Assembly (NCBI RefSeq): GCF_002127655.1
Contig: NZ_NEHB01000003.1
Location: forward strand, 237,957-301,956
DNA length: 64,000 nt
Origin: Janthinobacterium sp. GW456P
GTDB lineage: Bacteria > Pseudomonadota > Gammaproteobacteria > Burkholderiales > Burkholderiaceae_D
Direction: 5' to 3'
Shown here one piece after another: positions 1 to 64,000 of the stretch. The notes under the pieces are model-generated. The model saw only the letters and a program-made list of their open reading frames with translations, ran no database searches and was not told the DNA's origin. The stretch's first letter is position 1. Every line of letters begins with the position of its first letter. The translations under genes were made by a program, and so were the position numbers.

Positions 1-1
1 C

Positions 2-346
2 CTGATGGGCTTGTCCGAGAAGGTCGACAATGCGCGCCGCACGGCCTCCGAGCGCCAGGCCAACGCCATGTCCGTGCGCCTGGAATTGCAGGCCGATTGC
101 TTTGCCGGCGTGTGGGCATTTCACGCGAACCAGGACCGCAAGATCCTCGAGCAAGGCGACGTGGAAGCGGCCCTGAAAGCGGCCACGGCCATTGGCGACG
201 ATGCGCTGCAGCGCCAGTCGCAAGGCCATGTCGTGCCGGACTCGTTTACGCACGGCACCTCGGAGCAGCGTGTGCGCTGGTTCAGCAAGGGCATCGAGAG
301 CGGCCAGATTGCCCAGTGCAATACGTTCGAGGCGCGCCAGCTGTAA
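2..346 (+). CDS. ypfJ: YpfJ-family neutral zinc metallopeptidase, C-terminal part
   Basis: This is the 3' end of a gene that begins before the window; 114 residues are visible and no start codon is present. The visible segment contains the [13 protein letters not shown] block, the [12 protein letters not shown] stretch and a [15 protein letters not shown] block near the C terminus. Together these are typical of the YpfJ / neutral zinc metallopeptidase family (Pfam Zn_peptidase). The HExxH metal site expected earlier in the family lies outside the window. The glutamate and aspartate in LQADCFAG are the conserved downstream part of the catalytic domain. Family members are usually anchored by one N-terminal helix; the substrate is unknown. 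Confidence 0.85.
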
Positions 347-390
347 AGATCGCCCCGGTGCCGCCCTGCGCGCGCACGGGGACGTTGCCT

Positions 391-1473
391 CTACTTCAAA
401 TCGATGCGCCCGTATTGCCCGTGCGTCTCGTCGTCCGGCCCGGCCGCATAGAACAGCGTATTGGCGGGCTGGCTGTTGACGCCATTGCCGAAGGCGATGC
501 CCCACAAGCCATCGATTACCAGCGGCGTGCCATCCGTCTTGAGCAGCACGCCCGCGGCGGTACCCGTGTCGGGGTCATAGGCATGGATCTGGCCATCGCC
601 AAAATTCCCTATCAACAACATATTACTGGCCGTGCCGAAATCGGCGGGCGCCAGTGCCATGCCCCATGGCGCATTCAGGGCGCCGCCGGTGACCAGCCGC
701 TTGATCAGTGTGCCGCCCGTGTCATACACATTCACGATACCGAGGCCGGCGCCAGCCTCTTCATCGTCGCCGCTGGCTTCCCGCTTCGCGTAGGCCACAT
801 AGATGCGCTCGCCAATGGCCTGGATGCCGAACGGCGCATAGCCGGCCGGCAGGCCAGGATCGTTGAAAGCGCCGGGCAAGCTGACTCGGACAAAATTGGC
901 ATCGAAGACGTCGACGCGCCCGTTGTGGAAATCGGCCGCATACAGGTAATTGGCGCCCGCATAGCGCGAGATGGCCAGGCCCTTGTAGACGCTGCCGCCC
1001 GCGCCGCCGTCGAACACGACCAGGGCCGTCGTCGGGCTGACCGTGGGCGACCACGCGGAAATCGTCCCGCTTTCGCTGGCGAAGACGAAGGGGCTGGGTG
1101 CCGTCACGCCGTTCTGGCTCAGCTTGAAATCCTGCGTGCCGTTAAACACGATACCCGTGGGCCCGGCCGGCGTGCTGACCACCAGCGATTGCGGCACGCC
1201 GTTGCCATCGTATAAAGTGGACTTCGCCGTGCCATTCGCGGCCACCCAGACAAAACCGCGTGGGTTGAAGGCCACGCCCCAGGCGTTGAGAAGGTTGGGG
1301 TCCGTGTGCCCGGACGGCAAGGCGGGCGTGTCCGACACCAGTCTGGTGGCCGCATAGGCGCTCACGGCCGGTGGATGGTGATGATGGTGGCCGCCGCCGC
1401 AGGCAAACAGGGCCGCGGCCAGCGCGACGGCGCAACCGGTGCAGATCAGGTGATTGATGCGCTGCGTATCCAT
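391..1473 (-). CDS. TIGR03118 family lipoprotein (beta-propeller-like)
   Basis: Predicted 360-residue secreted protein. The N terminus has a hydrophobic segment ending in LFACGGG, a plausible lipobox with the lipidated Cys, followed directly by five histidines and two prolines. The body has repeated LLNAWGVAFNP, GLAISRYAGANYLYAADFHNG and APWGMALAP motifs characteristic of TIGR03118, a family with a propeller-like repeat fold and no known reaction. I chose the ATG at 1473 over an earlier in-frame start because it directly precedes the signal peptide. The polyhistidine run after the lipidation site suggests metal binding at the membrane surface, which is inference. It is convergent with the upstream metallopeptidase gene. 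Confidence 0.8.
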   Translation of the reverse strand: MDTQRINHLICTGCAVALAAALFACGGGHHHHHPPAVSAYAATRLVSDTPALPSGHTDPNLLNAWGVAFNPRGFVWVAANGTAKSTLYDGNGVPQSLVVSTPAGPTGIVFNGTQDFKLSQNGVTAPSPFVFASESGTISAWSPTVSPTTALVVFDGGAGGSVYKGLAISRYAGANYLYAADFHNGRVDVFDANFVRVSLPGAFNDPGLPAGYAPFGIQAIGERIYVAYAKREASGDDEEAGAGLGIVNVYDTGGTLIKRLVTGGALNAPWGMALAPADFGTASNMLLIGNFGDGQIHAYDPDTGTAAGVLLKTDGTPLVIDGLWGIAFGNGVNSQPANTLFYAAGPDDETHGQYGRIDLK

Positions 1474-1580
1474 GGCATTCCCTTCGGCGTGATGGGCAGT
1501 ATTGTGCTGCCTGCTTTCAGGGTAGAACCGGGCCATGGAGCATGCTTGAGGCGTGTCAAGCGCGGTAAAGATAGCCAGTG

Positions 1581-2345
1581 TCAGGGTATGCTGACGTCGT
1601 AGCGCTTGCCCAGCCGTTTCAATTCGCCCGTCTCGATCAGGTTATTCAGTTCCTGGTCGAACTGCAGCCGCAGCCTGTCGAAAGCGGGTGAGCGTGGATA
1701 GGCAAAATAGCCGTTTTGCAGTTCGATGATTCTTGGCAGCGGTTTCACCTGGCGGCCATAGCCAAGACGGCCGATGACGGGGTCGGTATTGCGGCGGTTG
1801 CTGATGAACACGTCAACGTGGTTGTGCACCAGCATCTTCAAGCCATTTTCCACATTGTTGGCCACGCTGACCTGCAGGCCTGGCCGCACGCGCTCCCAGT
1901 CCGCGCCATAGGCCCAGCCATTGAGCAGCACCACCCTGCGGCTCTTCAGCGCCGCGTAATCGCCATCCCAGCCGAAACTGGCGTCCTGGCGCGTATAAAA
2001 GACCATCTGGTCCTGGTAGAAAGGCTTGTCGGAAAACGCCATGCTGGCGATGCGCTCGGGCGTCTTGTAGGGACCGATCAGGATATCGGCCTGGCCCTGC
2101 ACCAGCATGGCTTGCGCGCGCGCCCACGGCACCATGCGGAAACGCACGGTGTTCCCCGTGCGCGCCGCCATCACGCGCAGCAGTTCCGCGCCCAGGCCGC
2201 CGTATTCGCCGCTGTCCTGATATTCGAACACGCGCTCGAACTGCGCACCCACGGCCAGCAGCTCGCGCGCCGACGCCGGCAAAGGCACGGCAAACGCCGG
2301 CCACAACAACGCCAAGGCCAGCAGGCGCCGCCCTGCCCCTTTCAT
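1581..2345 (-). CDS. periplasmic substrate-binding protein, family 3 type
   Basis: A 254-residue protein with an N-terminal signal peptide (ALLWPAFAVPLPASA, cleavage near residue 26). A single solute-binding domain follows of the SBP_bac_3 / PBPb type: GLGAELLRVMAARTGNTVRFRMVPWARAQAML, then ADILIGPYKTPERIASMAFSDKPFY. These are the usual lobe-1 landmarks. No permease or ATPase gene is nearby, so it may be a stand-alone amino-acid sensor or scavenger such as is common in betaproteobacteria. Its ATG overlaps the stop of nadC by one base (TGATG), which suggests translational coupling although no functional link to NAD synthesis is obvious. The ligand cannot be read from the sequence. Confidence 0.75.
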   Translation of the reverse strand: MKGAGRRLLALALLWPAFAVPLPASARELLAVGAQFERVFEYQDSGEYGGLGAELLRVMAARTGNTVRFRMVPWARAQAMLVQGQADILIGPYKTPERIASMAFSDKPFYQDQMVFYTRQDASFGWDGDYAALKSRRVVLLNGWAYGADWERVRPGLQVSVANNVENGLKMLVHNHVDVFISNRRNTDPVIGRLGYGRQVKPLPRIIELQNGYFAYPRSPAFDRLRLQFDQELNNLIETGELKRLGKRYDVSIP

Positions 2346-3211
2346 CAGCCGACGATGCGCAAGGAGTAATCGGTGGCCCGCACATCCTTCGTCAGGCTGC
2401 CGATCGAGATGCGGTCCACGCCCGTCTCGGCAATGGCGCGCACGGTATCGACATTGATGCCGCCCGACGCTTCGAGCAAGGCACGGCCATTGGTGAGGGC
2501 CACGGCTTCGCGCATCATGTCGTTGCTGAAGTTGTCGAGCAAGATGGAAACGGCGCCCGCATCGAGCGCTTCCTGCAATTGCGCCAGGGTTTCCACCTCG
2601 ATCTGCACGGGCACGCCCGCATCGAGGTTGCGCGCGTTTTCCAGGGCCTGGCTGACGCCGCCGGCCGCCGCGATATGGTTTTCCTTGATCAGGATGCCGT
2701 CATACAGGGCCAGGCGCTGGTTCTTGCCGCCGCCCACGCGCACCGCATACTTTTGCGCCAGGCGCAGGCCAGGCAAGGTCTTGCGCGTGTCCAGAATGGA
2801 AGCTTTCGTGCCGGCCACCACGTCCACATACCGGCGCGTGGCCGTGGCCACGGCCGACAGCAGCTGCAGGAAATTGAGGGCGCTGCGCTCGGCCGTGAGC
2901 AAGGCGCGCGCCGGCGCCTGAAGCGTGCAGACGACGCTGTCGGCCGTCATCATGTCGCCTTCGGCATAATGCCAGACGATGTCGATGCTGCGGTCCAGGC
3001 TTTTCATGATGCCTTCGAACCACGGCGCGCCGCACAGCACGGCCGCTTCGCGCACGATGACACGGGCCGTGACGATGTGGTCGGGCGGCACCAGCTCGCC
3101 CGTCAGGTCGCACTGGCCCACGTCTTCCAGCAAGGCGGCCAGCAAATTGGCTTCGAACGCGCGCGCCAGGGCCGGGTCGAAGGGAGCGAAAGAATTAACG
3201 AGGGTACTCAT
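2345..3211 (-). CDS. nadC: nicotinate-nucleotide pyrophosphorylase (carboxylating)
   Basis: 288 residues, the normal NadC size. It makes nicotinate mononucleotide from quinolinate and PRPP with loss of CO2, the third step of de novo NAD synthesis, in the cytoplasm. Diagnostic blocks are [12 protein letters not shown] and [13 protein letters not shown] (the quinolinate and PRPP site with the conserved Arg and Lys), IKENHI, and [15 protein letters not shown] followed by [13 protein letters not shown] in the phosphate-binding loop. I chose the ATG at 3211 because it overlaps the nadA stop as ATGA and gives the family length. An earlier in-frame start would run back into nadA and add residues of no family resemblance. 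Confidence 0.96.
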
Positions 3212-4341
3212 GCTGGACCGATTCCTTGGAACAATTTGGTTTCTTTTGCCAGGTCCGCGCCCGGCTGGATGCCAGCCTTTTTCGCGGCGGCGAAGTCGAG
3301 CATGCGCTTGATCGAGCGCACGGCCAGCTGGCCGACAGCGGGGTCGACATGGATTTCGTTGTGCATGTTTTCCAGCGTTTGCGCCAGATTCAGCAAGCCG
3401 TTCATGGCCATCCACGGGCAGTGCGCGCAGCTCTTGCAGGTGGCGCTGTTGCCGGCCGTGGGCGCTTCGATGAAGTGCTTGCCCGGCGCGGCCGCGCGCA
3501 TCTTGTGCAGGATGCCGTTGTCGGTGGCGACAATAAACGTGTCCGTGTCCATGCTTTGCGCCGCCGCGATCATTTGCGACGTGGAACCGACCATGTCGGC
3601 CAGCGCTACCACGTTGGCGGGCGACTCCGGATGCACGAGCACCTTGGCTTGCGGATACTCTTCCTTGAGCAAATCGAGTTCGATGCCCTTGAATTCGTCA
3701 TGCACGAGGCAGCTACCCTGCCACAGCAGCATGTCGGCGCCCGTCTGCTTCTGGATATACGAACCCAGGTGCTTGTCGGGCGCCCACAGGATTTTCTTGC
3801 CCTGCGCATGCAGGTGAGCAACGATGTCGAGGCCGATGGACGACGTCACCATCCAGTCCGCGCGCGCTTTTACTGCTGCGCTGGTGTTGGCGTAGACCAC
3901 CACCGTGCGGTCGGGATGGGCGTCGCAGAAGGCCGTGAATTCATCGGCCGGGCAACCGAGGTCGAGCGAACAGGTCGCGTCGAGGTCGGGCATTAGCACG
4001 GTTTTCTCGGGACTGAGGATTTTCGCCGTTTCGCCCATGAAGCGCACGCCGGCCACGACCAGGGTCTTGGCCGGATGGTCGCGCCCGAAGCGGGCCATTT
4101 CCAGGGAATCGGAGACGCAGCCGCCCGTGGCTTCGGCCAGGTCTTGCAGGTCGGCATCAACGTAGTAGTGGGCAACGAGCACGGCTTCGCGCTCGATCAG
4201 CAGGCGCTTGATGCGCGTGATCAGTTCGGCTTTTTCGGCCGGGGACGGCGTCGCTGGCGTGCGTGCCCAGGCGTGGGCGGTGCAGCTGGCTCCGTCTTGT
4301 GGATGTTCGTACTCGACGGATTTGATGGCTAAAGTTTGCAT
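3208..4341 (-). CDS. nadA: quinolinate synthase A
   Basis: 377 residues. NadA condenses iminoaspartate with dihydroxyacetone phosphate to quinolinate, using a [4Fe-4S] cluster. The three cluster cysteines sit in their expected contexts: [21 protein letters not shown] and [10 protein letters not shown]. The substrate-site blocks [15 protein letters not shown] and [17 protein letters not shown] are also present. The ATG at 4341 starts the aligned part; more upstream in-frame starts fall in an intergenic repeat region. It overlaps nadC by four bases (ATGA), so the two are one operon. The gene for the first enzyme, L-aspartate oxidase (nadB), is not in this window. Confidence 0.96.
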
Positions 4342-4461
4342 GGCTGTGTCAAACAAAAACGGGATAGACCGGCACGATTGCAATGAAGCATTGCGCCGGA
4401 ACGAAATAACCGCGGCGCGTCGGTGTGGTGATACCAGAGTACACCACCAGCTTTCCAAACG

Positions 4462-4573
4462 CCTGATAAAACCGTAGCGAGCGGCAGCGATTTGTGGCCG
4501 AGAAGCGCAACCGTGCTGAAGCACGGTGAGCATCACAGGCCGCAAAGCGCGACGCGCAGCAGGTTTGATCAGG
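4462..4573. repeat. palindromic intergenic repeat, copy A
   Basis: About 112 bp lying 3 bp downstream of the ybiT stop and upstream of nadA. The ends are inverted repeats (CCTGATAAAACC at 4462 against GGTTTGATCAGG at 4562), and a central hairpin has arms CACCGTGCT and AGCACGGTG at about 4511-4530. Read on the minus strand, about 92 internal bases match copy B at 22810-22926 closely. Differences in the outer arm and central hairpin are mostly paired changes, so both copies keep their fold. I do not recognise a named family. It resembles a REP/BIME-type dispersed palindrome or a structured RNA. Confidence 0.75.
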
Positions 4574-4576
4574 TGT

Positions 4577-6175
4577 TTAATCGATACCCTGGCTCTTCAG
4601 GTAGTCCTCGTAGTTGCCACGGTAATCGACCACTTCATCTTCCTTGATTTCGATGATGCGGTTGGCCAGCGAGGAAACGAATTCGCGGTCATGCGACACG
4701 AAGATCAGGGTGCCCGCGTATTTTTCCAGCGCGATGTTCAGCGATTCGATCGATTCCATGTCCATGTGGTTGGTCGGCTCATCGAGCATCAGCACGTTGT
4801 GGCGGCCCAGCATCAGCTTGCCGTACATCATGCGGCCCTTTTCACCACCGGACAGTACCTTGACGGCCTTTTTCACATCGTCGCCGCCGAACAGCAAACG
4901 GCCCAGGATGGAACGCACGGCCTGGTCGTCGTCGCCCTCTTTCGTCCACTGGCCGATCCAGTCGGTCAGGTTCGTGTCCTTGGCGAAATCTTCCGTCGGG
5001 TCTTGCGGCATGTAGCCGACGTTGGCGTTTTCCGCCCACTTCACGCGGCCCTGGTCCGGCTGCAGGCCGGCGATGTCGCCCGCGATGCAGCGCAGCATGG
5101 TGGTCTTGCCAGCACCGTTGGCGCCGATGATGGCGATGCGCTCGCCCGCTTCGACGAGGATGCTGAAGTTCTTGAACAGCTGGCGGTCGAAGCCTTTCGA
5201 GATGTTCTCGACTTCCACGGCCAGGCGGTGCAATTTCTTTTCGCCGTCGAAACGCACGAACGGATAGGCGCGCGACGATGGCTTGATGTCGTCGACCTTG
5301 ATCTTTTCGATCTGCTTGGCGCGCGATGTCGCCTGGCGGGCCTTCGACTTGTTGGCGGCGAAGCGGCGCACGAACTCTTGCAATTCCGCAACCTTGTCTT
5401 TCGCTTTCGCGTTGTTGGCCAGCTGCTGGTTGCGCGCCTGGGTCGAGGCGAACATGTATTCGTCGTAGTTGCCCGGATAAATCTTCAAGGTGCCGTAATC
5501 CATGTCGGCCACGTGGGTGCACACCTGGTTCAGGAAGTGGCGGTCATGGGAAATGATGATCATGGTGGAGTTGCGCTCGTTGAGCACGTCTTCCAGCCAG
5601 CGAATCGTGTTGATGTCCAGGTTATTCGTCGGCTCGTCGAGCAGCAGGATGTCCGGATTCGAGAACAGCGCCTGCGCCAGCAGCACGCGCAGCTTCCAGC
5701 CTGGCGAGACATTGCTCATCGGACCCTGGTGCAGCTCGATGGCGACACCGGCGCCCAGCAACAGCTCGCCGGCGCGCGATTCGGCCGTGTAGCCGTCGTA
5801 TTCGGAAACTTTGCCTTCCAGCTCGGCCGCCTGCATGTAGTCGTCGTCCGTCGCTTCCGGGTTCGCGTAGATGGCGTCGCGCTGCTGGATGGCGGCCCAC
5901 ATTTCCGTGTGGCCCATCATGACCACGTCAAGCACGCGCATGTCTTCAAACGCGAACTGGTCCTGGCGCAACTTGCCCAGGCGCTCGTTGGTGTCGAGCA
6001 TGACGTTGCCGCCCGACGGGTCCAGGTCGCCGCCCAGAATTTTCATGAAAGTCGACTTGCCGCAGCCGTTGGCGCCGATCAAGCCATAGCGGTTGCCGTC
6101 GCCGAACTTGACGGAGATATTCTCAAACAATGGCTTGGCGCCAAACTGCATCGTAATATTTGCTGTAGAGAGCAT
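4577..6175 (-). CDS. ybiT: ABC-F family ATPase, YbiT type
   Basis: 532 residues with two ABC domains in one chain and no membrane segment, the layout of ABC-F translation factors. Domain 1 has Walker [10 protein letters not shown], the variant signature [14 protein letters not shown] and Walker [13 protein letters not shown]. Domain 2 has [21 protein letters not shown] and [13 protein letters not shown] charged linker (residues about 240-300, rich in Lys and Ala) joins them. The SPGWKLR form of the first signature and the length fit YbiT better than EttA or Uup. ABC-F proteins act at the ribosomal E site; the specific job of YbiT is not settled. It is followed by palindromic repeat copy A. 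Confidence 0.9.
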
Positions 6176-6348
6176 GTGATATTGGGTCTTTATTCAGTTA
6201 AAACAGCTAGTTAAATACTTTTCTCCCATTATACAGCACCCACCCTCATCACTCTATAGTCGTCCGCCGAGGGCCACCGGAGCCCATGCGGGGGGAAATA
6301 ATGGCAAGAAAATATGATTGCTGTATTTCAATTTAACGGATACGCTGC

Positions 6349-6936
6349 GTGGCATCCGTTTCCACCCCTCCAACTCACAGGCATCACTTGAAAAAAATCA
6401 CCATCGCCGCGGCCGTGGCCGTCATTGCCGTCGCCGCCACCACCTATGCTTCGCCCTACTATGCCTTGCACCAGATCAAGACCGCCCTGGCCGAACGCAA
6501 CGCCGACGCCCTGGCCGGGCATGTGGACTTCCCCGCCCTGCGCGCCAGCGTCAAGACGCAGTTGGAAGCGAGCATGGCGCGCAGCATCGAAGCGACTGCC
6601 GGCAGCGGCAATCCGCTGGCCGCCCTGGGCCAGTCGATCGCCGGCGCCATGCTGGGCAAGATGGTCGATGCCATGGTCTCGCCCGCGGGTGTCGTCGCAC
6701 TGGTCAACAAAAGCGCCGTCAGCCCGCAAGCGGGAGCCGCAGGCGACGCGGACGCGCCCGCCGATGGCGCCGGGAAAAAAGCCGCATATTCCGCCGGCTA
6801 TGCCGGCCTGAACACCTTCGTCGTGCGCGCACAAGACGGCAATGCGCAGGACGGCGCACTGGTCCTGCAGCGCCATGGCGTGTGGGGCTGGAAATTGAAT
6901 TCGATCGAGATTGCGTCGGCGATGGCCGCGCACTAA
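6349..6936 (+). CDS. DUF2939 domain-containing membrane-anchored protein
   Basis: 195 residues from a GTG at 6349. A hydrophobic segment (ITIAAAVAVIAVAATTYA) anchors or exports the protein, followed by YYALHQIKTALAERNADALAGHVDFPALRASVKTQL, the typical DUF2939 opening. The C terminus ends in a WGWKLNSIEI block. A TTG at 6388 would begin directly before the hydrophobic helix and gives a more usual N terminus. Neither start has a strong ribosome-binding site, so the start is uncertain. Function is unknown; family members are small envelope proteins. It is divergent from ybiT. Confidence 0.75.
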   Translation: MASVSTPPTHRHHLKKITIAAAVAVIAVAATTYASPYYALHQIKTALAERNADALAGHVDFPALRASVKTQLEASMARSIEATAGSGNPLAALGQSIAGAMLGKMVDAMVSPAGVVALVNKSAVSPQAGAAGDADAPADGAGKKAAYSAGYAGLNTFVVRAQDGNAQDGALVLQRHGVWGWKLNSIEIASAMAAH

Positions 6937-7010
6937 CGAAAAAGAACGCGCATGCGCAGGCGATCTGAGACACAATGCGTGTCATTTTGCCTCGGATTGC
7001 AGGAAATTTC

Positions 7011-7682
7011 ATGCTGAAACACATGGCTTTATCGCTGGCAATGACCCTGGCCTGCGCCATGCCATTGGCCCGCGGCCTCGATGGCACAGCCGGGAGCAGC
7101 CACTCCGTTGCCTCGCGCATGCAGGCGGAAACGTCCAGCGCGGCCGACCCCGACGCCCCCGCGCCACTGCCCGTGCCCAGCGATATCTCGTTGGCCGAAC
7201 TGGAGCGCCGCCTGGCGCTGGGCCAGGCGCAAACCGCCGAAAAACACTATACCAGCGCGCTCGATCCGGCCGTGCTGAGTACCTTGGCGCAGCAGATGGG
7301 GTGCCAGGATATCGCCGGCACGCATCCGTTCGGCTTGCCGCTCGATCAAACGCGGCCCACCGTCCTGAGCGGCGCCCATCTGCTGGCGCGCTGCCCGGAC
7401 CGCGCTTACGTGACGATCACGGCGATGTCGATGGCGGGCAAGGCGGGCAAGCGCGCCTCCCTCAGCCCGCAGGCGTTCAGGCACACGGTCGATGGCAGGC
7501 CCGCGCGGCGCCTGTATTACAAGGCGCCCAACGGCCGCCAGAAGGAATCGCTGACCATCATCGATGGCAACTATGCGTATGCGCTCGAATACTGGTCGCT
7601 CGATGACAGCCAGCACAGCGGCATGGTGGGCATGCGCCGCATGGAAACATTGACGTTGCCGCAACAAGACGGGCAAAAATAG
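7011..7682 (+). CDS. uncharacterised secreted protein
   Basis: 223 residues starting at the ATG at 7011, which has AGGA about 7 bases upstream. The N terminus is a clear signal peptide (MLKHMALSLAMTLACAMPLARG). The mature part has an acidic, proline-rich stretch (residues about 40-60) and a helical ISLAELERRLALGQAQTAEKHY segment. A C-terminal domain with KAPNGRQKESLTIIDGNYAYALEYW follows. Two cysteines (GCQDIAG and ARCPDRA) could form a disulfide in the periplasm. I do not recognise the family. The stop lies a few bases before the LexA box of the next gene. Confidence 0.6.
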   Translation: MLKHMALSLAMTLACAMPLARGLDGTAGSSHSVASRMQAETSSAADPDAPAPLPVPSDISLAELERRLALGQAQTAEKHYTSALDPAVLSTLAQQMGCQDIAGTHPFGLPLDQTRPTVLSGAHLLARCPDRAYVTITAMSMAGKAGKRASLSPQAFRHTVDGRPARRLYYKAPNGRQKESLTIIDGNYAYALEYWSLDDSQHSGMVGMRRMETLTLPQQDGQK

Positions 7683-7688
7683 CCAAAA

Positions 7689-7708
7689 TACTGTATATTC
7701 ATACAGTT
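7689..7708. promoter_or_regulatory. LexA (SOS) box
   Basis: TACTGTATATTCATACAGTT matches the CTGT-N8-ACAG LexA consensus exactly, with the favoured T/A-rich centre and flanking TA. It lies 22 bases before the GNAT gene at 7731 and just after the stop of the previous gene, so it would overlap the core promoter of the GNAT gene, as expected for a LexA operator. No other CTGT-N8-ACAG site was noticed in the window. Confidence 0.7.
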
Positions 7709-7730
7709 ACCGACTATTTTCCTGCCCGCC

Positions 7731-8177
7731 ATGCCTGCCACCCCGCACAACGCCTCGCCCTACACTATTTCCGTCAGCGCCACGCTCGACGCGGAAGTCG
7801 AGCAAACCATCCTCGACGGCTTGAACGCCTACAACGATGCCATCACGGGATACCAGGACAGGCAGGTGTTGAGCGTGGTCGTGCGCGACCGCGACAGCCA
7901 GCGGGTGCTGGGCGGCGCCATGGGCAGAACCTCGCTGGGCCTGCTGTTTCTCGATTTGTTTTATTTGCCCGCCGCCTTGCGGGGGCTGGGACTGGGCAGC
8001 CAGATACTGGCGCAGTTCGAAGAGGAAGGCCGCCGGCGCGGCTGCGCCTCGGCGGTGCTGTACACCATCAGTTTCCAGGCGCCCGAATTTTACGAGCGCC
8101 GCGGCTGGCGCCGCTTCGGCGACATCGCCTGCAGTCCCGAAGGTACGAGCCGCGTGTTCATGAGCAAGACCCTGTAG
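7731..8177 (+). CDS. GNAT family N-acetyltransferase, probable SOS gene
   Basis: 148 residues forming one GNAT domain. The acetyl-CoA loop is in LYLPAALRGLGLGSQILAQFEEEGRRRGC-type sequence (R-G-L-G-L-G at about residues 86-91), and the C-terminal FYERRGWRRFGD block is typical of the fold. It would transfer acetyl from acetyl-CoA to an unknown amine. Its only striking neighbour is the LexA box 22 bases upstream, so expression after DNA damage is inferred. It is convergent with the DUF3334 gene, with a GC-rich hairpin between them. Confidence 0.8.
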   Translation: MPATPHNASPYTISVSATLDAEVEQTILDGLNAYNDAITGYQDRQVLSVVVRDRDSQRVLGGAMGRTSLGLLFLDLFYLPAALRGLGLGSQILAQFEEEGRRRGCASAVLYTISFQAPEFYERRGWRRFGDIACSPEGTSRVFMSKTL

Positions 8178-8190
8178 GCTGTCAACGGCA

Positions 8191-8213
8191 GCGGCCGGCG
8201 GCAAACCGGCCGC
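8191..8213. terminator. GC hairpin between convergent genes
   Basis: Perfect 8-base arms GCGGCCGG and CCGGCCGC around a 7-base loop, placed between the stops of two convergent genes. There is no T-run on either side, so it is at best a weak bidirectional terminator or a transcript-end stabiliser. Confidence 0.4.
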
Positions 8214-8236
8214 CAGCCGCTCTCCGATACCGCTGC

Positions 8237-8929
8237 TTACATGCCCAGCGACTTGAGCAAGTCTTCGTTGTCGTCGGCTTCCGGCGCGGCTGCCGGCGCG
8301 GGGGCCACGTCCCGCTCGCGGTTCGCATACTCCGTATCCATCAGCGAATCGGCATCGACTTCGCGCGAATCGAAATCGTGCAGCTTGATGAACTCGGTAC
8401 GGTCGATCGCCAGTTCCAGATAGAAAATATTATTCTTTTCCGTATAGAAAGTGACGCGGCGCATTTCCGGGCGGTCCAGCGGCGTGTCGACGCTGAGCAT
8501 CACCTGCTTGTTCAGCACCAGCATCTTCGGCTGGCTCTGGGTGATGTTCGTTTGCAGCTCGCGCCGCACCTTGCCCGTGAAGTCGCCGACGATCTGGTTC
8601 ATCAGTTCGCCCATGATGTTCGACACTTCGTCCGACGTGTAGAAGCTGGCCAGCTCCGACTTCGGCATACCCATGTGCAACATGTAGCGCTCGTAGATTT
8701 CCATCGCCGTATCGGCGGCAAAATTGAGTACCACCAAGCCCGTGAAACCGCCATCGAACATCACGAAGCAGCCGATGTCCGGCTTCAGGCCCGTCTTGGT
8801 GATGCGCTGCACCATGCCTGAATAATTGACCTTGCTTTGTGTTGCAACGTTGAGCACCCGAACCACCGAGTTGCACAAACTCATCAACAAATCTTCTGTA
8901 CCGTACACAACATCCTTTTCTGCATCCAT
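8237..8929 (-). CDS. DUF3334 family protein (CheX-like)
   Basis: 230 residues from the ATG at 8929, preceded by AGGAGAGG. The body has DEVSNIMGELMNQIVGDFTGKVRREL, which resembles the helix of CheX/CheC-type phosphatases, and long beta segments (GCFVMFDGGFTGLVVLNFAAD). The C-terminal 30 residues are a low-complexity Ala/Pro/acidic tail ending in NEDLLKSLGM. DUF3334 proteins occur in betaproteobacteria, often with motility or chemotaxis genes, but none are adjacent here. A role as a CheX-like phosphatase or adaptor is inference from the helix pattern. Confidence 0.75.
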   Translation of the reverse strand: MDAEKDVVYGTEDLLMSLCNSVVRVLNVATQSKVNYSGMVQRITKTGLKPDIGCFVMFDGGFTGLVVLNFAADTAMEIYERYMLHMGMPKSELASFYTSDEVSNIMGELMNQIVGDFTGKVRRELQTNITQSQPKMLVLNKQVMLSVDTPLDRPEMRRVTFYTEKNNIFYLELAIDRTEFIKLHDFDSREVDADSLMDTEYANRERDVAPAPAAAPEADDNEDLLKSLGM

Positions 8930-9235
8930 GAGCAACCTCTCCTACTATTTTAAAGATGACAGCACTGTTCCCTGCCCGCCGCGAGCCGAAACATGACCGT
9001 TTCGCTCAGCAGGCGGACGACTTCACCTTTGCATGCCTGACCTTGCGTGGCAGTGCGCGCCGCGATGCCGCCGGCCCGAACTGCCCTCTTACCTTTTTCT
9101 GTATAGAAATAAGTATCAGATGCGCAGAATACCGAGATGTAACATTTCCGTCCAGCCATACCTGCATTTACTTGACGATCTGTGCGGAAATACCATATCT
9201 GGCCAGGACACGGGGGCAGGCAAAAGAAATAGTAA
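8930..9235. other. gene-free stretch
   Basis: About 300 bases between the DUF3334 start and the next minus-strand stop. Open frames here have no recognisable protein character. The part from 9100 is A/T-richer than its surroundings and probably holds the promoter of the DUF3334 gene, but I could not single out a convincing -35/-10 pair. Confidence 0.4.
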
Positions 9236-9493
9236 CTAAAAATCAAGTGCGCGCAAGACCACGCCGCTGACCAGCAAATCGCGGCTCAGGTAAGCGAAGG
9301 CGCGCTGGCCGATGCGCAGGCGGTGGGTGTCGAAGATGTCCAGCAAGTTGCCGCCCTGCTCCTGGTCCAGACTGCGCAATGCCGTGTCAGTGATAAGGCA
9401 AGTTTTTTCCGCCCCGAAGACGGACAGATGGAAGCGGATGGCGTCACCCGCCTGCTCGAGCGCGATACTGTCGCGGAGAATTTCATAGGGCAT
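9236..9493 (-). CDS. small protein, possibly DUF1488-like
   Basis: 85 residues with no signal peptide or membrane helix. The pattern of beta strands (AIRFHLSVFGAEKTCLITDTAL) followed by a helix and FDTHRLRIGQRAFAYLSRDL loosely resembles DUF1488, a small family of unknown function with an F..h...I..vA pattern. The match is weak, so treat it as hypothetical. The start codon sits in a region with no strong ribosome-binding site. Confidence 0.5.
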   Translation of the reverse strand: MPYEILRDSIALEQAGDAIRFHLSVFGAEKTCLITDTALRSLDQEQGGNLLDIFDTHRLRIGQRAFAYLSRDLLVSGVVLRALDF

Positions 9494-9725
9494 GGCCGGG
9501 CGGCTCCTGGCTAGGTTGTCGCGGCAATGGCGCGCAAGCTCGGCGCCATTTTCCGCTAGGAATCAGCCGAGAATAGCGGCAAGACGCGCAAGCTACCGTC
9601 TGCCACCGAACATAGGCGCATACCAGTAGTCGCTCGCGTGTGGCCCTTGTTGCAGACGGCCCTGTCCACCTAAAATAGTGTTTTATATTAAACATGGCAC
9701 TGTCACGCGCCATGCAAGGAAGTCA

Positions 9726-11396
9726 ATGAGCACATTGCTAGAGCAGGCAACACGAGAAATGACGATGGCGATCCACGCCTGGTTCGATGAGCGGCTGCAG
9801 CGCATGGACCTAGACGACGCCGTGAATCGTACCACCTTGCAAGCGGGCGTCTTCAGTGACTTCATGCTCGATTACAAACCGGGCCGCACCACTGCCGACG
9901 ATATCGACCTGGGCTTCGACGACGATGTGCGCCCCCGGACGCCGGTGCGCCTTGATGACGCGCAAGTGCGCGACTTGATCGCGCCGCAACTGGCGGCGCT
10001 GGTGCAAGCCCGTCTGGCGCCGCTGGTCAACACGCCCATGATCGACTACCGCTTCACCTTCCGCGGCAAATTCCAGACGGCGCAGGGCAAGCTGCACCTG
10101 ACCTTGCTGGAATACGTGAATGACAATAAACGCCAACTATTGCTTGAGCGCATACACGCATATGTCGACCGCAAGCTCACGCACGGCACCCATCCGACGG
10201 AAAAGCTGGAAACGTTTTTCCTCACGCGTCACCTGCTCGACAAGCAACTGTTCCCGCAACTCGACGTGACCTGGACCATCGCGCAATTCGACCGCATCCA
10301 GGCCTTGAACAAGGCCAGCCCGGACACGTTGGCCGAACACCGCCACGATATCATCCGCGCCATCACCGGCTGGGCGGAAAACGAGTTCCTGCCGCAATAC
10401 TATGATCGCGTCCAGTCCGCTTACCGCGCCACCGAATACGCCTTGAAAGCGGCCGTGGCGCTCGATGCCCAGGCCATGCAGCCGATCGACCTCCTGTTGT
10501 ATGGCGCCGTCATGATACTGCGCCATGAACCGAGCTACGCCAAGTCGAAGGGCCTGAAATTCCTGGAAATCGCACGCGAACTGGGCAGCGAACGGGCCGC
10601 GCGCATGCTCAAGGAAGGCAGCGGCACTTTCGCGCCCGACGCCATCCACCTGAAAAATGCACTGCTGGAATGCCGCGCCAACGATGTGTTTGCCACCATC
10701 AGCATCACGATAGCCCGGGAAGAGGAAGGCGCGTATGCGCAGGCGCTGGCCTTCATCACGCATCTGCTCAACAACGGTTTCCCGAAAAGCTGCCAGATCA
10801 AGCTCAAGTCCAAGGTCAAGCAGTATCTGCCGGTCAAGGGTCTGGCCAGGTCCGATACGCACCGCTTCTTTGCCAACGCCCTCGCCTACGCCGCCCTGCA
10901 GCCGCAGCTGGAAGCGTATGCGCGCGCCGCCATCGCGCAATACGAATTCTATGCCGACACGGAAGGCGAAAAGAATTGCATGCCCGGCAGCTATGCCACG
11001 TTTGGCCTGGGCCTGCTCGACGCGCGTTATTTTCCGCTGGTGCAGCACTACATGGCCAACGTCGACGAGGAACACCAGTCCGTGCAGGACCAGTTCACGG
11101 CGGCCTTTGCCGAGCAATATGGCGTCACGCGCGACTCCGCTCCCGTGCTGGCGACCTGCCTGCGCGCGTGCACGGACAGCGCAAAAGTCAAGATCCAGGT
11201 GGAACTGGAAGATGTGGAGAAACTGGAACTGTTCTGCCAGCAACTGCAAGGGCTGGAAGGCTATCTGGTCGAGCACATGCTGTATCCCATCTGGGGCAAG
11301 CTGGAAAAACTGGCCGCCCTGGCGCGCAAGGCGGACGGACGGCGCAAGCACCTGCTGCTGGCCCTACTGGAAGCGGCCAGCAAGGCGGATGTCTGA
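9726..11396 (+). CDS. uncharacterised 556-residue cytoplasmic protein
   Basis: Starts at the ATG at 9726 with AAGGA 6-7 bases upstream. There is no signal peptide or membrane segment. The sequence is mostly helical and charged: an N-terminal part with FRGKFQTAQGKLHLTLLEYV, a central region of paired helices (LLLYGAVMILRHEPSYAKSKGLKFLEIARELG, with RAARMLKEGSGTF after it) that looks TPR/SEL1-like, and a C-terminal helical block. I do not recognise a family or catalytic motif. It stands alone, with a small DUF1488-like gene divergent upstream and a secreted protein downstream. Codon use looks like the rest of the window. Confidence 0.65.
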   Translation: MSTLLEQATREMTMAIHAWFDERLQRMDLDDAVNRTTLQAGVFSDFMLDYKPGRTTADDIDLGFDDDVRPRTPVRLDDAQVRDLIAPQLAALVQARLAPLVNTPMIDYRFTFRGKFQTAQGKLHLTLLEYVNDNKRQLLLERIHAYVDRKLTHGTHPTEKLETFFLTRHLLDKQLFPQLDVTWTIAQFDRIQALNKASPDTLAEHRHDIIRAITGWAENEFLPQYYDRVQSAYRATEYALKAAVALDAQAMQPIDLLLYGAVMILRHEPSYAKSKGLKFLEIARELGSERAARMLKEGSGTFAPDAIHLKNALLECRANDVFATISITIAREEEGAYAQALAFITHLLNNGFPKSCQIKLKSKVKQYLPVKGLARSDTHRFFANALAYAALQPQLEAYARAAIAQYEFYADTEGEKNCMPGSYATFGLGLLDARYFPLVQHYMANVDEEHQSVQDQFTAAFAEQYGVTRDSAPVLATCLRACTDSAKVKIQVELEDVEKLELFCQQLQGLEGYLVEHMLYPIWGKLEKLAALARKADGRRKHLLLALLEAASKADV

Positions 11397-11507
11397 GGTA
11401 CGCAACCTTCTGTGCGCAACATTATGACTTTCACCATCTATAATGCGCGCGCCAGAGTTGCCACAAGGCATCTTTTGGCGCCTGACATTGAATCGTGGAG
11501 AAAACAC

Positions 11508-12194
11508 ATGCATCAAACACAACAAACATCGCGCACCGCCGTGCTGGCAGCAACCTTGGCCGCCGCCATGGCGCTGGCCCAGCCCGCCTTCGCCGCCGGC
11601 ACTGCGGAACTGGCGCCGCTGGACGTGGCCAACCTGTACATCAAGACCATCATCAACCAGGATGAAGCCAGCGTCGCCAAGCTCAACGCCTACCTGCGCC
11701 CCACCCGCCTGGCGGGCCAGCAAAGCGCCGAATACGCGTCGTACAGCGACTTGAAGGCGGCCGATGCCAAGTTCCCGACGGCAACCGGCAAGCTGATCGC
11801 CGACCTGTTCCCCGCCGCCATGCGCGCGGCCGTCACGCCGGCCGCCGAACAGCTGGCCGCGAACGTCATCGCCGCCAAGAATGGCGCCGCTTGCCAGGCC
11901 ACCAAGGCGGCCCCGGTGACGGTGGAAAACGGCATGCAGACGGCCGCCGTCAACTTCGAATGCCAGGTCGTCAAGGTGCCCGTGGCATGGGCGCCGGCAG
12001 CCCAGCAACTGGCGAAGAGTGGCTGCAAGGTCGAGCAATGCAAGGCCGGCCTGCAAAAGATCGCCGCCACCTACACGAGTTCGCCGAAGCAGACCTGGCG
12101 CGCCGTGTTCGCCGTCAGCCGCGAAAAGGACTCGGAAGCGTGGCGCAACGATTTCGCGCGCGAGACGTTCGATGAAATCTGGGAGTACCTGTAA
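11508..12194 (+). CDS. uncharacterised secreted protein
   Basis: 228 residues from the ATG at 11508, with GGAG 8 bases upstream. A long signal peptide (residues 1-30, ending PAFAAG) is followed by a helical domain: APLDVANLYIKTIINQDEASVAKLNAYL. Four cysteines (ACQATK, ECQVVK and GCKVEQCK) could give two disulfides in the periplasm. The spacing suggests a small stress or envelope protein, but I know no family. An upstream in-frame start would put 32 unrelated residues ahead of the signal peptide. Confidence 0.6.
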   Translation: MHQTQQTSRTAVLAATLAAAMALAQPAFAAGTAELAPLDVANLYIKTIINQDEASVAKLNAYLRPTRLAGQQSAEYASYSDLKAADAKFPTATGKLIADLFPAAMRAAVTPAAEQLAANVIAAKNGAACQATKAAPVTVENGMQTAAVNFECQVVKVPVAWAPAAQQLAKSGCKVEQCKAGLQKIAATYTSSPKQTWRAVFAVSREKDSEAWRNDFARETFDEIWEYL

Positions 12195-12219
12195 TCGTGG
12201 CCTCGTTTACAATGGCTGG

Positions 12220-12546
12220 ATGAACAAGTTGATTCCGGTACCGCAACCCGCAGGCCTGGCCTTGCTGCGCCTGCTCGAGCCCGACCATGTGGAAGGCGCG
12301 GTGGTCGCACAAGCGCTGGCGCAAGACTTGCCTGCACTACACGGCAAGCAATTGCTGGCGCTGCTGCGCCGGCTGCGTGCCGCCCAATCGAACCAGCAGC
12401 ACTATGCGGGCGCCAGCGCAGAGCAGGCCGAACAGCAGTTCGGCGCCACCATCGCCGCCGTCAAGGCGGAACTGGCCACGCGCCCGCACATTCTCAACAA
12501 ACCGGAAGCGAAGGCCCTGCGCCAGGCGGCGGCAAAGAAGCGCTGA
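12220..12546 (+). CDS. small hypothetical protein
   Basis: 108 residues from the ATG at 12220, beginning 26 bases after the previous stop. It is helical and Ala/Gln-rich: LALLRLLEPDHVEGAVVAQALAQDLPALHGKQLLALLRRLRAAQ, then a basic C terminus ending in AAAKKR. No signal peptide. The basic tail could bind nucleic acid, but that is a guess. A hairpin with 8-base arms (GGGCCTGC at 12549, GCAGGCCC at 12566) follows the stop and could end the transcript. Confidence 0.5.
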   Translation: MNKLIPVPQPAGLALLRLLEPDHVEGAVVAQALAQDLPALHGKQLLALLRRLRAAQSNQQHYAGASAEQAEQQFGATIAAVKAELATRPHILNKPEAKALRQAAAKKR

Positions 12547-12629
12547 GCGGGCCTGCGGTGCGTGGGCAGGCCCGGCCCGCCTTCTATAATCGGTGACGAT
12601 ACATTGTTCCCGCACCGAGAGGATTGCCC

Positions 12630-13271
12630 ATGCCCACACGCTTTTTCCGCCACCTGGCCGGCCGCACCATCCTTGCCGTCTCCGCCCTGGCCGCCATGCA
12701 GGCGGCCCATGCACTGGAGACGGGCCCCATCGACGCGCGCGCCGTATGGCAGGAACGCTCGCTGTCGGCTTGCCGCAGCGAACAGTCGCACTCCGCGCCC
12801 GACGTCTGCCTGCTGCGCACCATGCAGCGTACCGGTGCGCCCCCGCAAGCCATCGCCGCCGCCAGGATGCTGGTCAGTGCAAACATGCCAGGCTACATCT
12901 CTGCCTGGCGCCCGCTGGGCAAGGTGGCGCTGGCCACCGTCACCTATCCGTTTCGCGCCAACACGAATGAAAGCACCTTGCTGATCGGCAGCGACGGCGC
13001 CGCCATCGATGTCGACGAGCACTCCGTGCGCGAGGAAGACCGCGCCACGCCCGCCTGGCAAGCGTTTACGGCCGCCCATCCGGATTCCGTGCCGTTCGCG
13101 CCCGCCGAGTTCGTCGGCAGCACGGCCACCAGCGACGGTGGCCAAAGCGTGCTGTTTTCCACGCCCCTGATCACTTGCCACGCCTGTGTGGACGATGGCG
13201 CGCTGCTGGTCGCCTACACGATCGACAAGGCCGGTATCGTGCGCGAGCGAAAACTCTTGACGATCAAGTAA
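12630..13271 (+). CDS. uncharacterised secreted protein
   Basis: 213 residues from the ATG at 12630, preceded by GAGAGGA. The signal peptide ends near AAHALETG (about residue 30). The mature protein has cysteines in SACRSEQSH and PDVCLL, and a TCHACVDDGAL motif near the C terminus. That C-x-x-C resembles a metal or redox site in the periplasm. No family is recognised. A TATAAT at 12585 could be its -10 box, but no good -35 is seen. Confidence 0.55.
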   Translation: MPTRFFRHLAGRTILAVSALAAMQAAHALETGPIDARAVWQERSLSACRSEQSHSAPDVCLLRTMQRTGAPPQAIAAARMLVSANMPGYISAWRPLGKVALATVTYPFRANTNESTLLIGSDGAAIDVDEHSVREEDRATPAWQAFTAAHPDSVPFAPAEFVGSTATSDGGQSVLFSTPLITCHACVDDGALLVAYTIDKAGIVRERKLLTIK

Positions 13272-13302
13272 GGCTGCAGCAAAGATAAGATAGAATTGCT
13301 CA

Positions 13303-13330
13303 ATGGCATGTCTATACGCGTACATGCCAT
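13303..13330. promoter_or_regulatory. perfect inverted repeat, candidate operator
   Basis: ATGGCATGT at 13303 and ACATGCCAT at 13322 are perfect 9-base inverted arms around a 10-base spacer. The site ends 28 bases before the esterase start at 13359. Arms of this length two helical turns apart are the usual geometry of a dimeric repressor site. No regulator gene is adjacent. Confidence 0.45.
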
Positions 13331-13358
13331 CTATCCAACCTACTTATCACGGGAAAAC

Positions 13359-14228
13359 ATGCGCCGCTCCTGCCTTGCACTGCACCTCACCGCCGCCCTG
13401 CTGCTGTCCAGCCCCTTCCACCTCGCCACTGCCGCGCCCGCCGCCACCGCCAACGCAGCCGCCAGCGCGGCCACGCCGCTCGTCATCGGCGAAAGTTTCA
13501 CGATCGATTCGCAGGCGCTGAAGGAACAGCGCCACATCAATGTGTATGTGGCGCGCGCCTGGGATACGCCGCCCGACGCACCGCTGCCCGTGCTGTACAT
13601 GCCGGACGGCGGCGTGGCCGAAGACTTTTTGCACGTGGCCGGCTTGCTGCAGGTGTCGGTAGCCAATGGCACGATGCGCCCGTTCATGCTGGTCGGCATG
13701 CAAAACACGCAGCGCCGGCGCGACCTGACGGGGCCGACCGATAATGCGCAAGACCGCAAGATCGCGCCCGTCGTGAGCGGTTCGCCAGCCTACCGGACCT
13801 TCATCCGCGACGAGCTGATGCCGGAAGTCAAACGCCGCTACCGCACGACGGGCGAGACGGCCATCGTCGGCGAATCGCTGGCGGGCCTGTTCGTGGTGGA
13901 AACATACCTGCTGGAACCGCAGCTGTTCGACCATTACCTGGCGTTCGACCCCAGCCTGTGGTGGAACCAGGGCGCCCTGCCGCGCCAGGCGGCGGAGCTG
14001 CTGGCCAAGGGCAAGCCGGGCAAGCACAGCCTGTACCTGGCATCCAGCAGCGAAGCGGGCATCGCCGTGGAAGTGCAGCGCCTGGCCGACGTGCTGCAAA
14101 AACACGCGCCGTCCGGCTTGCAATGGCATGTAGAAAGGATGCCGGAAGAAACACATGGCACCATCTACCATCCGGCCGCATTAAAAGCGTTCCGCGCCGT
14201 GTTCAAGCCCGCCGCCGCGCCGCAATAA
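13359..14228 (+). CDS. alpha/beta-hydrolase esterase, esterase D type
   Basis: 289 residues with a signal peptide (residues about 1-25). The domain is the PF00756 putative-esterase fold: HINVYVARAW near the start, PVLYMPDGG as the oxyanion strand, the nucleophile elbow GESLAG (Ser at about residue 172), and a late EETHGTIYHPA block supplying the catalytic His. Related proteins include IroE/Fes-like siderophore esterases and S-formylglutathione hydrolases. The periplasmic signal favours an IroE-like or general esterase, but no siderophore genes are near. An inverted-repeat operator candidate sits just upstream. Confidence 0.8.
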   Translation: MRRSCLALHLTAALLLSSPFHLATAAPAATANAAASAATPLVIGESFTIDSQALKEQRHINVYVARAWDTPPDAPLPVLYMPDGGVAEDFLHVAGLLQVSVANGTMRPFMLVGMQNTQRRRDLTGPTDNAQDRKIAPVVSGSPAYRTFIRDELMPEVKRRYRTTGETAIVGESLAGLFVVETYLLEPQLFDHYLAFDPSLWWNQGALPRQAAELLAKGKPGKHSLYLASSSEAGIAVEVQRLADVLQKHAPSGLQWHVERMPEETHGTIYHPAALKAFRAVFKPAAAPQ

Positions 14229-14236
14229 GCGGAAAG

Positions 14237-15124
14237 TTAGGGCGCCGGCAGCGCCTGCCCCATCTGCTCGCGCAGCCAGTGCAGCAAGGCGGTGCGGCGC
14301 GCATCGCCGTCGAACGCCAGCGGCGACAGCAGGAAATAGCCGCTGCCGTCGCGCCGGAAACCCAAGGGCGCGACGAGGCGCCCGCTGTCGAGGTCTTCGC
14401 GCGCCATGAAGATGGAGCCGATCGCCACGCCCAGGCCGGCGCAAGCCGCTTGCAAGCTCAGATAGAAATGCTCGTAGGTCTGGCTGTCGCCGTGGTAGCC
14501 AAGGCCGTCGTCCGTGCCGGCGGCGCGCCAGTGCGCCCAGGCGGCCGGGCGCGACGCCGTGTGCAGCAGGCGTTGCACAGACAGGTCCAGCCGGCCTTGC
14601 CGCAGCAGGGCCGGCGCGCACACGGGCGCGATCCATTCGTCGCACACCTTTTCCACATGCAATCCTCCATCCCACGCAAAATCGTTGCGGCGCAGCGCCA
14701 CGTCCACCGCATCGCGCTGGAACGCCACCGGCCCGCCCGAGGCAAACAGGTGCAGCGGCACTTCGGGATGGCGCCGGTAAAAGTCGCCGAGGCGCGGGAT
14801 CAGCCATTTCATCGCGATCGTCGGCTCGCATGACACCACCAGCGGCGCCGGGCGCGCCGGCTGGCGCACCGCTTCGAGGGCGGCGTCGAGCCGTTCGAAC
14901 GCCTGCTGGACGGCATCGCGCAACTGCGCGCCCGGCGCGGTCAGGAAGACGCCGCGGTTGCGGCGTTCGAACAGGGCCGTGCCCAGCGACGTTTCGAGCA
15001 GGCGGATTTGCCGGCTGACCGCCCCGTGCGTCACGTGCAGCTCGTCCGCCGCCTGGACAAAACTGCCGAGCCTGGCCGCCGCCTCGAAGAAACGCAAGCT
15101 ACCGAGTGCTGTCTGTCTGCTCAT
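14237..15124 (-). CDS. LysR family transcriptional regulator, GcvA-like
   Basis: 295 residues. The N-terminal winged helix-turn-helix (residues about 5-65: ALGSLRFFEAAARLGSFVQAADELHVTHGAVSRQIRLLE) is the GcvA/AmpR variant. The effector domain begins near residue 92 (PLVVSCEPTIAMKWLIPRLGDF), also typical of that subgroup. It is divergent from a LysE-type exporter; this pairing usually means the regulator controls the exporter in response to the exported compound. The 170-base intergenic region holds A/T-rich blocks with ATTATACGGATAAT near 15182, a possible binding site. Confidence 0.88.
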   Translation of the reverse strand: MSRQTALGSLRFFEAAARLGSFVQAADELHVTHGAVSRQIRLLETSLGTALFERRNRGVFLTAPGAQLRDAVQQAFERLDAALEAVRQPARPAPLVVSCEPTIAMKWLIPRLGDFYRRHPEVPLHLFASGGPVAFQRDAVDVALRRNDFAWDGGLHVEKVCDEWIAPVCAPALLRQGRLDLSVQRLLHTASRPAAWAHWRAAGTDDGLGYHGDSQTYEHFYLSLQAACAGLGVAIGSIFMAREDLDSGRLVAPLGFRRDGSGYFLLSPLAFDGDARRTALLHWLREQMGQALPAP

Positions 15125-15293
15125 GATCTGTCATTTTTTCTCACGCATATCGGCAAGATATCATCGTTTTTTATCGTCCGTCATTATACGGATAATGCGT
15201 CTTCCGGCCACCGGCATGGGCACAGTGCCTTGCCCATACAAGCGATGAATACTCACCGATTGCCATGCGGCCGCCACTCCCCAAGGAAGACAC

Positions 15294-15914
15294 ATGATTG
15301 CATTGCTTGCCGTTGCATTGATTACCCTGCTGGCCGCCATCGTTCCCGGCCCCGATTTCGCGATGGTCACGCGCAACAGCTATCTGCATGGCCGCCGCGC
15401 GGGCTTGCTGGCCGCGCTCGGCATCGCGCTGGGCGTGCAAGTGCACGTGTTCTATACGATGTTTGGCGTGGGCCTGATCATCGCCAGCTCACCGGCCCTG
15501 TTTACGGTGATCAAGTTTGTCGGCGCCGTGTACCTGATCGTGATCGGCTGGAAAACCTGGAGCAACCGCGCGGGCCTCGTCATCGACCTGCATGGCGGCG
15601 CCCGCGTGCCCCGGCATCAGATGTTGCTCAACGGCTTGCTGACGAATGCCCTGAACCCGAAAACCACCTTGTTTGTCATCAGCACCTACACCCAGGTGGT
15701 GCAGCCGGGCACGCCATTGAGTGTGCAGTTCTGCTACGGGCTGTGCATGTCCGCCATCCACCTCGCGTGGTTTGCCGTGGTGGCCATCTTTTTCTCGCAA
15801 GCTAACTTTCGTTTGCGCATGGTCAGCCACCAGCGGACCATCGACCGGCTGATCGGCACGCTGCTGATGACCCTCGGCGTGCTGCTGGCCTGCGCCAACA
15901 TGGACAAACTGTAA
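15294..15914 (+). CDS. LysE/RhtB family amino-acid exporter
   Basis: 206 residues with about six hydrophobic segments. The opening (LLAVALITLLAAIVPGPDFAMVTRNSYLHGRRAG) contains the conserved PGPDF motif, followed by GxxxALGIALGVQVHV and LNPKTTLFVISTY. Both are hallmarks of LysE/RhtB efflux carriers that export amino acids or homoserine lactones across the inner membrane. The ATG has AAGGA upstream. It is divergent from the LysR gene. The substrate cannot be told from sequence. Confidence 0.88.
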   Translation: MIALLAVALITLLAAIVPGPDFAMVTRNSYLHGRRAGLLAALGIALGVQVHVFYTMFGVGLIIASSPALFTVIKFVGAVYLIVIGWKTWSNRAGLVIDLHGGARVPRHQMLLNGLLTNALNPKTTLFVISTYTQVVQPGTPLSVQFCYGLCMSAIHLAWFAVVAIFFSQANFRLRMVSHQRTIDRLIGTLLMTLGVLLACANMDKL

Positions 15915-15991
15915 TGACGCGCACGGTTCAGGCACACGCTGCCGCGGGTAAAATCGGCGGCCCTGCTTTACCCGCCTGAGTGCCGTCCGCC

Positions 15992-16846
15992 ATGAGCTTT
16001 TTGCAATTATTTATCCTTTCCATCGTCCAGGGCTTCGCCGAGCTGCTGCCCGTGTCCAGCTCCGCCCACGTCATCATGGCGGAAAAAATGATGGGGCTGG
16101 ACCCCACCTCGCCCGAGCTGACCATGCTGCTGGTGATGTTGCACACGGGCACCATGTTCGCCGTCATCGTGTATTTCTGGGCATCCTGGCGCGCCACGTA
16201 TTTCAGTTCGGCCAGCGCCTTCCGCAGCAACGTCCTGCTGCTCATGGCCGCCACGGCCCTGACGGGCATCGTCGGCTTCGGCTTGCTCAAGGGCATTACG
16301 CATGTCATGAGCAGGGATGCGCCCGGCTTTGAAATCGAACACCTGTTCGGCAACGCGAAACTGATGGCCGCCGCCCTGGCCGCCGCCGGCGTACTGATCA
16401 TTGTGTCCGCACGCCTGCAAGCGCGCCAGCATGGCACCTTGTCCATCGGCAAAGCGATGCTGATCGGCGCCGTGCAAGGCCTGTGCCTGCCCTTCCGCGG
16501 CTTTTCCCGCTCGGGCGCCACCATTTCAGCCGGCATCGCCATGGGCGTGCCGCAGCGCCGCGCCGAGGAATTCAGCTTTGCCCTGGCTGTCGTGCTGACG
16601 CCGGCCGTGCTGGTCAAGGAAGGCTGGCGCTTCTACCAGGCCGTGGCAAATGGCAGCCTGGACCATCTGGAGCACGGCAACAGCCTGCTGCAGCTGCTCG
16701 GTCCCAGTCTGCTGGGCATGCTGCTCTCGTTCCTGGCCGGCTTGCTGGCCCTGCGCTGGCTGTCGCGCTGGCTGGAACAGGGCCGCTGGCATTTCTTTGG
16801 CGCGTATTGCCTGCTGGCCTCGTTAGTCGTGCTGTACCTAGGGTAA
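15992..16846 (+). CDS. uppP: undecaprenyl-diphosphate phosphatase
   Basis: 284 residues, multi-pass membrane protein of the BacA/UppP family. It hydrolyses undecaprenyl diphosphate to the monophosphate, recycling the lipid carrier for peptidoglycan and O-antigen synthesis. The two catalytic regions are present: QGFAELLPVSSSAH (residues about 11-24) and RGFSRSGATISAG (about 169-181), where most homologues have PGTSRSG. The Pro-to-Arg and Thr-to-Phe changes are variants to note. The ATG at 15992 is preferred over an upstream GTG. Confidence 0.93.
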   Translation: MSFLQLFILSIVQGFAELLPVSSSAHVIMAEKMMGLDPTSPELTMLLVMLHTGTMFAVIVYFWASWRATYFSSASAFRSNVLLLMAATALTGIVGFGLLKGITHVMSRDAPGFEIEHLFGNAKLMAAALAAAGVLIIVSARLQARQHGTLSIGKAMLIGAVQGLCLPFRGFSRSGATISAGIAMGVPQRRAEEFSFALAVVLTPAVLVKEGWRFYQAVANGSLDHLEHGNSLLQLLGPSLLGMLLSFLAGLLALRWLSRWLEQGRWHFFGAYCLLASLVVLYLG

Positions 16847-16906
16847 AATCGCCGGGTTTGTCATTTGCCACTCACCATCCCAGCCAGGTTTTACAGAAAG
16901 CCAACG

Positions 16907-17476
16907 ATGAATTTCGCCGCCACCGCCGCCCTCTCCCTAGCCATGTCCACCGATGCCTTCGCGGCCGCCGTGGGCAAGGGCGCCGCCCTGCACAAGCCGC
17001 AATGGCGCGAGGCGCTGCGCACGGGCCTGATCTTTGGCGTCATCGAGGCGATCACGCCCATTATCGGCTGGGCTCTGGGCAGCGTGGCCGCGCCGTACGT
17101 GGAAGCGTGGGACCACTGGATCGCCTTCAGCCTGCTGGGCATCATCGGCCTGTTGATGATACGCAATGCCCTGTCCGATGCCGACGAGGAAGAAGCCCCC
17201 GCGCAATCGCACTCGTTCTGGGTGCTGGCTGTCACGGGCCTGGCCACCAGCATCGATGCCATGGTCGTGGGCGCGGGCCTGGCATTGCTGGGCGCCAACA
17301 TCGTCGTCACGGCGGCCGCCATCGGCTTTTCCACCTTCGTCATGGTGACCCTGGGCGTGATGCTGGGCCGCGTGCTCGGCACCATCGCCGGGCGGCGCGC
17401 CGAGCTCGTGGGCGGCCTGGTGCTGATCATCATCGGCTGCGTGATCTTGTACGAGCATATCGGCCATCCGGCCTGA
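16907..17476 (+). CDS. mntP: manganese efflux pump MntP
   Basis: 189 residues with six hydrophobic segments in two inverted repeats, the MntP/YebN layout. Conserved acidic motifs in membrane helices are [16 protein letters not shown] in repeat 1 and [17 protein letters not shown] in repeat 2. MntP exports excess Mn2+. I looked for a yybP-ykoY manganese riboswitch upstream; the 60-base gap after uppP is too short for one, so control must be elsewhere or by read-through from uppP. The start ATG at 16907 precedes the first helix directly. Confidence 0.93.
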
Positions 17477-17571
17477 AGCCCGGGCGCGCACGGCACAAGC
17501 GCCGGCGTGGCTGGCGGCGCGCTTTGTGCTACATTCAATGCTCTGCATTCCTGTCTCGCAAGGTGACCATC

Positions 17572-17778
17572 ATGGAAACTATTGAGCTGCTTTTTGCCGC
17601 GCTGGTGCGCGAAACGGCCGAATTGATACGCGACCACCACGTCCCTTTTGCCATCAAACACGATGAGCGCGCGTATTTCGAGTGGATGGATGGACACCCG
17701 ATCAATGGTTATATCCAGGAAGCGTATCGGGAGATCGAAGAGACCGCCCAGCAGATCCGCGCCATTCGCGCTGGGTGA
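17572..17778 (+). CDS. small acidic hypothetical protein
   Basis: 68 residues from the ATG at 17572, with AAGGTG 6-7 bases upstream. It is helical and charged (ELLFAALVRETAELIRDHH and YIQEAYREIEETAQQIRAI) with no signal peptide. The frame is also open far upstream through mntP, but only the part after the RBS looks like protein. No family recognised. Confidence 0.5.
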   Translation: METIELLFAALVRETAELIRDHHVPFAIKHDERAYFEWMDGHPINGYIQEAYREIEETAQQIRAIRAG

Positions 17779-17813
17779 CGACGTGCGTTGGATCGTAGTC
17801 AGAAATTGGGGTA

Positions 17814-17827
17814 TTGATCGAGATCAA
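17814..17827. promoter_or_regulatory. FNR-type box
   Basis: TTGATCGAGATCAA is a perfect match to the FNR/ANR consensus TTGAT-N4-ATCAA. A class II promoter centred at -41.5 would start transcription near 17862, with TAGCAT at 17850-17855 as the -10 box. That gives a 30-base leader to the gene at 17894. The spacing is therefore right for an activator site. Confidence 0.6.
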
Positions 17828-17893
17828 GCACTCTGCTGTTCGATACGCGTAGCATGGTCTGGCCCATGACAATCAGGTCTGGAGGCGGTAAAC

Positions 17894-18199
17894 ATGGATC
17901 AGCAACAAAAACACCAGATCAGGGGTTATGAATTTCATGTGACGGGGGCGCTGGAGAAGGATGGGCGCTACCGGGGCATGATCCTGATCAGCAAGCGCGG
18001 CGATACCTTGCAGGCGTATGCCAAGCCCGTGCTGATAGAAACACCGAGCAGTTTCAAGTCCGTGCACGCGGCCTTGATCGAGGCATCGGCGTATGCCCAG
18101 GAACTCATCTATAACGGCGCCATCAAGGCGCTGCTGCCGGCCGACGGGACGCTGACCGGAAAACAGGCGCCGCAGCCGCCGGATTTCGTCGGCAACTGA
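17894..18199 (+). CDS. small protein of unknown function behind an FNR box
   Basis: 101 residues, with GGAGG 8 bases before the ATG. The protein is a compact beta-alpha fold by pattern: YEFHVTGALEKDGRYRGMILISKRGDTLQAYAKPVLIETPS, then a helix. No signal peptide or cysteines are seen. I do not recognise a family. A similar layout (TIHKGFIISATASQRRDGRW in the protein at 18526-18747) suggests both belong to the same broad type of small beta proteins. The perfect FNR box predicts induction at low oxygen. Confidence 0.6.
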   Translation: MDQQQKHQIRGYEFHVTGALEKDGRYRGMILISKRGDTLQAYAKPVLIETPSSFKSVHAALIEASAYAQELIYNGAIKALLPADGTLTGKQAPQPPDFVGN

Positions 18200-18272
18200 C
18201 ACTGGCAAGCGCATCCGGCCATCCGAGGGTGCGCGTATAATGACGCGCTTTCCCGGATGAAAACCCAACACC

Positions 18273-18518
18273 ATGGAATTTGTGAATTTACCGCTGGTCT
18301 TCCTCGTCGGCTGCGCGCTGATCGCCTTGCTGGCCAAGAAAAATGGTTACTCGTGGTACCTGTTTTTCTTTGCGATTGCCGTACCCGCGCCCCTGTTGCT
18401 GCTGGCCTTGCCCCATGTGCTGGACGTGGAAACCGCGTCGCTGACTTCCGTACGGCTGGGCACCGCCCTGCTGCCGCCGCTAGCAGGCTTGCTGCTGGCC
18501 CTGCGGGGCAAGCACTAA
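18273..18518 (+). CDS. small inner-membrane protein
   Basis: 81 residues with three hydrophobic helices: LPLVFLVGCALIALLA, YLFFFAIAVPAPLLLLAL and a C-terminal LLPPLAGLLLAL. No family recognised; it fits the many small integral membrane proteins of unknown role. It lies 73 bases after the previous gene, same strand, and may be cotranscribed. Confidence 0.5.
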   Translation: MEFVNLPLVFLVGCALIALLAKKNGYSWYLFFFAIAVPAPLLLLALPHVLDVETASLTSVRLGTALLPPLAGLLLALRGKH

Positions 18519-18525
18519 GGCTGTT

Positions 18526-18747
18526 TCATCGCGCAGGCACCCCATCGGCCAGTCGCCAGCCTACCGACAAGGCCACTTGCTGCGCTTCTTTTTCGTTGCT
18601 GCAATCGTCGTAATCGCAGGTGTCCGCATACGCGCCGCACGTCTGGTTCTGGCTGATGTACGAGCCGACCCAGCGGCCATCGCGGCGCTGGCTGGCCGTG
18701 GCACTGATGATAAAGCCTTTGTGGATGGTGGGGTTTTCAAAAGACAT
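18526..18747 (-). CDS. small hypothetical protein with cysteine cluster
   Basis: 73 residues from the ATG at 18747, with a strong GGAGGAATT site. The centre holds QTCGAYADTCDYDDCSNE, three cysteines within 14 residues, which could bind a metal. The first half (IHKGFIISATASQRRDGRWVGSYI) looks like a small beta sheet as in the protein at 17894. Convergent with the membrane protein at 18273. No family is known to me. Confidence 0.55.
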   Translation of the reverse strand: MSFENPTIHKGFIISATASQRRDGRWVGSYISQNQTCGAYADTCDYDDCSNEKEAQQVALSVGWRLADGVPAR

Positions 18748-18892
18748 AATTCCTCCGATGCAAAAATAGCGTCAGGGATCTGACTGGGTTCCACTGTGCG
18801 CCTTGCGGCCGTCCAGGTCTGTACGTTTGACCACACTCACGAAAAGGGCGCGCGCCGCGCTCGGGGCACCGGCGATCGGGTATGATTTCAGC

Positions 18893-19606
18893 ATGTGTGG
18901 ACGATTCGATCAAAATGACACGGCGCGCGTGCTGGCGTCATCGTTCGGCTGGACCGACGCGGTGTTCGACAGCGAGGCCGAGCCGCACCTGAACGTGTCG
19001 CCCGGCACGTACCGGCCCGTGCTGCATATCCAGGATGGCGTGCACCGGGTCGACGATGTCTTCTGGGGCTACCGCCCCGCCTGGGCCGCGCAAGCCGTGC
19101 CCGCCCCCGGCAAGAAAAAAATTCCCATCGCCATCAATGCCCGGCTGGAAAAATTGGCAAGCGCCTACTGGAAGCCTTTGCTGCGCGCGGGGCGCGGCAT
19201 CGTCTGCGTCGATGGCTGGTATGAATGGACGGGAGAGAAAGGCCGCAAGCAGCCGTGGCACATCCACCGCAAGGACCGCGCGCGCCTGTTCCTGCTGGCG
19301 CTGGCCCAGTTCGGGCCGTACAAATTCAACCGCGAGGAAGCGGGTTTCGTGCTGGTGACGGCCGACAGCCTGGGCGGCATGGTCGATATCCACGACCGCC
19401 GTCCCGTGGCCGTCAGCCTGGAAGACGCGCACCGCTGGCTCGACCCCGCACTGACGCCCGAGCAGGCGCTGCACCTGGCGCGCGCCTGCATGCTCGACGT
19501 GGACCTGTTCGAGTGGCATGCCGTCGATAATCCCCTGGTGCCGTCCGCCAAACCCAAGGCGCCGCCGGTGTCGCCGCAAGGCGCCTTCGACTGGGGCGCC
19601 GACTAG
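18893..19606 (+). CDS. yedK: SRAP (HMCES/YedK) family protein
   Basis: 237 residues. It starts MCGRFDQ; after removal of Met, Cys2 forms the stable thiazolidine crosslink to abasic sites in single-stranded DNA that defines SRAP proteins. Other conserved blocks are WGYRPAWA, the IPIAINARLEKL region with its Asn, GIVCVDGWYEW with the catalytic Glu, and DRRPVAVSLEDAHRWLD with the late His/Arg region. It protects stalled forks at abasic sites. An upstream in-frame start would abolish the catalytic N-terminal Cys, so the ATG at 18893 must be right. Confidence 0.92.
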   Translation: MCGRFDQNDTARVLASSFGWTDAVFDSEAEPHLNVSPGTYRPVLHIQDGVHRVDDVFWGYRPAWAAQAVPAPGKKKIPIAINARLEKLASAYWKPLLRAGRGIVCVDGWYEWTGEKGRKQPWHIHRKDRARLFLLALAQFGPYKFNREEAGFVLVTADSLGGMVDIHDRRPVAVSLEDAHRWLDPALTPEQALHLARACMLDVDLFEWHAVDNPLVPSAKPKAPPVSPQGAFDWGAD

Positions 19607-19607
19607 C

Positions 19608-20789
19608 TCAACCGGGCAAGCGCGCCAGCCGGCGCCACAGCGTCTCCATCGGCCCCTGGCGGAAGTGCCGCAGCCAGTAGCGGCTGAGCAGCACCTGCCC
19701 CGCCATGATCAGCACGGCCAGTCCCAGCATCTCGGCCGGACGCAGTGCCGCTCCCCAGCCCAGGCCCGGCCCCTGCAGCAGCCAGGTGCCAAGCAAGGAT
19801 TGCAAGAGATAATTGCTCAGCGCCATGCGCCCCACGGGCGCCAGCCATGCCCCGAGCCAGCGCAGCAGGAAGGGGCCAGCGAGCATCAGCGCCGCCACAT
19901 AGCCGGCCGCCAGCACGGGACCGCCTGCGAACAGGCCCACTTCGAACAGGGCAGTATCGAACACTTGCTGATACGGATCGGCCACCTGCCACGCGACGGC
20001 CCCCGCCGCCAGCAGGTTGAACGGCAAGCCCACGCCCAGTCCCACGGCGCGCACGCGACGCCACAGGCGCTCGTGGCGCTGCGGCTGCGTCAGCCAGCCG
20101 CAGCGCACGGACAAAATGCCCAGCAGGAACAGCACGATGATGTGCGGCAGCATGACGGCGGCGTACAGCAAGGAGACGAGGAAATCGTTGGCGCGCAGCC
20201 TGGCCACGGCCCACGCGCCGCCTTGCGTGTAGATGGCGTAGCGGTCCGCAAAACTGTGCAGGTCGCGCGCGATGTCCGGCGCGCCGCCCTGCTGGCCCAC
20301 GGGAATGAGCAAACACATGAATAATAAAAATCCGGCCGCCACCAGCCAGGCGCGGTTGCGTACGCGGCTCAGTTTGGCGGCTGCAAGGGGCAGGATCAGC
20401 ATGCCGGCCACCGCATACGAGGTCAGCACGTCGCCGCTCCAAACAAGAAAACCATGCAGCAGGCCAAACACGAGCAGCCAGCGCAAGCGGCGCCGGTAGG
20501 CCGATTGCGCCTGCGCCCAGCCGCCCAGCTGGCGCTTCAGCGAACGTGTTTGCAGGGCAAAACCGGCACCGAACAAGAAGGCGAAGATGGGGTAGAACTT
20601 GAATTGCGCCAGCGCCGCCACGCCGAAAATGACGAGCTGGTCGAGCACGGGCGGCTGCGCCGGCAAGGTGCCGTAGCGCAAGGACAGCGTGCCCCAGGCA
20701 AAGCCCCAGATATTCACCAGCAGGATGCCAAACACGGCGATGCCGCGCAGCACGTCGAGCTGCGGCAACCTGCCGGGCTTGGCGTGCAT
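19608..20789 (-). CDS. DUF418 family membrane protein
   Basis: 393 residues with eight or more hydrophobic helices. The opening PQLDVLRGIAVFGILLVNIWGF is the acyltransferase-3-like N terminus seen in DUF418 (YeiB-type) proteins, and the C-terminal part has GRMALSNYLLQSLLGTWL, the DUF418 signature. The family is related to membrane acyltransferases but its reaction is unproven. I chose the ATG at 20789, next to the conserved N terminus. It is convergent with the SRAP gene, whose stop is one base away, and sits 17 bases after ldcA on the same strand. Confidence 0.87.
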   Translation of the reverse strand: MHAKPGRLPQLDVLRGIAVFGILLVNIWGFAWGTLSLRYGTLPAQPPVLDQLVIFGVAALAQFKFYPIFAFLFGAGFALQTRSLKRQLGGWAQAQSAYRRRLRWLLVFGLLHGFLVWSGDVLTSYAVAGMLILPLAAAKLSRVRNRAWLVAAGFLLFMCLLIPVGQQGGAPDIARDLHSFADRYAIYTQGGAWAVARLRANDFLVSLLYAAVMLPHIIVLFLLGILSVRCGWLTQPQRHERLWRRVRAVGLGVGLPFNLLAAGAVAWQVADPYQQVFDTALFEVGLFAGGPVLAAGYVAALMLAGPFLLRWLGAWLAPVGRMALSNYLLQSLLGTWLLQGPGLGWGAALRPAEMLGLAVLIMAGQVLLSRYWLRHFRQGPMETLWRRLARLPG

Positions 20790-20806
20790 GGCGTCCAAGG
20801 CGGCGT

Positions 20807-21724
20807 TCAGGGGCGCGCCAGGGTCGGGTAGTCGGTCATTTGCAGGCTGAAAGCGGACGCATCCGATTGCAGCCGCGCCTGGCCACCGAACGGCAAGGTG
20901 ACACGCCGGCGGATATGGCCAAATTCCAGCCCAGTCAGCACGGGCACGGGCAAGCGCTCGCGCACATAGGCCAGCATGGCATCGAAATCGTAGCCGTTAT
21001 CCATGGGACTCAGTTTATAGGCGGAAAAGTCACCGAGCACGACGGCTTGCTGGCGACCAATCACGCCCGCGTGCAGCAATTGCAGCAGCATGCGCTCGAC
21101 CCGGTACGGGTGTTCGTTGACGTCTTCCAGGAACAAAATGCCGCCATCGACCTGCGGGAAATACGGCGTGCCCAGCAAATGCACCAGCATGGCCAGGTTG
21201 CCGCCCCACAATGTACCCACCGCGTCGACGCGCGGATTGCCCGCCGCCGTGCCCGTGACCGTGTGCGTGGGTCCTGCCAGGCAGGACCACAGCTGATCGA
21301 GCGTAAACTGCTCGGGCTCGTCGCGCGTAAAATCGTCGCAGATCATGGGGCCGGCAAAGCTGGGGCGGCCTGTTTTCGCAAGCAAGCCCATGTGAAAAGC
21401 CGTGAAGTCGCTATAGCCGACGAACAGCTTGCGACTGGCGGCCATGCGGTCGAAATCGATGTCGGGCAGGATGCGGCTGATGCCGTAGCTGCCGCGCAAG
21501 GCGAGCACCACCTGCACGTCCGGATCGGCGGCCGCCGCGTTCAGCTGCGCCAGGCGGCCCGCGTCCGTGCCGCCGAAGCGCTGGAATATATGTTCGGAAT
21601 GGTAGTAATTGTGGACGGTGGCGCCTTGCGCCTGCAAGCGGGCGATGCCGCGCGCCAAAGCCGCCTCGTCGGGCGCATAACCGCCCGGCGCGACGATGGC
21701 AATGCCAATCTCAGGTGTCTTCAA
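20807..21724 (-). CDS. ldcA: muramoyltetrapeptide (LD-) carboxypeptidase
   Basis: 305 residues from a TTG at 21724, matching the 304 residues of E. coli LdcA. LdcA removes the terminal D-Ala from murein tetrapeptides in peptidoglycan recycling. Conserved S66 family blocks are IAIVAPGGYAPDEA, ALRGSYGISRILPDIDF (nucleophile Ser region), LFVGYSDFTAFHMGLL, GTLWGGNLAMLVHLLGTPYFP, LFLEDVNEHPYRVERML (catalytic Glu) and GLEFGHIRRRVTLPFG (catalytic His). A more upstream ATG would overlap the preceding hydrolase gene and add unmatched residues. Confidence 0.92.
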   Translation of the reverse strand: MKTPEIGIAIVAPGGYAPDEAALARGIARLQAQGATVHNYYHSEHIFQRFGGTDAGRLAQLNAAAADPDVQVVLALRGSYGISRILPDIDFDRMAASRKLFVGYSDFTAFHMGLLAKTGRPSFAGPMICDDFTRDEPEQFTLDQLWSCLAGPTHTVTGTAAGNPRVDAVGTLWGGNLAMLVHLLGTPYFPQVDGGILFLEDVNEHPYRVERMLLQLLHAGVIGRQQAVVLGDFSAYKLSPMDNGYDFDAMLAYVRERLPVPVLTGLEFGHIRRRVTLPFGGQARLQSDASAFSLQMTDYPTLARP

Positions 21725-21767
21725 AATGCCCGTGCCTTCAAAAATGGTCGGCGCGCCAAGTAACTTT

Positions 21768-22685
21768 TTAAGCTGGCTGGGAGCGCATCTGGGGCGCCAT
21801 CTTACCTTGCAGATGCACATCGATCAAGGCGAGCAGGCGCTCGATCAGCTGGGGCGGCATGTCGTGCCCCATGCCTTCGATCACTTCGAGCGTGGCGCCG
21901 GGAATCAGCGCCGCCGTATCGATACCGCAGGCGACGGGGATCAATGGATCGGCCGCGCCATGGATCACCAGCGCCGGACAGCTGATGCTGGGCAATAGCT
22001 GCGTGCGCTCGCCCGAAGCGGCAATGGCGACCATCTGCCGCGCCACGCCTTCCGGGCAACTGCCGCGCGCCAAAGCCGCCTCGATGCGCTGGTACAGCAG
22101 TTTTTCCGACACGGGATAGGCAGGGCTGCCGATGACGCGCACGGTGGCCGCCATGTGCGCCATCAGTTCGGCGCGGCTGGCATTGCGTTTCGGACGTTGC
22201 AATAGCGCATTGCGCGCCGCCCGCGTCGGGCCGGGCAAGCCGCGCCGGCCGCTGCTCGACATGATGGAGGTCAGGCTGAGCACCTGCTGCGGCGCGCGCG
22301 CCGCCATCACTTGCGCGATCATGCCGCCCATCGACACGCCGATCACGTGCGCCTGCGCAATGCGCAAGGCCGCCAGCAAACCCAGCGCGTCGTCCGCCAT
22401 GTCATTGAGGGTGTAGGAAGTCTTCAGGGGCCAGCCCAGCAGGTTTTTCACGTAGGCCAGCGGCAGATACGGTTTGCCCGCCTGCGCCATCTTGCTCGAC
22501 AACCCGCAGTCGCGGTTGTCGAACCGCAGCACCCGAAAACCTTGTTCGACGATGCCTTCGACGAAGTCCGCCGGCCAGGCGATCAGTTGCATGCCCAGGC
22601 CCATGACCAGCAGCACACACGGGTCGCCTGGGTCGCCGTGGCTTTCATAAGCTATGTTGAGGCCGTTCGCCATGATGGTTGCCAT
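21768..22685 (-). CDS. alpha/beta hydrolase
   Basis: 305 residues, cytoplasmic. The fold shows in VLLVMGLGMQLIAWP (oxyanion strand), FRVLRFDNRDCGLSSKM, the nucleophile elbow GVSMGG and a late MGHDMPP with the catalytic His. The GMQLIAWP and DNRDCGLS features are typical of a subfamily often annotated as proline iminopeptidase-like or aclacinomycin methylesterase-like. The substrate is not predictable. GAGAGG lies 5 bases before the ATG. It precedes ldcA on the same strand with 43 bases between. Confidence 0.85.
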   Translation of the reverse strand: MATIMANGLNIAYESHGDPGDPCVLLVMGLGMQLIAWPADFVEGIVEQGFRVLRFDNRDCGLSSKMAQAGKPYLPLAYVKNLLGWPLKTSYTLNDMADDALGLLAALRIAQAHVIGVSMGGMIAQVMAARAPQQVLSLTSIMSSSGRRGLPGPTRAARNALLQRPKRNASRAELMAHMAATVRVIGSPAYPVSEKLLYQRIEAALARGSCPEGVARQMVAIAASGERTQLLPSISCPALVIHGAADPLIPVACGIDTAALIPGATLEVIEGMGHDMPPQLIERLLALIDVHLQGKMAPQMRSQPA

Positions 22686-22809
22686 GATTGCCTCTCTTCA
22701 GGAACCAGCACGCAGACACGATCGCTGCGGCCTTGCAATCAGCATACCACTATTGTGCTTCAGACATGAGACCGGCACGCGGCACCCAGCTGAAGTGTTG
22801 CTCTGCTTG

Positions 22810-22926
22810 CACATGACAGAACCTACTGCGCGTCGCGACTTGCGGCCTGCGATGCTCACCGTACCTAAAGTACGGTTGCGCTTCTCGACCACAATTCGCT
22901 TCCGCTCGCTACGGTTCTGTCACGTG
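22810..22926. repeat. palindromic intergenic repeat, copy B
   Basis: About 117 bp in opposite orientation to copy A at 4462. Outer arms CACATGACAGAACC and GGTTCTGTCACGTG pair with one mismatch; the central hairpin has arms CCGTAC and GTACGG at about 22858-22875. The internal ~92 bases match the reverse strand of copy A except for scattered changes, a one-base loop difference and a different outer-arm sequence that still pairs with its partner. It lies 28 bases beyond the stop of the HemS-like gene. Confidence 0.75.
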
Positions 22927-22954
22927 CTGACACCAACCAATTTGAAAAAAAACA

Positions 22955-24109
22955 TTATTTTGCCTTTGGCAGACTGTCGGCCAGATCCACCCACGCTTGC
23001 GGCTGCGGTTTGCCCCGCTCGCGCACGCCGAAGAAGGAGACCACTTGCGTGCCGTCGTTGTCGAAGAACTCGACGGACGTGACGCCGCCGCGCTTGACGA
23101 CCCAGCCGCTGCGCAGGGCCGTGTCGCGGATGTGCAGGTTGAAGTCCGGGTCCAGCACGTTGAAGAAACCGCCGGCGGCCATGGTTTTCTCGATCTTGCC
23201 GCTGTAGATCTGCGTCAAGCCGTCGTTGCCCAGGAAGACCATGATGGCGACCTTGTCCTTCGCCGCGTTTTCCAGCAAGGTGCGCAGCGCTTGCGGTGTC
23301 ACGCGCTCGACGACGCCGGCCGGCGCCAGGCGCAGGGCCTGTTCGCGCGTCAGATGGAATTCGCGCATGATTTGCGCAAACTGGTGCACATCCGTCATGT
23401 CTTTCCAGGCCAGCTGGAATTCCTTGACGTCGATCTCGCTGTCCGGCTTTTCAGCGGCCTTGGGCGCCACGGCCAGCACGTTCAGTTCCCCGGTTTGCTG
23501 GGGCGCACGGAAGGTCGCCACCAATTTGTCGTAGACGGCCACGCCAGGCTCGTTGCGCAGGTAGATCTTGTGCACGGCCGTGCCGTTGGCATCAAAGAAT
23601 TGCAGGCTGCGCGTGGGCTTGCCGTCGCGGCCAGCTTGTTCCACGGCAAATGCGTATTTCCAGTTTTCAAAGTGGAAGCGCAGGTCGATCTGGCCGCCCA
23701 GGTAGCCGCCCGCGATATTGCGCTGGCGCGCTTCCGTTTCCGGGTCCTTGGCGTCGGCCTGCTCGGACTTGTCGCCCGCCTGCTTGAACTTGCTGGCGAC
23801 GCCCGTCGTTTCGATGACGCCGTTTTCATTGCGCGTGATCGCTTGCACAAGGCCCAGGTCCAGCGCGGCGCGCATGATTTCGCGCGGCCCGTTGCCGTCC
23901 GCCTGCAGGCGCGTGACGCCCTTGCCGATGTTGGTTGCCAGCAATTGCGCTTCGGACACGCCCAGCGCGCGCGCCGCGTCGCGGATCTGCAGCTTCGGCT
24001 GTTCCGTGCGCAAGGTGGACCAGCGTTCCGCCAGGGTGGCTGGGGCCGCATATGCGTTTGCAATCAGCAGGCTGCCTAGCAGGGATAGAACGAGTTTGGA
24101 TAACTTCAT
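22955..24109 (-). CDS. HemS/ChuS-like heme protein with signal peptide
   Basis: 384 residues. The first ~21 form a signal peptide (MKLSKLVLSLLGSLLIANAYA). The rest is a tandem of two HemS-type domains: about 25-210 (TLAERWSTLRTEQPKLQIRDAARALGVSEAQLLATNIG) and about 220-380 (DVHQFAQIMREFHLTREQALRLAP). Each ends in a sheet with SLQFFDANGTAVHKIYLR in the first and SVEFFDNDGTQVVSFFG in the second. HKIYLR carries the likely heme-ligand His of repeat 1. HemS/ChuS/PhuS are cytoplasmic heme chaperones or heme-degrading enzymes, so the signal peptide is unusual. It follows the TonB heme receptor on the same strand with a terminator between. Confidence 0.85.
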   Translation of the reverse strand: MKLSKLVLSLLGSLLIANAYAAPATLAERWSTLRTEQPKLQIRDAARALGVSEAQLLATNIGKGVTRLQADGNGPREIMRAALDLGLVQAITRNENGVIETTGVASKFKQAGDKSEQADAKDPETEARQRNIAGGYLGGQIDLRFHFENWKYAFAVEQAGRDGKPTRSLQFFDANGTAVHKIYLRNEPGVAVYDKLVATFRAPQQTGELNVLAVAPKAAEKPDSEIDVKEFQLAWKDMTDVHQFAQIMREFHLTREQALRLAPAGVVERVTPQALRTLLENAAKDKVAIMVFLGNDGLTQIYSGKIEKTMAAGGFFNVLDPDFNLHIRDTALRSGWVVKRGGVTSVEFFDNDGTQVVSFFGVRERGKPQPQAWVDLADSLPKAK

Positions 24110-24134
24110 AGAGGGACCATTCAATCAAACATGG

Positions 24135-24159
24135 AAAAAAAGAGGGGCAGGCGCCCCTC
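24135..24159 (-). terminator. intrinsic terminator between receptor and hemS-like gene
   Basis: On the minus strand, GAGGGGC-GCCT-GCCCCTC is followed by seven Ts. It lies 12 bases after the receptor stop and 26 bases before the next start. It should stop most receptor transcripts and let only a fraction reach the HemS-like gene. Confidence 0.8.
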
Positions 24160-24170
24160 CCCGGTAAAAA

Positions 24171-26534
24171 TCAGAAATTGACGCTGAGGCTGGCTGCGAC
24201 GTTGCGGCCCGGTTTGGCGTAGCGCTCGATCTCGGCGCGGCTGGCGGCCGTGGTGCCGGCGGCCAGGCTGCGCGAGGCGGCGTAGTCCCAGTACTTGCGA
24301 TCCGTCAAGTTGTACACGCCGACGACGATCTTCGCGTTCTTGTGCACGTTCCAGTACGTCGACAGGTCGAAGATGGTGTACGACGGCACGGTAAACAGCG
24401 GGCCTGCATCGCCGATCAGCAGGTTTTCCGGCGCCTGCCTGGCGCCCGCATGCACGGCCGTCAGCGCCAGGCCGAACAGCTGGTTCGCATGGTCGTAGCC
24501 GAAGGTCAATGCCGACTTGGCCGGCGCCACCGAGTTCAGGCCGCCGCTCTCGCCCGTCTGGGTATTGAAGGAGCGGCCCTTGGCCACGCCGGTCGCCAGG
24601 TCCACGTGATAGCCCTGCATGGCCGGCGCCCAGGCGCCCAGCTCGGCGCGCAGGGTCAGCTCGGCGCCCCAGGTGCGCGCATTGCCGATGTTTTCCGGGC
24701 GGAACAGGCCGCGCGTGATGGTCGGGTAGTTCACCGGATCATCTTTTTGCATCACATAGTCGATCATGTCCGTGTATTCCGTCTGGTAGACGGACGCGTG
24801 CATGCTCAAGCCCCTGGTGACATCGCCCTTCAGGCCCAGTTCATACGCCTTGCTCGTTTCCTTGCGCAAGTTGGCATTGCCCAGCACGGCATAGCCCTGC
24901 CCCGTTCCCGTATAGCTGAACGAGTCGTAGGTGCCCGTGCGCTCGGCCGCCGTCGGCAGGCGCGTGCCGCGCGTGAAGGTGGCGTAGGCGCTCATCTGCG
25001 GCAAGACTTCCACGGACAGGCTCAAGCTGGGCGTGAAATACGTGTCGCTCTCTTCGCGCACTTCCTTGGCCGCGTTCGGCACGGCGATCGCATAGGTTTG
25101 CAGGTTTTTCGGTTCGTTCTTGCGGTAATCGGCACGCAAGCCCGGCGTCAGCACGGCTTTCTTGCCCGCCAGATTGAAACTGAGATCGTCGCGCACATAC
25201 AGGGCCAGCTTGCTCGTGTCCATGTCGGCCATGCGGTTCTTGTTGGTGACCTGATGCTGGCCCGTGGCGACGATGACGCGGTCTTCGCGCCACGGACGGC
25301 GCGTTTTCAGCTGTTCCAGCTGCACGCCGTACAGCAGCGCGTTGTCCGCATTGAGCTGCTTGAACGCTTCCGACGTCAGGCCGATGCTGTCATTCTTGAA
25401 ATTGGTATCGATCGAGCGCCGGGCCGGACTGCCAAACGTGTAGAGGCCTTGCGTCTTGTCCTCGGTTTTCGCGTTCTGCAGATACACTTTCGACGTCAGG
25501 CGGTCGAACAGGGCAAAATCCTTGAGCACCATGTCGTGGCCCAGGCTCACGCGCGTGCGCTTGGTGGTGGAATCCTGCTGCACGCCCGTCGGATAATACG
25601 TGCTGACCTTGCTACGCAGGTCGCGCTTGTTCTTGCGCTCGAACATGTCGACCGTCAAGTCCAGCTTCTGTTCGCCAGGCAAGGTCCACACGAGCTTGGA
25701 CAGCAAGGCGTTCGAATGCCAGTCGTCCGGGTTGACGGGCGTGCTGCCGCGGCTGTCCAGCTGCTCGCCATCGCGGTGCACATACACGGCCAAGCCCTGC
25801 AGATTGGCGCCGATTTTGGCGGCGCCCGTCAGCGTGTGTGCATTGCTGCGGTCGGCCGTGGCGCGGCCGTATTTATAGGCCACGTAATGGTCTTGCCCTT
25901 CGCCCAGGTAATCCTCGGGCGACTTGGTGATGAAGGCCACGCCGCCGCCCAGGCCGGGGTTGGCGCCGCTGGCCGCCGTCGTGCCCGAATCGATGCGCAC
26001 TTCGCGGAAGGTTTCCGGATCAAAATAATCACGGCCCGTGGCGAAAGCGTTGAGGGTGTTGCCGTCCGGCTTGGGCGCCGCGTCGGGCAGCGAGATGCCG
26101 TCGAGTTCCAGGCTGACCCGGTTGCCTTCCAGGCCGCGGATGTTGTAACCGGTATTGCCGGAGCCGTCCCACACGCTGCCGCTGCCCGAGGCCGCCGCCG
26201 GCGCACTGATCAAGGGCAAATAGCGCACGATGCCACCCATCTCGGTGACATTGCGGCGCTCCAGGTCGTCCGCCGTGACGACCGTCTTGGTGCCGGCGCG
26301 GCGTTCATAGTCCTGCTTGGCGTTGACGACGATTTCCGGGAAGACAGGCAACTTGGCCGGCTCCTGAGCGGCCGTGCCCGCATTGATGGCGGCCGTCTGC
26401 GCGAGAGCAGGCAGCATCGGCGCCGCGAACAGGCCCAGCAAGGCGGCGCGCAGCACCAGGTTAGGGCGGCGGGCAGGCAGATGAGCTGAGAATACGACGG
26501 GTGCAGCGGTGCGCTGCGGAAGCACAGTAGTCAT
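24171..26534 (-). CDS. TonB-dependent heme/hemoglobin-type receptor
   Basis: 787 residues: a signal peptide (about 1-46, ending ALAQTA), a plug domain (about 70-200: TVVTADDLERRNVTEMGGIVRYLPLIS, YNIRGLEGNRVSLELDGISLPD) and a 22-strand-type barrel ending in Phe (SLSVNF), as outer-membrane barrels do. GLEGNRVSLELDGI fits the TonB-hemoglobin/transferrin/lactoferrin receptor family. The barrel has KAYELGLKG and a late NLTDRKYWDYA block. Coupled with the HemS-like gene and the Fur-like palindrome upstream, heme uptake is the best reading. No hemTUV transport genes or tonB are near. Confidence 0.87.
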   Translation of the reverse strand: MTTVLPQRTAAPVVFSAHLPARRPNLVLRAALLGLFAAPMLPALAQTAAINAGTAAQEPAKLPVFPEIVVNAKQDYERRAGTKTVVTADDLERRNVTEMGGIVRYLPLISAPAAASGSGSVWDGSGNTGYNIRGLEGNRVSLELDGISLPDAAPKPDGNTLNAFATGRDYFDPETFREVRIDSGTTAASGANPGLGGGVAFITKSPEDYLGEGQDHYVAYKYGRATADRSNAHTLTGAAKIGANLQGLAVYVHRDGEQLDSRGSTPVNPDDWHSNALLSKLVWTLPGEQKLDLTVDMFERKNKRDLRSKVSTYYPTGVQQDSTTKRTRVSLGHDMVLKDFALFDRLTSKVYLQNAKTEDKTQGLYTFGSPARRSIDTNFKNDSIGLTSEAFKQLNADNALLYGVQLEQLKTRRPWREDRVIVATGQHQVTNKNRMADMDTSKLALYVRDDLSFNLAGKKAVLTPGLRADYRKNEPKNLQTYAIAVPNAAKEVREESDTYFTPSLSLSVEVLPQMSAYATFTRGTRLPTAAERTGTYDSFSYTGTGQGYAVLGNANLRKETSKAYELGLKGDVTRGLSMHASVYQTEYTDMIDYVMQKDDPVNYPTITRGLFRPENIGNARTWGAELTLRAELGAWAPAMQGYHVDLATGVAKGRSFNTQTGESGGLNSVAPAKSALTFGYDHANQLFGLALTAVHAGARQAPENLLIGDAGPLFTVPSYTIFDLSTYWNVHKNAKIVVGVYNLTDRKYWDYAASRSLAAGTTAASRAEIERYAKPGRNVAASLSVNF

Positions 26535-26643
26535 GATGGTCCGGTTTAAGAGTGGAGGCTGGCTCTTGAACCCGGATCGATAACGAAAGTGTTAACGATG
26601 CATAAGGAAAGTTTGCTGGCGAAAACAATACTGTAACACGAAT

Positions 26644-26661
26644 CATTCTCATTTGAGAATG
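26644..26661. promoter_or_regulatory. Fur-box-like palindrome
   Basis: CATTCTCATTTGAGAATG has perfect 8-base arms around TT, the GAGAATG/CATTCTC core common in betaproteobacterial Fur sites. It lies 110 bases upstream of the heme receptor start, in the A/T-rich region divided between the receptor and the tadA terminator. It predicts iron repression of the receptor. Confidence 0.6.
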
Positions 26662-26696
26662 GCAATTGGTCTAGACAGATGTTATTTCGCAACAAT

Positions 26697-26725
26697 TATA
26701 AAAATGCCAGCCGGATGGCTGGCAT
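26697..26725 (-). terminator. intrinsic terminator of the tadA-queDE transcript
   Basis: ATGCCAGCC-GGAT-GGCTGGCAT forms a perfect 9-base stem. On the minus strand the stem is followed by TTTT ATAATT. It is 50 bases beyond the tadA stop. Confidence 0.8.
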
Positions 26726-26774
26726 GGTTATCATCTGGACAAGGCCATCGGGCCCTGTCCTGCTGCACAGGATG

Positions 26775-27723
<949 letters not shown>

Positions 27724-27731
27724 ATTTTTTG

Positions 27732-28367
27732 TTAAGGTATTTGCAGGAGTTTATGGGTTTGCAGGCTCAGCTTCCACTTCGGGTTGCTTTTGCATGTCTC
27801 GATGGCCAGCTTCATGTTATGCGCGGCCAGGGGGCCATCCATCGCCTGCACGAAGAAGTTCTCGAAGTCCAGTTGTTCGTAGGCGGCCAGGTCTTGCTGG
27901 AACTGGGGAATGACGACCTTGATCTCATTGCCCTTGTGGACGACCAGTGTCGAGCCCATCTTCGGGCTGACGCAGATCCAGTCCACGCCGGGCGGCACGG
28001 GCAAGGTGCCGTTGGTTTCGATGGCGATGGTAAAGCCCACCGCGTGCATGGCGTCGATCAGGGCCGTGTCCAGCTGCAGCAGCGGCTCGCCGCCCGTAAA
28101 CACCACGTATTTGCTCGGCGCATAGCTGGCCGGCCACAGGCTGTCGATCAGCGCGGCCAGTTCCTGCGGCATCTTGAACTTGCCGCCCAGTTCGCCGTCC
28201 GTGCCGACGAAATCCGTGTCGCAGAACTGGCACACGGCCGTGGCGCGGTCGCTTTCGCGGCCCGTCCACAGATTGCATCCGGAAAAGCGGCAAAACACGG
28301 CCGGACGGCCCGCGTGCGCACCTTCGCCCTGCAGGGTGTAAAAAATCTCTTTGATGCTATAAGTCAC
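27732..28367 (-). CDS. queE: 7-carboxy-7-deazaguanine synthase
   Basis: 211 residues from a GTG at 28367, with AGGA 6 bases upstream. This radical-SAM enzyme turns 6-carboxytetrahydropterin into CDG. The cluster motif is C-x14-C-x2-C (SGCNLWTG then AVCQFCDTDF) instead of the common C-x3-C-x2-C. This form is known from Burkholderia QueE. Other blocks are EIFYTLQGEG, VFTGGEPLLQ and IETNGTLPVPPGVDWICVSPK. Upstream in-frame codons run into the leader and are not supported. No queC is present here. Confidence 0.94.
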   Translation of the reverse strand: MTYSIKEIFYTLQGEGAHAGRPAVFCRFSGCNLWTGRESDRATAVCQFCDTDFVGTDGELGGKFKMPQELAALIDSLWPASYAPSKYVVFTGGEPLLQLDTALIDAMHAVGFTIAIETNGTLPVPPGVDWICVSPKMGSTLVVHKGNEIKVVIPQFQQDLAAYEQLDFENFFVQAMDGPLAAHNMKLAIETCKSNPKWKLSLQTHKLLQIP

Positions 28368-28463
28368 TGTATTTCCTAAGAGCTGGCTGACGCATCGCGC
28401 AGGGCGTACGCGCCGGCGCCGGCGCACAGCGCCGCCACCGCAAAAGCCGATTGACAACCCTCT

Positions 28464-28494
28464 ATTATATGCCGCCACGACACTTCCCGTGCAA
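28464..28494 (-). promoter_or_regulatory. candidate promoter of queE-queD-tadA
   Basis: On the minus strand a perfect TATAAT (28469-28464) is preceded by TTGCAC (28494-28489) with a long 19-base spacer. It would give an ~85-base GC-rich leader before the queE GTG. I saw no preQ1 riboswitch fold in that leader. Confidence 0.35.
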
Positions 28495-28655
28495 ATGCCG
28501 TGCCTGCCGTCTGGCGCCGCGGCATCCGGCAGCAAGAAAGCCACAGCGGCCGGCAAAACTGCGCAGCTTTTGCGTTTAGACAATATAAATAGCCCAAGGT
28601 TAATATATTTTCTGTAAGAACATTGCCTGTTGGAAAACATTTAGGGAGCGAGAAA

Positions 28656-29555
28656 ATGATGCAACGCTGGCTACGCCCGCCGTGTCGCCTGAGCATTCTG
28701 GCTTGCCTGGCGGCCGGCGCACTCGCTTCCCTGCACGCCGGTTACGCCGCCGGCCCGATGCTGCAGACCGGGAGGCCCTTGCCCCTGATGCTGGCCTGCG
28801 CCATCCTGTGCGGTGCGCTGGCGCTGATGCTGTGGCGCCAGCACCGCCTGGCGCTGCGCCTGCGGGCGCTGGAACAGCTGCGCGCGGACGCCGAGCAGGA
28901 GCACTTGACCAGCGGGCAGCAGCAGGCACGCGAACAGGAGCGCCAGCGCATCGGGCGCGACATCCACGACGACCTGGGTCAGCATCTGCTGACCTTGAAG
29001 ATCGACCTGTGCATGCTGCAGACCAGCACGCATGGCACGGCGCCCCAGCTGGCGCAGCAACTGGCCGTGATCGTGCGCAATGTCGACCTCAGCATCGCTG
29101 CGCTGCGCTGCGTGATCCACGACTTGCGCCCGCCCGCCCTCGACGCCGGGCTGCAAGCAGCATGCGAGGAGCTGTTGGCCGACTTCCGGCGCACCACGGA
29201 CATTGATTGCCGTTTCGATTACCGTCTCGACGCCGCCGCCGGCCGCGCGCATGGCGTGTTGCTGTACCACGTGGTGCAGGAAGCGCTGGCCAATATCGCC
29301 CGCCACGCGCGCGCCACGCATGTCCATCTGTGCCTGCAGCAAGCGGGCTCCACTGTGAAGTGCCGCATCAGCGACGACGGCATAGGGTTGCCGGACTCGC
29401 CGCCGCGCCTCGGTTGCGGCCTGTCCGGCATGCATGAGCGCGTGGCCGCCGCCGGCGGCAGCCTGCACATCAACAGCCGCAGCGGCGCGGGCACCACCTT
29501 GTGCTTGTCGCTGCCGCTGCCGGTCCGCCATGACGAGGCGATGGCCCATCGCTGA
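28656..29555 (+). CDS. NarL-type sensor histidine kinase (HisKA_3)
   Basis: 299 residues with two N-terminal hydrophobic segments (about 10-30 and 40-62), then a coiled linker. The dimerisation domain is RIGRDIHDDLGQHLLTLK, with the phospho-His at about residue 107. The ATP-binding domain has VQEALANIARHARATHVHL as N box, SDDGIGLPDS as G1 and GLSGMHERVAAAGGSLHINS as G2. The type normally pairs with a LuxR-class response regulator, but none is adjacent. AGGGAG lies before the ATG at 28656. No large periplasmic sensor domain is present. Confidence 0.85.
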   Translation: MMQRWLRPPCRLSILACLAAGALASLHAGYAAGPMLQTGRPLPLMLACAILCGALALMLWRQHRLALRLRALEQLRADAEQEHLTSGQQQAREQERQRIGRDIHDDLGQHLLTLKIDLCMLQTSTHGTAPQLAQQLAVIVRNVDLSIAALRCVIHDLRPPALDAGLQAACEELLADFRRTTDIDCRFDYRLDAAAGRAHGVLLYHVVQEALANIARHARATHVHLCLQQAGSTVKCRISDDGIGLPDSPPRLGCGLSGMHERVAAAGGSLHINSRSGAGTTLCLSLPLPVRHDEAMAHR

Positions 29556-29560
29556 AAATA

Positions 29561-29574
29561 TTGCTCAATATCAA
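29561..29574. promoter_or_regulatory. FNR/CRP-like box before the GGDEF gene
   Basis: TTGCTCAATATCAA matches TTGAT-N4-ATCAA at 9 of 10 defined bases. It lies 72 bases before the start of the cyclase gene and directly after the kinase stop. A -41.5 arrangement puts a weak CATCAT -10 box at 29596. Confidence 0.4.
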
Positions 29575-29645
29575 CACCTTCGGCCCGCCACGCTGCATCA
29601 TGGCCAACGAACCAGCCCCCACTCACGCCCAAGAAGGATGCTTTC

Positions 29646-30632
29646 ATGCCGGATAGCCACGCACATGCCAGCGTATCGCCGTATGGTGAAGCCCAGGGTT
29701 TCGCCGTCAAGATGATGGAATTACTGGTCGTGCCCACCTTCGTACTCGATGTGCATGGCACGGTGATGATCTGGAACCGCGCCTGCGAGCAGCTGACGGG
29801 CGTGCCAGCGTCCGAAGTGCTGGGCGCGCGCGAGCCGGGCCGCTGCTTTTACAACGACGAGCGCCCCACCCTGGCCGACCTGCTGCTGTCCGGGCGCGGC
29901 GGCGACATGCGCGCCCTGCATGCCCAGCAGCAATATCGCAGCGGCACGGGCAGCAACCTGTGCGCGGAAAACTGGTGCGACATGCCGCGCACGGGGCGGC
30001 GGCGCTACCTGGCCGTCGATGCCAGTCCCATCTATGGCAATCACGGTGAACTGATCGCCGTGGTCGAAACCCTGCGCGACATGACCGATGAAAAACGCGC
30101 GCAGGTGGAACTGGAACGCCTGGCCACGCGCGATGGCTTGACGGGGCTGGCCAACCGGCGTTGCTTCGACGACACCATCCTGGCCGAGTGGCAGCGCGCC
30201 CAGCGGCAGGAGCAGCCCCTGTCGCTGCTGATGGTCGACGTCGACAATTTCAAGGAATATAACGACAGCCACGGCCACCAGGGCGGCGACCTGTGCCTGC
30301 GCAAGGTGGCCGGCGCCGTGGCCAGCGAAATGCGCACGAACGACCTGGTGGCCCGCTACGGCGGCGAAGAATTTGCCGTCATCCTGCCGAACCAGTCGCT
30401 CAAGGGCGCGGCCATCGTGGCCGAACGCATCCGCCAGCGCGTGGAACGGCTGCAGCTGCCGCGCAAGCGTCCCGGCGGCGCCTGCGTCACCGTCAGCATC
30501 GGCGCCGCCACGGCCCTGCCCGGTCCCGGCACGGAACTGGGTCAGCTGATCCACACGGCCGACTGCGCCCTGTACCGTGCCAAGCACCTGGGCCGCAACC
30601 GCATCAGCCTGCCGGAAACGACGCTGACGTAG
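29646..30632 (+). CDS. PAS-GGDEF diguanylate cyclase
   Basis: 328 residues. A PAS domain spans about residues 20-145 (VVPTFVLDVHGTVMIWNRACEQLTGVPASEVLG and VETLRDMTDEKR). The GGDEF domain at about 155-325 has the intact signature ARYGGEEFAV. RTND lies five residues before it, so the inhibitory I-site (RxxD) is present and product feedback is expected. It makes cyclic di-GMP. The PAS cysteines (RCFYNDER, LCAENWCDM) could sense redox, but no heme or flavin motif is obvious. An FNR-like site lies upstream. Confidence 0.92.
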   Translation: MPDSHAHASVSPYGEAQGFAVKMMELLVVPTFVLDVHGTVMIWNRACEQLTGVPASEVLGAREPGRCFYNDERPTLADLLLSGRGGDMRALHAQQQYRSGTGSNLCAENWCDMPRTGRRRYLAVDASPIYGNHGELIAVVETLRDMTDEKRAQVELERLATRDGLTGLANRRCFDDTILAEWQRAQRQEQPLSLLMVDVDNFKEYNDSHGHQGGDLCLRKVAGAVASEMRTNDLVARYGGEEFAVILPNQSLKGAAIVAERIRQRVERLQLPRKRPGGACVTVSIGAATALPGPGTELGQLIHTADCALYRAKHLGRNRISLPETTLT

Positions 30633-30786
30633 GCAACAGGCGCCAGCCGAAGCGATGCCTACGGCCATCGCAGACATCCGCATGGTCCTGCCCGCACAAC
30701 GGATTGTCAGCCCCTATGCACGGCGGCGCGAATCTTCTATGCTGCGGTGTTGCACTTTCATAACATCCAAAAAAGAAGGAGCCTTC

Positions 30787-33663
30787 GTGTCAAGAATCAT
30801 GCCCGCTTTATTACCCGCTTTCGCCCTGGCCCTGTCGGCCATGGCCGCGTCGAACCTGGGTGCCGCGCCCGTCAAACCGGCCGCCGCCAGTACTGCAGCC
30901 GCCGGCAAGGCCGATCTGCTGCCGTTCAAGGCGACAGAAAAGACCCTGGCCAACGGTTTGAAAATCATCATCGTGCCAACGGGCTTTCCCAACCTCGTCT
31001 CGCTGCAGATTCCCGTGCAGACGGGTTCGCGCAATGAAGTCGAGCCGGGCAAGTCCGGTTTCGCGCATTTCTTCGAACACATGATGTTCCGCGGTACCAA
31101 GGCTTATCCGCCCGAAAAATACCAGGAAGTCATCACCCGCGCCGGCGCGCGCCAGAACGCCTACACCAGCGACGACCTGACCAACTACCACACGACGTTT
31201 GCCAAGCAGGACCTGGAAACCGTGCTGAAGGTGGAGGCGGACCGCTTCCAGCACCTCGACTACGCGGAAGACGCGTTCAAGACGGAATCGCGGGCAGTGC
31301 TGGGCGAATACAACAAGAACAGCGCCAATCCCGTGTCGAAACTGTTCGAAGTGATGCGCGACAGCGCCTACACGACGCATACCTACAAGCATACGACGAT
31401 GGGTTTTATCCAGGACATCGAAGACATGCCGAACCAGTACGCGTATTCGAAGATTTTCTTCGACCGCTGGTACCGTCCCGAGCGCACCACCATCATCATC
31501 GCCGGCGACGTGGAGCCGCAGCAGGCGATCGCGCTGGTGGAAAAATACTGGAGCGGCTGGCAGCGCGGCAAGCAGCAGGCGGCCGTGCCCGTCGAACCCG
31601 CGCCGCGCGGCCCCGTCTACAAGCACGTGGCCTGGCCCACGCCAACATTGCCGTGGGTGGCCGTGGGCTTCCATGCGCCCGCGTTTTCCGTCAAGGACAA
31701 GGACCAGGCCGCGCTGGCGACCTTGCTGTCGCTGTCGTTCGGCCGCACCTCGCCGCTGTATAAACGCCTGGTGCAGAACGAACAGAAGGTCGACCAGCTG
31801 TTCGAGATGACGCCGGACCGCGTCGATCCGACCCTGGCCGTGCTGGGCGCGCGCGTGAAAAACATCGATGACGCCGTGTATGTGCGCGACGCCATCCTGG
31901 CCACCGTGGCGCGGCTGCGCGACACGCCCGTCAGCGAAAAAGACCTGGCGGACGCCAAGTCGGCGGAAAAGTACGGCTTGATCCGTTCGCTCGACAACAC
32001 GGAGCAGATCGCCGGCACCCTGGCCTCGTTCGTGCACTTCGACCGCTCGTATGCCACCATCAACCAGTACTACCGCCTGATCGACACGCTCACGCCGGCC
32101 GACCTGCAGGCGGCCGCGCGCAAATACCTGACGGACGAGGGCCTGGTGGTGACCACCCTGTCGCACCAGCCGATGGCGGCCGCGATCGCGACGACGCCAA
32201 AGCTGGCCAGCCTGCTGCCGCCCGCTTCAAACGCGAAGGTCGACGTGCTGGTGCAAAAATCGGCGCTGCCGCAAATCCGCTACAAGCTGCTGTTCGCGGC
32301 CGGTTCCGCGCACGATCCGCAAGGCAAAGAAGGCCTGGCCGCGCTGACGGCCGCCATGGTGGAGTCCGGCGGCTCGTCCGAGCGCAAGATCGACGAGGTC
32401 AACCAGGCACTGTTCCCGCTCGCCGGCAGTTTCAGCCAGCAGACGGACAAGGAAATGACGACGTTTACGGGCTCCATCCACAGGGATAACTGGACGCAGT
32501 TCAACGCCATCGCCCTGCCCCTGCTGCTCTCGCCCGGTTTCCGCGAAGACGACTTCCGCCGCCTGAAGGATGCGCAAAAGAATGCGCTGCTGCTGGACCT
32601 GAAGGACAATAACGAAGAGGAATTCGCCAAGGAACGCCTGCAGACCAACGTCTACGCGGGCACGCCGTACGGCCACCCCGTGCTGGGCACGGTCGCCGGC
32701 ATCGACGCCATCACGCTCGACGACGTGAAACAGTTCTGGAAGACGGCATATGCGCAAGGCGCCGTGAAGGTGGGCATTTCCGGCGATGTGTCCGACGCCA
32801 TGACGACCTCGCTGACGCAGGCGCTGGGCAGCTTGCCGGCCGGCCCCGGCTTGCCGGCCACCGTGAAACCCGCGGGCCGCAAGGCGCAGGGTCTGGAAGT
32901 GGACATCATCGAGAAAAATACGCGCGCCACGGCCATTTCCTTCGGCCTGCCTTTGGAGGTGACGCGCACGCACCCGGACTTCCCCGCCCTGTGGCTGGCG
33001 AAGACGTGGCTGGGCGAGCACCGCGCCTCGAATTCCTATCTGTACCAGCGCATCCGCGAAATCCGCGGCATGAACTACGGCGATTACGCCTACATCGAAG
33101 CCTTCCCGCGCGGCATGTATCAGTTCTTCCCGAACCCGAACCTGGGCCGCAAGGCGCAGCTGTTCGAGATCTGGATCCGCCCCGTGGCGCCGGAGAACGC
33201 CCACTTCGCCCTGCGCGTGGCCCTGACGGAATTGGGCAAGCTCGTCAACAACGGCCTGACGCAGGACGATTTCGCCACCACGCGCGACTACCTGATGAAG
33301 AACGTCTTCGTCATGACGTCGACGCAGGACCAGCAACTCGGCTATGCGCTCGATTCGCAATGGTATGGCACGCCGGAATTTACCAAGCTGATGCGCGACG
33401 GCCTGTCGAAGCTGACGGTACAAGACGTCAACCGCGCCATCAAACAGCATCTGTCGGCAAAGAACCTGTCCGTGGTGATCGTCGCCAAGGATGCGGCCGG
33501 CCTGAAGGAAAAACTCGTCAGCGACGCGTTTTCTCCCATCAAGTATGACGGCAACAAGCCGCAGGCCCTGCTCGATGAAGACAAGGTCATCGGCGCGATG
33601 CAGCTGAACATCAAGCCGGAGGCCGTCACCGTCACGCCGGCGGCACAGGCGTTTGCGAAGTAA
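30787..33663 (+). CDS. M16 family zinc peptidase, two-domain
   Basis: 958 residues from a GTG with AAGGAG 6 bases upstream. The signal peptide ends near NLGAAP (residue about 25). The first M16 unit has the inverted zinc motif HFFEHMMFRGT (HxxEH, at about residue 93) and a downstream Glu region (ESRAVLGEYNKN). The second half (from about 480) is a second pair of M16 domains lacking the zinc motif, as in pitrilysin-like fused enzymes. It degrades peptides in the periplasm. A hairpin follows the stop. An upstream ATG would add 44 unrelated residues ahead of the signal peptide. Confidence 0.9.
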   Translation: MSRIMPALLPAFALALSAMAASNLGAAPVKPAAASTAAAGKADLLPFKATEKTLANGLKIIIVPTGFPNLVSLQIPVQTGSRNEVEPGKSGFAHFFEHMMFRGTKAYPPEKYQEVITRAGARQNAYTSDDLTNYHTTFAKQDLETVLKVEADRFQHLDYAEDAFKTESRAVLGEYNKNSANPVSKLFEVMRDSAYTTHTYKHTTMGFIQDIEDMPNQYAYSKIFFDRWYRPERTTIIIAGDVEPQQAIALVEKYWSGWQRGKQQAAVPVEPAPRGPVYKHVAWPTPTLPWVAVGFHAPAFSVKDKDQAALATLLSLSFGRTSPLYKRLVQNEQKVDQLFEMTPDRVDPTLAVLGARVKNIDDAVYVRDAILATVARLRDTPVSEKDLADAKSAEKYGLIRSLDNTEQIAGTLASFVHFDRSYATINQYYRLIDTLTPADLQAAARKYLTDEGLVVTTLSHQPMAAAIATTPKLASLLPPASNAKVDVLVQKSALPQIRYKLLFAAGSAHDPQGKEGLAALTAAMVESGGSSERKIDEVNQALFPLAGSFSQQTDKEMTTFTGSIHRDNWTQFNAIALPLLLSPGFREDDFRRLKDAQKNALLLDLKDNNEEEFAKERLQTNVYAGTPYGHPVLGTVAGIDAITLDDVKQFWKTAYAQGAVKVGISGDVSDAMTTSLTQALGSLPAGPGLPATVKPAGRKAQGLEVDIIEKNTRATAISFGLPLEVTRTHPDFPALWLAKTWLGEHRASNSYLYQRIREIRGMNYGDYAYIEAFPRGMYQFFPNPNLGRKAQLFEIWIRPVAPENAHFALRVALTELGKLVNNGLTQDDFATTRDYLMKNVFVMTSTQDQQLGYALDSQWYGTPEFTKLMRDGLSKLTVQDVNRAIKQHLSAKNLSVVIVAKDAAGLKEKLVSDAFSPIKYDGNKPQALLDEDKVIGAMQLNIKPEAVTVTPAAQAFAK

Positions 33664-33676
33664 GCTGGCGCAGTAT

Positions 33677-33711
33677 CAACCTCATCTGACGAAGCATGTC
33701 GGATGAGGTTG
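33677..33711. terminator. strong hairpin after M16 gene
   Basis: CAACCTCATCTGAC at 33677 and GTCGGATGAGGTTG at 33698 pair over 14 positions (one T-G) with a 7-base loop, beginning 14 bases after the stop. No T-run follows, so termination may need another factor. Confidence 0.5.
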
Positions 33712-33767
33712 CCTCCGAGGACGACCTGGCATGAACATCTCAACGATCTTACGGTGAAGGATCTGCA

Positions 33768-34403
33768 ATGCCACGCTGCTACATTGACCATATCGCCATC
33801 ACGGCGCCAACGCTGGAAGCGGGTGCGGAACTGGTGCGGCTGGCGCTGGGGGTGGAACCTCAGGCTGGCGGAGCGCATGCCCGCATGGGGACGCACAACC
33901 TTCTGTTGCGGCTTGGCGATGCTGTCTATCTGGAGGTGATCGCGTCCGACCCCAGCGCGCCGCTACCGTCCTGGCCCCGCTGGTTCGCGCTTGACACCCT
34001 GGCCGCCGATGCGGCACCGGCACTCGCCACCTGGGTAGCCCGCAGCACCGATATCCAGGCAAGCGTTGCGGCTTGTTCAGAGCCGCTTGGAAATATCGAG
34101 GCCATGAGCCGGGGCGCCCTGCATTGGCTGATCACCATACCCGACGATGGCGCGTTGCCCCTGAACGGCGTCGCTCCGGCACTCATCGAGTGGCAGGCGG
34201 AGGCGCACCCCGCGGCCAAGCTGCAGGATCATGGGCTGTCCCTCATCAAGCTTGAACTGTTTCATCCCGAACCCGAACGCATTGCTCGCTTGCTGCTATC
34301 GCTGGGCCTGGATAGCCAGCTGACGGTGCAACCATCGACAGGGGAATGCGGCGCCCGCCTGGTGGCCCACATCGATACCCCGCAGGGGCCGCGTCAACTG
34401 TAA
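33768..34403 (+). CDS. VOC (glyoxalase-like) family protein
   Basis: 211 residues. The opening YIDHIAITAPTLEAGAELVRLALGVEPQAGGAHARMGTHNLLLRLGDAVYLEVI is the beta-alpha-beta-beta-beta unit of a glyoxalase-like domain, with His at HIAI and Glu at YLEVI as possible metal ligands. A second half repeats the pattern less clearly. Proteins of this length often carry a Glyoxalase_3-type domain; the reaction is unknown. AAGGA precedes the ATG. It stands between the M16 peptidase and the convergent small protein gene. Confidence 0.78.
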   Translation: MPRCYIDHIAITAPTLEAGAELVRLALGVEPQAGGAHARMGTHNLLLRLGDAVYLEVIASDPSAPLPSWPRWFALDTLAADAAPALATWVARSTDIQASVAACSEPLGNIEAMSRGALHWLITIPDDGALPLNGVAPALIEWQAEAHPAAKLQDHGLSLIKLELFHPEPERIARLLLSLGLDSQLTVQPSTGECGARLVAHIDTPQGPRQL

Positions 34404-34440
34404 GCAAGGGGGACGATCAACCGCCCCCGCGCTAGCCAAC

Positions 34441-34695
34441 TCACTCGAATGGATTGGCTACCGACGTCACCTCGGGCGGCGGCAGCTGGTCCGGCAATGG
34501 CTGCTTTTCCAGCTGCGCCAGCACGTCGCCGAGCAGCTTGTGCAGCTGCTTCGCCAGCGCCAGGCCCGGCTTGTCCAGGGTCAGGTCGATGTCGCCGCTG
34601 ATGCTGATGCGGTCGACACGGTTTTCGATGGTCAGATTGCCGATTTCCAGCACATCGCTTTCATTGGCATACGGGACGAATTTTTTTGCGCACAT
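34441..34695 (-). CDS. small hypothetical protein
   Basis: 84 residues from the ATG at 34695, with GAGAGGAA upstream. It has a short beta region (VLEIGNLTIENRVDRISISGDIDLTLDKPGLALAKQLHKLLGDVLAQL) then a proline-rich tail. No signal or membrane segment. The frame can be extended upstream by a TTG codon but this is not supported by an RBS. It starts 21 bases after the nuclease gene on the same strand, so the two are probably cotranscribed. Confidence 0.6.
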   Translation of the reverse strand: MCAKKFVPYANESDVLEIGNLTIENRVDRISISGDIDLTLDKPGLALAKQLHKLLGDVLAQLEKQPLPDQLPPPEVTSVANPFE

Positions 34696-34715
34696 GGCAT
34701 TTCCTCTCAAGGCGA

Positions 34716-35501
34716 TTATTTTTTGGACTTGCTATTGATCTTCGGCAAACTCAGCATGCGCAATTTCTGCTGCCGCGTCAGCGACGGTAACAGATCGATG
34801 CCTATCCTGTCTTCCAGTTGCGCGATGCTCAGCACTTCATACGCCTTGGTGTCGACGTTTTCAATGAAGTAGGCGGCGCCGGCGCGCTGGCGCGGGCTGT
34901 ACACGGCCTTGTACAGATGGCTGGGCACAATGACTCTTCCCACCTTGCGCAAGTTGCCGCCGATAAAAGCCGGGCCCGTGATCACGTACAGGTCGCCCTC
35001 TTTCTTCGCCATCTTGCGCACGGCGCCCTCGATGCCGGCCCACACATAGCGGTTGTTGCGCGCGTCTTGCGGCACCATATTGGCCAGGGTAAAGCTGTCG
35101 CGCTGGCTCTGGCGGTCCGGCATGTCGCCGTTGGGCGCCATGTGGCCACGGTCGAAGCCGCTGCGCGCATAGTCGGCCAATTCGGCGCGCTGGGCGGCGG
35201 GCAACTTGCGTTCGGCATGGAAGGAGTTTTCACGCGACAAATCCTGCGCCGCTTCCAGATTGTTCGCCGTCAAGTGCTCGGCCGACCACAGCGGCGTACG
35301 CGTGATACCCGAGTGCATGACGCCAAACACGTTGTAGCACAGTTCCCTGGTCGCCACGTCCAGCTTGGGGTTGGTGATTTCCGGCTTGCGGCCATCGACG
35401 TAATGGGCAGGACAGGCATCGGCATGCGCCAGGTTCGCGGCAAAGGCGGAAGCCAGCACGCCGCATGCCAGGGTCAGCCTGGCGATCGATCGTTGAATCA
35501 T
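34716..35501 (-). CDS. secreted DNA/RNA non-specific endonuclease
   Basis: 261 residues with a signal peptide (about 1-27, ending NLAHADAC). The NUC1 family signature FDRGHMAPNGD is intact, with the general-base His and Mg-coordinating Asn downstream (SFTLANMVPQDARNN). The two Cys near the N terminus (DACPAHY, ELCYNVFG) probably form a disulfide. It is a periplasmic or extracellular nuclease of the Serratia type, used for scavenging or defence. TAGAAT about 35 bases upstream of the start on the minus strand may be its -10 box. Confidence 0.9.
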   Translation of the reverse strand: MIQRSIARLTLACGVLASAFAANLAHADACPAHYVDGRKPEITNPKLDVATRELCYNVFGVMHSGITRTPLWSAEHLTANNLEAAQDLSRENSFHAERKLPAAQRAELADYARSGFDRGHMAPNGDMPDRQSQRDSFTLANMVPQDARNNRYVWAGIEGAVRKMAKKEGDLYVITGPAFIGGNLRKVGRVIVPSHLYKAVYSPRQRAGAAYFIENVDTKAYEVLSIAQLEDRIGIDLLPSLTRQQKLRMLSLPKINSKSKK

Positions 35502-35730
35502 ATTTCCCTAGTTGAAATCTTTGCAGGGCAGCATTCTAGCGGACGCTGGCCCTCGCCACAAACCGACACCAGCCTGGCGTGTGCGGCAGTGAACGGGCAT
35601 GCAGGCGGGCGTACGGGCGGCCCTGCGCAAAGCCGGCGCAAATAAAGGCCAACAGGCTGCGCACGGCGATTCATATCTGCTAAGATTGCCTTGATTCGTT
35701 CGCATCGACCATTCAAGATTTGGAGAGCAT

Positions 35731-36258
35731 ATGATCAAAAAAACCCTGCTGCTGATCGTCGTCGTCGTCGCCGCCATCCTCGGCTATGCCACCACCAAGC
35801 CCGACACCTTCAGTGTCCAGCGCGAAATCACCATCAAGGCCCCGCCCGAGAAAATCGCCGCCCTGATCACGGACTTCCATTACTGGGCCGCCTGGTCGCC
35901 GTGGGAAAAGCTCGATCCGGCCATGCGCCGCACGTTTACGGGCCCGGCCAGCGGCCAGGGCGCGCAATATGCGTGGCAAGGCAATGACAAGGTGGGTGCC
36001 GGGCGCATGGAAATCACGGAAGCGGCGCAGCCTGAGCGCACCGTCATCAAGCTGGACTTCCTGAAACCGTTCGAAAGCCACAACACCACGACCTTCAGCA
36101 TGGCGCCCGAAGGCGACGGCACCAAGGTGAACTGGACCATGACCGGCCCCAGCCCTTACGTCAGCAAGGTCATGACGGTCTTCGTCAGCATGGACAGGAT
36201 GATCGGCAAGGATTTTGAAAAAGGCTTGAACAACCTGAAGGCGGCGGCGGAACGCTAA
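35731..36258 (+). CDS. SRPBCC family protein
   Basis: 175 residues: one N-terminal helix (residues about 4-22, TLLLIVVVVAAILGYATT) then a START/Bet v1-like domain with FSVQREITIKAPPEKIAALITDFHYWAAWSPWEKLDP, the usual polyketide-cyclase/SRPBCC opening, and a long C-terminal helix (DRMIGKDFEKGLNNLKAAAE). The fold binds a hydrophobic ligand in a deep pocket; the ligand is unknown. The helix would place the domain in the periplasm. A Rho-independent terminator follows at 36280. Confidence 0.82.
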   Translation: MIKKTLLLIVVVVAAILGYATTKPDTFSVQREITIKAPPEKIAALITDFHYWAAWSPWEKLDPAMRRTFTGPASGQGAQYAWQGNDKVGAGRMEITEAAQPERTVIKLDFLKPFESHNTTTFSMAPEGDGTKVNWTMTGPSPYVSKVMTVFVSMDRMIGKDFEKGLNNLKAAAER

Positions 36259-36279
36259 GTCGGCTTGCAGCACATGGCA

Positions 36280-36304
36280 ACAGGGCCCGCGCGGCCCTGT
36301 TTTA
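36280..36304 (+). terminator. intrinsic terminator
   Basis: ACAGGGCC-CGCGC-GGCCCTGT followed by TTT, 21 bases after the SRPBCC stop, and before the convergent phcQ-like stop. The T-run is short. Confidence 0.65.
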
Positions 36305-36316
36305 CTTGGCGCCCTG

Positions 36317-37330
36317 TCAGAATTGCTCGATCCAGGCGGCCAGGTGGTCCGGTGTGAGCGCCGGTTCGGCCTGCACCACCTTGCCTTGCAAACCCAGGTC
36401 CGTCTTGCTCAGCTGCAGGGACCAGCCGCGCCGCGCCAGCCACAGCAAGCTGGCCAGCCAGAATGAGTGGATGGCCGAGACGGGCGCCGTGGTCGGCGTT
36501 TCCAGGAATTCCGTCAACAGCCGGCCATCGAGGAACAGCGCCGTGCCGCCCTGGTTTTGCAGGGCCGCGCCAAACACGGGCAGCAGCATGTCGATCGCCT
36601 GCTCCACGCCGCGCCCCGGATGCTCGCGCTCGAGCGTGTCGAGCTGCTGGCGCACGGCGGCGGCAAAGGCCGTGCCGCGGAAGGCTTCCGAACTGACCAG
36701 GTCGGCATAATCCATCAGCAGCCAGTCCGGCTCGGGCGGCGTGACGCCGGCCGTCAGGGCCGCCGACAAATACGCTTCCACGGGCAGCTGCTGTTCCGGA
36801 CCGGCCAGGCTGGCGCACAAGGCGTACAGGGTGCCGATGCGGTTGGCGACGGCTTGCCGCTGGCGCACCATCAGCTTTTCGCGCAGCAACTGGGCGTGTT
36901 CATTGCGCAAGCGCGCCAGTTCCAGCGCCTGCTTGAGTTCCATGCGCAACGCCGCGATATCCCACGGTTTCTGGATGTAGCGGTGGATCTGCCCCTGATT
37001 GACGGCCTCCACCGTGTGCTCGAGCTCGGAATACGCGGTGGTCAGAATGCGCACGATGTGCGGATGGCGGTCCCAGCAATATGACAGCAGCTCGTTGCCG
37101 TAGGCGCCCGGCATGCGCTGGTCGGAGACCAGCACGGCGATGCGGTCGGCCTGCTCGTCGAGGATGCGCTTGCCTTCCTCGACCGAAGTGGCCGTCAGCA
37201 CCTCGGCCAGCGGCGCGATGGCGCGCTGGAAGTATTTGAGGGCGTTGGCCTCGTCATCGACATAGAGTATCGTCGGCAAGCCTTGCGCCGGCTCACGCTG
37301 AGCCGGTAAACGCAGATTGGCGTCAATCAT
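36317..37330 (-). CDS. phcQ: receiver protein, PhcQ-like
   Basis: 337 residues. An N-terminal receiver domain (about 20-140) has the acidic pair in LYVDDE, phospho-acceptor Asp in LVSDQRMP and Lys in IQKPWD, so it is competent to be phosphorylated. The rest (about 150-337) is helical with no DNA-binding domain that I recognise. By position and domain layout it matches the fourth gene of the Ralstonia phcBSRQ operon. It overlaps the phcR-like gene by 8 bases. The symbol is from operon synteny and architecture, so it is inferred. Confidence 0.72.
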   Translation of the reverse strand: MIDANLRLPAQREPAQGLPTILYVDDEANALKYFQRAIAPLAEVLTATSVEEGKRILDEQADRIAVLVSDQRMPGAYGNELLSYCWDRHPHIVRILTTAYSELEHTVEAVNQGQIHRYIQKPWDIAALRMELKQALELARLRNEHAQLLREKLMVRQRQAVANRIGTLYALCASLAGPEQQLPVEAYLSAALTAGVTPPEPDWLLMDYADLVSSEAFRGTAFAAAVRQQLDTLEREHPGRGVEQAIDMLLPVFGAALQNQGGTALFLDGRLLTEFLETPTTAPVSAIHSFWLASLLWLARRGWSLQLSKTDLGLQGKVVQAEPALTPDHLAAWIEQF

Positions 37331-38420
37331 GCTCGTTCCTTATATGTACTGGAAAATTCAGGGTTACCGTGGTGGAAGTGTCAAATTCGGTGGCGATATC
37401 GAGGTTGCCGCCGAACGACTGCATCATGCGGTGGCAAAACACCATGCCCCAGCCCTTGCCTTCGCCTCCGCTGGCATTCACGGGGTCGATCAACAGCTGT
37501 GCGACGATCTCGGGGGCGATGCCGGCGCCATTGTCGCGCACCGTGATGCGGCCCGCATCGATGCGGATGCCGATCGCAGGATGGGCTTGCTCGCCGGCCG
37601 AACGCAAGGCATTCGCCAGCACCGACGATACAATCAGCGCGACGCAGTTGGGCGACTCGGCAATGGAGAAATCGTCGCCCACTTCCACCGTAATGGCGGC
37701 GCGCTGGGCCGTGCTCAAGGGATAGCTGTCGAGCAAGGCATCCAGCAGCTGACGCGCGCTGCCGGCGCGCCGTCCGCCCTGCATGCCGGGCGCGGCGCTG
37801 GCCAGACGCACCGTGTCGACAAAGCTGGCCAGCACCGACAGGCAATAACGCGCATTGTCGTGCATCAGGGCGGCCGCTTCGCCGATCTCGGCCTGCGGTG
37901 CGGCGTCCGCCTGGGCGCGGCGCGCAATGCCGCGCGCAAAATTGGCGATGGCCGCCAGCGGCGTGTTCAATTCATGCGCCAGAAAAGCCAGCGATTCCTC
38001 CATCGCCACCAGGCCCTGGCGGCGCGCGGCGCGCTCGCGCCCCGTCTGCACGGCCAGCTGCAGCGCCGTTTGCATGGCGGCCAGGTCGAGCGGCTTTTCC
38101 AGCAAACGGAACAAGGCGCCGCCATTGATCAGCTCGAGCAGCACGTCCTTGTCCGCATACGCGGTGACGAGCATGCAGACGATGTGCGGATAGCGCTGCG
38201 CCACTTCCTGCAGCAATTCGCTGCCCAGGCGGTCCGGCATGCGGTAATCGGTGACGAGCACGTCGATCTGGCCGGCCTCGTCTTCCAGCAAGACCAGCGC
38301 CGCATCGACGCTCTGCGCCGTCAGCACGCGGTAGCGCTGGCCGACGGCGCGCTCGAAATACTTGCAGGCGAGCGCTTCGTCGTCCACGTACAGCACGCTG
38401 GCGCGGCTATCGTTGTCCAT
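37323..38420 (-). CDS. phcR: receiver-histidine-kinase hybrid, PhcR-like
   Basis: 365 residues: a receiver domain at the N terminus (about 5-125: VLYVDDEALACKYFERAV, phospho-acceptor in LVTDYRMP) followed by a histidine kinase core. The kinase part has H-box LAFLAHELNTPLAAIANF and the ATP-site blocks NCVALIVSSVLANALRS, VRDNGAGIAPEIVAQ and GKGWGMVFCH. A receiver with a C-terminal kinase instead of a DNA-binding domain is the unusual design described for Ralstonia PhcR. The gene is separated from phcS by one base and overlaps phcQ, so it is tightly coupled. It is cytoplasmic. Confidence 0.78.
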   Translation of the reverse strand: MDNDSRASVLYVDDEALACKYFERAVGQRYRVLTAQSVDAALVLLEDEAGQIDVLVTDYRMPDRLGSELLQEVAQRYPHIVCMLVTAYADKDVLLELINGGALFRLLEKPLDLAAMQTALQLAVQTGRERAARRQGLVAMEESLAFLAHELNTPLAAIANFARGIARRAQADAAPQAEIGEAAALMHDNARYCLSVLASFVDTVRLASAAPGMQGGRRAGSARQLLDALLDSYPLSTAQRAAITVEVGDDFSIAESPNCVALIVSSVLANALRSAGEQAHPAIGIRIDAGRITVRDNGAGIAPEIVAQLLIDPVNASGGEGKGWGMVFCHRMMQSFGGNLDIATEFDTSTTVTLNFPVHIRNEHD

Positions 38421-38421
38421 C

Positions 38422-39768
38422 TTAACGGCCCTCCCAATCGGAGCGCTGCAAGTCGAAATTCATGCTGGCCCATTCGCCCAGCACGCTTTCAGCGCTCAGG
38501 GTACCGCCGTGGCGCTCGATCACGCCATAGCTGATGCTCAGGCCCAAACCCAGGCCCTGCCCCACTTCGCGCGTGGTGAAGAAGGGCTCGAACACGCGCG
38601 CCAGGTTTTCCGGAGCGATGCCGGGACCGTTGTCGCGCACGCTGATGCGCAGGCGGTTGTCGTCCCAGTGGGCCGTGATGCGGATCTCGAACGGCGGCGC
38701 ATTGCCCTTGCGCATGGACAACACGGCATTGCCCAGCAAATTGATCAGCACGCCTACGATGGCCGCCTCGTCGCCGCGCACCAGGGTGTCGACCGGCAAG
38801 TCGTGGCTGATGCTGACATTCTTCGTCTCATGGCCCACGAGGCGGATGGCCGCGTCGAGCGCGCTGCGGAACTGGAAGTGGCCCGTTTCCAGCTGGTTGC
38901 CGCTCTTGCGGTAGGCAAAGGTCTTTAAATCGGACACGATGTGCTGCACGCGCAGCATGCCCTGCTTGGCGTCGGCCAGGCATTCGCTGACCAGCGCGCT
39001 CTGCTTGGCGGCCGGATCTTCGATGGCCACTTCGATGGCCATCATGCAGAAATTCACGGGGTTATTGACTTCATGCAGCATGCCGGCGGCCAGGGTGCCG
39101 ATGGCGGCCATTTTTTCCTGCTGCAGCATCTGCCCCTTGATATCGGCCAGGCTTTTATTCGTTTCTTCCAGCTGCGTGTTCTTTTGCGCCACTTCCGCCT
39201 TCAACTGGAACAGCATGAAACGGGCGCGCTCATTGAAATAGGTAAACACGGCGCTGATACTGGCAGACATGATGAGGAACAGGCAGTTGACGACAAACGT
39301 GCTTGGCAAGTCGAAGCCGCCCGCATGCCAGGCGCAGGCGGCCACGTACAGCAGGCAGGAGATGGCGCCAAAAACCATATTTTGCCACAGGCCGAAGGCC
39401 AGCACGATGCCCGACGAATAGATGGCCAGAGTCATGCCCACATAATAGATCGAGGTGGCGCCTTCCGTGACGGCGATCATCCAGGCGATCATGATTTGCG
39501 GCAGGATCAGCCAGACAAAGGTCAGTGCCTGGATGCGGTCTTGCGCCCAGCGCGTGCGCATGGCCAGCACGACGCAAAAGATCAGCACGGACACGAGGAT
39601 GCGCGCGCTGGTAAACGCCGACTGCTTGTCCGGATACAGGGCCGAATCGAGGCCCATGCCCAGCAGGATCAGCACGATACCCGTGTAAGCCCCGCCGCGG
39701 CTGAATTCCAGGCGGAAATCGCGCAAAACCGCCGTGTAGCCGGCGTGCAGGCCTGGGGTATCCATCAT
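38422..39768 (-). CDS. phcS: membrane sensor histidine kinase, PhcS-like
   Basis: 448 residues. Six or so hydrophobic helices fill residues about 25-185, without a sizeable periplasmic domain, which suits sensing a lipid-like signal in the membrane. A coiled-coil linker (LKAEVAQKNTQLEETNKSLAD) leads to a HisKA domain (TLAAGMLHEVNNPVNFCMM, His at about residue 236) and HATPase_c (RDNGPGIAPENLARVFEPFFTTREVGQGLGLGLSISYGVIERHGG). In Ralstonia PhcS senses 3-hydroxy fatty-acid methyl esters made by PhcB. Its ATG overlaps the phcB stop as ATGA. Confidence 0.78.
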   Translation of the reverse strand: MMDTPGLHAGYTAVLRDFRLEFSRGGAYTGIVLILLGMGLDSALYPDKQSAFTSARILVSVLIFCVVLAMRTRWAQDRIQALTFVWLILPQIMIAWMIAVTEGATSIYYVGMTLAIYSSGIVLAFGLWQNMVFGAISCLLYVAACAWHAGGFDLPSTFVVNCLFLIMSASISAVFTYFNERARFMLFQLKAEVAQKNTQLEETNKSLADIKGQMLQQEKMAAIGTLAAGMLHEVNNPVNFCMMAIEVAIEDPAAKQSALVSECLADAKQGMLRVQHIVSDLKTFAYRKSGNQLETGHFQFRSALDAAIRLVGHETKNVSISHDLPVDTLVRGDEAAIVGVLINLLGNAVLSMRKGNAPPFEIRITAHWDDNRLRISVRDNGPGIAPENLARVFEPFFTTREVGQGLGLGLSISYGVIERHGGTLSAESVLGEWASMNFDLQRSDWEGR

Positions 39769-41162
39769 CAAGGAATGCTCACTTCCGCAAACACATTCAC
39801 GCCCGTGGCGTCGACATAGATTTTCGGCTCCGTCGCATGTTCGGGCAGCAAGGCCGACAGCCCCGCTTCATTGCGATAGATCAAATGCCATTCCAGCAAA
39901 TGCTCCATGCCGAACTTGCCCGGATTGTCGGCGTGCACATTCGTCACCAGCAAACGTCCGCCCGGCCCCACGCGCGAGGCGAAGTGCATCAGCAGGCGCG
40001 CACACACCTTGTCGGACAGATAGTCGAACAGGCCGGCGCAATACACGGCGTCAAAACTGCCGGGCAAGCCCGTGGCGCCCGAGCCGTGGCGGCGCTTGAG
40101 CAGGTTATGCACGGAATCGTGCACATAATCGATCTCGACCACGCGCCCCGTGCGCTGCATGATGGTGGTCAGGCGCGCGCGCGTCCAGTCCAGGGTCTCG
40201 CTGCTGAAGTCGACCAGCTCGAAGGCCAACCATTGCGCATCGGGGCAGGTGTCGAGAAAACGCTGCACCTCGATGGCCGGGCCGCAGCCCACGTTGAGCA
40301 CTTTATACACGCGCCCGGCAGCGCGCGCCGCGGCCGCCTTTTGCGCCAAAAATTCCGTCAGGATATCGATGCGGTTGCGGTGCGCCGTGGCCACGGCCGC
40401 CTGCAAAAAGGCCGCATTGACGATCTGAAAGTACGTGCTCGGGCCCTGGCGCGGATCGTCCAGCAGCTGGTTGACCATCTGGTAATCGCCCGCATAACCG
40501 AGCGGCTTGGTAAACGTGCGGAAGACGAACGGGGCGCGCAGGATCAGCGGGTGCAGCGCCGCCTGGGCAAACGCGCGGTGGGCCGGTGCCCGCTCTTCCT
40601 CGACCAGCGAGGCTTCCACCTCGAGCTGGCGCAAGTACAGCTGGGTTTGCTCCATCAGCGGCAAGGCCAGTTCGTCGAAGACATCGGGGCGCAGGCGGCC
40701 GTTTTCCTTGGGCAAGGAGTCGGACAAGTCGACCTGCTCGACCCAGCGCGCCACCTCCGACAAAAAGGCGCGCATTTCGTTGACGACGATCTGATAGTCG
40801 CGGCGGATGCGGAAGCGCTCGCCCCAGCCGGCGACAAAGGCGCTCGATTCTTTCAACACGGCGCCCTTGACCACCACCACGTCGCTCAATTCGCGCCACT
40901 CGTCGATCAGGGTCACGGAAACGATGGCGGTCAGGCCCGTGTTGACGCTGCTGATGACGACGGCCTTGCCGACATAGGCATTTTTCGCCCCCATGCGCAC
41001 GGTCACATCATTGAGCACCTCGCTGACCTGCACAATCGAGTATGGATTGTAGATTTCCATGACCAGCGAATTGCGCTGCAAGTTGAAAATCGTGCCGCGC
41101 ACCGCCTCACCCTGGGTGTTGCGGAAACTGACGACTGGATCGATCTGCGATTGTGAATACAC
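39768..41162 (-). CDS. phcB: fatty-acid methyl ester signal synthase, PhcB-like methyltransferase
   Basis: 464 residues, the size of Ralstonia PhcB. Residues about 1-100 form a beta-rich, PilZ-like N-terminal domain (AVRGTIFNLQRNSLVMEIYNP). A helical linker holds RAPFVFRTFTKPLGYAGDYQMVNQL, and a SAM-dependent methyltransferase domain starts near 290 (VLNVGCGPAIEVQRFL is motif I). It probably methylates a 3-hydroxy fatty acid to the diffusible ester signal sensed by the next gene's product. The start is a GTG with no clear Shine-Dalgarno; a palindrome TTGAG-N4-ATCAA overlaps the region just before it. It heads the four-gene operon. Confidence 0.78.
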   Translation of the reverse strand: MYSQSQIDPVVSFRNTQGEAVRGTIFNLQRNSLVMEIYNPYSIVQVSEVLNDVTVRMGAKNAYVGKAVVISSVNTGLTAIVSVTLIDEWRELSDVVVVKGAVLKESSAFVAGWGERFRIRRDYQIVVNEMRAFLSEVARWVEQVDLSDSLPKENGRLRPDVFDELALPLMEQTQLYLRQLEVEASLVEEERAPAHRAFAQAALHPLILRAPFVFRTFTKPLGYAGDYQMVNQLLDDPRQGPSTYFQIVNAAFLQAAVATAHRNRIDILTEFLAQKAAAARAAGRVYKVLNVGCGPAIEVQRFLDTCPDAQWLAFELVDFSSETLDWTRARLTTIMQRTGRVVEIDYVHDSVHNLLKRRHGSGATGLPGSFDAVYCAGLFDYLSDKVCARLLMHFASRVGPGGRLLVTNVHADNPGKFGMEHLLEWHLIYRNEAGLSALLPEHATEPKIYVDATGVNVFAEVSIP

Positions 41163-41233
41163 GATTGAGCATTATCAAGTTGCCCGTTTTCCAGCGCACC
41201 ACACTGGTGACGCCAGTTTCCAGGCTGGGTTAA

Positions 41234-41308
41234 GGCACGGCACGCCGGTCGGCTGCCGCCGGCCCGCCATAGTGATGGCGCTATCGCGGCGTCGCGTGAC
41301 GCCGTGCC
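41234..41308. other. structured region upstream of phcB
   Basis: Within the 263-base gap before phcB, CGGCGTC-GCGT-GACGCCG (41287-41304) is a perfect 7-base hairpin. Its right arm overlaps GCCGTGCC (41301-41308), which can instead pair with GGCACGGC at 41234. The two folds exclude each other. The gap otherwise holds no gene. Confidence 0.35.
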
Positions 41309-41425
41309 GGAGCGCCTCGAAGCGCGTCTGTCCGCTCTCTGATCGAGTGTACTATGGATGTAGCAGAACGGGCAATTGTTCCCGTAGGAACGACTATCCG
41401 TGGCGCAGGCGCGCAACGCCGGCGT

Positions 41426-42451
41426 TCAACCCGCGACAAACAAGGCCAGCGCGTGACGCAACAGTTGTGGCGTCTGCCCCGTCCAGCGTTTGAACGAGCG
41501 GCGGAAGTTGGTGGCATCATGAAAGCCGAGGTAGGCGGCCACGGCATCGTTGTCGTAGCCATGCGCCTGGAACAGGTAGATGGCCTTGTGTGCGCGCACC
41601 TGGTCGAGCTCGGCCTGGAAATGCGTGCCATGGCGCGCCAAATGGCGTTTCAGGGTGGCGGGACTGACGCCGAATTCCTGCGCCGTGCGCTCCAGGGTCG
41701 GTGCGCAGCGGATATTGACCAGCAGGTAGTCGTACAGCGCACCGAGTAGGCTCACTGCCGGCACGGGCGCCAGGGCCGCCGCGCGCAAGGCCAGCGCCGC
41801 CGCCGTGGCATTGCCGCGCGGCCAGGGCTTGTCGAGCCAGCTCGAATCGATGAGCATGGCGTCCACCTGACAATCGAAACGCAGGCACTGGCCCAGGTGC
41901 ACTTCGTGCTGCTCCACGTGGCGGGGCCGCGCCCGGTTGAAGCAGAAGCGCCATGGCAAGGACTCGCCCGCCAGCCAGCGGCACATGGCCGCCAGCGCCG
42001 TCATGTGCATTTCCACCAAAAAAGGCAGCTGGCTCGGTGCGCCGAACGCGTCGACCCAGTACAGCACGTGCATGTCGCCGGCCTCGCGCAAGCGCGGCTG
42101 CAGCAGCGGACATAGCAAGGTATGAAAATCGCACAGGATGCTCAAGGCCTGGCGCAGATTCTGCGCCTGCAGCAAGGCATGGCTGGCGGCGCCGTAATGG
42201 CCTGGCAGCATTTGCTGGCCCAGCATGAAGCTGGTGTCGGCACTGTCGAGGCCACGCGCCACGTTGGCCAGCAATTGCAGGTATTGCGCGGCGCTGACCT
42301 GGCTTTCCGCGGACGGCAGCGCGCCACCGTCCAGGCCCGTGCCCTTGAGCAGCGGCGCCGTGGCCAGATCCCGGCTGCGCGCATAATCGAGCACCAGCGC
42401 CGGCTGGTGATGGGCTGCGATGCTGGGGTCGCCCTGCTGAATCAGCGGCAT
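41426..42451 (-). CDS. AraC family regulator, OruR/ArgR-like
   Basis: 341 residues. The N-terminal two-thirds is the Arabinose_bd-type sensor domain of the AraC family (APLLKGTGLDGGALPSAESQVSAAQYLQLLANVARGL, SLPWRFCFNRARPRHVEQHEVHLG). The DNA-binding domain is at about 235-335: RTAQEFGVSPATLKRHLARHGTHFQAELDQVRAHKAIYLFQ, ending in VAAYLGFHDATNFRRSFKRWTGQTPQ. Its ATG overlaps the stop of the GGDEF gene (TGATG). Target genes are not evident. Longer in-frame extension upstream runs through the GGDEF gene and is not protein-like. Confidence 0.87.
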   Translation of the reverse strand: MPLIQQGDPSIAAHHQPALVLDYARSRDLATAPLLKGTGLDGGALPSAESQVSAAQYLQLLANVARGLDSADTSFMLGQQMLPGHYGAASHALLQAQNLRQALSILCDFHTLLCPLLQPRLREAGDMHVLYWVDAFGAPSQLPFLVEMHMTALAAMCRWLAGESLPWRFCFNRARPRHVEQHEVHLGQCLRFDCQVDAMLIDSSWLDKPWPRGNATAAALALRAAALAPVPAVSLLGALYDYLLVNIRCAPTLERTAQEFGVSPATLKRHLARHGTHFQAELDQVRAHKAIYLFQAHGYDNDAVAAYLGFHDATNFRRSFKRWTGQTPQLLRHALALFVAG

Positions 42452-43359
42452 CAGGCGGGCGCGGCGCTGCTGGCCCTGGGACTGGCGCTGCGGCCCGGCG
42501 TTTCCACGGCCCGGCTCAGCTCGGCTAGGACCACTTCCGGCACGCCATCGGTGAGCGAGCACGCATGCCGCAGGCTCAGGCGGATTTCGCGGTTGTCGTT
42601 GGTGTGGTGGCGCATCTGCCCCACCATGACGCACAGGTGGCGCGCCCGCACGGCCGCATCCTCGCGCGACACGCCCGGCATCAGCACGGCGAAGCGGTCG
42701 CCCGCATAGCGGCACAGCAGATCGTCATTACGCAAGTTCAACAGCAGCATGTGGCCCACGGCTTGCAGCACGCGGTCGCCTTCGCGGTGGCCGTATTCAC
42801 GGTTAATCAGGTGAAAGCTGTCGATGTCGAGCAAGACCAGCGCACAATCGAGGCCGGGCCGGCGTTCCTGCTCCAGGCGCATCTGCGTGCGCAGGTAGCT
42901 GGCATCGGCCAGCTGCGTGATGCGGTCGAAGGCGCGGTGGTCGCGGAACAGGCGTTCGCGCTTTTGCAGGTGTTCATTCAAGCGGAACTGTTCCTGGCGC
43001 CAGTAATACATGCCGATCGTCAGCACCAGCATGCCGAACGGGATCAGGGCTTCCAGCCAGTTATCCCATACTTCCTGCTTGTCGATGGCGAAGAATTCGT
43101 CCAGGCAATCGGCCCAGGACCCCAGCATGATGGCGCACAGGCCGCCGGCGATCAGGCTGGTCACCCGTCCACGTGGCCGGCTGCTGAGGGTAAACAAAAA
43201 CCAGACGCCCGCCATGACGGCCGTGCCGCCTTCGCAGACGATATCCATCCACTTCCAGACGGCAAACGGTTTAACGTGGCCCAGTGTGGCGTACAGGAAC
43301 AAGAACAGGGGCAAGGCCAGTGCGGCGGCAATCAGGCTGTTACGGTGCAATGGCAGCAT
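42451..43359 (-). CDS. membrane GGDEF-domain protein with degenerate active site
   Basis: 302 residues. Four hydrophobic helices fill residues about 8-115, then a linker and a GGDEF domain (about 130-280; YLRTQMRLEQERRPGLDCALVLLDIDSFHLINREYGHREGDRVLQAV). The signature reads CRYAGDRFAVLMPG: AGDRF instead of GGDEF/GGEEF, so the metal and base contacts are altered and cyclase activity is doubtful. It may act as a c-di-GMP or GTP receptor or be a decayed enzyme. It is the first gene of a two-gene unit with the AraC regulator. Confidence 0.82.
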   Translation of the reverse strand: MLPLHRNSLIAAALALPLFLFLYATLGHVKPFAVWKWMDIVCEGGTAVMAGVWFLFTLSSRPRGRVTSLIAGGLCAIMLGSWADCLDEFFAIDKQEVWDNWLEALIPFGMLVLTIGMYYWRQEQFRLNEHLQKRERLFRDHRAFDRITQLADASYLRTQMRLEQERRPGLDCALVLLDIDSFHLINREYGHREGDRVLQAVGHMLLLNLRNDDLLCRYAGDRFAVLMPGVSREDAAVRARHLCVMVGQMRHHTNDNREIRLSLRHACSLTDGVPEVVLAELSRAVETPGRSASPRASSAAPA

Positions 43360-43599
43360 GTGGGAAAACCTTTAAAAGTGGTGCTGTCGCCACGATAGCG
43401 CCCGCCCATGACGGCACGATGACATGCGCCACGCCCGTGCGGCAGGTGCAAACGGCTCATCATTGCCGGCGCGGCCGATACGAATCCGGCAAGCCATGGC
43501 CCATGCGCCCTGCGGCGGCAGGTCATTTCAGCTCATGCCGGCAGCATTCCGGCGGCAAAGCGTGCACCCGCCGTTGTTTTCAGGGTGGCAAGCCCTTGC

Positions 43600-43633
43600 C
43601 TGTCACGCAACCGTCATATTTGCTGCCTAGAAT
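43600..43633 (+). promoter_or_regulatory. Pho box and -10 of the receptor-phytase operon
   Basis: CTGTCACGCAACCGTCAT at 43600-43617 is two 7-base Pho repeats 4 bases apart. A TAGAAT -10 box begins at 43628, after a 10-base gap. This is the same spacing as in E. coli pstS as I recall it. The start codon is 35 bases further on. The other 200 bases of the 308-base gap hold nothing I can name. Confidence 0.65.
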
Positions 43634-43667
43634 CCGCCCGGTTCCTTCCTTCCTAACCGAGCTCCTC

Positions 43668-46214
43668 ATGAAAACCATGCACACTTCCTTCCCCTCCCCG
43701 CTGCGCCTGACGGCCCTGTCCCTGGCCATCATGGCCGTCTTCAGCGGCACCAGCCAAGCACAGGCACAGGACGAAGGCCAGCCGGCCGCCACCGTGGTCG
43801 TCAGCGGCCAGCGCGCCAGCCTGCGCAACGCCATCGCCGCGCAAGAGAAAGCCGACAACATCATCAGCGTCATCAGCAGCGACGATATCGGCGGCTTGCC
43901 CGATAAAAACGCGGCCGAAGCGCTGGCCCGCTTGCCGGGCGTGTCCGTGCAGCGCGACCAGGGCGAAGGCCGCTACATCACCGTGCGCGGCCTGGGGCCT
44001 GACCTGAACGCGGTGACCATCAACGGCGCGCTGGTGCCGTCGCCGGAAGCGGGCCGCCGCGCCGTGGCGCTCGATATCCTGCCCGCCGGCCTGATCCGCA
44101 CGCTGGAAGTCTCGAAGACCTTGCTGCCGGAAATGGACGCCAACTCGCTGGGCGCCACCATCGAAGTCAAATCGCTGTCCGCCTTCGACTTGCCGGGCAA
44201 GCTGCTGTCGGCCAACGTGGCTGCCAGCCATGATGAAAAGACGGGCAAGACCAGCCCCAGCGGCGGCGCCCTGTGGGCCCAGCGCTTTCTCGATGGCAAA
44301 CTGGGCGTGGCCGCCGGCCTGAGCGCGGAAAAGCGCTCGTTCGGCTCCGATGACGTGGAAACGGGCGGCGCCTGGAGCAAGGGTAAATTGTCGGGCCTGG
44401 AATTGCGCGACTACCTGCCCGTGCGCAAGCGCGGCGCCCTGGCCGTCAACCTCGATTACCGTCCGGAAGCGGGCAACAGCTGGTTTTTGCGCTCGTTCGT
44501 CAGCGAATTCTCCGACGATGAAGTGCGCGACCGACTGACCATCAGCAATATCGCGGGCGGCAGCCTGGCCGAAGGCCAGACGGCCAGCGCGCGCGCCGAG
44601 CGCCGCATCCGCCAGCGCAAGTACACGCAGCAAGTGCGCTCGCTGGTGCTGGGCACGCAGCAGAAATCGGGCGACTGGACCCTGGACGTGAAAGGCGGCA
44701 TGAGCCGCGCCACGGAAGACACGCCGGAATCCTTGAACGACGGCCGTTTCCGCGGCATCAGCAATTTCGCCGGCATCCGTTTCAATGGCACCGAGCAACC
44801 ATTGTTGAGCGGCCCCGCCTCGCTGTACGACCCGGCCAGCTATGCGCTGAACGCCATCACCCTGCAAAAGCGCTATTCGAAAGACAATGAGCACCATGCA
44901 CGCATCGACCTGGCGCGCAAGTTCGACATCGCCACATTGAAATTCGGCGCCAAAGTCAGCCGCCGCGAAAAAAACAATGACACGGATCAATGGGCGTATA
45001 ACAGCAGCAAGGCTTCCAGCGGCAATTACTGGGGCGCCGGCGCCACGTCGATGAGCGCTTTCGTGCAAGGCCACAATCTCGACTACGACCTGGGCAACAT
45101 CGGCGTGGCGCTGGACCCGGCGCTGATACGCGCCAGGGTCGCGGGCCTGGACCGCGACAAGGCGCGCCTGGCCACGGAATCGATCATCAACGATTACCGC
45201 ATGCGGGAAGACATCAACGCCATGTATGTGCAAAACAGCTATGACTTCGACGCCTGGCACATCCTGGGCGGCGTGCGCGCCGAACGCACCAGTTTCGAGG
45301 CCGCCGGCTCGCAGGTGGACAGCGCAGGGTTGGCCACCCCCGTGGCCACGCCCTTGACGCGCGAACGCTCGTACACCAACTGGCTACCGAACCTGCAAGC
45401 CCGTTATGACGTCGATCAAAAAACCAGCGTGCGGGCCGCCTGGACGCAAGCCGTCGTGCGCGCCAACTTCAGCCAGCTGGCACCCGGCATCAGCCTGGCC
45501 AGCAACACGGAAGCCGTGATCGGCAACCCGGACTTGAAACCCTTGAAAGCGAATAACCTCGACCTGGGCATCGAAAGAGTCCTGGGCAACGACGGCGTGA
45601 TGTCGGCCTACGGCTTCTACAAGGACATCAAAAACTTTACGTACACGACCAACCTGGCCGGCACGGGAGCATGGACGGGCTACACGACGGCCACCTCGTA
45701 TGCGAACGGCGACGCGGCGAAAGTCAAGGGCATCGAACTGGCCTATATGCAGCCGCTGCGCATGCTGCCGGCGCCCTTCAACAAGTTGCTCGTCGGCGTC
45801 AACGGCACCTTGAGTACCTCGCGCGCGCAAATCGGCCGCTACGACAAGGCCAGCAAGCAGCAGTTGAACCGCGATATCCGCCTGCCCGGCCAGTCGAACC
45901 AGGTGATGAACTTGATGCTGGGCTATGAAACGGGCCCCGTCAGCGCCCGCCTGGCTCTCAACTACAAGTCGCCTTACCTGCTGGAAATGGACGGCGATAT
46001 CCTCGACCAAAGCCAGGACCGTATCGTGGACAGCCAGAAACAGCTCGATTTCTCGTTGTCCTACCAGATCAACAAGCAGTTCCAGGTGACGTTCGAAGCA
46101 GCCAACCTGAACAACGAGAAATACTATGTCTACCAAGGCACGAAGCAATTCAACGTGCAAAACGAACAATATGGCCGCACTTTCAAAGTGAGCCTGAAAG
46201 CCAGCGCCTTCTGA
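43668..46214 (+). CDS. TonB-dependent receptor (TonB-Xanth-Caul type)
   Basis: 848 residues: signal peptide (about 1-35, ending SQAQAQ), plug domain (ISVISSDDIGGLPDKNAAEALARLPGVSVQRDQGEGRYITVRGLGPDLNAVTINGALVPSPEAGRR, typical of TIGR01782) and a barrel ending in Phe (LKASAF). It imports a nutrient too large for porins, energised by TonB. Its stop overlaps the start of the phytase gene (TGATG), and a Pho box precedes it, so phytate or its breakdown products are the likely cargo. That is inference. The ATG at 43668 starts the signal peptide; upstream in-frame codons are not supported. Confidence 0.88.
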   Translation: MKTMHTSFPSPLRLTALSLAIMAVFSGTSQAQAQDEGQPAATVVVSGQRASLRNAIAAQEKADNIISVISSDDIGGLPDKNAAEALARLPGVSVQRDQGEGRYITVRGLGPDLNAVTINGALVPSPEAGRRAVALDILPAGLIRTLEVSKTLLPEMDANSLGATIEVKSLSAFDLPGKLLSANVAASHDEKTGKTSPSGGALWAQRFLDGKLGVAAGLSAEKRSFGSDDVETGGAWSKGKLSGLELRDYLPVRKRGALAVNLDYRPEAGNSWFLRSFVSEFSDDEVRDRLTISNIAGGSLAEGQTASARAERRIRQRKYTQQVRSLVLGTQQKSGDWTLDVKGGMSRATEDTPESLNDGRFRGISNFAGIRFNGTEQPLLSGPASLYDPASYALNAITLQKRYSKDNEHHARIDLARKFDIATLKFGAKVSRREKNNDTDQWAYNSSKASSGNYWGAGATSMSAFVQGHNLDYDLGNIGVALDPALIRARVAGLDRDKARLATESIINDYRMREDINAMYVQNSYDFDAWHILGGVRAERTSFEAAGSQVDSAGLATPVATPLTRERSYTNWLPNLQARYDVDQKTSVRAAWTQAVVRANFSQLAPGISLASNTEAVIGNPDLKPLKANNLDLGIERVLGNDGVMSAYGFYKDIKNFTYTTNLAGTGAWTGYTTATSYANGDAAKVKGIELAYMQPLRMLPAPFNKLLVGVNGTLSTSRAQIGRYDKASKQQLNRDIRLPGQSNQVMNLMLGYETGPVSARLALNYKSPYLLEMDGDILDQSQDRIVDSQKQLDFSLSYQINKQFQVTFEAANLNNEKYYVYQGTKQFNVQNEQYGRTFKVSLKASAF

Positions 46215-48085
46215 TGATGATTTCCAATAACATGAAAAAAACCGTACTCTGCAGCGCTTTGCTGGCTTGCCTCGGCGGCATCGCGCAAGCCGCCCCCGCC
46301 ACTGCCGTACCTGCCTTCACGCAGGAAGCCGAAGAACTGGCGCGCCTGCCCGGCGGCGGCTGGCTGACTTTGGACAAGCACGGCTTGCATTTGTTCAATG
46401 CGGTCGGCCAGGAGCAGGACCGTATCGCCGTGCGCGCCAAGCAGCTTGACACGCGCATCGATGGCGGCAAGGTGCTGGCCGTGTTCCTGGAAGCGGACAC
46501 GCAGCGCCCGCTGCCCGTGTCCGTGGATGCGCAGGCCGGCAAGCTGGTCAAGCTGGCGCCATTTCCCGTGCCGACGTTTTCCGTGGAAGCGTCGTGCCTG
46601 TACCGCGACGCCCAGCAGCTCGATCACCTGTTCTTGATCGGCAAGGATGGCCAGGCGGAACAGTGGGTGATGCAGGGCGAGCAGCGCAGCCTGGTACGCA
46701 AACTGGCCCTGCCGCCGCACGCGAAACATTGCCGCGTCGACGATGGCGCCCGGCGCCTGCTGGTGAGCGAGTCCAACATGGGCGTGTGGGCGTATGAGGC
46801 CGATTCGGAAGGCATGGGCAAGCGCGAAGTCGTGGCCCTGCGCAAGCCGTATGGCCAGCTGGACGGCGGCGCCGGCGCCCTGGCCGTGCTGCCGGGCGGC
46901 GTGGCCGTTCTCGACGGCAAGGCGGACAAGCTGCACCTGTACACCCATCAGGGAGATACATGGACGGCGCAGCCGGCCCAAGCGGTCGCCTTGAACGTGC
47001 GCAAGGGCGACAGCCAGCTGGCGCTGGACAAGGACGCCTTGCTACTGCGCGGCAAGAACGGTTGGCAGGCGCGGCCCTTGAAATGGGTTGTCCAAGCGGA
47101 AACATCGCCCGCGGTGGCCATCATCGCCCCGCAAGCGCAGACGGAACCGATGGCGCGCCAGGGCGACGCAGCCGACGACCCGGCTATCTGGCTGTCCAGC
47201 AACCCAGCCGATGCGCGCATCCTCGGCACCAACAAGAAACAGGGGCTATTGGTCTACGACCTGCAAGGCAAGCAGACGCAGCTGCTGGAAGTGGGCCGCC
47301 TGAACAACGTCGATGTGCGCCAGAATATTCCATTCAATGGCAGCAAGGTCGACCTGGCCGTGGCCACCCAGCGCGACGACAACAGCATGATGCTGTTCAC
47401 GATTAACGCCAACGGCGAGCTGGCGGAAGCGGGCCGCTTTCCTACGGGATTGAAAAGCATCTATGGCATGTGCCTGTATCAACCTGCCAGCGGCGGCGTG
47501 GAAGCGTTCATCAACGACAAGGATGGCACCTTCCAGCAATACAGCATCGGCCTGGAAGGCAACAAGTTCAGCGCCACCCTCTTGCGCAGCTTCAAGGTCG
47601 CCACGCAACCGGAAGGCTGCGTTGCCGACGATGCCAACGCCAGACTGTTCCTGGGCGAAGAAACGCGCGGCATCTGGACCACCTCGGCCGACGCCGCCAA
47701 GCCAGACGCGCTCGCCATGGTCTTGCCCGTGGGGCCGCACCTGACGGCTGACGTGGAAGGCATGGCCATCTACCGCAAGCCAGGTGGCGCGCCCGATACG
47801 GGCTATCTGATCGTCTCCAGCCAGGGCGACAGCAGCTACGTGGTGCTCGACGCGCAAGCGCCGTACAAGGTGCGCGGCCGCTTCAAGGTGGGATTCAACC
47901 TGCCCGCCGGCATCGACGGCACCTCGGAAACGGATGGCCTCGACGTCACCTCCGCCAACCTCGGCGGCGCGTACGCGCAAGGCATGCTGGTGATCCAGGA
48001 CGGCTACAAGCGCTTGCCCGACGGACCGCAGAACTTCAAGTATGTGTCGTGGGGCGATGTGGCGAAGGCCTTGAAGCTGGACTGA
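46214..48085 (+). CDS. beta-propeller phytase, two-domain
   Basis: 623 residues with a signal peptide (about 1-28, ending IAQAAP). The C-terminal ~320 residues are a complete beta-propeller phytase. It begins ARQGDAADDPAIWLSSNPADARILGTNKKQGLLVYDL and has SKVDLAVATQRDD, IYGMCLY, QPEGCVADDANARLFLGEE and GLDVTSANLGG, which carry Ca and phosphate ligands. The N-terminal ~280 residues are a second, less complete propeller-like part, as in dual-domain BPPs. It releases phosphate from phytate outside the cell. Translational coupling to the receptor points to a joint uptake unit. An alternative start at the third Met (46232) precedes the signal peptide directly. Confidence 0.9.
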   Translation: MMISNNMKKTVLCSALLACLGGIAQAAPATAVPAFTQEAEELARLPGGGWLTLDKHGLHLFNAVGQEQDRIAVRAKQLDTRIDGGKVLAVFLEADTQRPLPVSVDAQAGKLVKLAPFPVPTFSVEASCLYRDAQQLDHLFLIGKDGQAEQWVMQGEQRSLVRKLALPPHAKHCRVDDGARRLLVSESNMGVWAYEADSEGMGKREVVALRKPYGQLDGGAGALAVLPGGVAVLDGKADKLHLYTHQGDTWTAQPAQAVALNVRKGDSQLALDKDALLLRGKNGWQARPLKWVVQAETSPAVAIIAPQAQTEPMARQGDAADDPAIWLSSNPADARILGTNKKQGLLVYDLQGKQTQLLEVGRLNNVDVRQNIPFNGSKVDLAVATQRDDNSMMLFTINANGELAEAGRFPTGLKSIYGMCLYQPASGGVEAFINDKDGTFQQYSIGLEGNKFSATLLRSFKVATQPEGCVADDANARLFLGEETRGIWTTSADAAKPDALAMVLPVGPHLTADVEGMAIYRKPGGAPDTGYLIVSSQGDSSYVVLDAQAPYKVRGRFKVGFNLPAGIDGTSETDGLDVTSANLGGAYAQGMLVIQDGYKRLPDGPQNFKYVSWGDVAKALKLD

Positions 48086-48091
48086 TGCAAG

Positions 48092-48115
48092 GGGGCGGCC
48101 CGCACAGGCTGCCCC
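48092..48115. terminator. hairpin after the phytase gene
   Basis: GGGGCGGCC-CGCACA-GGCTGCCCC (one G-T pair) begins 6 bases after the stop, between convergent genes. No T-run. Confidence 0.45.
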
Positions 48116-48143
48116 AGTTCACTAGCTGGGCTGAAGATTGCCG

Positions 48144-48596
48144 CTAGCTTGCGCGCGGCATATCGATGGCGAAAGGCAGGCTTTTGCCAAAAAAGTCCAC
48201 CTTGCCCGTCATGACCAGACGCTGCGCCGACAATTCCACCAGACACAGATCGGCGACGTCGCGGTATTCCATCATGTAGAGACTGCATTCACAGTCGTCG
48301 GCATCCACAGCAAGCATCTGCACGGGCGCCGCCTCCGTTCCCGCAACGAGCAAGCCCTGCAAAAGGAAGGACGGCGGATACAGCGCCCACGACCAGGGAG
48401 CATCGTCGTCTTCCGTCAGCCGCATGAACACCTCGTCGTCGGCCTCGATCCTGATATTGATTTCCCGCATGCCATTGGCATGTGCCGCCAGACTGATGCG
48501 CGATGTCGCGACATCCACTTCAAAATTGGTATCGCCGATACTGAACACATGCATTCTTTTCTCACCGCTGCCGTCATCTGGCATCATCTCGACCAT
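48144..48596 (-). CDS. hypothetical protein
   Basis: 150 residues, acidic, no signal peptide. The pattern MHVFSIGDTNFEVDVATSRISLAAHANGMREINIRIEADDEVFMRL suggests a compact beta domain. YPPSFLLQGLLVAGTEAAPVQM and CSLYMMEYRDVADLCLVEL follow. Family unknown to me; it may be a small immunity-like or regulatory protein. It starts 6 bases after the secreted protein gene on the same strand, so both are likely cotranscribed. Confidence 0.6.
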   Translation of the reverse strand: MVEMMPDDGSGEKRMHVFSIGDTNFEVDVATSRISLAAHANGMREINIRIEADDEVFMRLTEDDDAPWSWALYPPSFLLQGLLVAGTEAAPVQMLAVDADDCECSLYMMEYRDVADLCLVELSAQRLVMTGKVDFFGKSLPFAIDMPRAS

Positions 48597-48602
48597 TCAC
48601 CA

Positions 48603-49103
48603 TTAATCTCCCTGCTGTTGCCACGCCGCCTTGCCGCTCTTAATATAAATCAAGGCGCTGGCGGAACCTTCCTTCGCCACCACGATCCCGTCCGTTTTCA
48701 AGCTCAGCGATTTTTCATGGTAGCTGTGCTGGCGAGAACCCTTGTCTTCCACCTGCCACACTTCCAGCCAGGCGAAATCATCGCCGCCGCTGGACAATGC
48801 ATGCCCCGCCCCCACGATGAGGGGTGCCGTCTTCTGCCTGAACAGGAAGACGATGCCCTCTTTCTTGCTGTCCTTGTTCTTGATCAGGATAGCCAGATCG
48901 CCCTTGCCGTCGCCATCGAAGTCGCCGCGCAACACAAAAGGGTTGACGCGCGCGTTCACTTCGATGGCTTCGCGTTTGGCCAGGCTATCGAGCTGTTGCG
49001 TCGCCCAGACCGGTAATTGCGCCTGCGGCGGCAAGGCCTGCGCACCGGCCATGCCGGCGGCACACGCCAGAACGAGGGTCACTGCCATGCTTCTGCCATT
49101 CAT
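48603..49103 (-). CDS. secreted protein with FG-GAP/VCBS-like motif
   Basis: 166 residues with a signal peptide (about 1-22, ending AGMAGA). The mature part has FVLRGDFDGDGKGDLAILIKNKD, a Ca-binding GDFDGDGKGDLA loop of the FG-GAP/VCBS type, then a beta-rich segment ending in a Lys/Gln-rich tail. The single repeat is too short for a propeller, so it is probably a small lone domain. GGAG precedes the ATG. Function unknown. Confidence 0.65.
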   Translation of the reverse strand: MNGRSMAVTLVLACAAGMAGAQALPPQAQLPVWATQQLDSLAKREAIEVNARVNPFVLRGDFDGDGKGDLAILIKNKDSKKEGIVFLFRQKTAPLIVGAGHALSSGGDDFAWLEVWQVEDKGSRQHSYHEKSLSLKTDGIVVAKEGSASALIYIKSGKAAWQQQGD

Positions 49104-49298
49104 GGGACGGCTCCATCAAGATGAAGAATCGGGGTGGCGCCCGGCGATTCCGGGTGTTCAGGCAGAATAGCATTATCAGAAAATACTTGCACTCCCCCAA
49201 CAGTGCCGGCTCTCCTTCGTCAATGCGGGCGGCTAAATTGCCGTCCGTTGCAGATATGCCAGCGACTGGCGGCCTGTGGCGTATTAAAATACTGTCCC

Positions 49299-50177
49299 AT
49301 GACCTCCCCCGCCTCGACCTCTTCCCTCCCTGACAGCATTTTGCTTCCTTCCCTGGCCGTACTGGGAGGGCAGATTTCCGTCAATCTGGGGGCGGCGATT
49401 GCGAAAAACCTGTTTCCCGTCATCGGGGTCGAGGGGATTACGGCATACCGGGTGGGGTTTTCGGCGCTGATCCTGCTGGCCATCTTCCGGCCGTGGCGCT
49501 ACCGCCTGACGCGCAAGGATGTGCTGAATTTGCTGGTTTACGGTTCCGTGCTGGGGTTGATGAACTTGCTGATTTACCGGGCGTTTGCGTTGATACCGAT
49601 CGGCATTGCCGTCGCCATCGAGGTGACGGGGCCGCTAGCCGTGGCCATGCTGTCGTCGCGACGGCCCCGCGATTTATTTGCCGTCGCCTGTGCCGTGTTC
49701 GGTTTATATCTGCTGCTGCCCCTGCAAGGCAGCCCGGGCAGCCTGGACCCCGTCGGCGTGGCCTATGCGCTGGGGGCGGCCCTGTGCTGGGCGCTGTACA
49801 TCATCTTCGGCAAGCGCGCCTCGACCTTGCAGGGTGGCCAGGCCGTTGCCTGGGGCATGACGGTGGCGGCCATGGTGACGGTGCCCATCGGCGTCGCGTA
49901 CTCGGGCACGGCCCTGCTTGCGCCATCGATCGCCTTGCTGGGCCTGGCCATTGCCATGCTGTCCAGCGCCCTGCCATATTCGCTGGAAATCTTTGCCCTG
50001 CGCCGCTTGCCGCAAGGCGTGTTCGGCATGTTCAGCAGCGCGGCGCCGGCTGTCAGCGCCCTGGCCGCCATGGCCGTGCTGGGAGAATTGCTGAGCCTGA
50101 CCCAGTGGCTGGCCATCGCCTGCATCGTGTTCGCGTCGGCCATGGCGGCGCTGGGCGCACAGGGCGGCAAGCGCTAG
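49299..50177 (+). CDS. rhtA: threonine/homoserine exporter, RhtA/EamA type
   Basis: 292 residues with ten hydrophobic helices in two EamA halves. The features fit RhtA: SILLPSLAVLGGQISVNLGAAIAKNLFPVIGVEGITAYRVGFSALILLAIFRPW, then SSRRPRDLFAVACAVFGLYLLLP, and the second half GALCWALYIIFGKRASTLQGGQAVAWGM and LPYSLEIFALRRLPQGVFGM. RhtA in E. coli is 295 residues and exports threonine and homoserine. The ATG at 49299 is within 10 residues of the E. coli start. Divergent from the secreted protein gene. Confidence 0.85.
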   Translation: MTSPASTSSLPDSILLPSLAVLGGQISVNLGAAIAKNLFPVIGVEGITAYRVGFSALILLAIFRPWRYRLTRKDVLNLLVYGSVLGLMNLLIYRAFALIPIGIAVAIEVTGPLAVAMLSSRRPRDLFAVACAVFGLYLLLPLQGSPGSLDPVGVAYALGAALCWALYIIFGKRASTLQGGQAVAWGMTVAAMVTVPIGVAYSGTALLAPSIALLGLAIAMLSSALPYSLEIFALRRLPQGVFGMFSSAAPAVSALAAMAVLGELLSLTQWLAIACIVFASAMAALGAQGGKR

Positions 50178-50307
50178 CCGTCTTCAGTCTGGCCTGCAGC
50201 GCTGCCTGTACCATTTCCTGGCATGGCTGTGCTACTGCGAAGCAGGTTTTGATGCCCGACTGTAAAATGCGTGATCGACAGCCATAGCTTGCATTTCCAC
50301 CTCACCG

Positions 50308-50715
50308 ATGACATCCACCTTTCTTTTCCGCCTGCTCTCTCCTCTGACCGCAGCGGCCCTGCTGCTGGCGCCAGCAGCCGTCGCGCACGCAGCCGCGCCT
50401 GCCACCCTCACGGGCAATGCCGAAGCGGGCAAGGCGGCGTTTCGCAAGTGCGCCTCCTGCCACCAGGTGGGACCATCGGCGCGCGGCGGCTTCGGCCCCA
50501 AGTTGACGGGCGTCATCGGCCGCAAGGCCGGTGCCACCACCGACTATAAATACTCGGCGGCCATGAAAAACGCGAATATCGTCTGGAGCGAGCAAAACCT
50601 GGCCAGCTTCCTGAAAGCACCGAGCGATTTCATTCCCGGCAATAATATGCGCTTCTGGGGCATCGGCAATGCGCAGCAAGTGTCCGACTTGCTGGCCTAC
50701 CTGCGCACGCAGTAA
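50308..50715 (+). CDS. c-type cytochrome
   Basis: 135 residues with a signal peptide (about 1-29, ending AVAHAA). Class I cytochrome c: heme motif CASCHQ (C-x-x-C-H) near residue 48 with GPSARGGFGPKLTGVIGRKAGAT after it, and a late M ligand in GNNMRFWGIG. The pattern GPxLxGVxGRxAG is typical of cytochrome c2/c550-like soluble carriers. It carries electrons in the periplasm. The partner oxidase is not nearby. No promoter recognised. Confidence 0.9.
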   Translation: MTSTFLFRLLSPLTAAALLLAPAAVAHAAAPATLTGNAEAGKAAFRKCASCHQVGPSARGGFGPKLTGVIGRKAGATTDYKYSAAMKNANIVWSEQNLASFLKAPSDFIPGNNMRFWGIGNAQQVSDLLAYLRTQ

Positions 50716-50805
50716 GACGTCGCCGTAAGACCTAAAACCATAAGACGCAAGAAGCAAGAAGCAAGGCCTCAGGCCAGGCACAAGCACAAGCACAACAGCA
50801 GCATG
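50716..50805. repeat. short tandem repeats after the cytochrome gene
   Basis: The stop is followed by three TAAGAC copies (50713, 50725, 50740), then AGAAGCA in two copies and GCACAA in three copies, over about 85 bases. The tract is gene-free and looks like simple-repeat expansion. Confidence 0.45.
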
Positions 50806-50810
50806 GCGCC

Positions 50811-51158
50811 TTAGCTATCCAAGGCATCCAGCACACCCTTGCGCTTCTTGTGCGCCGCCTCGTACTCGCGCAGGCGCTTGCGCTGGGCAGCAGACAGGCC
50901 GCCCAGTTTGTCGCGTATCTGCGGCACCGTCAGGTGCTGATATCCGGCAATCGGCAAGTCGCGTGCCGCCTTGGCAGCAGGCGTGGCCGCCCGCTCCCGG
51001 CCTGCCGCCTCCTGCGTTTCGCCCGCTTGCGCCCTTTGCTTGTTCACGATGCGCGCCGCGACTTCTTCCTCGCGGCCCGGGTAGCGTCCTTCCCGCGTGA
51101 AATCCCGCTCCAGTTTCCTGAATTCGCGTTCGCGCTTGGGACTGGCACCAACAGGCAT
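50811..51158 (-). CDS. small basic protein with DUF8129-like C-terminal domain
   Basis: 115 residues from the ATG at 51158, with GGGAG upstream. The N-terminal half is charged and helical (SPKREREFRKLERDF, EEEVAARIVNKQRAQAGETQEAAGRERAA). The C terminus LPIAGYQHLTVPQIRDKLGGLSAAQRKRLREYEAAHKKRKGVLDAL matches a short helical domain seen in many actinobacterial proteins (the LTVxxIxxRLxGL pattern). The function of that domain is unknown to me. Highly basic, so it may bind nucleic acid. The alternative start at 51170 gives four more residues. Confidence 0.6.
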   Translation of the reverse strand: MPVGASPKREREFRKLERDFTREGRYPGREEEVAARIVNKQRAQAGETQEAAGRERAATPAAKAARDLPIAGYQHLTVPQIRDKLGGLSAAQRKRLREYEAAHKKRKGVLDALDS

Positions 51159-51170
51159 GTGTGCTCCCAT

Positions 51171-51434
51171 CTAAGGCTTGGCTGGCAGCTTGCGCACGCA
51201 CAGATAGATGGAATACAGCGCCGCCAGCCCCACCAGCACGTACACGCCGCGCGAAGCCGCCGTCATGGCACCGAGGATGCGGGCCACGATGTCGATATCG
51301 AACAAGCCCACCAGCGCCCAGTTCAAGCCGCCCACGATCAAGAGGATCATGGAGATCCAGTCGACCACGTTCAAGCGTTTTGCCGACATTTCCTCTTTTG
51401 CCGCACCGTCCGATCCTGCCTGGATATTCGCCAT
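51171..51434 (-). CDS. DUF378 family membrane protein
   Basis: 87 residues from the ATG at 51434, with a strong AGGAGG site. Two hydrophobic helices: WISMILLIVGGLNWALVGLFDIDIV, the diagnostic GGLNWxLVGLF motif of DUF378, and GVYVLVGLAALYSIYLCV. A cytoplasmic charged N terminus precedes them. DUF378 proteins are small membrane proteins of unknown function. It stands 12 bases before the next gene and is cotranscribed with it by spacing. Confidence 0.88.
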   Translation of the reverse strand: MANIQAGSDGAAKEEMSAKRLNVVDWISMILLIVGGLNWALVGLFDIDIVARILGAMTAASRGVYVLVGLAALYSIYLCVRKLPAKP

Positions 51435-51596
51435 ATCAGCCTCCTGTAAGAAGAAAGGACCCGCCGCCGGGTCTATCAAAGAACAGTGTAGGCGCGGCAC
51501 CGGCACACGCCAGTCGGACGATGCCGGGTATCGAGGTAGGACGGGTCTGTAATCAGGCGGGTGATTTTATCTGGCAACAAGCCAGGGGCCGATCAC

Positions 51597-52127
51597 TCAT
51601 CGCTGCAATTGCTTGTACATGATGGTGGTGGCGTCCAGCCGGTCGCCAACGGGCGCCAGCGCATAGGCGGGGATGCTGCCGGCTACCGCATAGCCGAGCG
51701 ACAAGTACAACGGTTCGGCATGGTCGCCGCTGCGCGTGTCCAGGGTCAGCAGGCTGCGCGACAAGAGGCGCGCCTGCTCTTCCAGCGCCCGCATCAGCTG
51801 GCGGGCGATGCCGTGCCGGCGGAAAGCGGGCGCGACCAGCAGCTTGCGCACTTCGGCCCGGTGCGCCTGGTTGGGATTGGTGTCCCAGTCCAGCTGCACG
51901 GCACCGGCCACCTTGCCATCGACTTCCGCCACCAGCAGCAGGCGCACGCCGCGCGTCACGGCCGGCAACACATTATCCGTCCAGAACGCCTGGCTGGCCG
52001 CCGTATCGAAGGGCAGAATAAAACCGATGCTGGCGCCGTCATGCACGCAGTCTTGCAGCAAGGTACCCAGTTCCGGCAGGCGTTCGAGAATATCGGTGGA
52101 CGAAAAATGGCGTAGCGATGCGGGCAT
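51597..52127 (-). CDS. GNAT family N-acetyltransferase
   Basis: 176 residues from the ATG at 52127 with GAGG upstream. The GNAT core is KVAGAVQLDWDTNPNQAHRAEVRKLLVAPAFRRHGIARQLMRALEEQAR, with the RRHGIA acetyl-CoA loop, followed by LDTRSGDHAEPLYLSLGYAVAGSIPAYAL. Spacing to the cupin-type regulator is 7 bases on the same strand, so the regulator probably controls or is cotranscribed with it. Substrate unknown. Confidence 0.85.
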   Translation of the reverse strand: MPASLRHFSSTDILERLPELGTLLQDCVHDGASIGFILPFDTAASQAFWTDNVLPAVTRGVRLLLVAEVDGKVAGAVQLDWDTNPNQAHRAEVRKLLVAPAFRRHGIARQLMRALEEQARLLSRSLLTLDTRSGDHAEPLYLSLGYAVAGSIPAYALAPVGDRLDATTIMYKQLQR

Positions 52128-52134
52128 GGCGACC

Positions 52135-52707
52135 TCAGACAAGAAAAAGAAAATAGCGGGCGCCGCTGTCTGGCGGCGTGGCAAACGCGCTGGCGCCATG
52201 CAGCTGGTAGCGCAAGCAATCGCCAGCTTGTAGCTCGTGCGCGCGGCCGTCAACCGTCACGTTGAGCTTGCCCTCTTGCAGCAGCAGATGGTGTTCCATG
52301 CCGGGCCGTGGCGAGGCGGCATAGCTGATCGTCACGCCCGCACCAAGCTCGCATTCGAGCGCCTCGCCGGCCAGCGCCCGCGCGGGCGGCGAGACGGAAC
52401 GGCGGACAAAGCCCGTGTCCGCATCCGTCCACACGCTTTGCTCAGCCCGCCGCAGCAGGGGCGGAAAATCGTCTTCGACCATGCGCAGCAGGCGCGACAT
52501 GGCCAGGCCATACGCGGCGCACAGCTTGCCCAGCACGTGGGTAGTCGGGCTGACTTCGCCATTTTCCAGGCGCGACAGGGTGGCACGGCTGACCTGGCTG
52601 GCGGTGGCCAGCTGGTCCAGCGACCAGCCCTGCTCCACGCGCAACTGTTTCAGGCGCGCCGCCAGCCGCTGTTCCGTATCGTTTTCTACAAAGATCGAAT
52701 TTTCCAT
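52135..52707 (-). CDS. XRE-family regulator with C-terminal cupin
   Basis: 190 residues. Residues about 10-70 form an XRE helix-turn-helix (LKQLRVEQGWSLDQLATASQVSRATLSRLENGEVSPTTHVLGKLCAAYGL). From about 100 there is a cupin (TISYAASPRPGMEHHLLLQEGKLNVTVDGRAHELQAGDCLRYQL). This HTH-cupin layout often senses a small metabolite, as in PuuR-like repressors. The HTH begins close to the ATG at 52707. The same frame stays open upstream through the LysR gene but that part is not protein-like. It overlaps neither neighbour; 7 bases separate it from the GNAT gene. Confidence 0.85.
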   Translation of the reverse strand: MENSIFVENDTEQRLAARLKQLRVEQGWSLDQLATASQVSRATLSRLENGEVSPTTHVLGKLCAAYGLAMSRLLRMVEDDFPPLLRRAEQSVWTDADTGFVRRSVSPPARALAGEALECELGAGVTISYAASPRPGMEHHLLLQEGKLNVTVDGRAHELQAGDCLRYQLHGASAFATPPDSGARYFLFLV

Positions 52708-52739
52708 ATATGGGAATTTATTCCATATACGAAAAACAG

Positions 52740-53639
52740 TCAAGCCGTGCGCGAGGCGTGGCGGCACAGTTCCAAAAAGCCGGCCAGGCGCGGCGAGAGG
52801 ATTTTTTTCGACTGGCGGATCAGATAGAAATTGCGCTCCAGCGGCGGCAGCATGGTGTCCAGCTCCACCAGTTGCCCGCTGGCCAGCAGATCGGCCACCA
52901 CGACCCGCGACAGGCAGGCGATGCCGAGACCGGCCGCCGCGCCATACTTGATCGCTTCCGAATTGCTGAATTCGCCCGCGGCGCGCAGGTAGTGCAGATA
53001 CGGCACCAAGGCTTGCTCCACGGCTTCGCGCGTGCCGGAACCCGCTTCGCGCAGCAGCCAGCCCGCCTGGTTCAGCTCCGCAAAGCTGAGCAGATGGCGC
53101 AGCTGCGCCAACGGATGCGCGGGCGCGGCCACGATCAGCATCTGGTCCGTCAGCCACGGTTCCACCAGCAAGCCCGGCTCGTGGCACGGCCCTTCGATCA
53201 GGCCGATATCGACCTGGAAGGCGGCCACGGCGGCCGCGATGTCGGCCGTGTTGGCAATCGTCACTTGCGGAATGCTGCACCCGTACTGCTGCGCCGCCTG
53301 GGCCAGGATCTGCGGCAGCAGATAGATGCCGATGGTCGTGCTGGCGCCGATCTGCAGGCTGACGGGCACGGACGGGTCGGCGCCCGCGAACTGGCGCTCG
53401 ATGCTGGCAGCCGCGTCGCGCATCTGCCGCGCCTGCGGCAACAGCAGGCGGCCATTGTCGTTGAGCAGCAGCCGCTTGCCGACCCGGTCGAACAGTTGCG
53501 CGCCGAGCAGGGTTTCCAGCTCGTTCAGGGCAGCGCTGGTGGCCGATTGCGATAGTGCAATCAGCTCGCCTGCCGCGCTGGTGCTGCCCGTGTCCGCCAC
53601 GGCCAGGAAAATCTGCAGTTGCCGCAAAGTCAAAGCCAT
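52740..53639 (-). CDS. yeiE: LysR family regulator, YeiE/CysL-like
   Basis: 299 residues. HTH: LTLRQLQIFLAVADTGSTSAAGELIALSQSATSAALNELETLLGAQLFDRVGKRLLLNDNG, the YeiE/CysL subgroup form. The effector domain begins near residue 90 (SLQIGASTTIGIYLLPQIL). It is divergent from the YeiH family exporter; in E. coli and many proteobacteria the yeiE and yeiH genes are adjacent, with YeiE controlling yeiH. The 107-base gap has the A/T-rich CTACTTTATAGGTT and an 8-base palindrome CTGTACAG at 53704. The family match, rather than orthology, is firm. Confidence 0.82.
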   Translation of the reverse strand: MALTLRQLQIFLAVADTGSTSAAGELIALSQSATSAALNELETLLGAQLFDRVGKRLLLNDNGRLLLPQARQMRDAAASIERQFAGADPSVPVSLQIGASTTIGIYLLPQILAQAAQQYGCSIPQVTIANTADIAAAVAAFQVDIGLIEGPCHEPGLLVEPWLTDQMLIVAAPAHPLAQLRHLLSFAELNQAGWLLREAGSGTREAVEQALVPYLHYLRAAGEFSNSEAIKYGAAAGLGIACLSRVVVADLLASGQLVELDTMLPPLERNFYLIRQSKKILSPRLAGFLELCRHASRTA

Positions 53640-53746
53640 CTCGATTACCTACTTTATAGGTTGAACATACAAAAACAATCCGTTTTACCATTTAATCGAC
53701 GAGCTGTACAGTCCTGCCATACGAACCAAGAACCATGGAGTACGGC

Positions 53747-54823
53747 ATGTCTTCTCTCTCAACGACGAATACCACCAGTTTCAGCGACCGCTACGGCCGC
53801 CTGCTGCCCGGCCTGCTGCTAAGCGGGGTGATCGCCTGGGGCGCCATCGCCCTGGGCAAGCTGGAATGGATGCAAAGCCACGGCATGAGCGCCCTGACCC
53901 TGGCCATCATGCTGGGCATTGTGCTGGGCAACAGCGTGTATGGCCGCCTGGCGCCCACTTGCGGCGCGGGCGTGGCCTTTTCCAAGCAGACGTTATTGCG
54001 TCTTGGCATCATCCTGTACGGTTTCCGCTTGACCTTCCAGGATATCGGGCAAGTGGGCCTGGCCGGCATCGCCATCGATGCGCTGGTGCTGGCGTCCACG
54101 TTCGGCCTGGCCATGTTGCTCGGCACCAAGGTATTCAAGCTGGAACGCAACAGCGCCATTCTGATCGGTGCCGGCAGCTCGATCTGCGGCGCGGCCGCCG
54201 TGATGGCGACGGAGCCCGTCGTCAAGGGACGCAGCGAGGACGTTACTGTGGCCGTCTCCACCGTCGTGGTGTTCGGCACCATCGCCATCTTTTTGTACCC
54301 CGTGCTGTACCAGCTGAACCTGGGCTGGCAGGTGCTGGGCGCCACGCCCACGGCCTTTGGCGTCTACATCGGCTCGACCGTGCATGAAGTGGCGCAAGTG
54401 GTGGCGGCCGGCAAGTCCATCGGGCAAGAGGCGGCGAATGCGGCCGTGATCGCCAAGATGGTGCGCGTGATGATGCTGGCGCCTTTCCTCGTCATCCTGT
54501 CGGCCGTGCTGGCGCGCGGCAAGGCCAAGGCTGCGGGCCACGACAAGGCGGCCAAGCTGGCCATCCCCTGGTTCGCCTTCATTTTCATCGGCGTGGTGGC
54601 CTTCAATTCGCTGGGCCTGTTGCCAACGGGCACAGTGGCCGCCATCACCGAGTTCGACACGGCCCTGCTGGCCATGGCCATGGCGGCCCTGGGCTTGACG
54701 ACGCACATGTCGGCCATCCGCCGCGCCGGCATCAAGCCCCTGCTGCTGGCCGGCCTGCTGTTCTGCTGGCTGATCGCCGGCGGCGCCGCCATCAACCATG
54801 TGGTCGCCAGCCTGTTTGCCTGA
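53747..54823 (+). CDS. yeiH: YeiH family putative sulfate/sulfite exporter
   Basis: 358 residues with about ten hydrophobic helices. Conserved blocks of the UPF0324 family are TLAIMLGIVLGNSVYGRL, LRLGIILYGFRLTFQDIGQVG, LIGAGSSICGAAAVMATEPVVK (the GxSICG signature) and GVYIGSTVHEVAQVVAAG. The family may export sulfur oxyanions, taurine or related compounds; the substrate is not proven. The ATG at 53747 has GGAG 6 bases upstream; an ATG at 53735 is an alternative. Divergent from yeiE. Confidence 0.88.
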   Translation: MSSLSTTNTTSFSDRYGRLLPGLLLSGVIAWGAIALGKLEWMQSHGMSALTLAIMLGIVLGNSVYGRLAPTCGAGVAFSKQTLLRLGIILYGFRLTFQDIGQVGLAGIAIDALVLASTFGLAMLLGTKVFKLERNSAILIGAGSSICGAAAVMATEPVVKGRSEDVTVAVSTVVVFGTIAIFLYPVLYQLNLGWQVLGATPTAFGVYIGSTVHEVAQVVAAGKSIGQEAANAAVIAKMVRVMMLAPFLVILSAVLARGKAKAAGHDKAAKLAIPWFAFIFIGVVAFNSLGLLPTGTVAAITEFDTALLAMAMAALGLTTHMSAIRRAGIKPLLLAGLLFCWLIAGGAAINHVVASLFA

Positions 54824-54931
54824 CCTTGAGCCTGAGTCAGACCGGGGCCGCTGACACGGGAGCCGAAAAATTCGTACAATACGGGTGTTTTGACTCTCCC
54901 AATCCGGCTTCGGCCCCACCCAGGAACATCC

Positions 54932-55576
54932 ATGCACCTCTCGAACTGGCTGCTTTTCTGCAGCGTCGCCCTGCTCGTCACGTTTTCTCCCGGTCCGGCC
55001 GTCTTGCTGGCCATCTCGAATGCCATCGCCGTCGGTCCGCGCCGCGCGATGATCAGCAGCATGGGCAATGGTTTTGGCTTGTTCATCATTTCCGGCGTGG
55101 CCATGGCCGGCATGGGCGTCGTGCTGGCGACCTCGGCCACGGCCTTCATGCTGCTGAAACTGGCCGGTGCCCTGTATCTGGTCTTCCTGGGCATCAAGCA
55201 ATGGCGCAGCAAAACCAGCGTCGTGGCGGAGGCCCCCGCCGTAGTGCAAGGCGCGGCGAATCCAAATTCCTTCTGGAAACTCTTCCGCCAGGGCTTGACG
55301 GTCGCGCTGACCAATCCCAAGGCCATCCTGTTCTTCTCGGCCCTGTTCCCGCAATTCATCACGCCGGGCGAACCGGTGGCCATCCAGTTCACCGTGCTGA
55401 CCACCTCGTTTGTTGCCTGCGCCATGCTGGCCCACTTGTTTTACGCCAACCTGGCGCGCCTGCTGAAAACCCAGCTGGCCACGCCAGGCCGCGCCAGGCT
55501 GTTCAACCGCATCACGGGCGGCGCCTTCGTACTGCTGGGTCTGAGCCTGCTGCGCCTGCGCGCCAAGACGGCTTAA
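54932..55576 (+). CDS. LysE/RhtB family exporter
   Basis: 214 residues with six hydrophobic helices. LLFCSVALLVTFSPGPAVLLAISNAIAVGPRRAMISSMGNGFGL has the SPGPA motif; LTVALTNPKAILFFSALFPQFI is the second signature. It exports amino acids or related small compounds. AGGA lies before the ATG at 54932. No regulator is adjacent on its 5' side; the yeiH gene ends about 110 bases earlier on the same strand and could share transcript. Confidence 0.87.
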   Translation: MHLSNWLLFCSVALLVTFSPGPAVLLAISNAIAVGPRRAMISSMGNGFGLFIISGVAMAGMGVVLATSATAFMLLKLAGALYLVFLGIKQWRSKTSVVAEAPAVVQGAANPNSFWKLFRQGLTVALTNPKAILFFSALFPQFITPGEPVAIQFTVLTTSFVACAMLAHLFYANLARLLKTQLATPGRARLFNRITGGAFVLLGLSLLRLRAKTA

Positions 55577-56344
55577 CTAGTCGTTTTTCGACAGGAATGC
55601 CTCGATGCTGGCCGCCAGGGCCAGCGGCGTTTCGTTCATCGGATAGTGTCCCGCATTGCCCAGCACCTCCAGCCGGGCGTGCGGATACCACGCCAGATAC
55701 GTGCGGCGCATCAATTCCGCATTGAAACGGGGATCGTGCTCCCCCACCAGCGCCAGCAAGGGCAGCGGCGACGCCGCCCGCATCACTTCACGACTGAAAT
55801 CCGTTTCGCTCCACGCCAGGAAGTAGCGTGCGAACGCGGCTGGATCCGCACTTTCCCACGAATACTGCGCCTTCCAATCCAGCCAGGCGGCTGGCGAGCG
55901 CCCGCCCGTGCTGCGGGCGATGATGGCGCGCCGCGCCTGCACATCGCCGCTGGCATCGAGAAACAGTTGCCGGGCCGCCCCATCGAACGCCATGCCGCAG
56001 CTGGGCACGGGTGCCACGGCGACCAGCTTGCGCAAGCGCCGCGGCGTCAGCAAGGCCAGCTTTTCCAGCGCCATGCCGCCCATGGAATGGCCGACCACGC
56101 TGAATGTGGCAAAGCCCAGCGCATCGGCCAGGGCCAGCGCGTCGCGGGCGACCTCTTCCATCGAATACTCGCCCGCCGCGCCGCGCATGCCGCCATAGCC
56201 GCGATTGTCCATGAAAACATAGCTGAAAGCGCCGCCATCGAGGGCTATTTCCATCGGCGCAAACGCGTGCGCGTCGCCAAACCAGCCGTGCAGGACGATG
56301 ACGGCGTGGGGTCCATGACCCACGCGATGATAGGTATTGTGCAT
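55577..56344 (-). CDS. alpha/beta hydrolase
   Basis: 255 residues from the ATG at 56344, with AGGAG upstream. The fold shows in VIVLHGWFGDAHAFAP (oxyanion strand), YVFMDNRGYGGMRG, the nucleophile elbow VGHSMGGMALEKL and LALVGEHDPRFN with the catalytic Asp; the His is in GNAGHYPM. It is convergent with the LysE gene, whose stop directly abuts its own, and divergent from the AraC gene, which may control it. Substrate unknown. Confidence 0.88.
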   Translation of the reverse strand: MHNTYHRVGHGPHAVIVLHGWFGDAHAFAPMEIALDGGAFSYVFMDNRGYGGMRGAAGEYSMEEVARDALALADALGFATFSVVGHSMGGMALEKLALLTPRRLRKLVAVAPVPSCGMAFDGAARQLFLDASGDVQARRAIIARSTGGRSPAAWLDWKAQYSWESADPAAFARYFLAWSETDFSREVMRAASPLPLLALVGEHDPRFNAELMRRTYLAWYPHARLEVLGNAGHYPMNETPLALAASIEAFLSKND

Positions 56345-56429
56345 GTTCACTCCTGAAAAAGAGTGCATCGTAAGGGCAGATCGGGCGGCCCGCCTGCGAT
56401 GCCAGGTCAAATACTGTAGAGTACAGGCC

Positions 56430-57191
56430 ATGGATGATTTTTATACGGAAGTGCCGCGCCCCCTGATCGCCACGGCGCGCGACTATGCCGCCGATACCGT
56501 CTTTCCCAGCCACAGCCATGCGCGCGGGCAATTTGCCTATGCGGCGCGCGGCGTCATCAGCGTACACACGCCGCAAGGCAACTGGCTGGTGCCGCCGCAA
56601 CGCGCTTGCTGGGTACCAGCCGGACTGGTCCACGGCATGCGCATGCATGGCGCCGTCACCATGCACAATGTGTTTATCGATCCACACGCCATCGCCAGCA
56701 TGGCTTTGCCACCCGATTGCCAGGTGCTCGATGCCTCGCCGCTGCTGCGCCAGCTGCTGGCCGAGGCCGTCACCGTCGATGCCCTGTATGTGCAGGCGTC
56801 GCGCGCCGGACGATTGATGGCCTTGCTGCTCGACGAGATCGCCGCCATGGCGCCCCTGCCCCTGAGCGCGCCCCTGCCGCGGGACGCCAGGCTGGCGCGG
56901 CTGTGCATGGAATTGCTCAAGCACCCCAGCCTGGACAGCGGCCTGGACGCGATGGCGGCGCAGGCCGGCATGAGCCGGCGCACCTTTACGCGCCAGTTCC
57001 GCGCCCAGACGGGGCTGGCCTTTGCCCAATGGCGCCAGCAGGCGTGCCTGCTGGCGGCCATCACGCGGCTGGCCGGCGGGCAAGCCGTCACCCGGGTCGC
57101 GCTCGACCTCGGCTATGCCAGCCCCAGCGCCTTCACGGCCGCCTTCCGCCGCGTGCTGGGCCAGGCGCCCAGCGATTACCTGTCGAACTAA
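56430..57191 (+). CDS. AraC family regulator with cupin sensor
   Basis: 253 residues. An N-terminal cupin-type sensor (about 10-100: FPSHSHARGQFAYAARGVISVHTPQGNWLVPPQRACWVPAGLVHGM) is followed by the AraC DNA-binding domain (about 155-250: LDAMAAQAGMSRRTFTRQFRAQTGLAFAQWRQQACLLAAITRLAG with VTRVALDLGYASPSAFTAAFRRVLGQAPSDYL). An inverted repeat CTGTA-GAG-TACAG at 56414-56426 sits just before the start, a candidate autoregulatory site. Divergent from the hydrolase, the likely target. Confidence 0.88.
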   Translation: MDDFYTEVPRPLIATARDYAADTVFPSHSHARGQFAYAARGVISVHTPQGNWLVPPQRACWVPAGLVHGMRMHGAVTMHNVFIDPHAIASMALPPDCQVLDASPLLRQLLAEAVTVDALYVQASRAGRLMALLLDEIAAMAPLPLSAPLPRDARLARLCMELLKHPSLDSGLDAMAAQAGMSRRTFTRQFRAQTGLAFAQWRQQACLLAAITRLAGGQAVTRVALDLGYASPSAFTAAFRRVLGQAPSDYLSN

Positions 57192-57273
57192 GCAATAATG
57201 GCGGCGATGCGCCGCGCCAGCGCCAGTTTCTGCACATGGTAGCCGTCGACAAAGCCGTATTTACGGTGGATTT

Positions 57274-57784
57274 TTACCCGGCCTGATTCATCTCGTCGTC
57301 CATCATATTGGCGAACAGGTCGAAACTCAGGATACCCGTTCCGATGCATGAAAACACCGTCGTACCGGCAGCATCCTTGATCGTCAGTTTCTCGGTCCAG
57401 TCATTCTGATTCATGCACTTCAGGCTGGCGCCAGGCCAGGTGACGCCGTCCACATGCAAACCCTGCGCCGACAAGGCCAGTTCCTGTGTCTTGACATTCA
57501 GGAAATTACCGAACAAGCGCTTCCGGTACACCTCGCCACTGCTGATGTAGCGGAAAGTCACGCTCTCGCCGTCTGCAATTCTGCTTTAATACCGGCATAC
57601 GGTATGCCAGGTAACGGGAACGAAACGCGTTGATGAACTCGTCAAAGCGCTTGAGTTCTCCGGTAGCCCATATCCATGGCTGGTCGGCGCCCGTGCGGTA
57701 GGCAAAGTTATTGATCATGTATTGGTTTGCGGGATACTCAAATTGCCCATGTAATCTTGCTGTTAAATGATAGACAGTTTTCAA
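57274..57784 (-). pseudogene. frameshifted gene of unknown function
   Basis: Two overlapping frames on the minus strand read as one protein broken by a shift. Frame 1 (57784 to about 57590) begins MKTVYHLTARLHGQFEYPANQYMINNFAYRTGADQPWIW and is protein-like up to RSRYLAYRMP. The sense then moves to the next frame, where RIADGESVTFRYISSGEVYRKRLFGNFL continues to a TAA at 57274. The switch is near TTAAAGCAGAATTGC; one extra base there would explain it, and frame 2 has its own stop just upstream with no good start. The region is less GC-rich than its neighbours. Either a recent pseudogene, a sequencing error, or (less likely) programmed frameshifting. Confidence 0.6.
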
Positions 57785-57889
57785 AACCCGGATACCGACA
57801 TATATTCGGGCCGGATTGCCTCCTGTCTATAGCAGGAATGGCCACACGCACGCACATTCAATACTGATGCACTCCAATAATGGCCCTGA

Positions 57890-58285
57890 TTATCGACCGG
57901 CCACCGTGATGACCTGGCATTCCAGAATTTCCCGGGCCGCCTCGGCCACGCCCTCTTCCAGCTCGGCAGCCGTTGGCGCCAGGGCAAAGCGCCGCAATTC
58001 CCCGTCCACGGCGGCAGCCAGCCCGGAGGAATGGCGCACAATGCCCAGCAGAACAATGTACTTCCACTGTTCATCGTCGCTGGCCAGCACCGTTTTGATA
58101 TGGGGAGCCAGGCGCGGGCCGATGCCGGCCAGGTAAGGCAGGAGGATGGCGGCCACGGGCCAGTTTGCATCCTGGACCCACTCGAGGATCTGCGGCATGG
58201 CCGGACGCAGTTCTTCCCAGCGCAAGGCGGTCAGGGCTTGCGCGTTCTGCGTATCGTGTTTATCGCGCGGCAATGGCAGACTCAT
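57890..58285 (-). CDS. DUF5071 domain-containing protein
   Basis: 131 residues from the ATG at 58285. SLPLPRDKHDTQNAQALTALRWEELRPAMPQILEWVQDANWPVAAILLPYL is the DUF5071 opening (P-x-DKHD and EWxQDxNWPVA). DDEQWKYIVLLGIVRHSSG follows. It is a small helical-repeat-like domain of unknown function. It starts 14 bases beyond the MFS stop on the same strand, so it may be cotranscribed. Downstream lie about 100 A/T-richer bases and then the frameshifted gene. Confidence 0.82.
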   Translation of the reverse strand: MSLPLPRDKHDTQNAQALTALRWEELRPAMPQILEWVQDANWPVAAILLPYLAGIGPRLAPHIKTVLASDDEQWKYIVLLGIVRHSSGLAAAVDGELRRFALAPTAAELEEGVAEAAREILECQVITVAGR

Positions 58286-58298
58286 GCGAGGCGGCCTG

Positions 58299-59519
58299 TC
58301 ATGCGGCACCACCGTGCGCCAAACCCTTCTGGACTTTCCACGCCAGCGGCAAGGTCAGCAGCAGTACGGCCGCCAGCGCCAGCAATGCCGTGGGCACGCT
58401 CGTATGGTCGCCCAAGGCGCCGAACAGCACGGGCGACAGCGCGCCGCCGCCGATGCTGCCCGTGTAGAACAGGGCGAAAGCGTGCTCGCGCTTGCCGGGC
58501 TCGGCCAGTTCCGGCACGACGCCGTACAGCACGGACGAGGTGCCGTTCAGCGCCAGTCCCAGCAGTGGCAGCATGACCATGATGCCGGCCAGCGGCAGCC
58601 ACAGGGCCGCGACGATCAGCAGCGAGGTCATCGATTCCGTCAGCCACACGGTCTTCATCATGCCGATGCGCGCGCCCAGGTAACCGCACAGCAGCTTGCC
58701 GAAGGCGCCGCCCACGAACAGCAGGGACAAGGCCACGCCGATGCCGGCCGTGCCCGCGCCCTTGCTTTTCAGCAGGAATGGCAGGAACGTCAAAAAGCCC
58801 ATGCGCACGGCGCTGTCCAGGGTGCCCGTGGCCAGCAGCGCGCGAAAGCTTGCCCTGGAGCCGCTGCCAGTAACGGGTTTGACCGCTTTCTTCTGGCTGG
58901 CATGGATGTCTTCCGGCTTCGGCAGCAGCCACCACAGCAAGCCGGCCGCCGCCAGGCCCAGCAAGCCCAGCAGGGAAACGCTCGCTTGCCAGCTACACAC
59001 GAGCAACAGCAAACCGACCAGCGCGGGAATCAGGGTCTTGCCGATATCGCCGGCAAAGTTGTAGTGCGACAGCGCCTCCTTCACGCCGCCGCCCGCCTCG
59101 TGCGTATCGGTGACGATGGACGAGGCCAGCGGATGCTGGGTGCTGGCGCCCAGGCCGCCCAGCAGCAAGGCGATCAGCAGCACGGCCAGGCCGCCCGCCT
59201 GCCCCGCGATCAGGTAGGCGATGCCGGCCAGCGCCGTGCCGCCCACCAGCAGGCGCTCGCGCCCCCAGCGCTTCGCCAGGCGGCTGGCCAGCAGCTGGAA
59301 GCCGGCCATCATGCCCGAGTAGGAACCGCGCAACAGGCCCACCATGGCATAGCTGATGGCAAACTGCGCCTGCCAGATGGGCAGGAGCACATAGATCACG
59401 TCCGTCAAGCCGTCATGCACGGCATGCGCGCCGCAGGCGGCGAACAGCGAGCGGCGGCGGATCGATTTATCGGAAGAAGGTGCTTCGGGGGACAACGCGG
59501 CGGTGTGCGGGTCGGTCAT
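58299..59519 (-). CDS. MFS transporter, fosmidomycin-resistance (Fsr) type
   Basis: 406 residues with about twelve hydrophobic helices. SLFAACGAHAVHDGLTDVIYVLLPIWQAQFAISYAMVGLLRGSYSGMMAGFQLLASRLAKRWGRERLLV contains the HxxHD motif and loop of the Fsr-like MFS group. GLGASTQHPLASSIVTDTHEAGGGVKEALSHYNFAGDIGK is also characteristic. It likely exports a small toxic or metabolic compound. The ATG at 59519 fits the family; a longer in-frame start would include unrelated residues. Two copies of TAGCGGCG lie upstream (59567 and 59580). Confidence 0.87.
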   Translation of the reverse strand: MTDPHTAALSPEAPSSDKSIRRRSLFAACGAHAVHDGLTDVIYVLLPIWQAQFAISYAMVGLLRGSYSGMMAGFQLLASRLAKRWGRERLLVGGTALAGIAYLIAGQAGGLAVLLIALLLGGLGASTQHPLASSIVTDTHEAGGGVKEALSHYNFAGDIGKTLIPALVGLLLLVCSWQASVSLLGLLGLAAAGLLWWLLPKPEDIHASQKKAVKPVTGSGSRASFRALLATGTLDSAVRMGFLTFLPFLLKSKGAGTAGIGVALSLLFVGGAFGKLLCGYLGARIGMMKTVWLTESMTSLLIVAALWLPLAGIMVMLPLLGLALNGTSSVLYGVVPELAEPGKREHAFALFYTGSIGGGALSPVLFGALGDHTSVPTALLALAAVLLLTLPLAWKVQKGLAHGGAA

Positions 59520-59605
59520 GGCTCTGCGGGTTGAAAAGCGGAAGAGATAACCAGTATATAAGAATAGCGGCGAAGAGTAGCGGCGCGTCCGCATGGCACC
59601 GCGGC

Positions 59606-60160
59606 TTATCCTTGCGGATGGATCAGCGCATTGAGCACCATGTCTTCCCACTTGCCGGCAATGTTCAGGTAAGCCCTGGCATAGCCTTCCCGCTCGAATC
59701 CCAGCGTGCGCAACAGGCGCTCGCTTTTCACGTTGGCCGGCATGTGGTTGGCCATGATACGGTGCAGGCCCAGCTCCCCGAAGGCGTAGGCGATGCCCGC
59801 CGCCGCCACTTCGCGCATCAGGCCACGGCCTTCGCAAGCCTTGGCGATAGAATAGCCGAGATGGCAGGCTTGCAGCGGTCCCCTGACGATATTGGTGAAG
59901 TTGCACCCGGCAATCATCCTGTCCGAGTCCCGGCCGATGGCGATGAAATTGACGGCATTGCCATCCAAAAACGCGCGGTAGGCGCTCGCGGCACGCGCAT
60001 GGCAAGCCTCTGCCGTGTAGAACTGGCTGTCGCGTTCGGGTTCCCACGGCGCGAGGTGTTGCCTATTTTCCTGTTGATAGGCAAGCAGAAGATGCGCATT
60101 GCCAGGATGTAGCACGGTCAGGATGGCGTGCGGCGTTACAATCGTGGGCAAGGGCTGCAT
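59606..60160 (-). CDS. RimJ/RimL-type GNAT acetyltransferase
   Basis: 184 residues of GNAT fold, RimJ/RimL subgroup: LLLAYQQENRQHLAPWEPERDSQFYTAEACHARA, MIAGCNFTNIVRGPLQACHLGYSIAKACEGRGLMREVAAAGIAYAFGELGLHRIMANHMPANVKSERLLRTLGFEREGYAR. The last stretch has the N-x-x-S-x-x-L-x-x-x-G-F-x-x-E-G signature of ribosomal-protein Ser/Ala acetyltransferases. It probably acetylates the N terminus of a protein such as a ribosomal protein; the target is not known. Confidence 0.86.
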   Translation of the reverse strand: MQPLPTIVTPHAILTVLHPGNAHLLLAYQQENRQHLAPWEPERDSQFYTAEACHARAASAYRAFLDGNAVNFIAIGRDSDRMIAGCNFTNIVRGPLQACHLGYSIAKACEGRGLMREVAAAGIAYAFGELGLHRIMANHMPANVKSERLLRTLGFEREGYARAYLNIAGKWEDMVLNALIHPQG

Positions 60161-60270
60161 GGGTATCCTGGGTCGGGCGGCGTCACGGCACTCTGCGGTA
60201 TCTCGCCCGCCGCGTCAATCCCCCCCGTTCGCCTTGCGCCGCCGAGACGGGCGGCGCAAGCGCGCTATGC

Positions 60271-60582
60271 TTATTTGGCCATCGCATCCTTGGCCATGCC
60301 ATCCTTTTTCATTTCATCCTTCTTCATGGCGTCTTTTGCCATGGCATCTTTCGCCATGCCATCCTTGGCCATGTGGTCCTTCTTCATGTGTTTCTTGGCC
60401 ATCGGCTTGTGCATGCCGTCCTTGTCCATCGCATCCTTGTGCATGGCGTCCTTGTGCATGGCATCGGCCGAGGCATCCTTGGCCATAGCGTCTTTTTTCA
60501 TGGCGTCCTGCGCGAAAGCGGCGCCCGACATGAGGATGGCGGAAGCGATGATGGCGGCGAAGGTGGTGATGGTGGTTTTCAT
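60271..60582 (-). CDS. pentapeptide MXKDX repeat protein
   Basis: 103 residues: a signal peptide (about 1-24, ending AAFAQ) and then almost only repeats of the type M-x-K-D-x (AMKKDAMAKDASADAMHKDAMHKDAM and so on), about 15 copies. This is the TIGR02953-type MXKDX protein of betaproteobacteria. The mature part is nearly all Met, Lys, Asp and small residues, and would be disordered. Met- and Asp-rich repeats may bind copper or other metals, which is inference. The DNA is a short imperfect tandem repeat and prone to slippage. AAGGAC lies before the start. Confidence 0.85.
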   Translation of the reverse strand: MKTTITTFAAIIASAILMSGAAFAQDAMKKDAMAKDASADAMHKDAMHKDAMDKDGMHKPMAKKHMKKDHMAKDGMAKDAMAKDAMKKDEMKKDGMAKDAMAK

Positions 60583-60670
60583 GATATGTCCTTGTCTCTG
60601 GGTTGTATGGGCAAGTGCCCGGTGGTAAAGCGATTGCTGTGCTACAGGGTGCTGCTTGCTGCCGAAACTA

Positions 60671-60773
60671 AGGAAGGTCGGGAGGTGGTCAGGGCCAGGC
60701 GCATTGCCGCAGGCAGTACGAGTAGTACGACAAGGCAATGCAACGCCGCCCTGGCCGCCTCCCCGGCCTTCCT
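60671..60773. repeat. long inverted repeat after the molybdoenzyme gene
   Basis: Arms at 60671-60708 and 60733-60773 pair over about 33 positions, with one bulge and one small internal loop around a ~24-base loop. Mismatches in the outer stem are T opposite G, so the stem stays paired in RNA made from the plus strand but is disrupted in RNA made from the minus strand. It begins at the stop of the molybdoenzyme gene and has no T-run. The rest of 60583-60670 holds nothing I can name. Confidence 0.65.
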
Positions 60774-61542
60774 AGGAGCCGCCGAACCAGTTGTAGCCCT
60801 GATTCTCCCAATACCCTCCCGGGTAGGTATTCGTCACAAAAATGGCCTGGATGTGCTTGGGATTCTTGTAGCCCAGCTTGGTCGGCATGCGCAGTTTCAT
60901 CGGGTAGCCATACTTGGGCGGCAATGCCTGGCCGTCATACGTCAAGGCCATGATGGTTTGCGGATGCAGGGCCGTGGCCATGTCGATGCTCGTGAAATAA
61001 TCGTCGGCGCACTTGAAGCCGATGTATTTCGCCGTCGTGTCGGCGCCGATCCGCTGCAGAAAGTGCGAAAACGGCACGCCGCCCCACTTGCCGATGGCGC
61101 TCCAGCCTTCCACGCAGATGTGGCGCGTCACCTGCGTTTCCTGCGGCAAGGCGCGCAGCTGCGGCAGGGTCCACGGCTTCTTGTCAGCGATCAAGCCGCT
61201 CAATTCCAGGCGCCAGGCGTCGCCGTCGACCTCTTCCACCTCGTCTTCGCCGTAATAGGCATTGAAGGGAAACGGCTTTGTGATCATGGAGTCCGGATAC
61301 GTCGGCGCCAGTTTATTGGGGTCGAACAGCCAGCCCTGCACCCGGTCATTCATGCGCGACACCGCCGTCAGGGCCGTTTCGATGCCGGACGGGTCGCCGA
61401 CGTTGCAGCCCGTCAGCAGGGCCAGGCCGCCCAAGGTCAAGCTGCGCTGCAAAAACAGGCGGCGCGACGGCTGTTTGATCTGGCGCAAGGCGTCGGCCAG
61501 CATGGCCTGGCCCTGCTCCGGCACGATGATGGTCTTTTTCAT
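60772..61542 (-). CDS. Tat-exported molybdopterin oxidoreductase (sulfite-oxidase fold)
   Basis: 256 residues. The signal carries a twin-arginine motif (SRRLFLQ) and an apparent lipobox LLTGC, so a Tat-exported lipoprotein is likely. The body is the SUOX/MsrP-type fold: WRLELSGLIADKKPWTLPQLRALPQETQVTRHICVEGWSAIGKWGGVPF, with the Cys in RHICVEGW as the molybdenum ligand, and later PLRMPTKLGYKNPKHIQAIFVT. It resembles methionine-sulfoxide reductase MsrP and related oxidoreductases. The electron partner is likely the cytochrome b next door. The long inverted repeat follows at its stop. Confidence 0.9.
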   Translation of the reverse strand: MKKTIIVPEQGQAMLADALRQIKQPSRRLFLQRSLTLGGLALLTGCNVGDPSGIETALTAVSRMNDRVQGWLFDPNKLAPTYPDSMITKPFPFNAYYGEDEVEEVDGDAWRLELSGLIADKKPWTLPQLRALPQETQVTRHICVEGWSAIGKWGGVPFSHFLQRIGADTTAKYIGFKCADDYFTSIDMATALHPQTIMALTYDGQALPPKYGYPMKLRMPTKLGYKNPKHIQAIFVTNTYPGGYWENQGYNWFGGS

Positions 61543-61553
61543 GATGTTCTCCT

Positions 61554-62159
61554 TCAGCGGCCGCGCAGCATGGCGACCAGGGTGCGCGGCACCAGCGCCA
61601 CCATCAGCAAGTGCACGCCGACAAAGCCCGTCAGCAGCGCCATGGCGATGAAATGCACGCGGCGCGCGCTCTCGTAGCCGCCCATCAGCTCGCGCAGCAT
61701 GGGGAACTGCACGGATTTCCACAGCACCAGGCCGGACAGCACCAGCACGATGCAGTCAAACATGACAAACAGATAGGCGGCGCGCTGCACCATGTTGTAG
61801 TGGCGCGGATCGGCATGCGTCAGCTTGCCCTTCAGCGCGGCAACAAAATCGGCCAGCAGCGCTCGCGGCGTCAAGGGAAAGAACTGGCGCCGCAGCCGTC
61901 CCGAGGCGATATTGATGATCAGGTACAGCAAGCCATTGGCCACCAGCAGCCACATGGCGGCGAAATGCCATTGCAGGGCGCCGCCCAGCCAGCCGCCCAG
62001 GGTCAGCGCGCGCGGCAGCTCGAACGGAAAGAATGGCGCCGCGTTGTAGATGCGCCAGCCGCTGGTGGCCAGCACCACCACGGCCACGGCATTGAGCCAG
62101 TGCGTCAGGCGCAGCCAGGCGGGGTGGATGGTGGCGCCGGGCAAGGTTGAGGTATGCAT
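61554..62159 (-). CDS. cytochrome b561-type membrane protein
   Basis: 201 residues with four main hydrophobic helices: LTHWLNAVAVVVLATSGWRIY, WHFAAMWLLVANGLLYLIINI, LFVMFDCIVLVLSGLVLW and HFIAMALLTGFVGVHLLMVALV. Histidines at helices 1, 2 and 4 can ligate two hemes b, as in Ni-hydrogenase-type cytochrome b. It likely feeds electrons to the molybdoenzyme next door; MsrPQ is an analogous but different pair. The ATG overlaps the DUF1223 stop (TGATG), and 11 bases separate it from the molybdoenzyme. Confidence 0.88.
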   Translation of the reverse strand: MHTSTLPGATIHPAWLRLTHWLNAVAVVVLATSGWRIYNAAPFFPFELPRALTLGGWLGGALQWHFAAMWLLVANGLLYLIINIASGRLRRQFFPLTPRALLADFVAALKGKLTHADPRHYNMVQRAAYLFVMFDCIVLVLSGLVLWKSVQFPMLRELMGGYESARRVHFIAMALLTGFVGVHLLMVALVPRTLVAMLRGR

Positions 62160-62965
62160 CACAACACTCCTTTCGCGCATTGCGCCGTGCTGACGGCTTG
62201 CAGGATGGCGCTGCTGTCAGCCCGCTGCACGAAGGCGACCACTTGCAGCTGCTCCGGGCGCCAGCTGGCGGGCAGATTGACCTCGCGGCGCAGCTGGGCG
62301 CGGCCTTGCGCCAGCGCAACCGGCCCCAGCCACAGGCGCACGGCCGCATCGTGATGCAAGGTGGCGCCCCGGTTTTCGCCGCGCAGCACTGTCGAGACGA
62401 TGGCGCTTTCGCTGATGGCCACATACAGCTGGCCGCCCGTTTGCGCGTCCGGCGCGCTGGCATAGGCTTCCAGCAGTAATTTGCCACCCGGACCCGGCGT
62501 GGCGGACAGGCCAATATTGACGGGCGCGGCGGTCGCGTTGATGCGGCGGATGGCCGCTGGCAGCTGCGTATCCCAGCCGCGCAATTCCGTGCCGCCCACA
62601 AAGAACTGGGGCGTGTAGGCGACATGGCGCGGCTGGTGGCGCAGCAGTTCGGCCTGGCGCGCATCGAACTGCGCCTGCGCCAGCGGGTCCGCCCAGCCGA
62701 TCTGGTCCCAGTAGGTGACGTGCAGGGCCAGCGGCACGACCAGGCCGGCCGCCGCCGCGTCCCTGCGCAAGGCGCTCAGGCGCTGGTCGGCGGGCGGGCA
62801 GCTGGAGCAGCCTTCGCTGCTGTACAGCTCCACCAGCGCCGCCGTCTGCGGCCCGCTTTTGACTTCGCAGCGCTGGCCGGCCGCCATCTGCGCGGCGGCC
62901 GGCGCTGCCACAGCCATGCTCAGCAAGGGTAAAAGTAGTGTTGCAAGACGGTGCTTGATGTCCAT
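62159..62965 (-). CDS. DUF1223 family secreted thioredoxin-like protein
   Basis: 268 residues with a signal peptide (about 1-25, ending AAPAAAQ). AALVELYSSEGCSSCPPADQRLSAL is the DUF1223 opening, with a C-x-x-C in a thioredoxin-like position; LHVTYWDQIGWADP is the second signature. The family is widespread in proteobacteria but has no proven function; the CxxC suggests redox or metal handling in the periplasm. It heads the three-gene operon. The GTAACC-N16-CGAA promoter lies 48 bases upstream, so sigma control is expected. Confidence 0.9.
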   Translation of the reverse strand: MDIKHRLATLLLPLLSMAVAAPAAAQMAAGQRCEVKSGPQTAALVELYSSEGCSSCPPADQRLSALRRDAAAAGLVVPLALHVTYWDQIGWADPLAQAQFDARQAELLRHQPRHVAYTPQFFVGGTELRGWDTQLPAAIRRINATAAPVNIGLSATPGPGGKLLLEAYASAPDAQTGGQLYVAISESAIVSTVLRGENRGATLHHDAAVRLWLGPVALAQGRAQLRREVNLPASWRPEQLQVVAFVQRADSSAILQAVSTAQCAKGVL

Positions 62966-63012
62966 GGTCGTTAGCCGGTATATTAAAAATAAGAAGCGTG
63001 CTTGCCTGTCAA

Positions 63013-63038
63013 TTCGCCGCACCATGCGGATTGGTTAC
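63013..63038 (-). promoter_or_regulatory. SigF-type ECF promoter of the DUF1223 operon
   Basis: Minus strand: GTAACC (63038-63033), 16 bases, CGAA (63016-63013). This matches the promoter motif I recall for Caulobacter SigF. The next gene starts 48 bases further. It lies in the 130-base gap shared with the divergent sigma gene. Confidence 0.65.
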
Positions 63039-63079
63039 AGCCACCCTCAAATAATTTAAGATTTATTTTTTCAATGCCT

Positions 63080-63105
63080 GTCACCAAAGGCCTGCATGCA
63101 ACGAA
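63080..63105 (+). promoter_or_regulatory. possible autoregulatory SigF-type promoter
   Basis: Plus strand: GTCACC (63080-63085), 16 bases, CGAA (63102-63105), one mismatch to the promoter upstream of the DUF1223 gene. It overlaps the first ATG of the sigma gene (63096), so a transcript from here would need a downstream start such as the ATG at 63156. Confidence 0.4.
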
Positions 63106-63692
63106 TACCTGTAAGCGAACACCTGCATGGCACGGAATTGCGGCTGCATGGCTTGATGCTGCGCGGGCTGGACGGCGATGCGGCCGCCTACCGCGCTTTC
63201 CTGCAGGCCACCAGCGGCCATTTGCGCGCCTTCCTGCGGCGCCGGCTGCAGCGCTGGCCGGACGAAGTGGAAGACCTGGTGCAGGAGTGCTTGCTGGCCA
63301 TCCACAACCAGCGCCTGAGCTACGATACCGGCGTGCCGCTGACGTCGTGGATCCATGCAATTGCGCGCTATAAATTGATCGACTGGCTGCGCCGGCATGC
63401 GCGGCGCGAAGCGCAGCACTTGCCGTATGACGAAGAAGATAGCGCGCAGGAACTGTTTTCCAGCGCCGATGCCGACGCGGCCGAGGCCAGCCGCGACCTG
63501 GGCAAATTGCTGGCCAGCTTGCCGGCCCAGCAGCGCGACGCCATCGTGCATACCAAGCTCGACGGATGGTCCGTGCGCGACACGGCGGCGGCCATGCGGA
63601 TTTCGGAAGCCAGCGTCAAAGTGGCCGTGCATCGCGGCTTGAAGGCACTGGCGGCCCATTTAAGAACAGGCAATGAAGGGATTGCATCATGA
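63096..63692 (+). CDS. sigF: ECF sigma factor, SigF-like
   Basis: 198 residues as given from the ATG at 63096. Region 2 is at about 25-90 (AAAYRAFLQATSGHLRAFLRRRLQRWPDEVEDLVQECLLAIHNQR), region 4 at about 125-185 (SLPAQQRDAIVHTKLDGWSVRDTAAAMRISEASVKVAVHRGLKALAAHL). No sensor domain is attached. It is followed with overlap by a DUF1109 gene, the arrangement of SigF-NrsF in Caulobacter, where the pair answers metal and redox stress. The start is uncertain: 63156 gives the more usual N terminus (MLRGLDGDAAAYRAF). The symbol is from family and synteny. Confidence 0.85.
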   Translation: MQRIPVSEHLHGTELRLHGLMLRGLDGDAAAYRAFLQATSGHLRAFLRRRLQRWPDEVEDLVQECLLAIHNQRLSYDTGVPLTSWIHAIARYKLIDWLRRHARREAQHLPYDEEDSAQELFSSADADAAEASRDLGKLLASLPAQQRDAIVHTKLDGWSVRDTAAAMRISEASVKVAVHRGLKALAAHLRTGNEGIAS

Positions 63693-64000
63693 AAACCGAT
63701 GACTTGATCGCCATGCTGGCCAGCGGCCCCGACGTGGCCGCCGCGCCGCCGCCCGGCACGCACTGGCGCGCCGCCGCCACCCTGGGCGCCGGCTTGCTGG
63801 CCAGCGTGGCGCTGATGGCCATGCTGCTGGGCGTGCGGCCCAACCTGGAACAGCTGGCCCTGCTGCCCGACTTCTGGATCAAGGTCGGTTTCGTCATCTG
63901 CCTCTCCCTGGCGGCCTGGCATGTCAGCCGCCGCCTGTGCATGCCCGGTGCGCCCGCGCGCGCCCTGCCCCTGCTGCTGGCCATGCCCCTGCTGCTGATG
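63689..64000 (+). CDS. nrsF: DUF1109 (NrsF-type) anti-sigma factor, N-terminal part
   Basis: Starts at the ATG at 63689, overlapping the sigma stop, and runs past the end of the window; 104 residues visible. It begins MKTDDLIAMLASGPDVAAAPPPGTHW, then hydrophobic helices (AATLGAGLLASVALMAMLLGVR, WIKVGFVICLSLAAWHVSR, ALPLLLAMPLLLM), the opening of the six-helix DUF1109 family. In Caulobacter, NrsF is the membrane anti-sigma factor of SigF. The overlap with the sigma gene supports the same role here. Cysteine residues key to sensing lie partly beyond the window. Confidence 0.85.
   Translation, partial: MKTDDLIAMLASGPDVAAAPPPGTHWRAAATLGAGLLASVALMAMLLGVRPNLEQLALLPDFWIKVGFVICLSLAAWHVSRRLCMPGAPARALPLLLAMPLLLM

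Follow-up and report, generated by a model that had tools for sequence, protein, structure and literature searches.

A SigF/NrsF-linked molybdoprotein operon in Janthinobacterium suggests a thiol-redox role for DUF1223 in periplasmic methionine cycling

Among the closest described counterparts of the locus analysed here is the SigF/NrsF–MrpX–YedY1 system reported for Azospira suillum PS (Melnyk 2015). Compared by description, the two share the SigF/NrsF pair, a methionine-rich peptide and a YedY-type enzyme paired with a membrane protein on the quinone side (PMC4623255, PMC5748585); DUF1223, present here, goes unmentioned in the available portions of both papers, and part of the second describes sacrificial oxidation of the peptide by hypochlorite. 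A locus of an uncultured Azonexus (L112) likewise combines SigF-NrsF, cytochrome, molybdoprotein and MXKDX but has no DUF1223. In Brucella melitensis, bcrS-abcS/bcrXQP similarly has an ECF16 sigma factor, a DUF1109 anti-sigma factor, a divergent operon, a methionine-rich MXKDX protein, an Msr pair and GTAACC/CGAA sites, and is induced by HOCl, but its gene order is X-Q-P, its partner protein is described as an MsrQ homologue and excerpts of the paper contain no mention of DUF1223 (PMC8315932). Uropathogenic Escherichia coli c3566-c3568 also encode cytochrome B, an MsrP-like protein and a methionine-rich peptide in one operon, in this case under the two-component system OrhK/OrhR with H2O2 as the signal and, in the sections available, with no mention of DUF1223 (PMC8550376). 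In all three organisms, genes of these kinds are described as conferring resistance to HOCl or peroxide (PMC4623255, PMC5748585, PMC8315932, PMC8550376).

Individual parts have further counterparts. Caulobacter crescentus SigF-NrsF shares the pair itself, the motif, two NrsF cysteines and a YedY-type target, but responds to chromium and cadmium, not to ROS generators, and has DUF2282, DUF692, DUF2063 and DoxX among its other targets (excerpts of PMC3511200). The ECF16 pair EcfF/OsrA of Bradyrhizobium japonicum controls Msr genes and a periplasmic thioredoxin, using MsrA/B reductases and a DsbD-like donor rather than a molybdoenzyme and cytochrome; transcription of its sigma gene starts at a point overlapping the annotated ATG, as the predicted promoter does here (excerpts of PMC3420878). 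Finally, Sinorhizobium meliloti SrlA, a DUF1223 homologue, shares homology to structure 2axo, a signal sequence and a CxxC, and its deletion leaves cells sensitive to peroxide, the protein being required for tolerance of H2O2 and cumene hydroperoxide. It differs in being controlled by CenK-CenR, and the available part of the paper links it neither to SigF nor to a methionine-rich peptide (PMC9561847). Among papers in the library searched that name DUF1223, COG5429, Atu2684 or PF06764, one describes a phenotype (PMC9561847), and none was seen to link the domain with SigF or with methionine-sulfoxide repair.

The window, that is, the whole 64,000-nucleotide stretch of Janthinobacterium sp. GW456P DNA analysed, carries the locus at its end. 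A sequence-only reading had described, over 60772..64000, an ECF sigma gene overlapping a DUF1109 gene and divergent from a three-gene operon. Profile matches located every part it named within that span, but the gene set reaches further, to 60271, and the system is of a kind already described in Azospira, Brucella and uropathogenic E. coli, a point which that reading missed. On the operon strand the genes run DUF1223–cytochrome b–Mo-lipoprotein, with sigF/nrsF divergent from this row:

63689..64000, plus strand: nrsF (DUF1109 anti-sigma gene), start only, the rest lying past the window end
63096..63692, plus strand: sigF-type ECF sigma gene (Pfam and NCBIfam matches)
63080..63105, plus strand: predicted autoregulatory SigF promoter, GTCACC-N16-CGAA (one mismatch; motif scan)
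63013..63038, minus strand: predicted SigF operon promoter, GTAACC-N16-CGAA (exact; motif scan and footprint in relatives)
62159..62965, minus strand: DUF1223 gene (PF06764), thioredoxin fold, signal-peptide-like N-terminus, CSSC (C53, C56)
61554..62159, minus strand: PF01292 b-type cytochrome gene (90.5 bits), its start sharing one base with the DUF1223 stop
60772..61542, minus strand: MsrP-like molybdopterin protein gene, predicted Tat lipoprotein (RR27-28, C46; C143)
60271..60582, minus strand: secreted methionine-rich MXKDX peptide gene, MrpX-like (TIGR02953, 89.8 bits)

Start codons were picked by eye. Those of DUF1223 and the cytochrome are most likely at 62965 and 62159, respectively, the former because a frame opened at 63025 would include the promoter. 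The true sigF start may be 63156 rather than 63096, since the ATG at 63096 overlaps the gene's own predicted -10.

The identity of the regulator pair is borne out by profile searches. The sigma factor matches both Sigma70_r2 and r4_2 above cut-off and scores 271.6 bits against NCBIfam PRK12536 (cut-off 250); the nrsF start at 63689 overlaps the sigF stop as ATGA, and the product matches PF06532 above cut-off in two pieces that flank a stretch reading N. Two periplasm-side cysteines are kept in 58/58 and 49/58 rows of NrsF relatives (duplicates counted, the broken row of this genome left out), and both are visible by eye in the NrsF of the locus, in the portion past the window end. Three features of the ECF16 type are found here: an ECF sigma gene followed by a PF06532 gene, two anti-sigma cysteines, and the motif before both operon and sigF.

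Conservation was assessed across related molybdoprotein loci. Separately, a homology search with the molybdoprotein, scoring the 8000 candidates with the greatest word overlap, gave at least 120 close ones. Promoter footprints were counted in the 120 loci with molybdoproteins above 300 bits and gene presence in the 116 above 330 bits, the duplicates L098, L103 and L122 being dropped and L178-L209 lying outside both sets; named loci are the best 80 of 581 confirmed candidates.

The motif GTAACC-N16-CGAA, given in the earlier reading as that of Caulobacter SigF, appears as such in excerpts of PMC3511200, and an exact copy lies upstream of DUF1223. By itself the string is weak evidence: the window holds 32 matches with up to two mismatches against 31.2 in shuffles, and the genome 165 with up to one mismatch, three of them exact, against 269 for the reversed pattern. 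The other two exact sites fall inside other open reading frames, and prediction of a regulon from the string was rejected since, at up to one mismatch, the reversed control turns up more often than the site. The conserved position of the predicted promoter, on the other hand, is far beyond chance. An exact operon-strand site precedes the molybdoprotein gene in 34/36 related loci with SigF and in 0/84 without, which supports the operon promoter proposed earlier. A separate comparison of 36 relative rows, which retain two of the three duplicates, gave 17 exact sites on the sigF side, 12 with one mismatch and 7 worse. In that comparison L094 scored five mismatches over a shortened region, exact sites being seen there separately; segments drawn at random from its loci, with the true sites left in, held an exact site in 3.2% of cases; and in 79 loci lacking SigF no site better than two mismatches preceded the cytochrome.

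E. coli MsrP is a soluble periplasmic protein and MsrQ is of the ferric-reductase type, whereas here a predicted lipoprotein is paired instead with a PF01292 cytochrome. The molybdoprotein shares PF00174 (104.8 bits, above cut-off) with E. coli MsrP, which also figures in excerpts of PMC8550376, and the Cys loops of the two are alike (CVEGWS vs CVEAWS). By family, sequence and fold it is nearest to MsrP, with a PF00174 fold, an MsrP-type Cys loop and, by alignment, C143 as the molybdenum ligand, but it reaches only 80.2 bits against the NCBIfam MsrP equivalog (cut-off 207), on which the genome's own full-scoring MsrP reaches 485.4 bits. The Tat signal RR27-28 and lipobox C46 are invariant in 28/28 aligned sequences, in agreement with the Tat lipoprotein predicted earlier. 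By analogy with characterised relatives the protein is a putative methionine sulfoxide reductase, although its low MsrP score counts against this. Assignment of its partner as MsrQ, whose ferric-reductase-type domain is PF01794, was rejected, the only matches at E <=0.001 being PF01292, above cut-off, and a weak DUF4405. The pairing of cytochrome b and molybdoprotein noted in the sequence-only reading recurs in 115/116 loci, and an electron route from quinone pool through cytochrome to molybdoprotein would fit.

The next gene beyond the molybdoprotein, 189 bases downstream and absent from the earlier account, encodes the MXKDX peptide, which exceeds the TIGR02953 cut-off of 41 bits more than twofold. 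After a signal-peptide-like start, the predicted mature peptide has 79 residues, including 15 Met and no Cys. The gene lacks a separate SigF site, even with two mismatches allowed, and a simple scan found no terminator on the operon strand between the two genes; we assume that they are co-transcribed. With any open frame holding at least three M.KD words counted as an MXKDX gene, such genes are present in 88/116 loci overall and in 32/35 linked to SigF, the other 3/35 lacking one by this word rule. In the class sample, MXKDX matches are found in 11/274 genomes, this genome alone scoring above cut-off, and because these are so few the adjacency counts given below rest on the order.

With the MXKDX gene included, the locus matches a known kind of methionine cycle. 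Sequence and comparison show which parts are present and in what order, where the promoter is conserved, that related NrsF proteins keep their cysteines, that the molybdoprotein has Tat and lipobox signals, and how often each gene recurs. We consider it probable that the locus is an oxidant-switched methionine cycle run by SigF/NrsF; what induces it, whether the peptide acts as bait, how electrons travel and whether sulfoxide is reduced are argued by analogy with characterised relatives. SigF would be released when cysteines of NrsF become oxidised. The secreted MXKDX peptide would serve as bait, soaking up hypochlorite-type oxidants as methionine sulfoxide, which the Mo-lipoprotein, fed from the quinone pool through the cytochrome, would reduce back. 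DUF1223 would be a thiol-disulfide protein holding cysteines of the system reduced, namely those of MsrA/B where present and otherwise those of NrsF or other envelope proteins.

DUF1223 is the part that is unusual compared with known methionine cycles. The protein here matches PF06764 at 158.2 bits, above cut-off, and is related by sequence to 2axo, also its best fold match; the thioredoxin fold and CxxC were found, though the structure model has low confidence near the CxxC. Present in 23/116 molybdoprotein loci, it is not a constant partner of the molybdoenzyme but an apparently optional, recurrent thiol-redox part of the cycle, as seen also in genome G003, where an MXKDX–DUF1223–MsrB–MsrA operon lies behind an exact site of the same promoter and SigF is on another contig. 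DUF1223 was matched in 42/150 genomes of the order, 30 of the 42 having no MXKDX match, which, like the SigF-linked loci that lack DUF1223 or MXKDX, counts against the reading above. A weak MXKDX frame abuts DUF1223 in genome G515.

It is possible, if rather unlikely, that DUF1223 mainly provides feedback, being made with the SigF regulon and re-reducing periplasmic NrsF cysteines to end the response. It is commoner beside SigF (15/35 loci against 8/81 other modules; Fisher P 0.0002, kinship ignored, and with six of the 15 from the window's own genus), autorepression by SrlA depends on its CxxC whereas salt tolerance does not (excerpts of PMC9561847), and NrsF-type cysteines govern the response in Caulobacter and Bradyrhizobium (excerpts of PMC3511200, PMC3420878). 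However, 20/35 SigF-linked loci manage without DUF1223, and four genomes in which NrsF has no match (G052, G058, G137, G140) carry DUF1223 beside MXKDX, which weakens a role solely as NrsF partner. That DUF1223 is a bystander envelope protein merely sharing promoters with the module seems unlikely: it is indeed common without the module, as the order counts and 61/274 sampled class genomes show, and most copies in the fetched neighbourhoods have other neighbours, but it adjoins MXKDX in 7/12 order genomes holding both, it lies next to two unrelated reductase types, and such adjacency recurs on distinct branches of the DUF1223 tree. Least probable is a system chiefly sensing metals (chromate, cadmium, copper) with a molybdoenzyme substrate other than methionine sulfoxide, for although Caulobacter SigF controls a YedY-type gene through the same motif (excerpts of PMC3511200) and SigF/NrsF genes occur in Buf1 copper-bufferin clusters (excerpts of PMC12452194), the MXKDX frequency beside SigF fits methionine oxidation, and a bufferin tie was rejected here, a scan of 3.2 kb at the genome's single DUF2282 gene, allowing one mismatch and spacers 15-17, having found no SigF site. 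A metal signal as such is conceivable, because chromium and cadmium, rather than ROS generators, elicit the Caulobacter SigF response; between the metal and redox stresses suggested earlier, hypochlorite or peroxide is likelier since the peptide is methionine-rich.

Returning to the methionine cycle, we put forward, tentatively, that DUF1223 supplies the missing thiol-redox part of methionine cycling in the bacterial periplasm. It would have been recruited on more than one occasion next to a methionine-rich bait, with molybdenum or MsrB-MsrA reductases and under SigF or other regulators, those of SigF-free modules having been looked at in few loci, and would tie the redox state of cysteines to bait oxidation, repair and shut-off. 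The previously unassigned molybdoenzyme operon gains a predicted place in known defence chemistry, the SigF promoter has had a strong comparative test over many loci, and a concrete, testable role is proposed for DUF1223. If that role is real, an orphan domain with matches in more than a fifth of the sampled class genomes would acquire a function.

The regulator pair and, divergent from it, the effector genes occupy the final 3.7 kb of the window:

63096-63692, plus strand: ECF sigma gene (sigF)
From 63689 to beyond the window end, plus strand: DUF1109/NrsF gene (nrsF), its start overlapped by the sigF stop
62159-62965, minus strand: DUF1223 gene
61554-62159, minus strand: PF01292 b-type cytochrome gene
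60772-61542, minus strand: PF00174 molybdopterin (Mo) protein gene
60271-60582, minus strand: MXKDX-repeat peptide gene (103 aa, signal-peptide-like start), 189 bases past the Mo gene

Open reading frames and family profile matches bear out the gene arrangement of the sequence-only reading, from which the MXKDX gene, an extra member of the row, was absent. Its frame scores 89.8 bits on TIGR02953 (cut-off 41), and of the 79 residues predicted for the mature peptide 15 are Met and none is Cys. Start codons were judged by eye. The DUF1223 frame is readable from 63025, a start inside the predicted promoter, whereas a protein begun at the ATG at 62965 has a signal-peptide-like N-terminus. For the cytochrome, the ATG at 62159 overlaps the DUF1223 stop by one base and is preceded by AAAGGAG. 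Past the window, downstream of nrsF (L003:6676-11487), lie three more long ORFs and another one, ECF-sigma-like, whose SigF match is weak.

The operon had been assigned the promoter GTAACC-N16-CGAA, described as the Caulobacter SigF motif in the portion of PMC3511200 available, and an exact copy lies at 63013-63038 on the minus strand. The string by itself is weak evidence (32 matches in the window against 31.2 in shuffles at up to two mismatches; 165 in the genome against 269 for the reversed pattern at up to one) and position decides. We compared 120 loci that have a related Mo gene, searching the operon strand over the 3.5 kb preceding the Mo frame. An exact site is found in 34 of the 36 loci with SigF and in none of the 84 without, giving the promoter call good comparative support, while the reversed pattern has no exact site in either set. 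Of the two SigF loci lacking one, L099 has its sigF downstream and in the same orientation, and in L101 the site has a single mismatch. On the sigF side, 36 rows including two duplicates gave 17 exact, 12 one-mismatch and one two-mismatch sites, and six worse. The sigF ATG at 63096 falls within the predicted sigF promoter (63080-63105), so that translation of a transcript made from this promoter would have to begin further down, the next in-frame ATG being at 63156; the same overlap was mapped for Bradyrhizobium ecfF (PMC3420878, in part). Given the overlap (window 63096-63156), sigF starts across the group may have been called too far upstream.

Named relatives of the Mo protein among the matches listed are from Janthinobacterium, at 91-96% identity. 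MsrP proteins are its best relatives, although it scores only 80.2 bits on the MsrP profile against a cut-off of 207. The closest structure by sequence is 1xdq, of MsrP type, whose Cys loop reads CVEAWS against CVEGWS here, and the fold matches 1xdy/1xdq (TM 0.53-0.57 on the query; model pLDDT 75.6). All 28 relatives compared share the twin Arg and the lipobox Cys, which predicts a Tat lipoprotein. Three further PF00174 matches occur in the genome, among them a full MsrP (L199, 485.4 bits), and we interpret the enzyme encoded in the window as an inducible second sulfoxide reductase, its activity being inferred.

Module content was counted in 116 loci (Mo above 330 bits, three duplicates dropped). 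The cytochrome is near the Mo gene in 115, the sole exception beginning at a contig end, and MXKDX is present in 88 (32/35 with SigF, 56/81 without). The module has a divergent two-component system beside it in Serratia (L126) and Rahnella (L143), resembling OrhK/OrhR of uropathogenic Escherichia coli as described in part of PMC8550376. The same effector module thus occurs under different sensors.

Among NrsF relatives one Cys is kept in 58/58 rows and a second in 49/58; both are present, by eye, in our NrsF beyond the window end. In the remaining nine rows (L047-L055) Glu replaces the second Cys and the neighbouring SigF proteins are more divergent, perhaps indicating a different sensing mode. 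The available portions of the sources report that NrsF-type cysteines matter for control in Caulobacter (PMC3511200) and Bradyrhizobium (PMC3420878), and that inducers are chromium and cadmium, not ROS generators, in Caulobacter (PMC3511200), H2O2 in Bradyrhizobium (PMC3420878), HOCl in Brucella (PMC8315932) and reactive chlorine in Azospira (PMC5748585, PMC4623255). At our locus, given the MXKDX peptide, the inducer is most likely a hypochlorite-type oxidant. A DUF2282 bufferin-type gene elsewhere in the genome (L202, contig C55) lacks a SigF site, with one mismatch allowed, in the 3.2 kb scanned; in the Caulobacter regulon, by contrast, DUF2282 is under SigF.

DUF1223 accompanies 15 of 35 SigF-linked modules against 8 of 81 others (odds ratio 6.8, P 0.0002, uncorrected for kinship). 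Matches occur in 42 of 150 genomes of the order, with MXKDX in 25 and both in 12, seven of which (G000, G003, G052, G058, G119, G137, G140) have the two within 6 kb. That 20/35 SigF-linked loci lack DUF1223, and 30/42 DUF1223 genomes an MXKDX match, argues against a strict need. On a tree of 41 rows the linked copies are spread over three places, namely a 20-member clade (99/95), a 5-member clade (93/81) and L184, the position of which is uncertain owing to its long branch. Two of the eight SigF-free loci with DUF1223 (L107, L159) carry a site with one mismatch immediately upstream of it, so SigF may act there from elsewhere in the genome. Weakly SigF-like frames (37-43 bits) adjoin DUF1223 in L074, L082, L085, L204 and L205; the one checked, in L082, is classed by Pfam as an ECF-type sigma, and the module may be controlled by a second group of ECF factors as well. 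An AhpD-like carboxymuconolactone-decarboxylase gene directly precedes DUF1223 in two SigF-free modules (L107:5933-6478, its match just below the family cut-off, and L197:4490-5887), and L034:7585-8967 holds tandem nrsF genes, then DUF1223, beside a SigF-linked module.

The DUF1223 domain has a thioredoxin fold (2axo; PMC3091736, in part), which our protein matches by sequence and by fold. Its CxxC (C53, C56) is present in 41/41 sequences and C33 and C263 each in 40/41; the structure model is weak around the CxxC. The Bradyrhizobium EcfF regulon includes MsrA/B, a periplasmic thioredoxin and a DsbD-like protein, the latter two suggested by the authors to feed an Msr (PMC3420878, in part). The Sinorhizobium homologue SrlA is required to tolerate H2O2 and cumene hydroperoxide; changing its CxxC kept salt tolerance and weakened repression of its own promoter (PMC9561847, in part). 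For DUF1223, either a reductant or a feedback role would fit. Four genomes with DUF1223 near MXKDX (G052, G058, G137, G140) gave no NrsF match, L204 and L205 lying in two of them, and such modules favour the predicted reductant role. In G003 an exact GTAACC-N16-CGAA lies upstream of a row MXKDX–DUF1223–MsrB–MsrA (L184:5365-7730), with the sigF-nrsF pair on another contig: promoter and DUF1223 helper are as at our locus, the reductase different. The system belongs to a known kind, to which DUF1223 is an optional addition that recurs and has been little studied.
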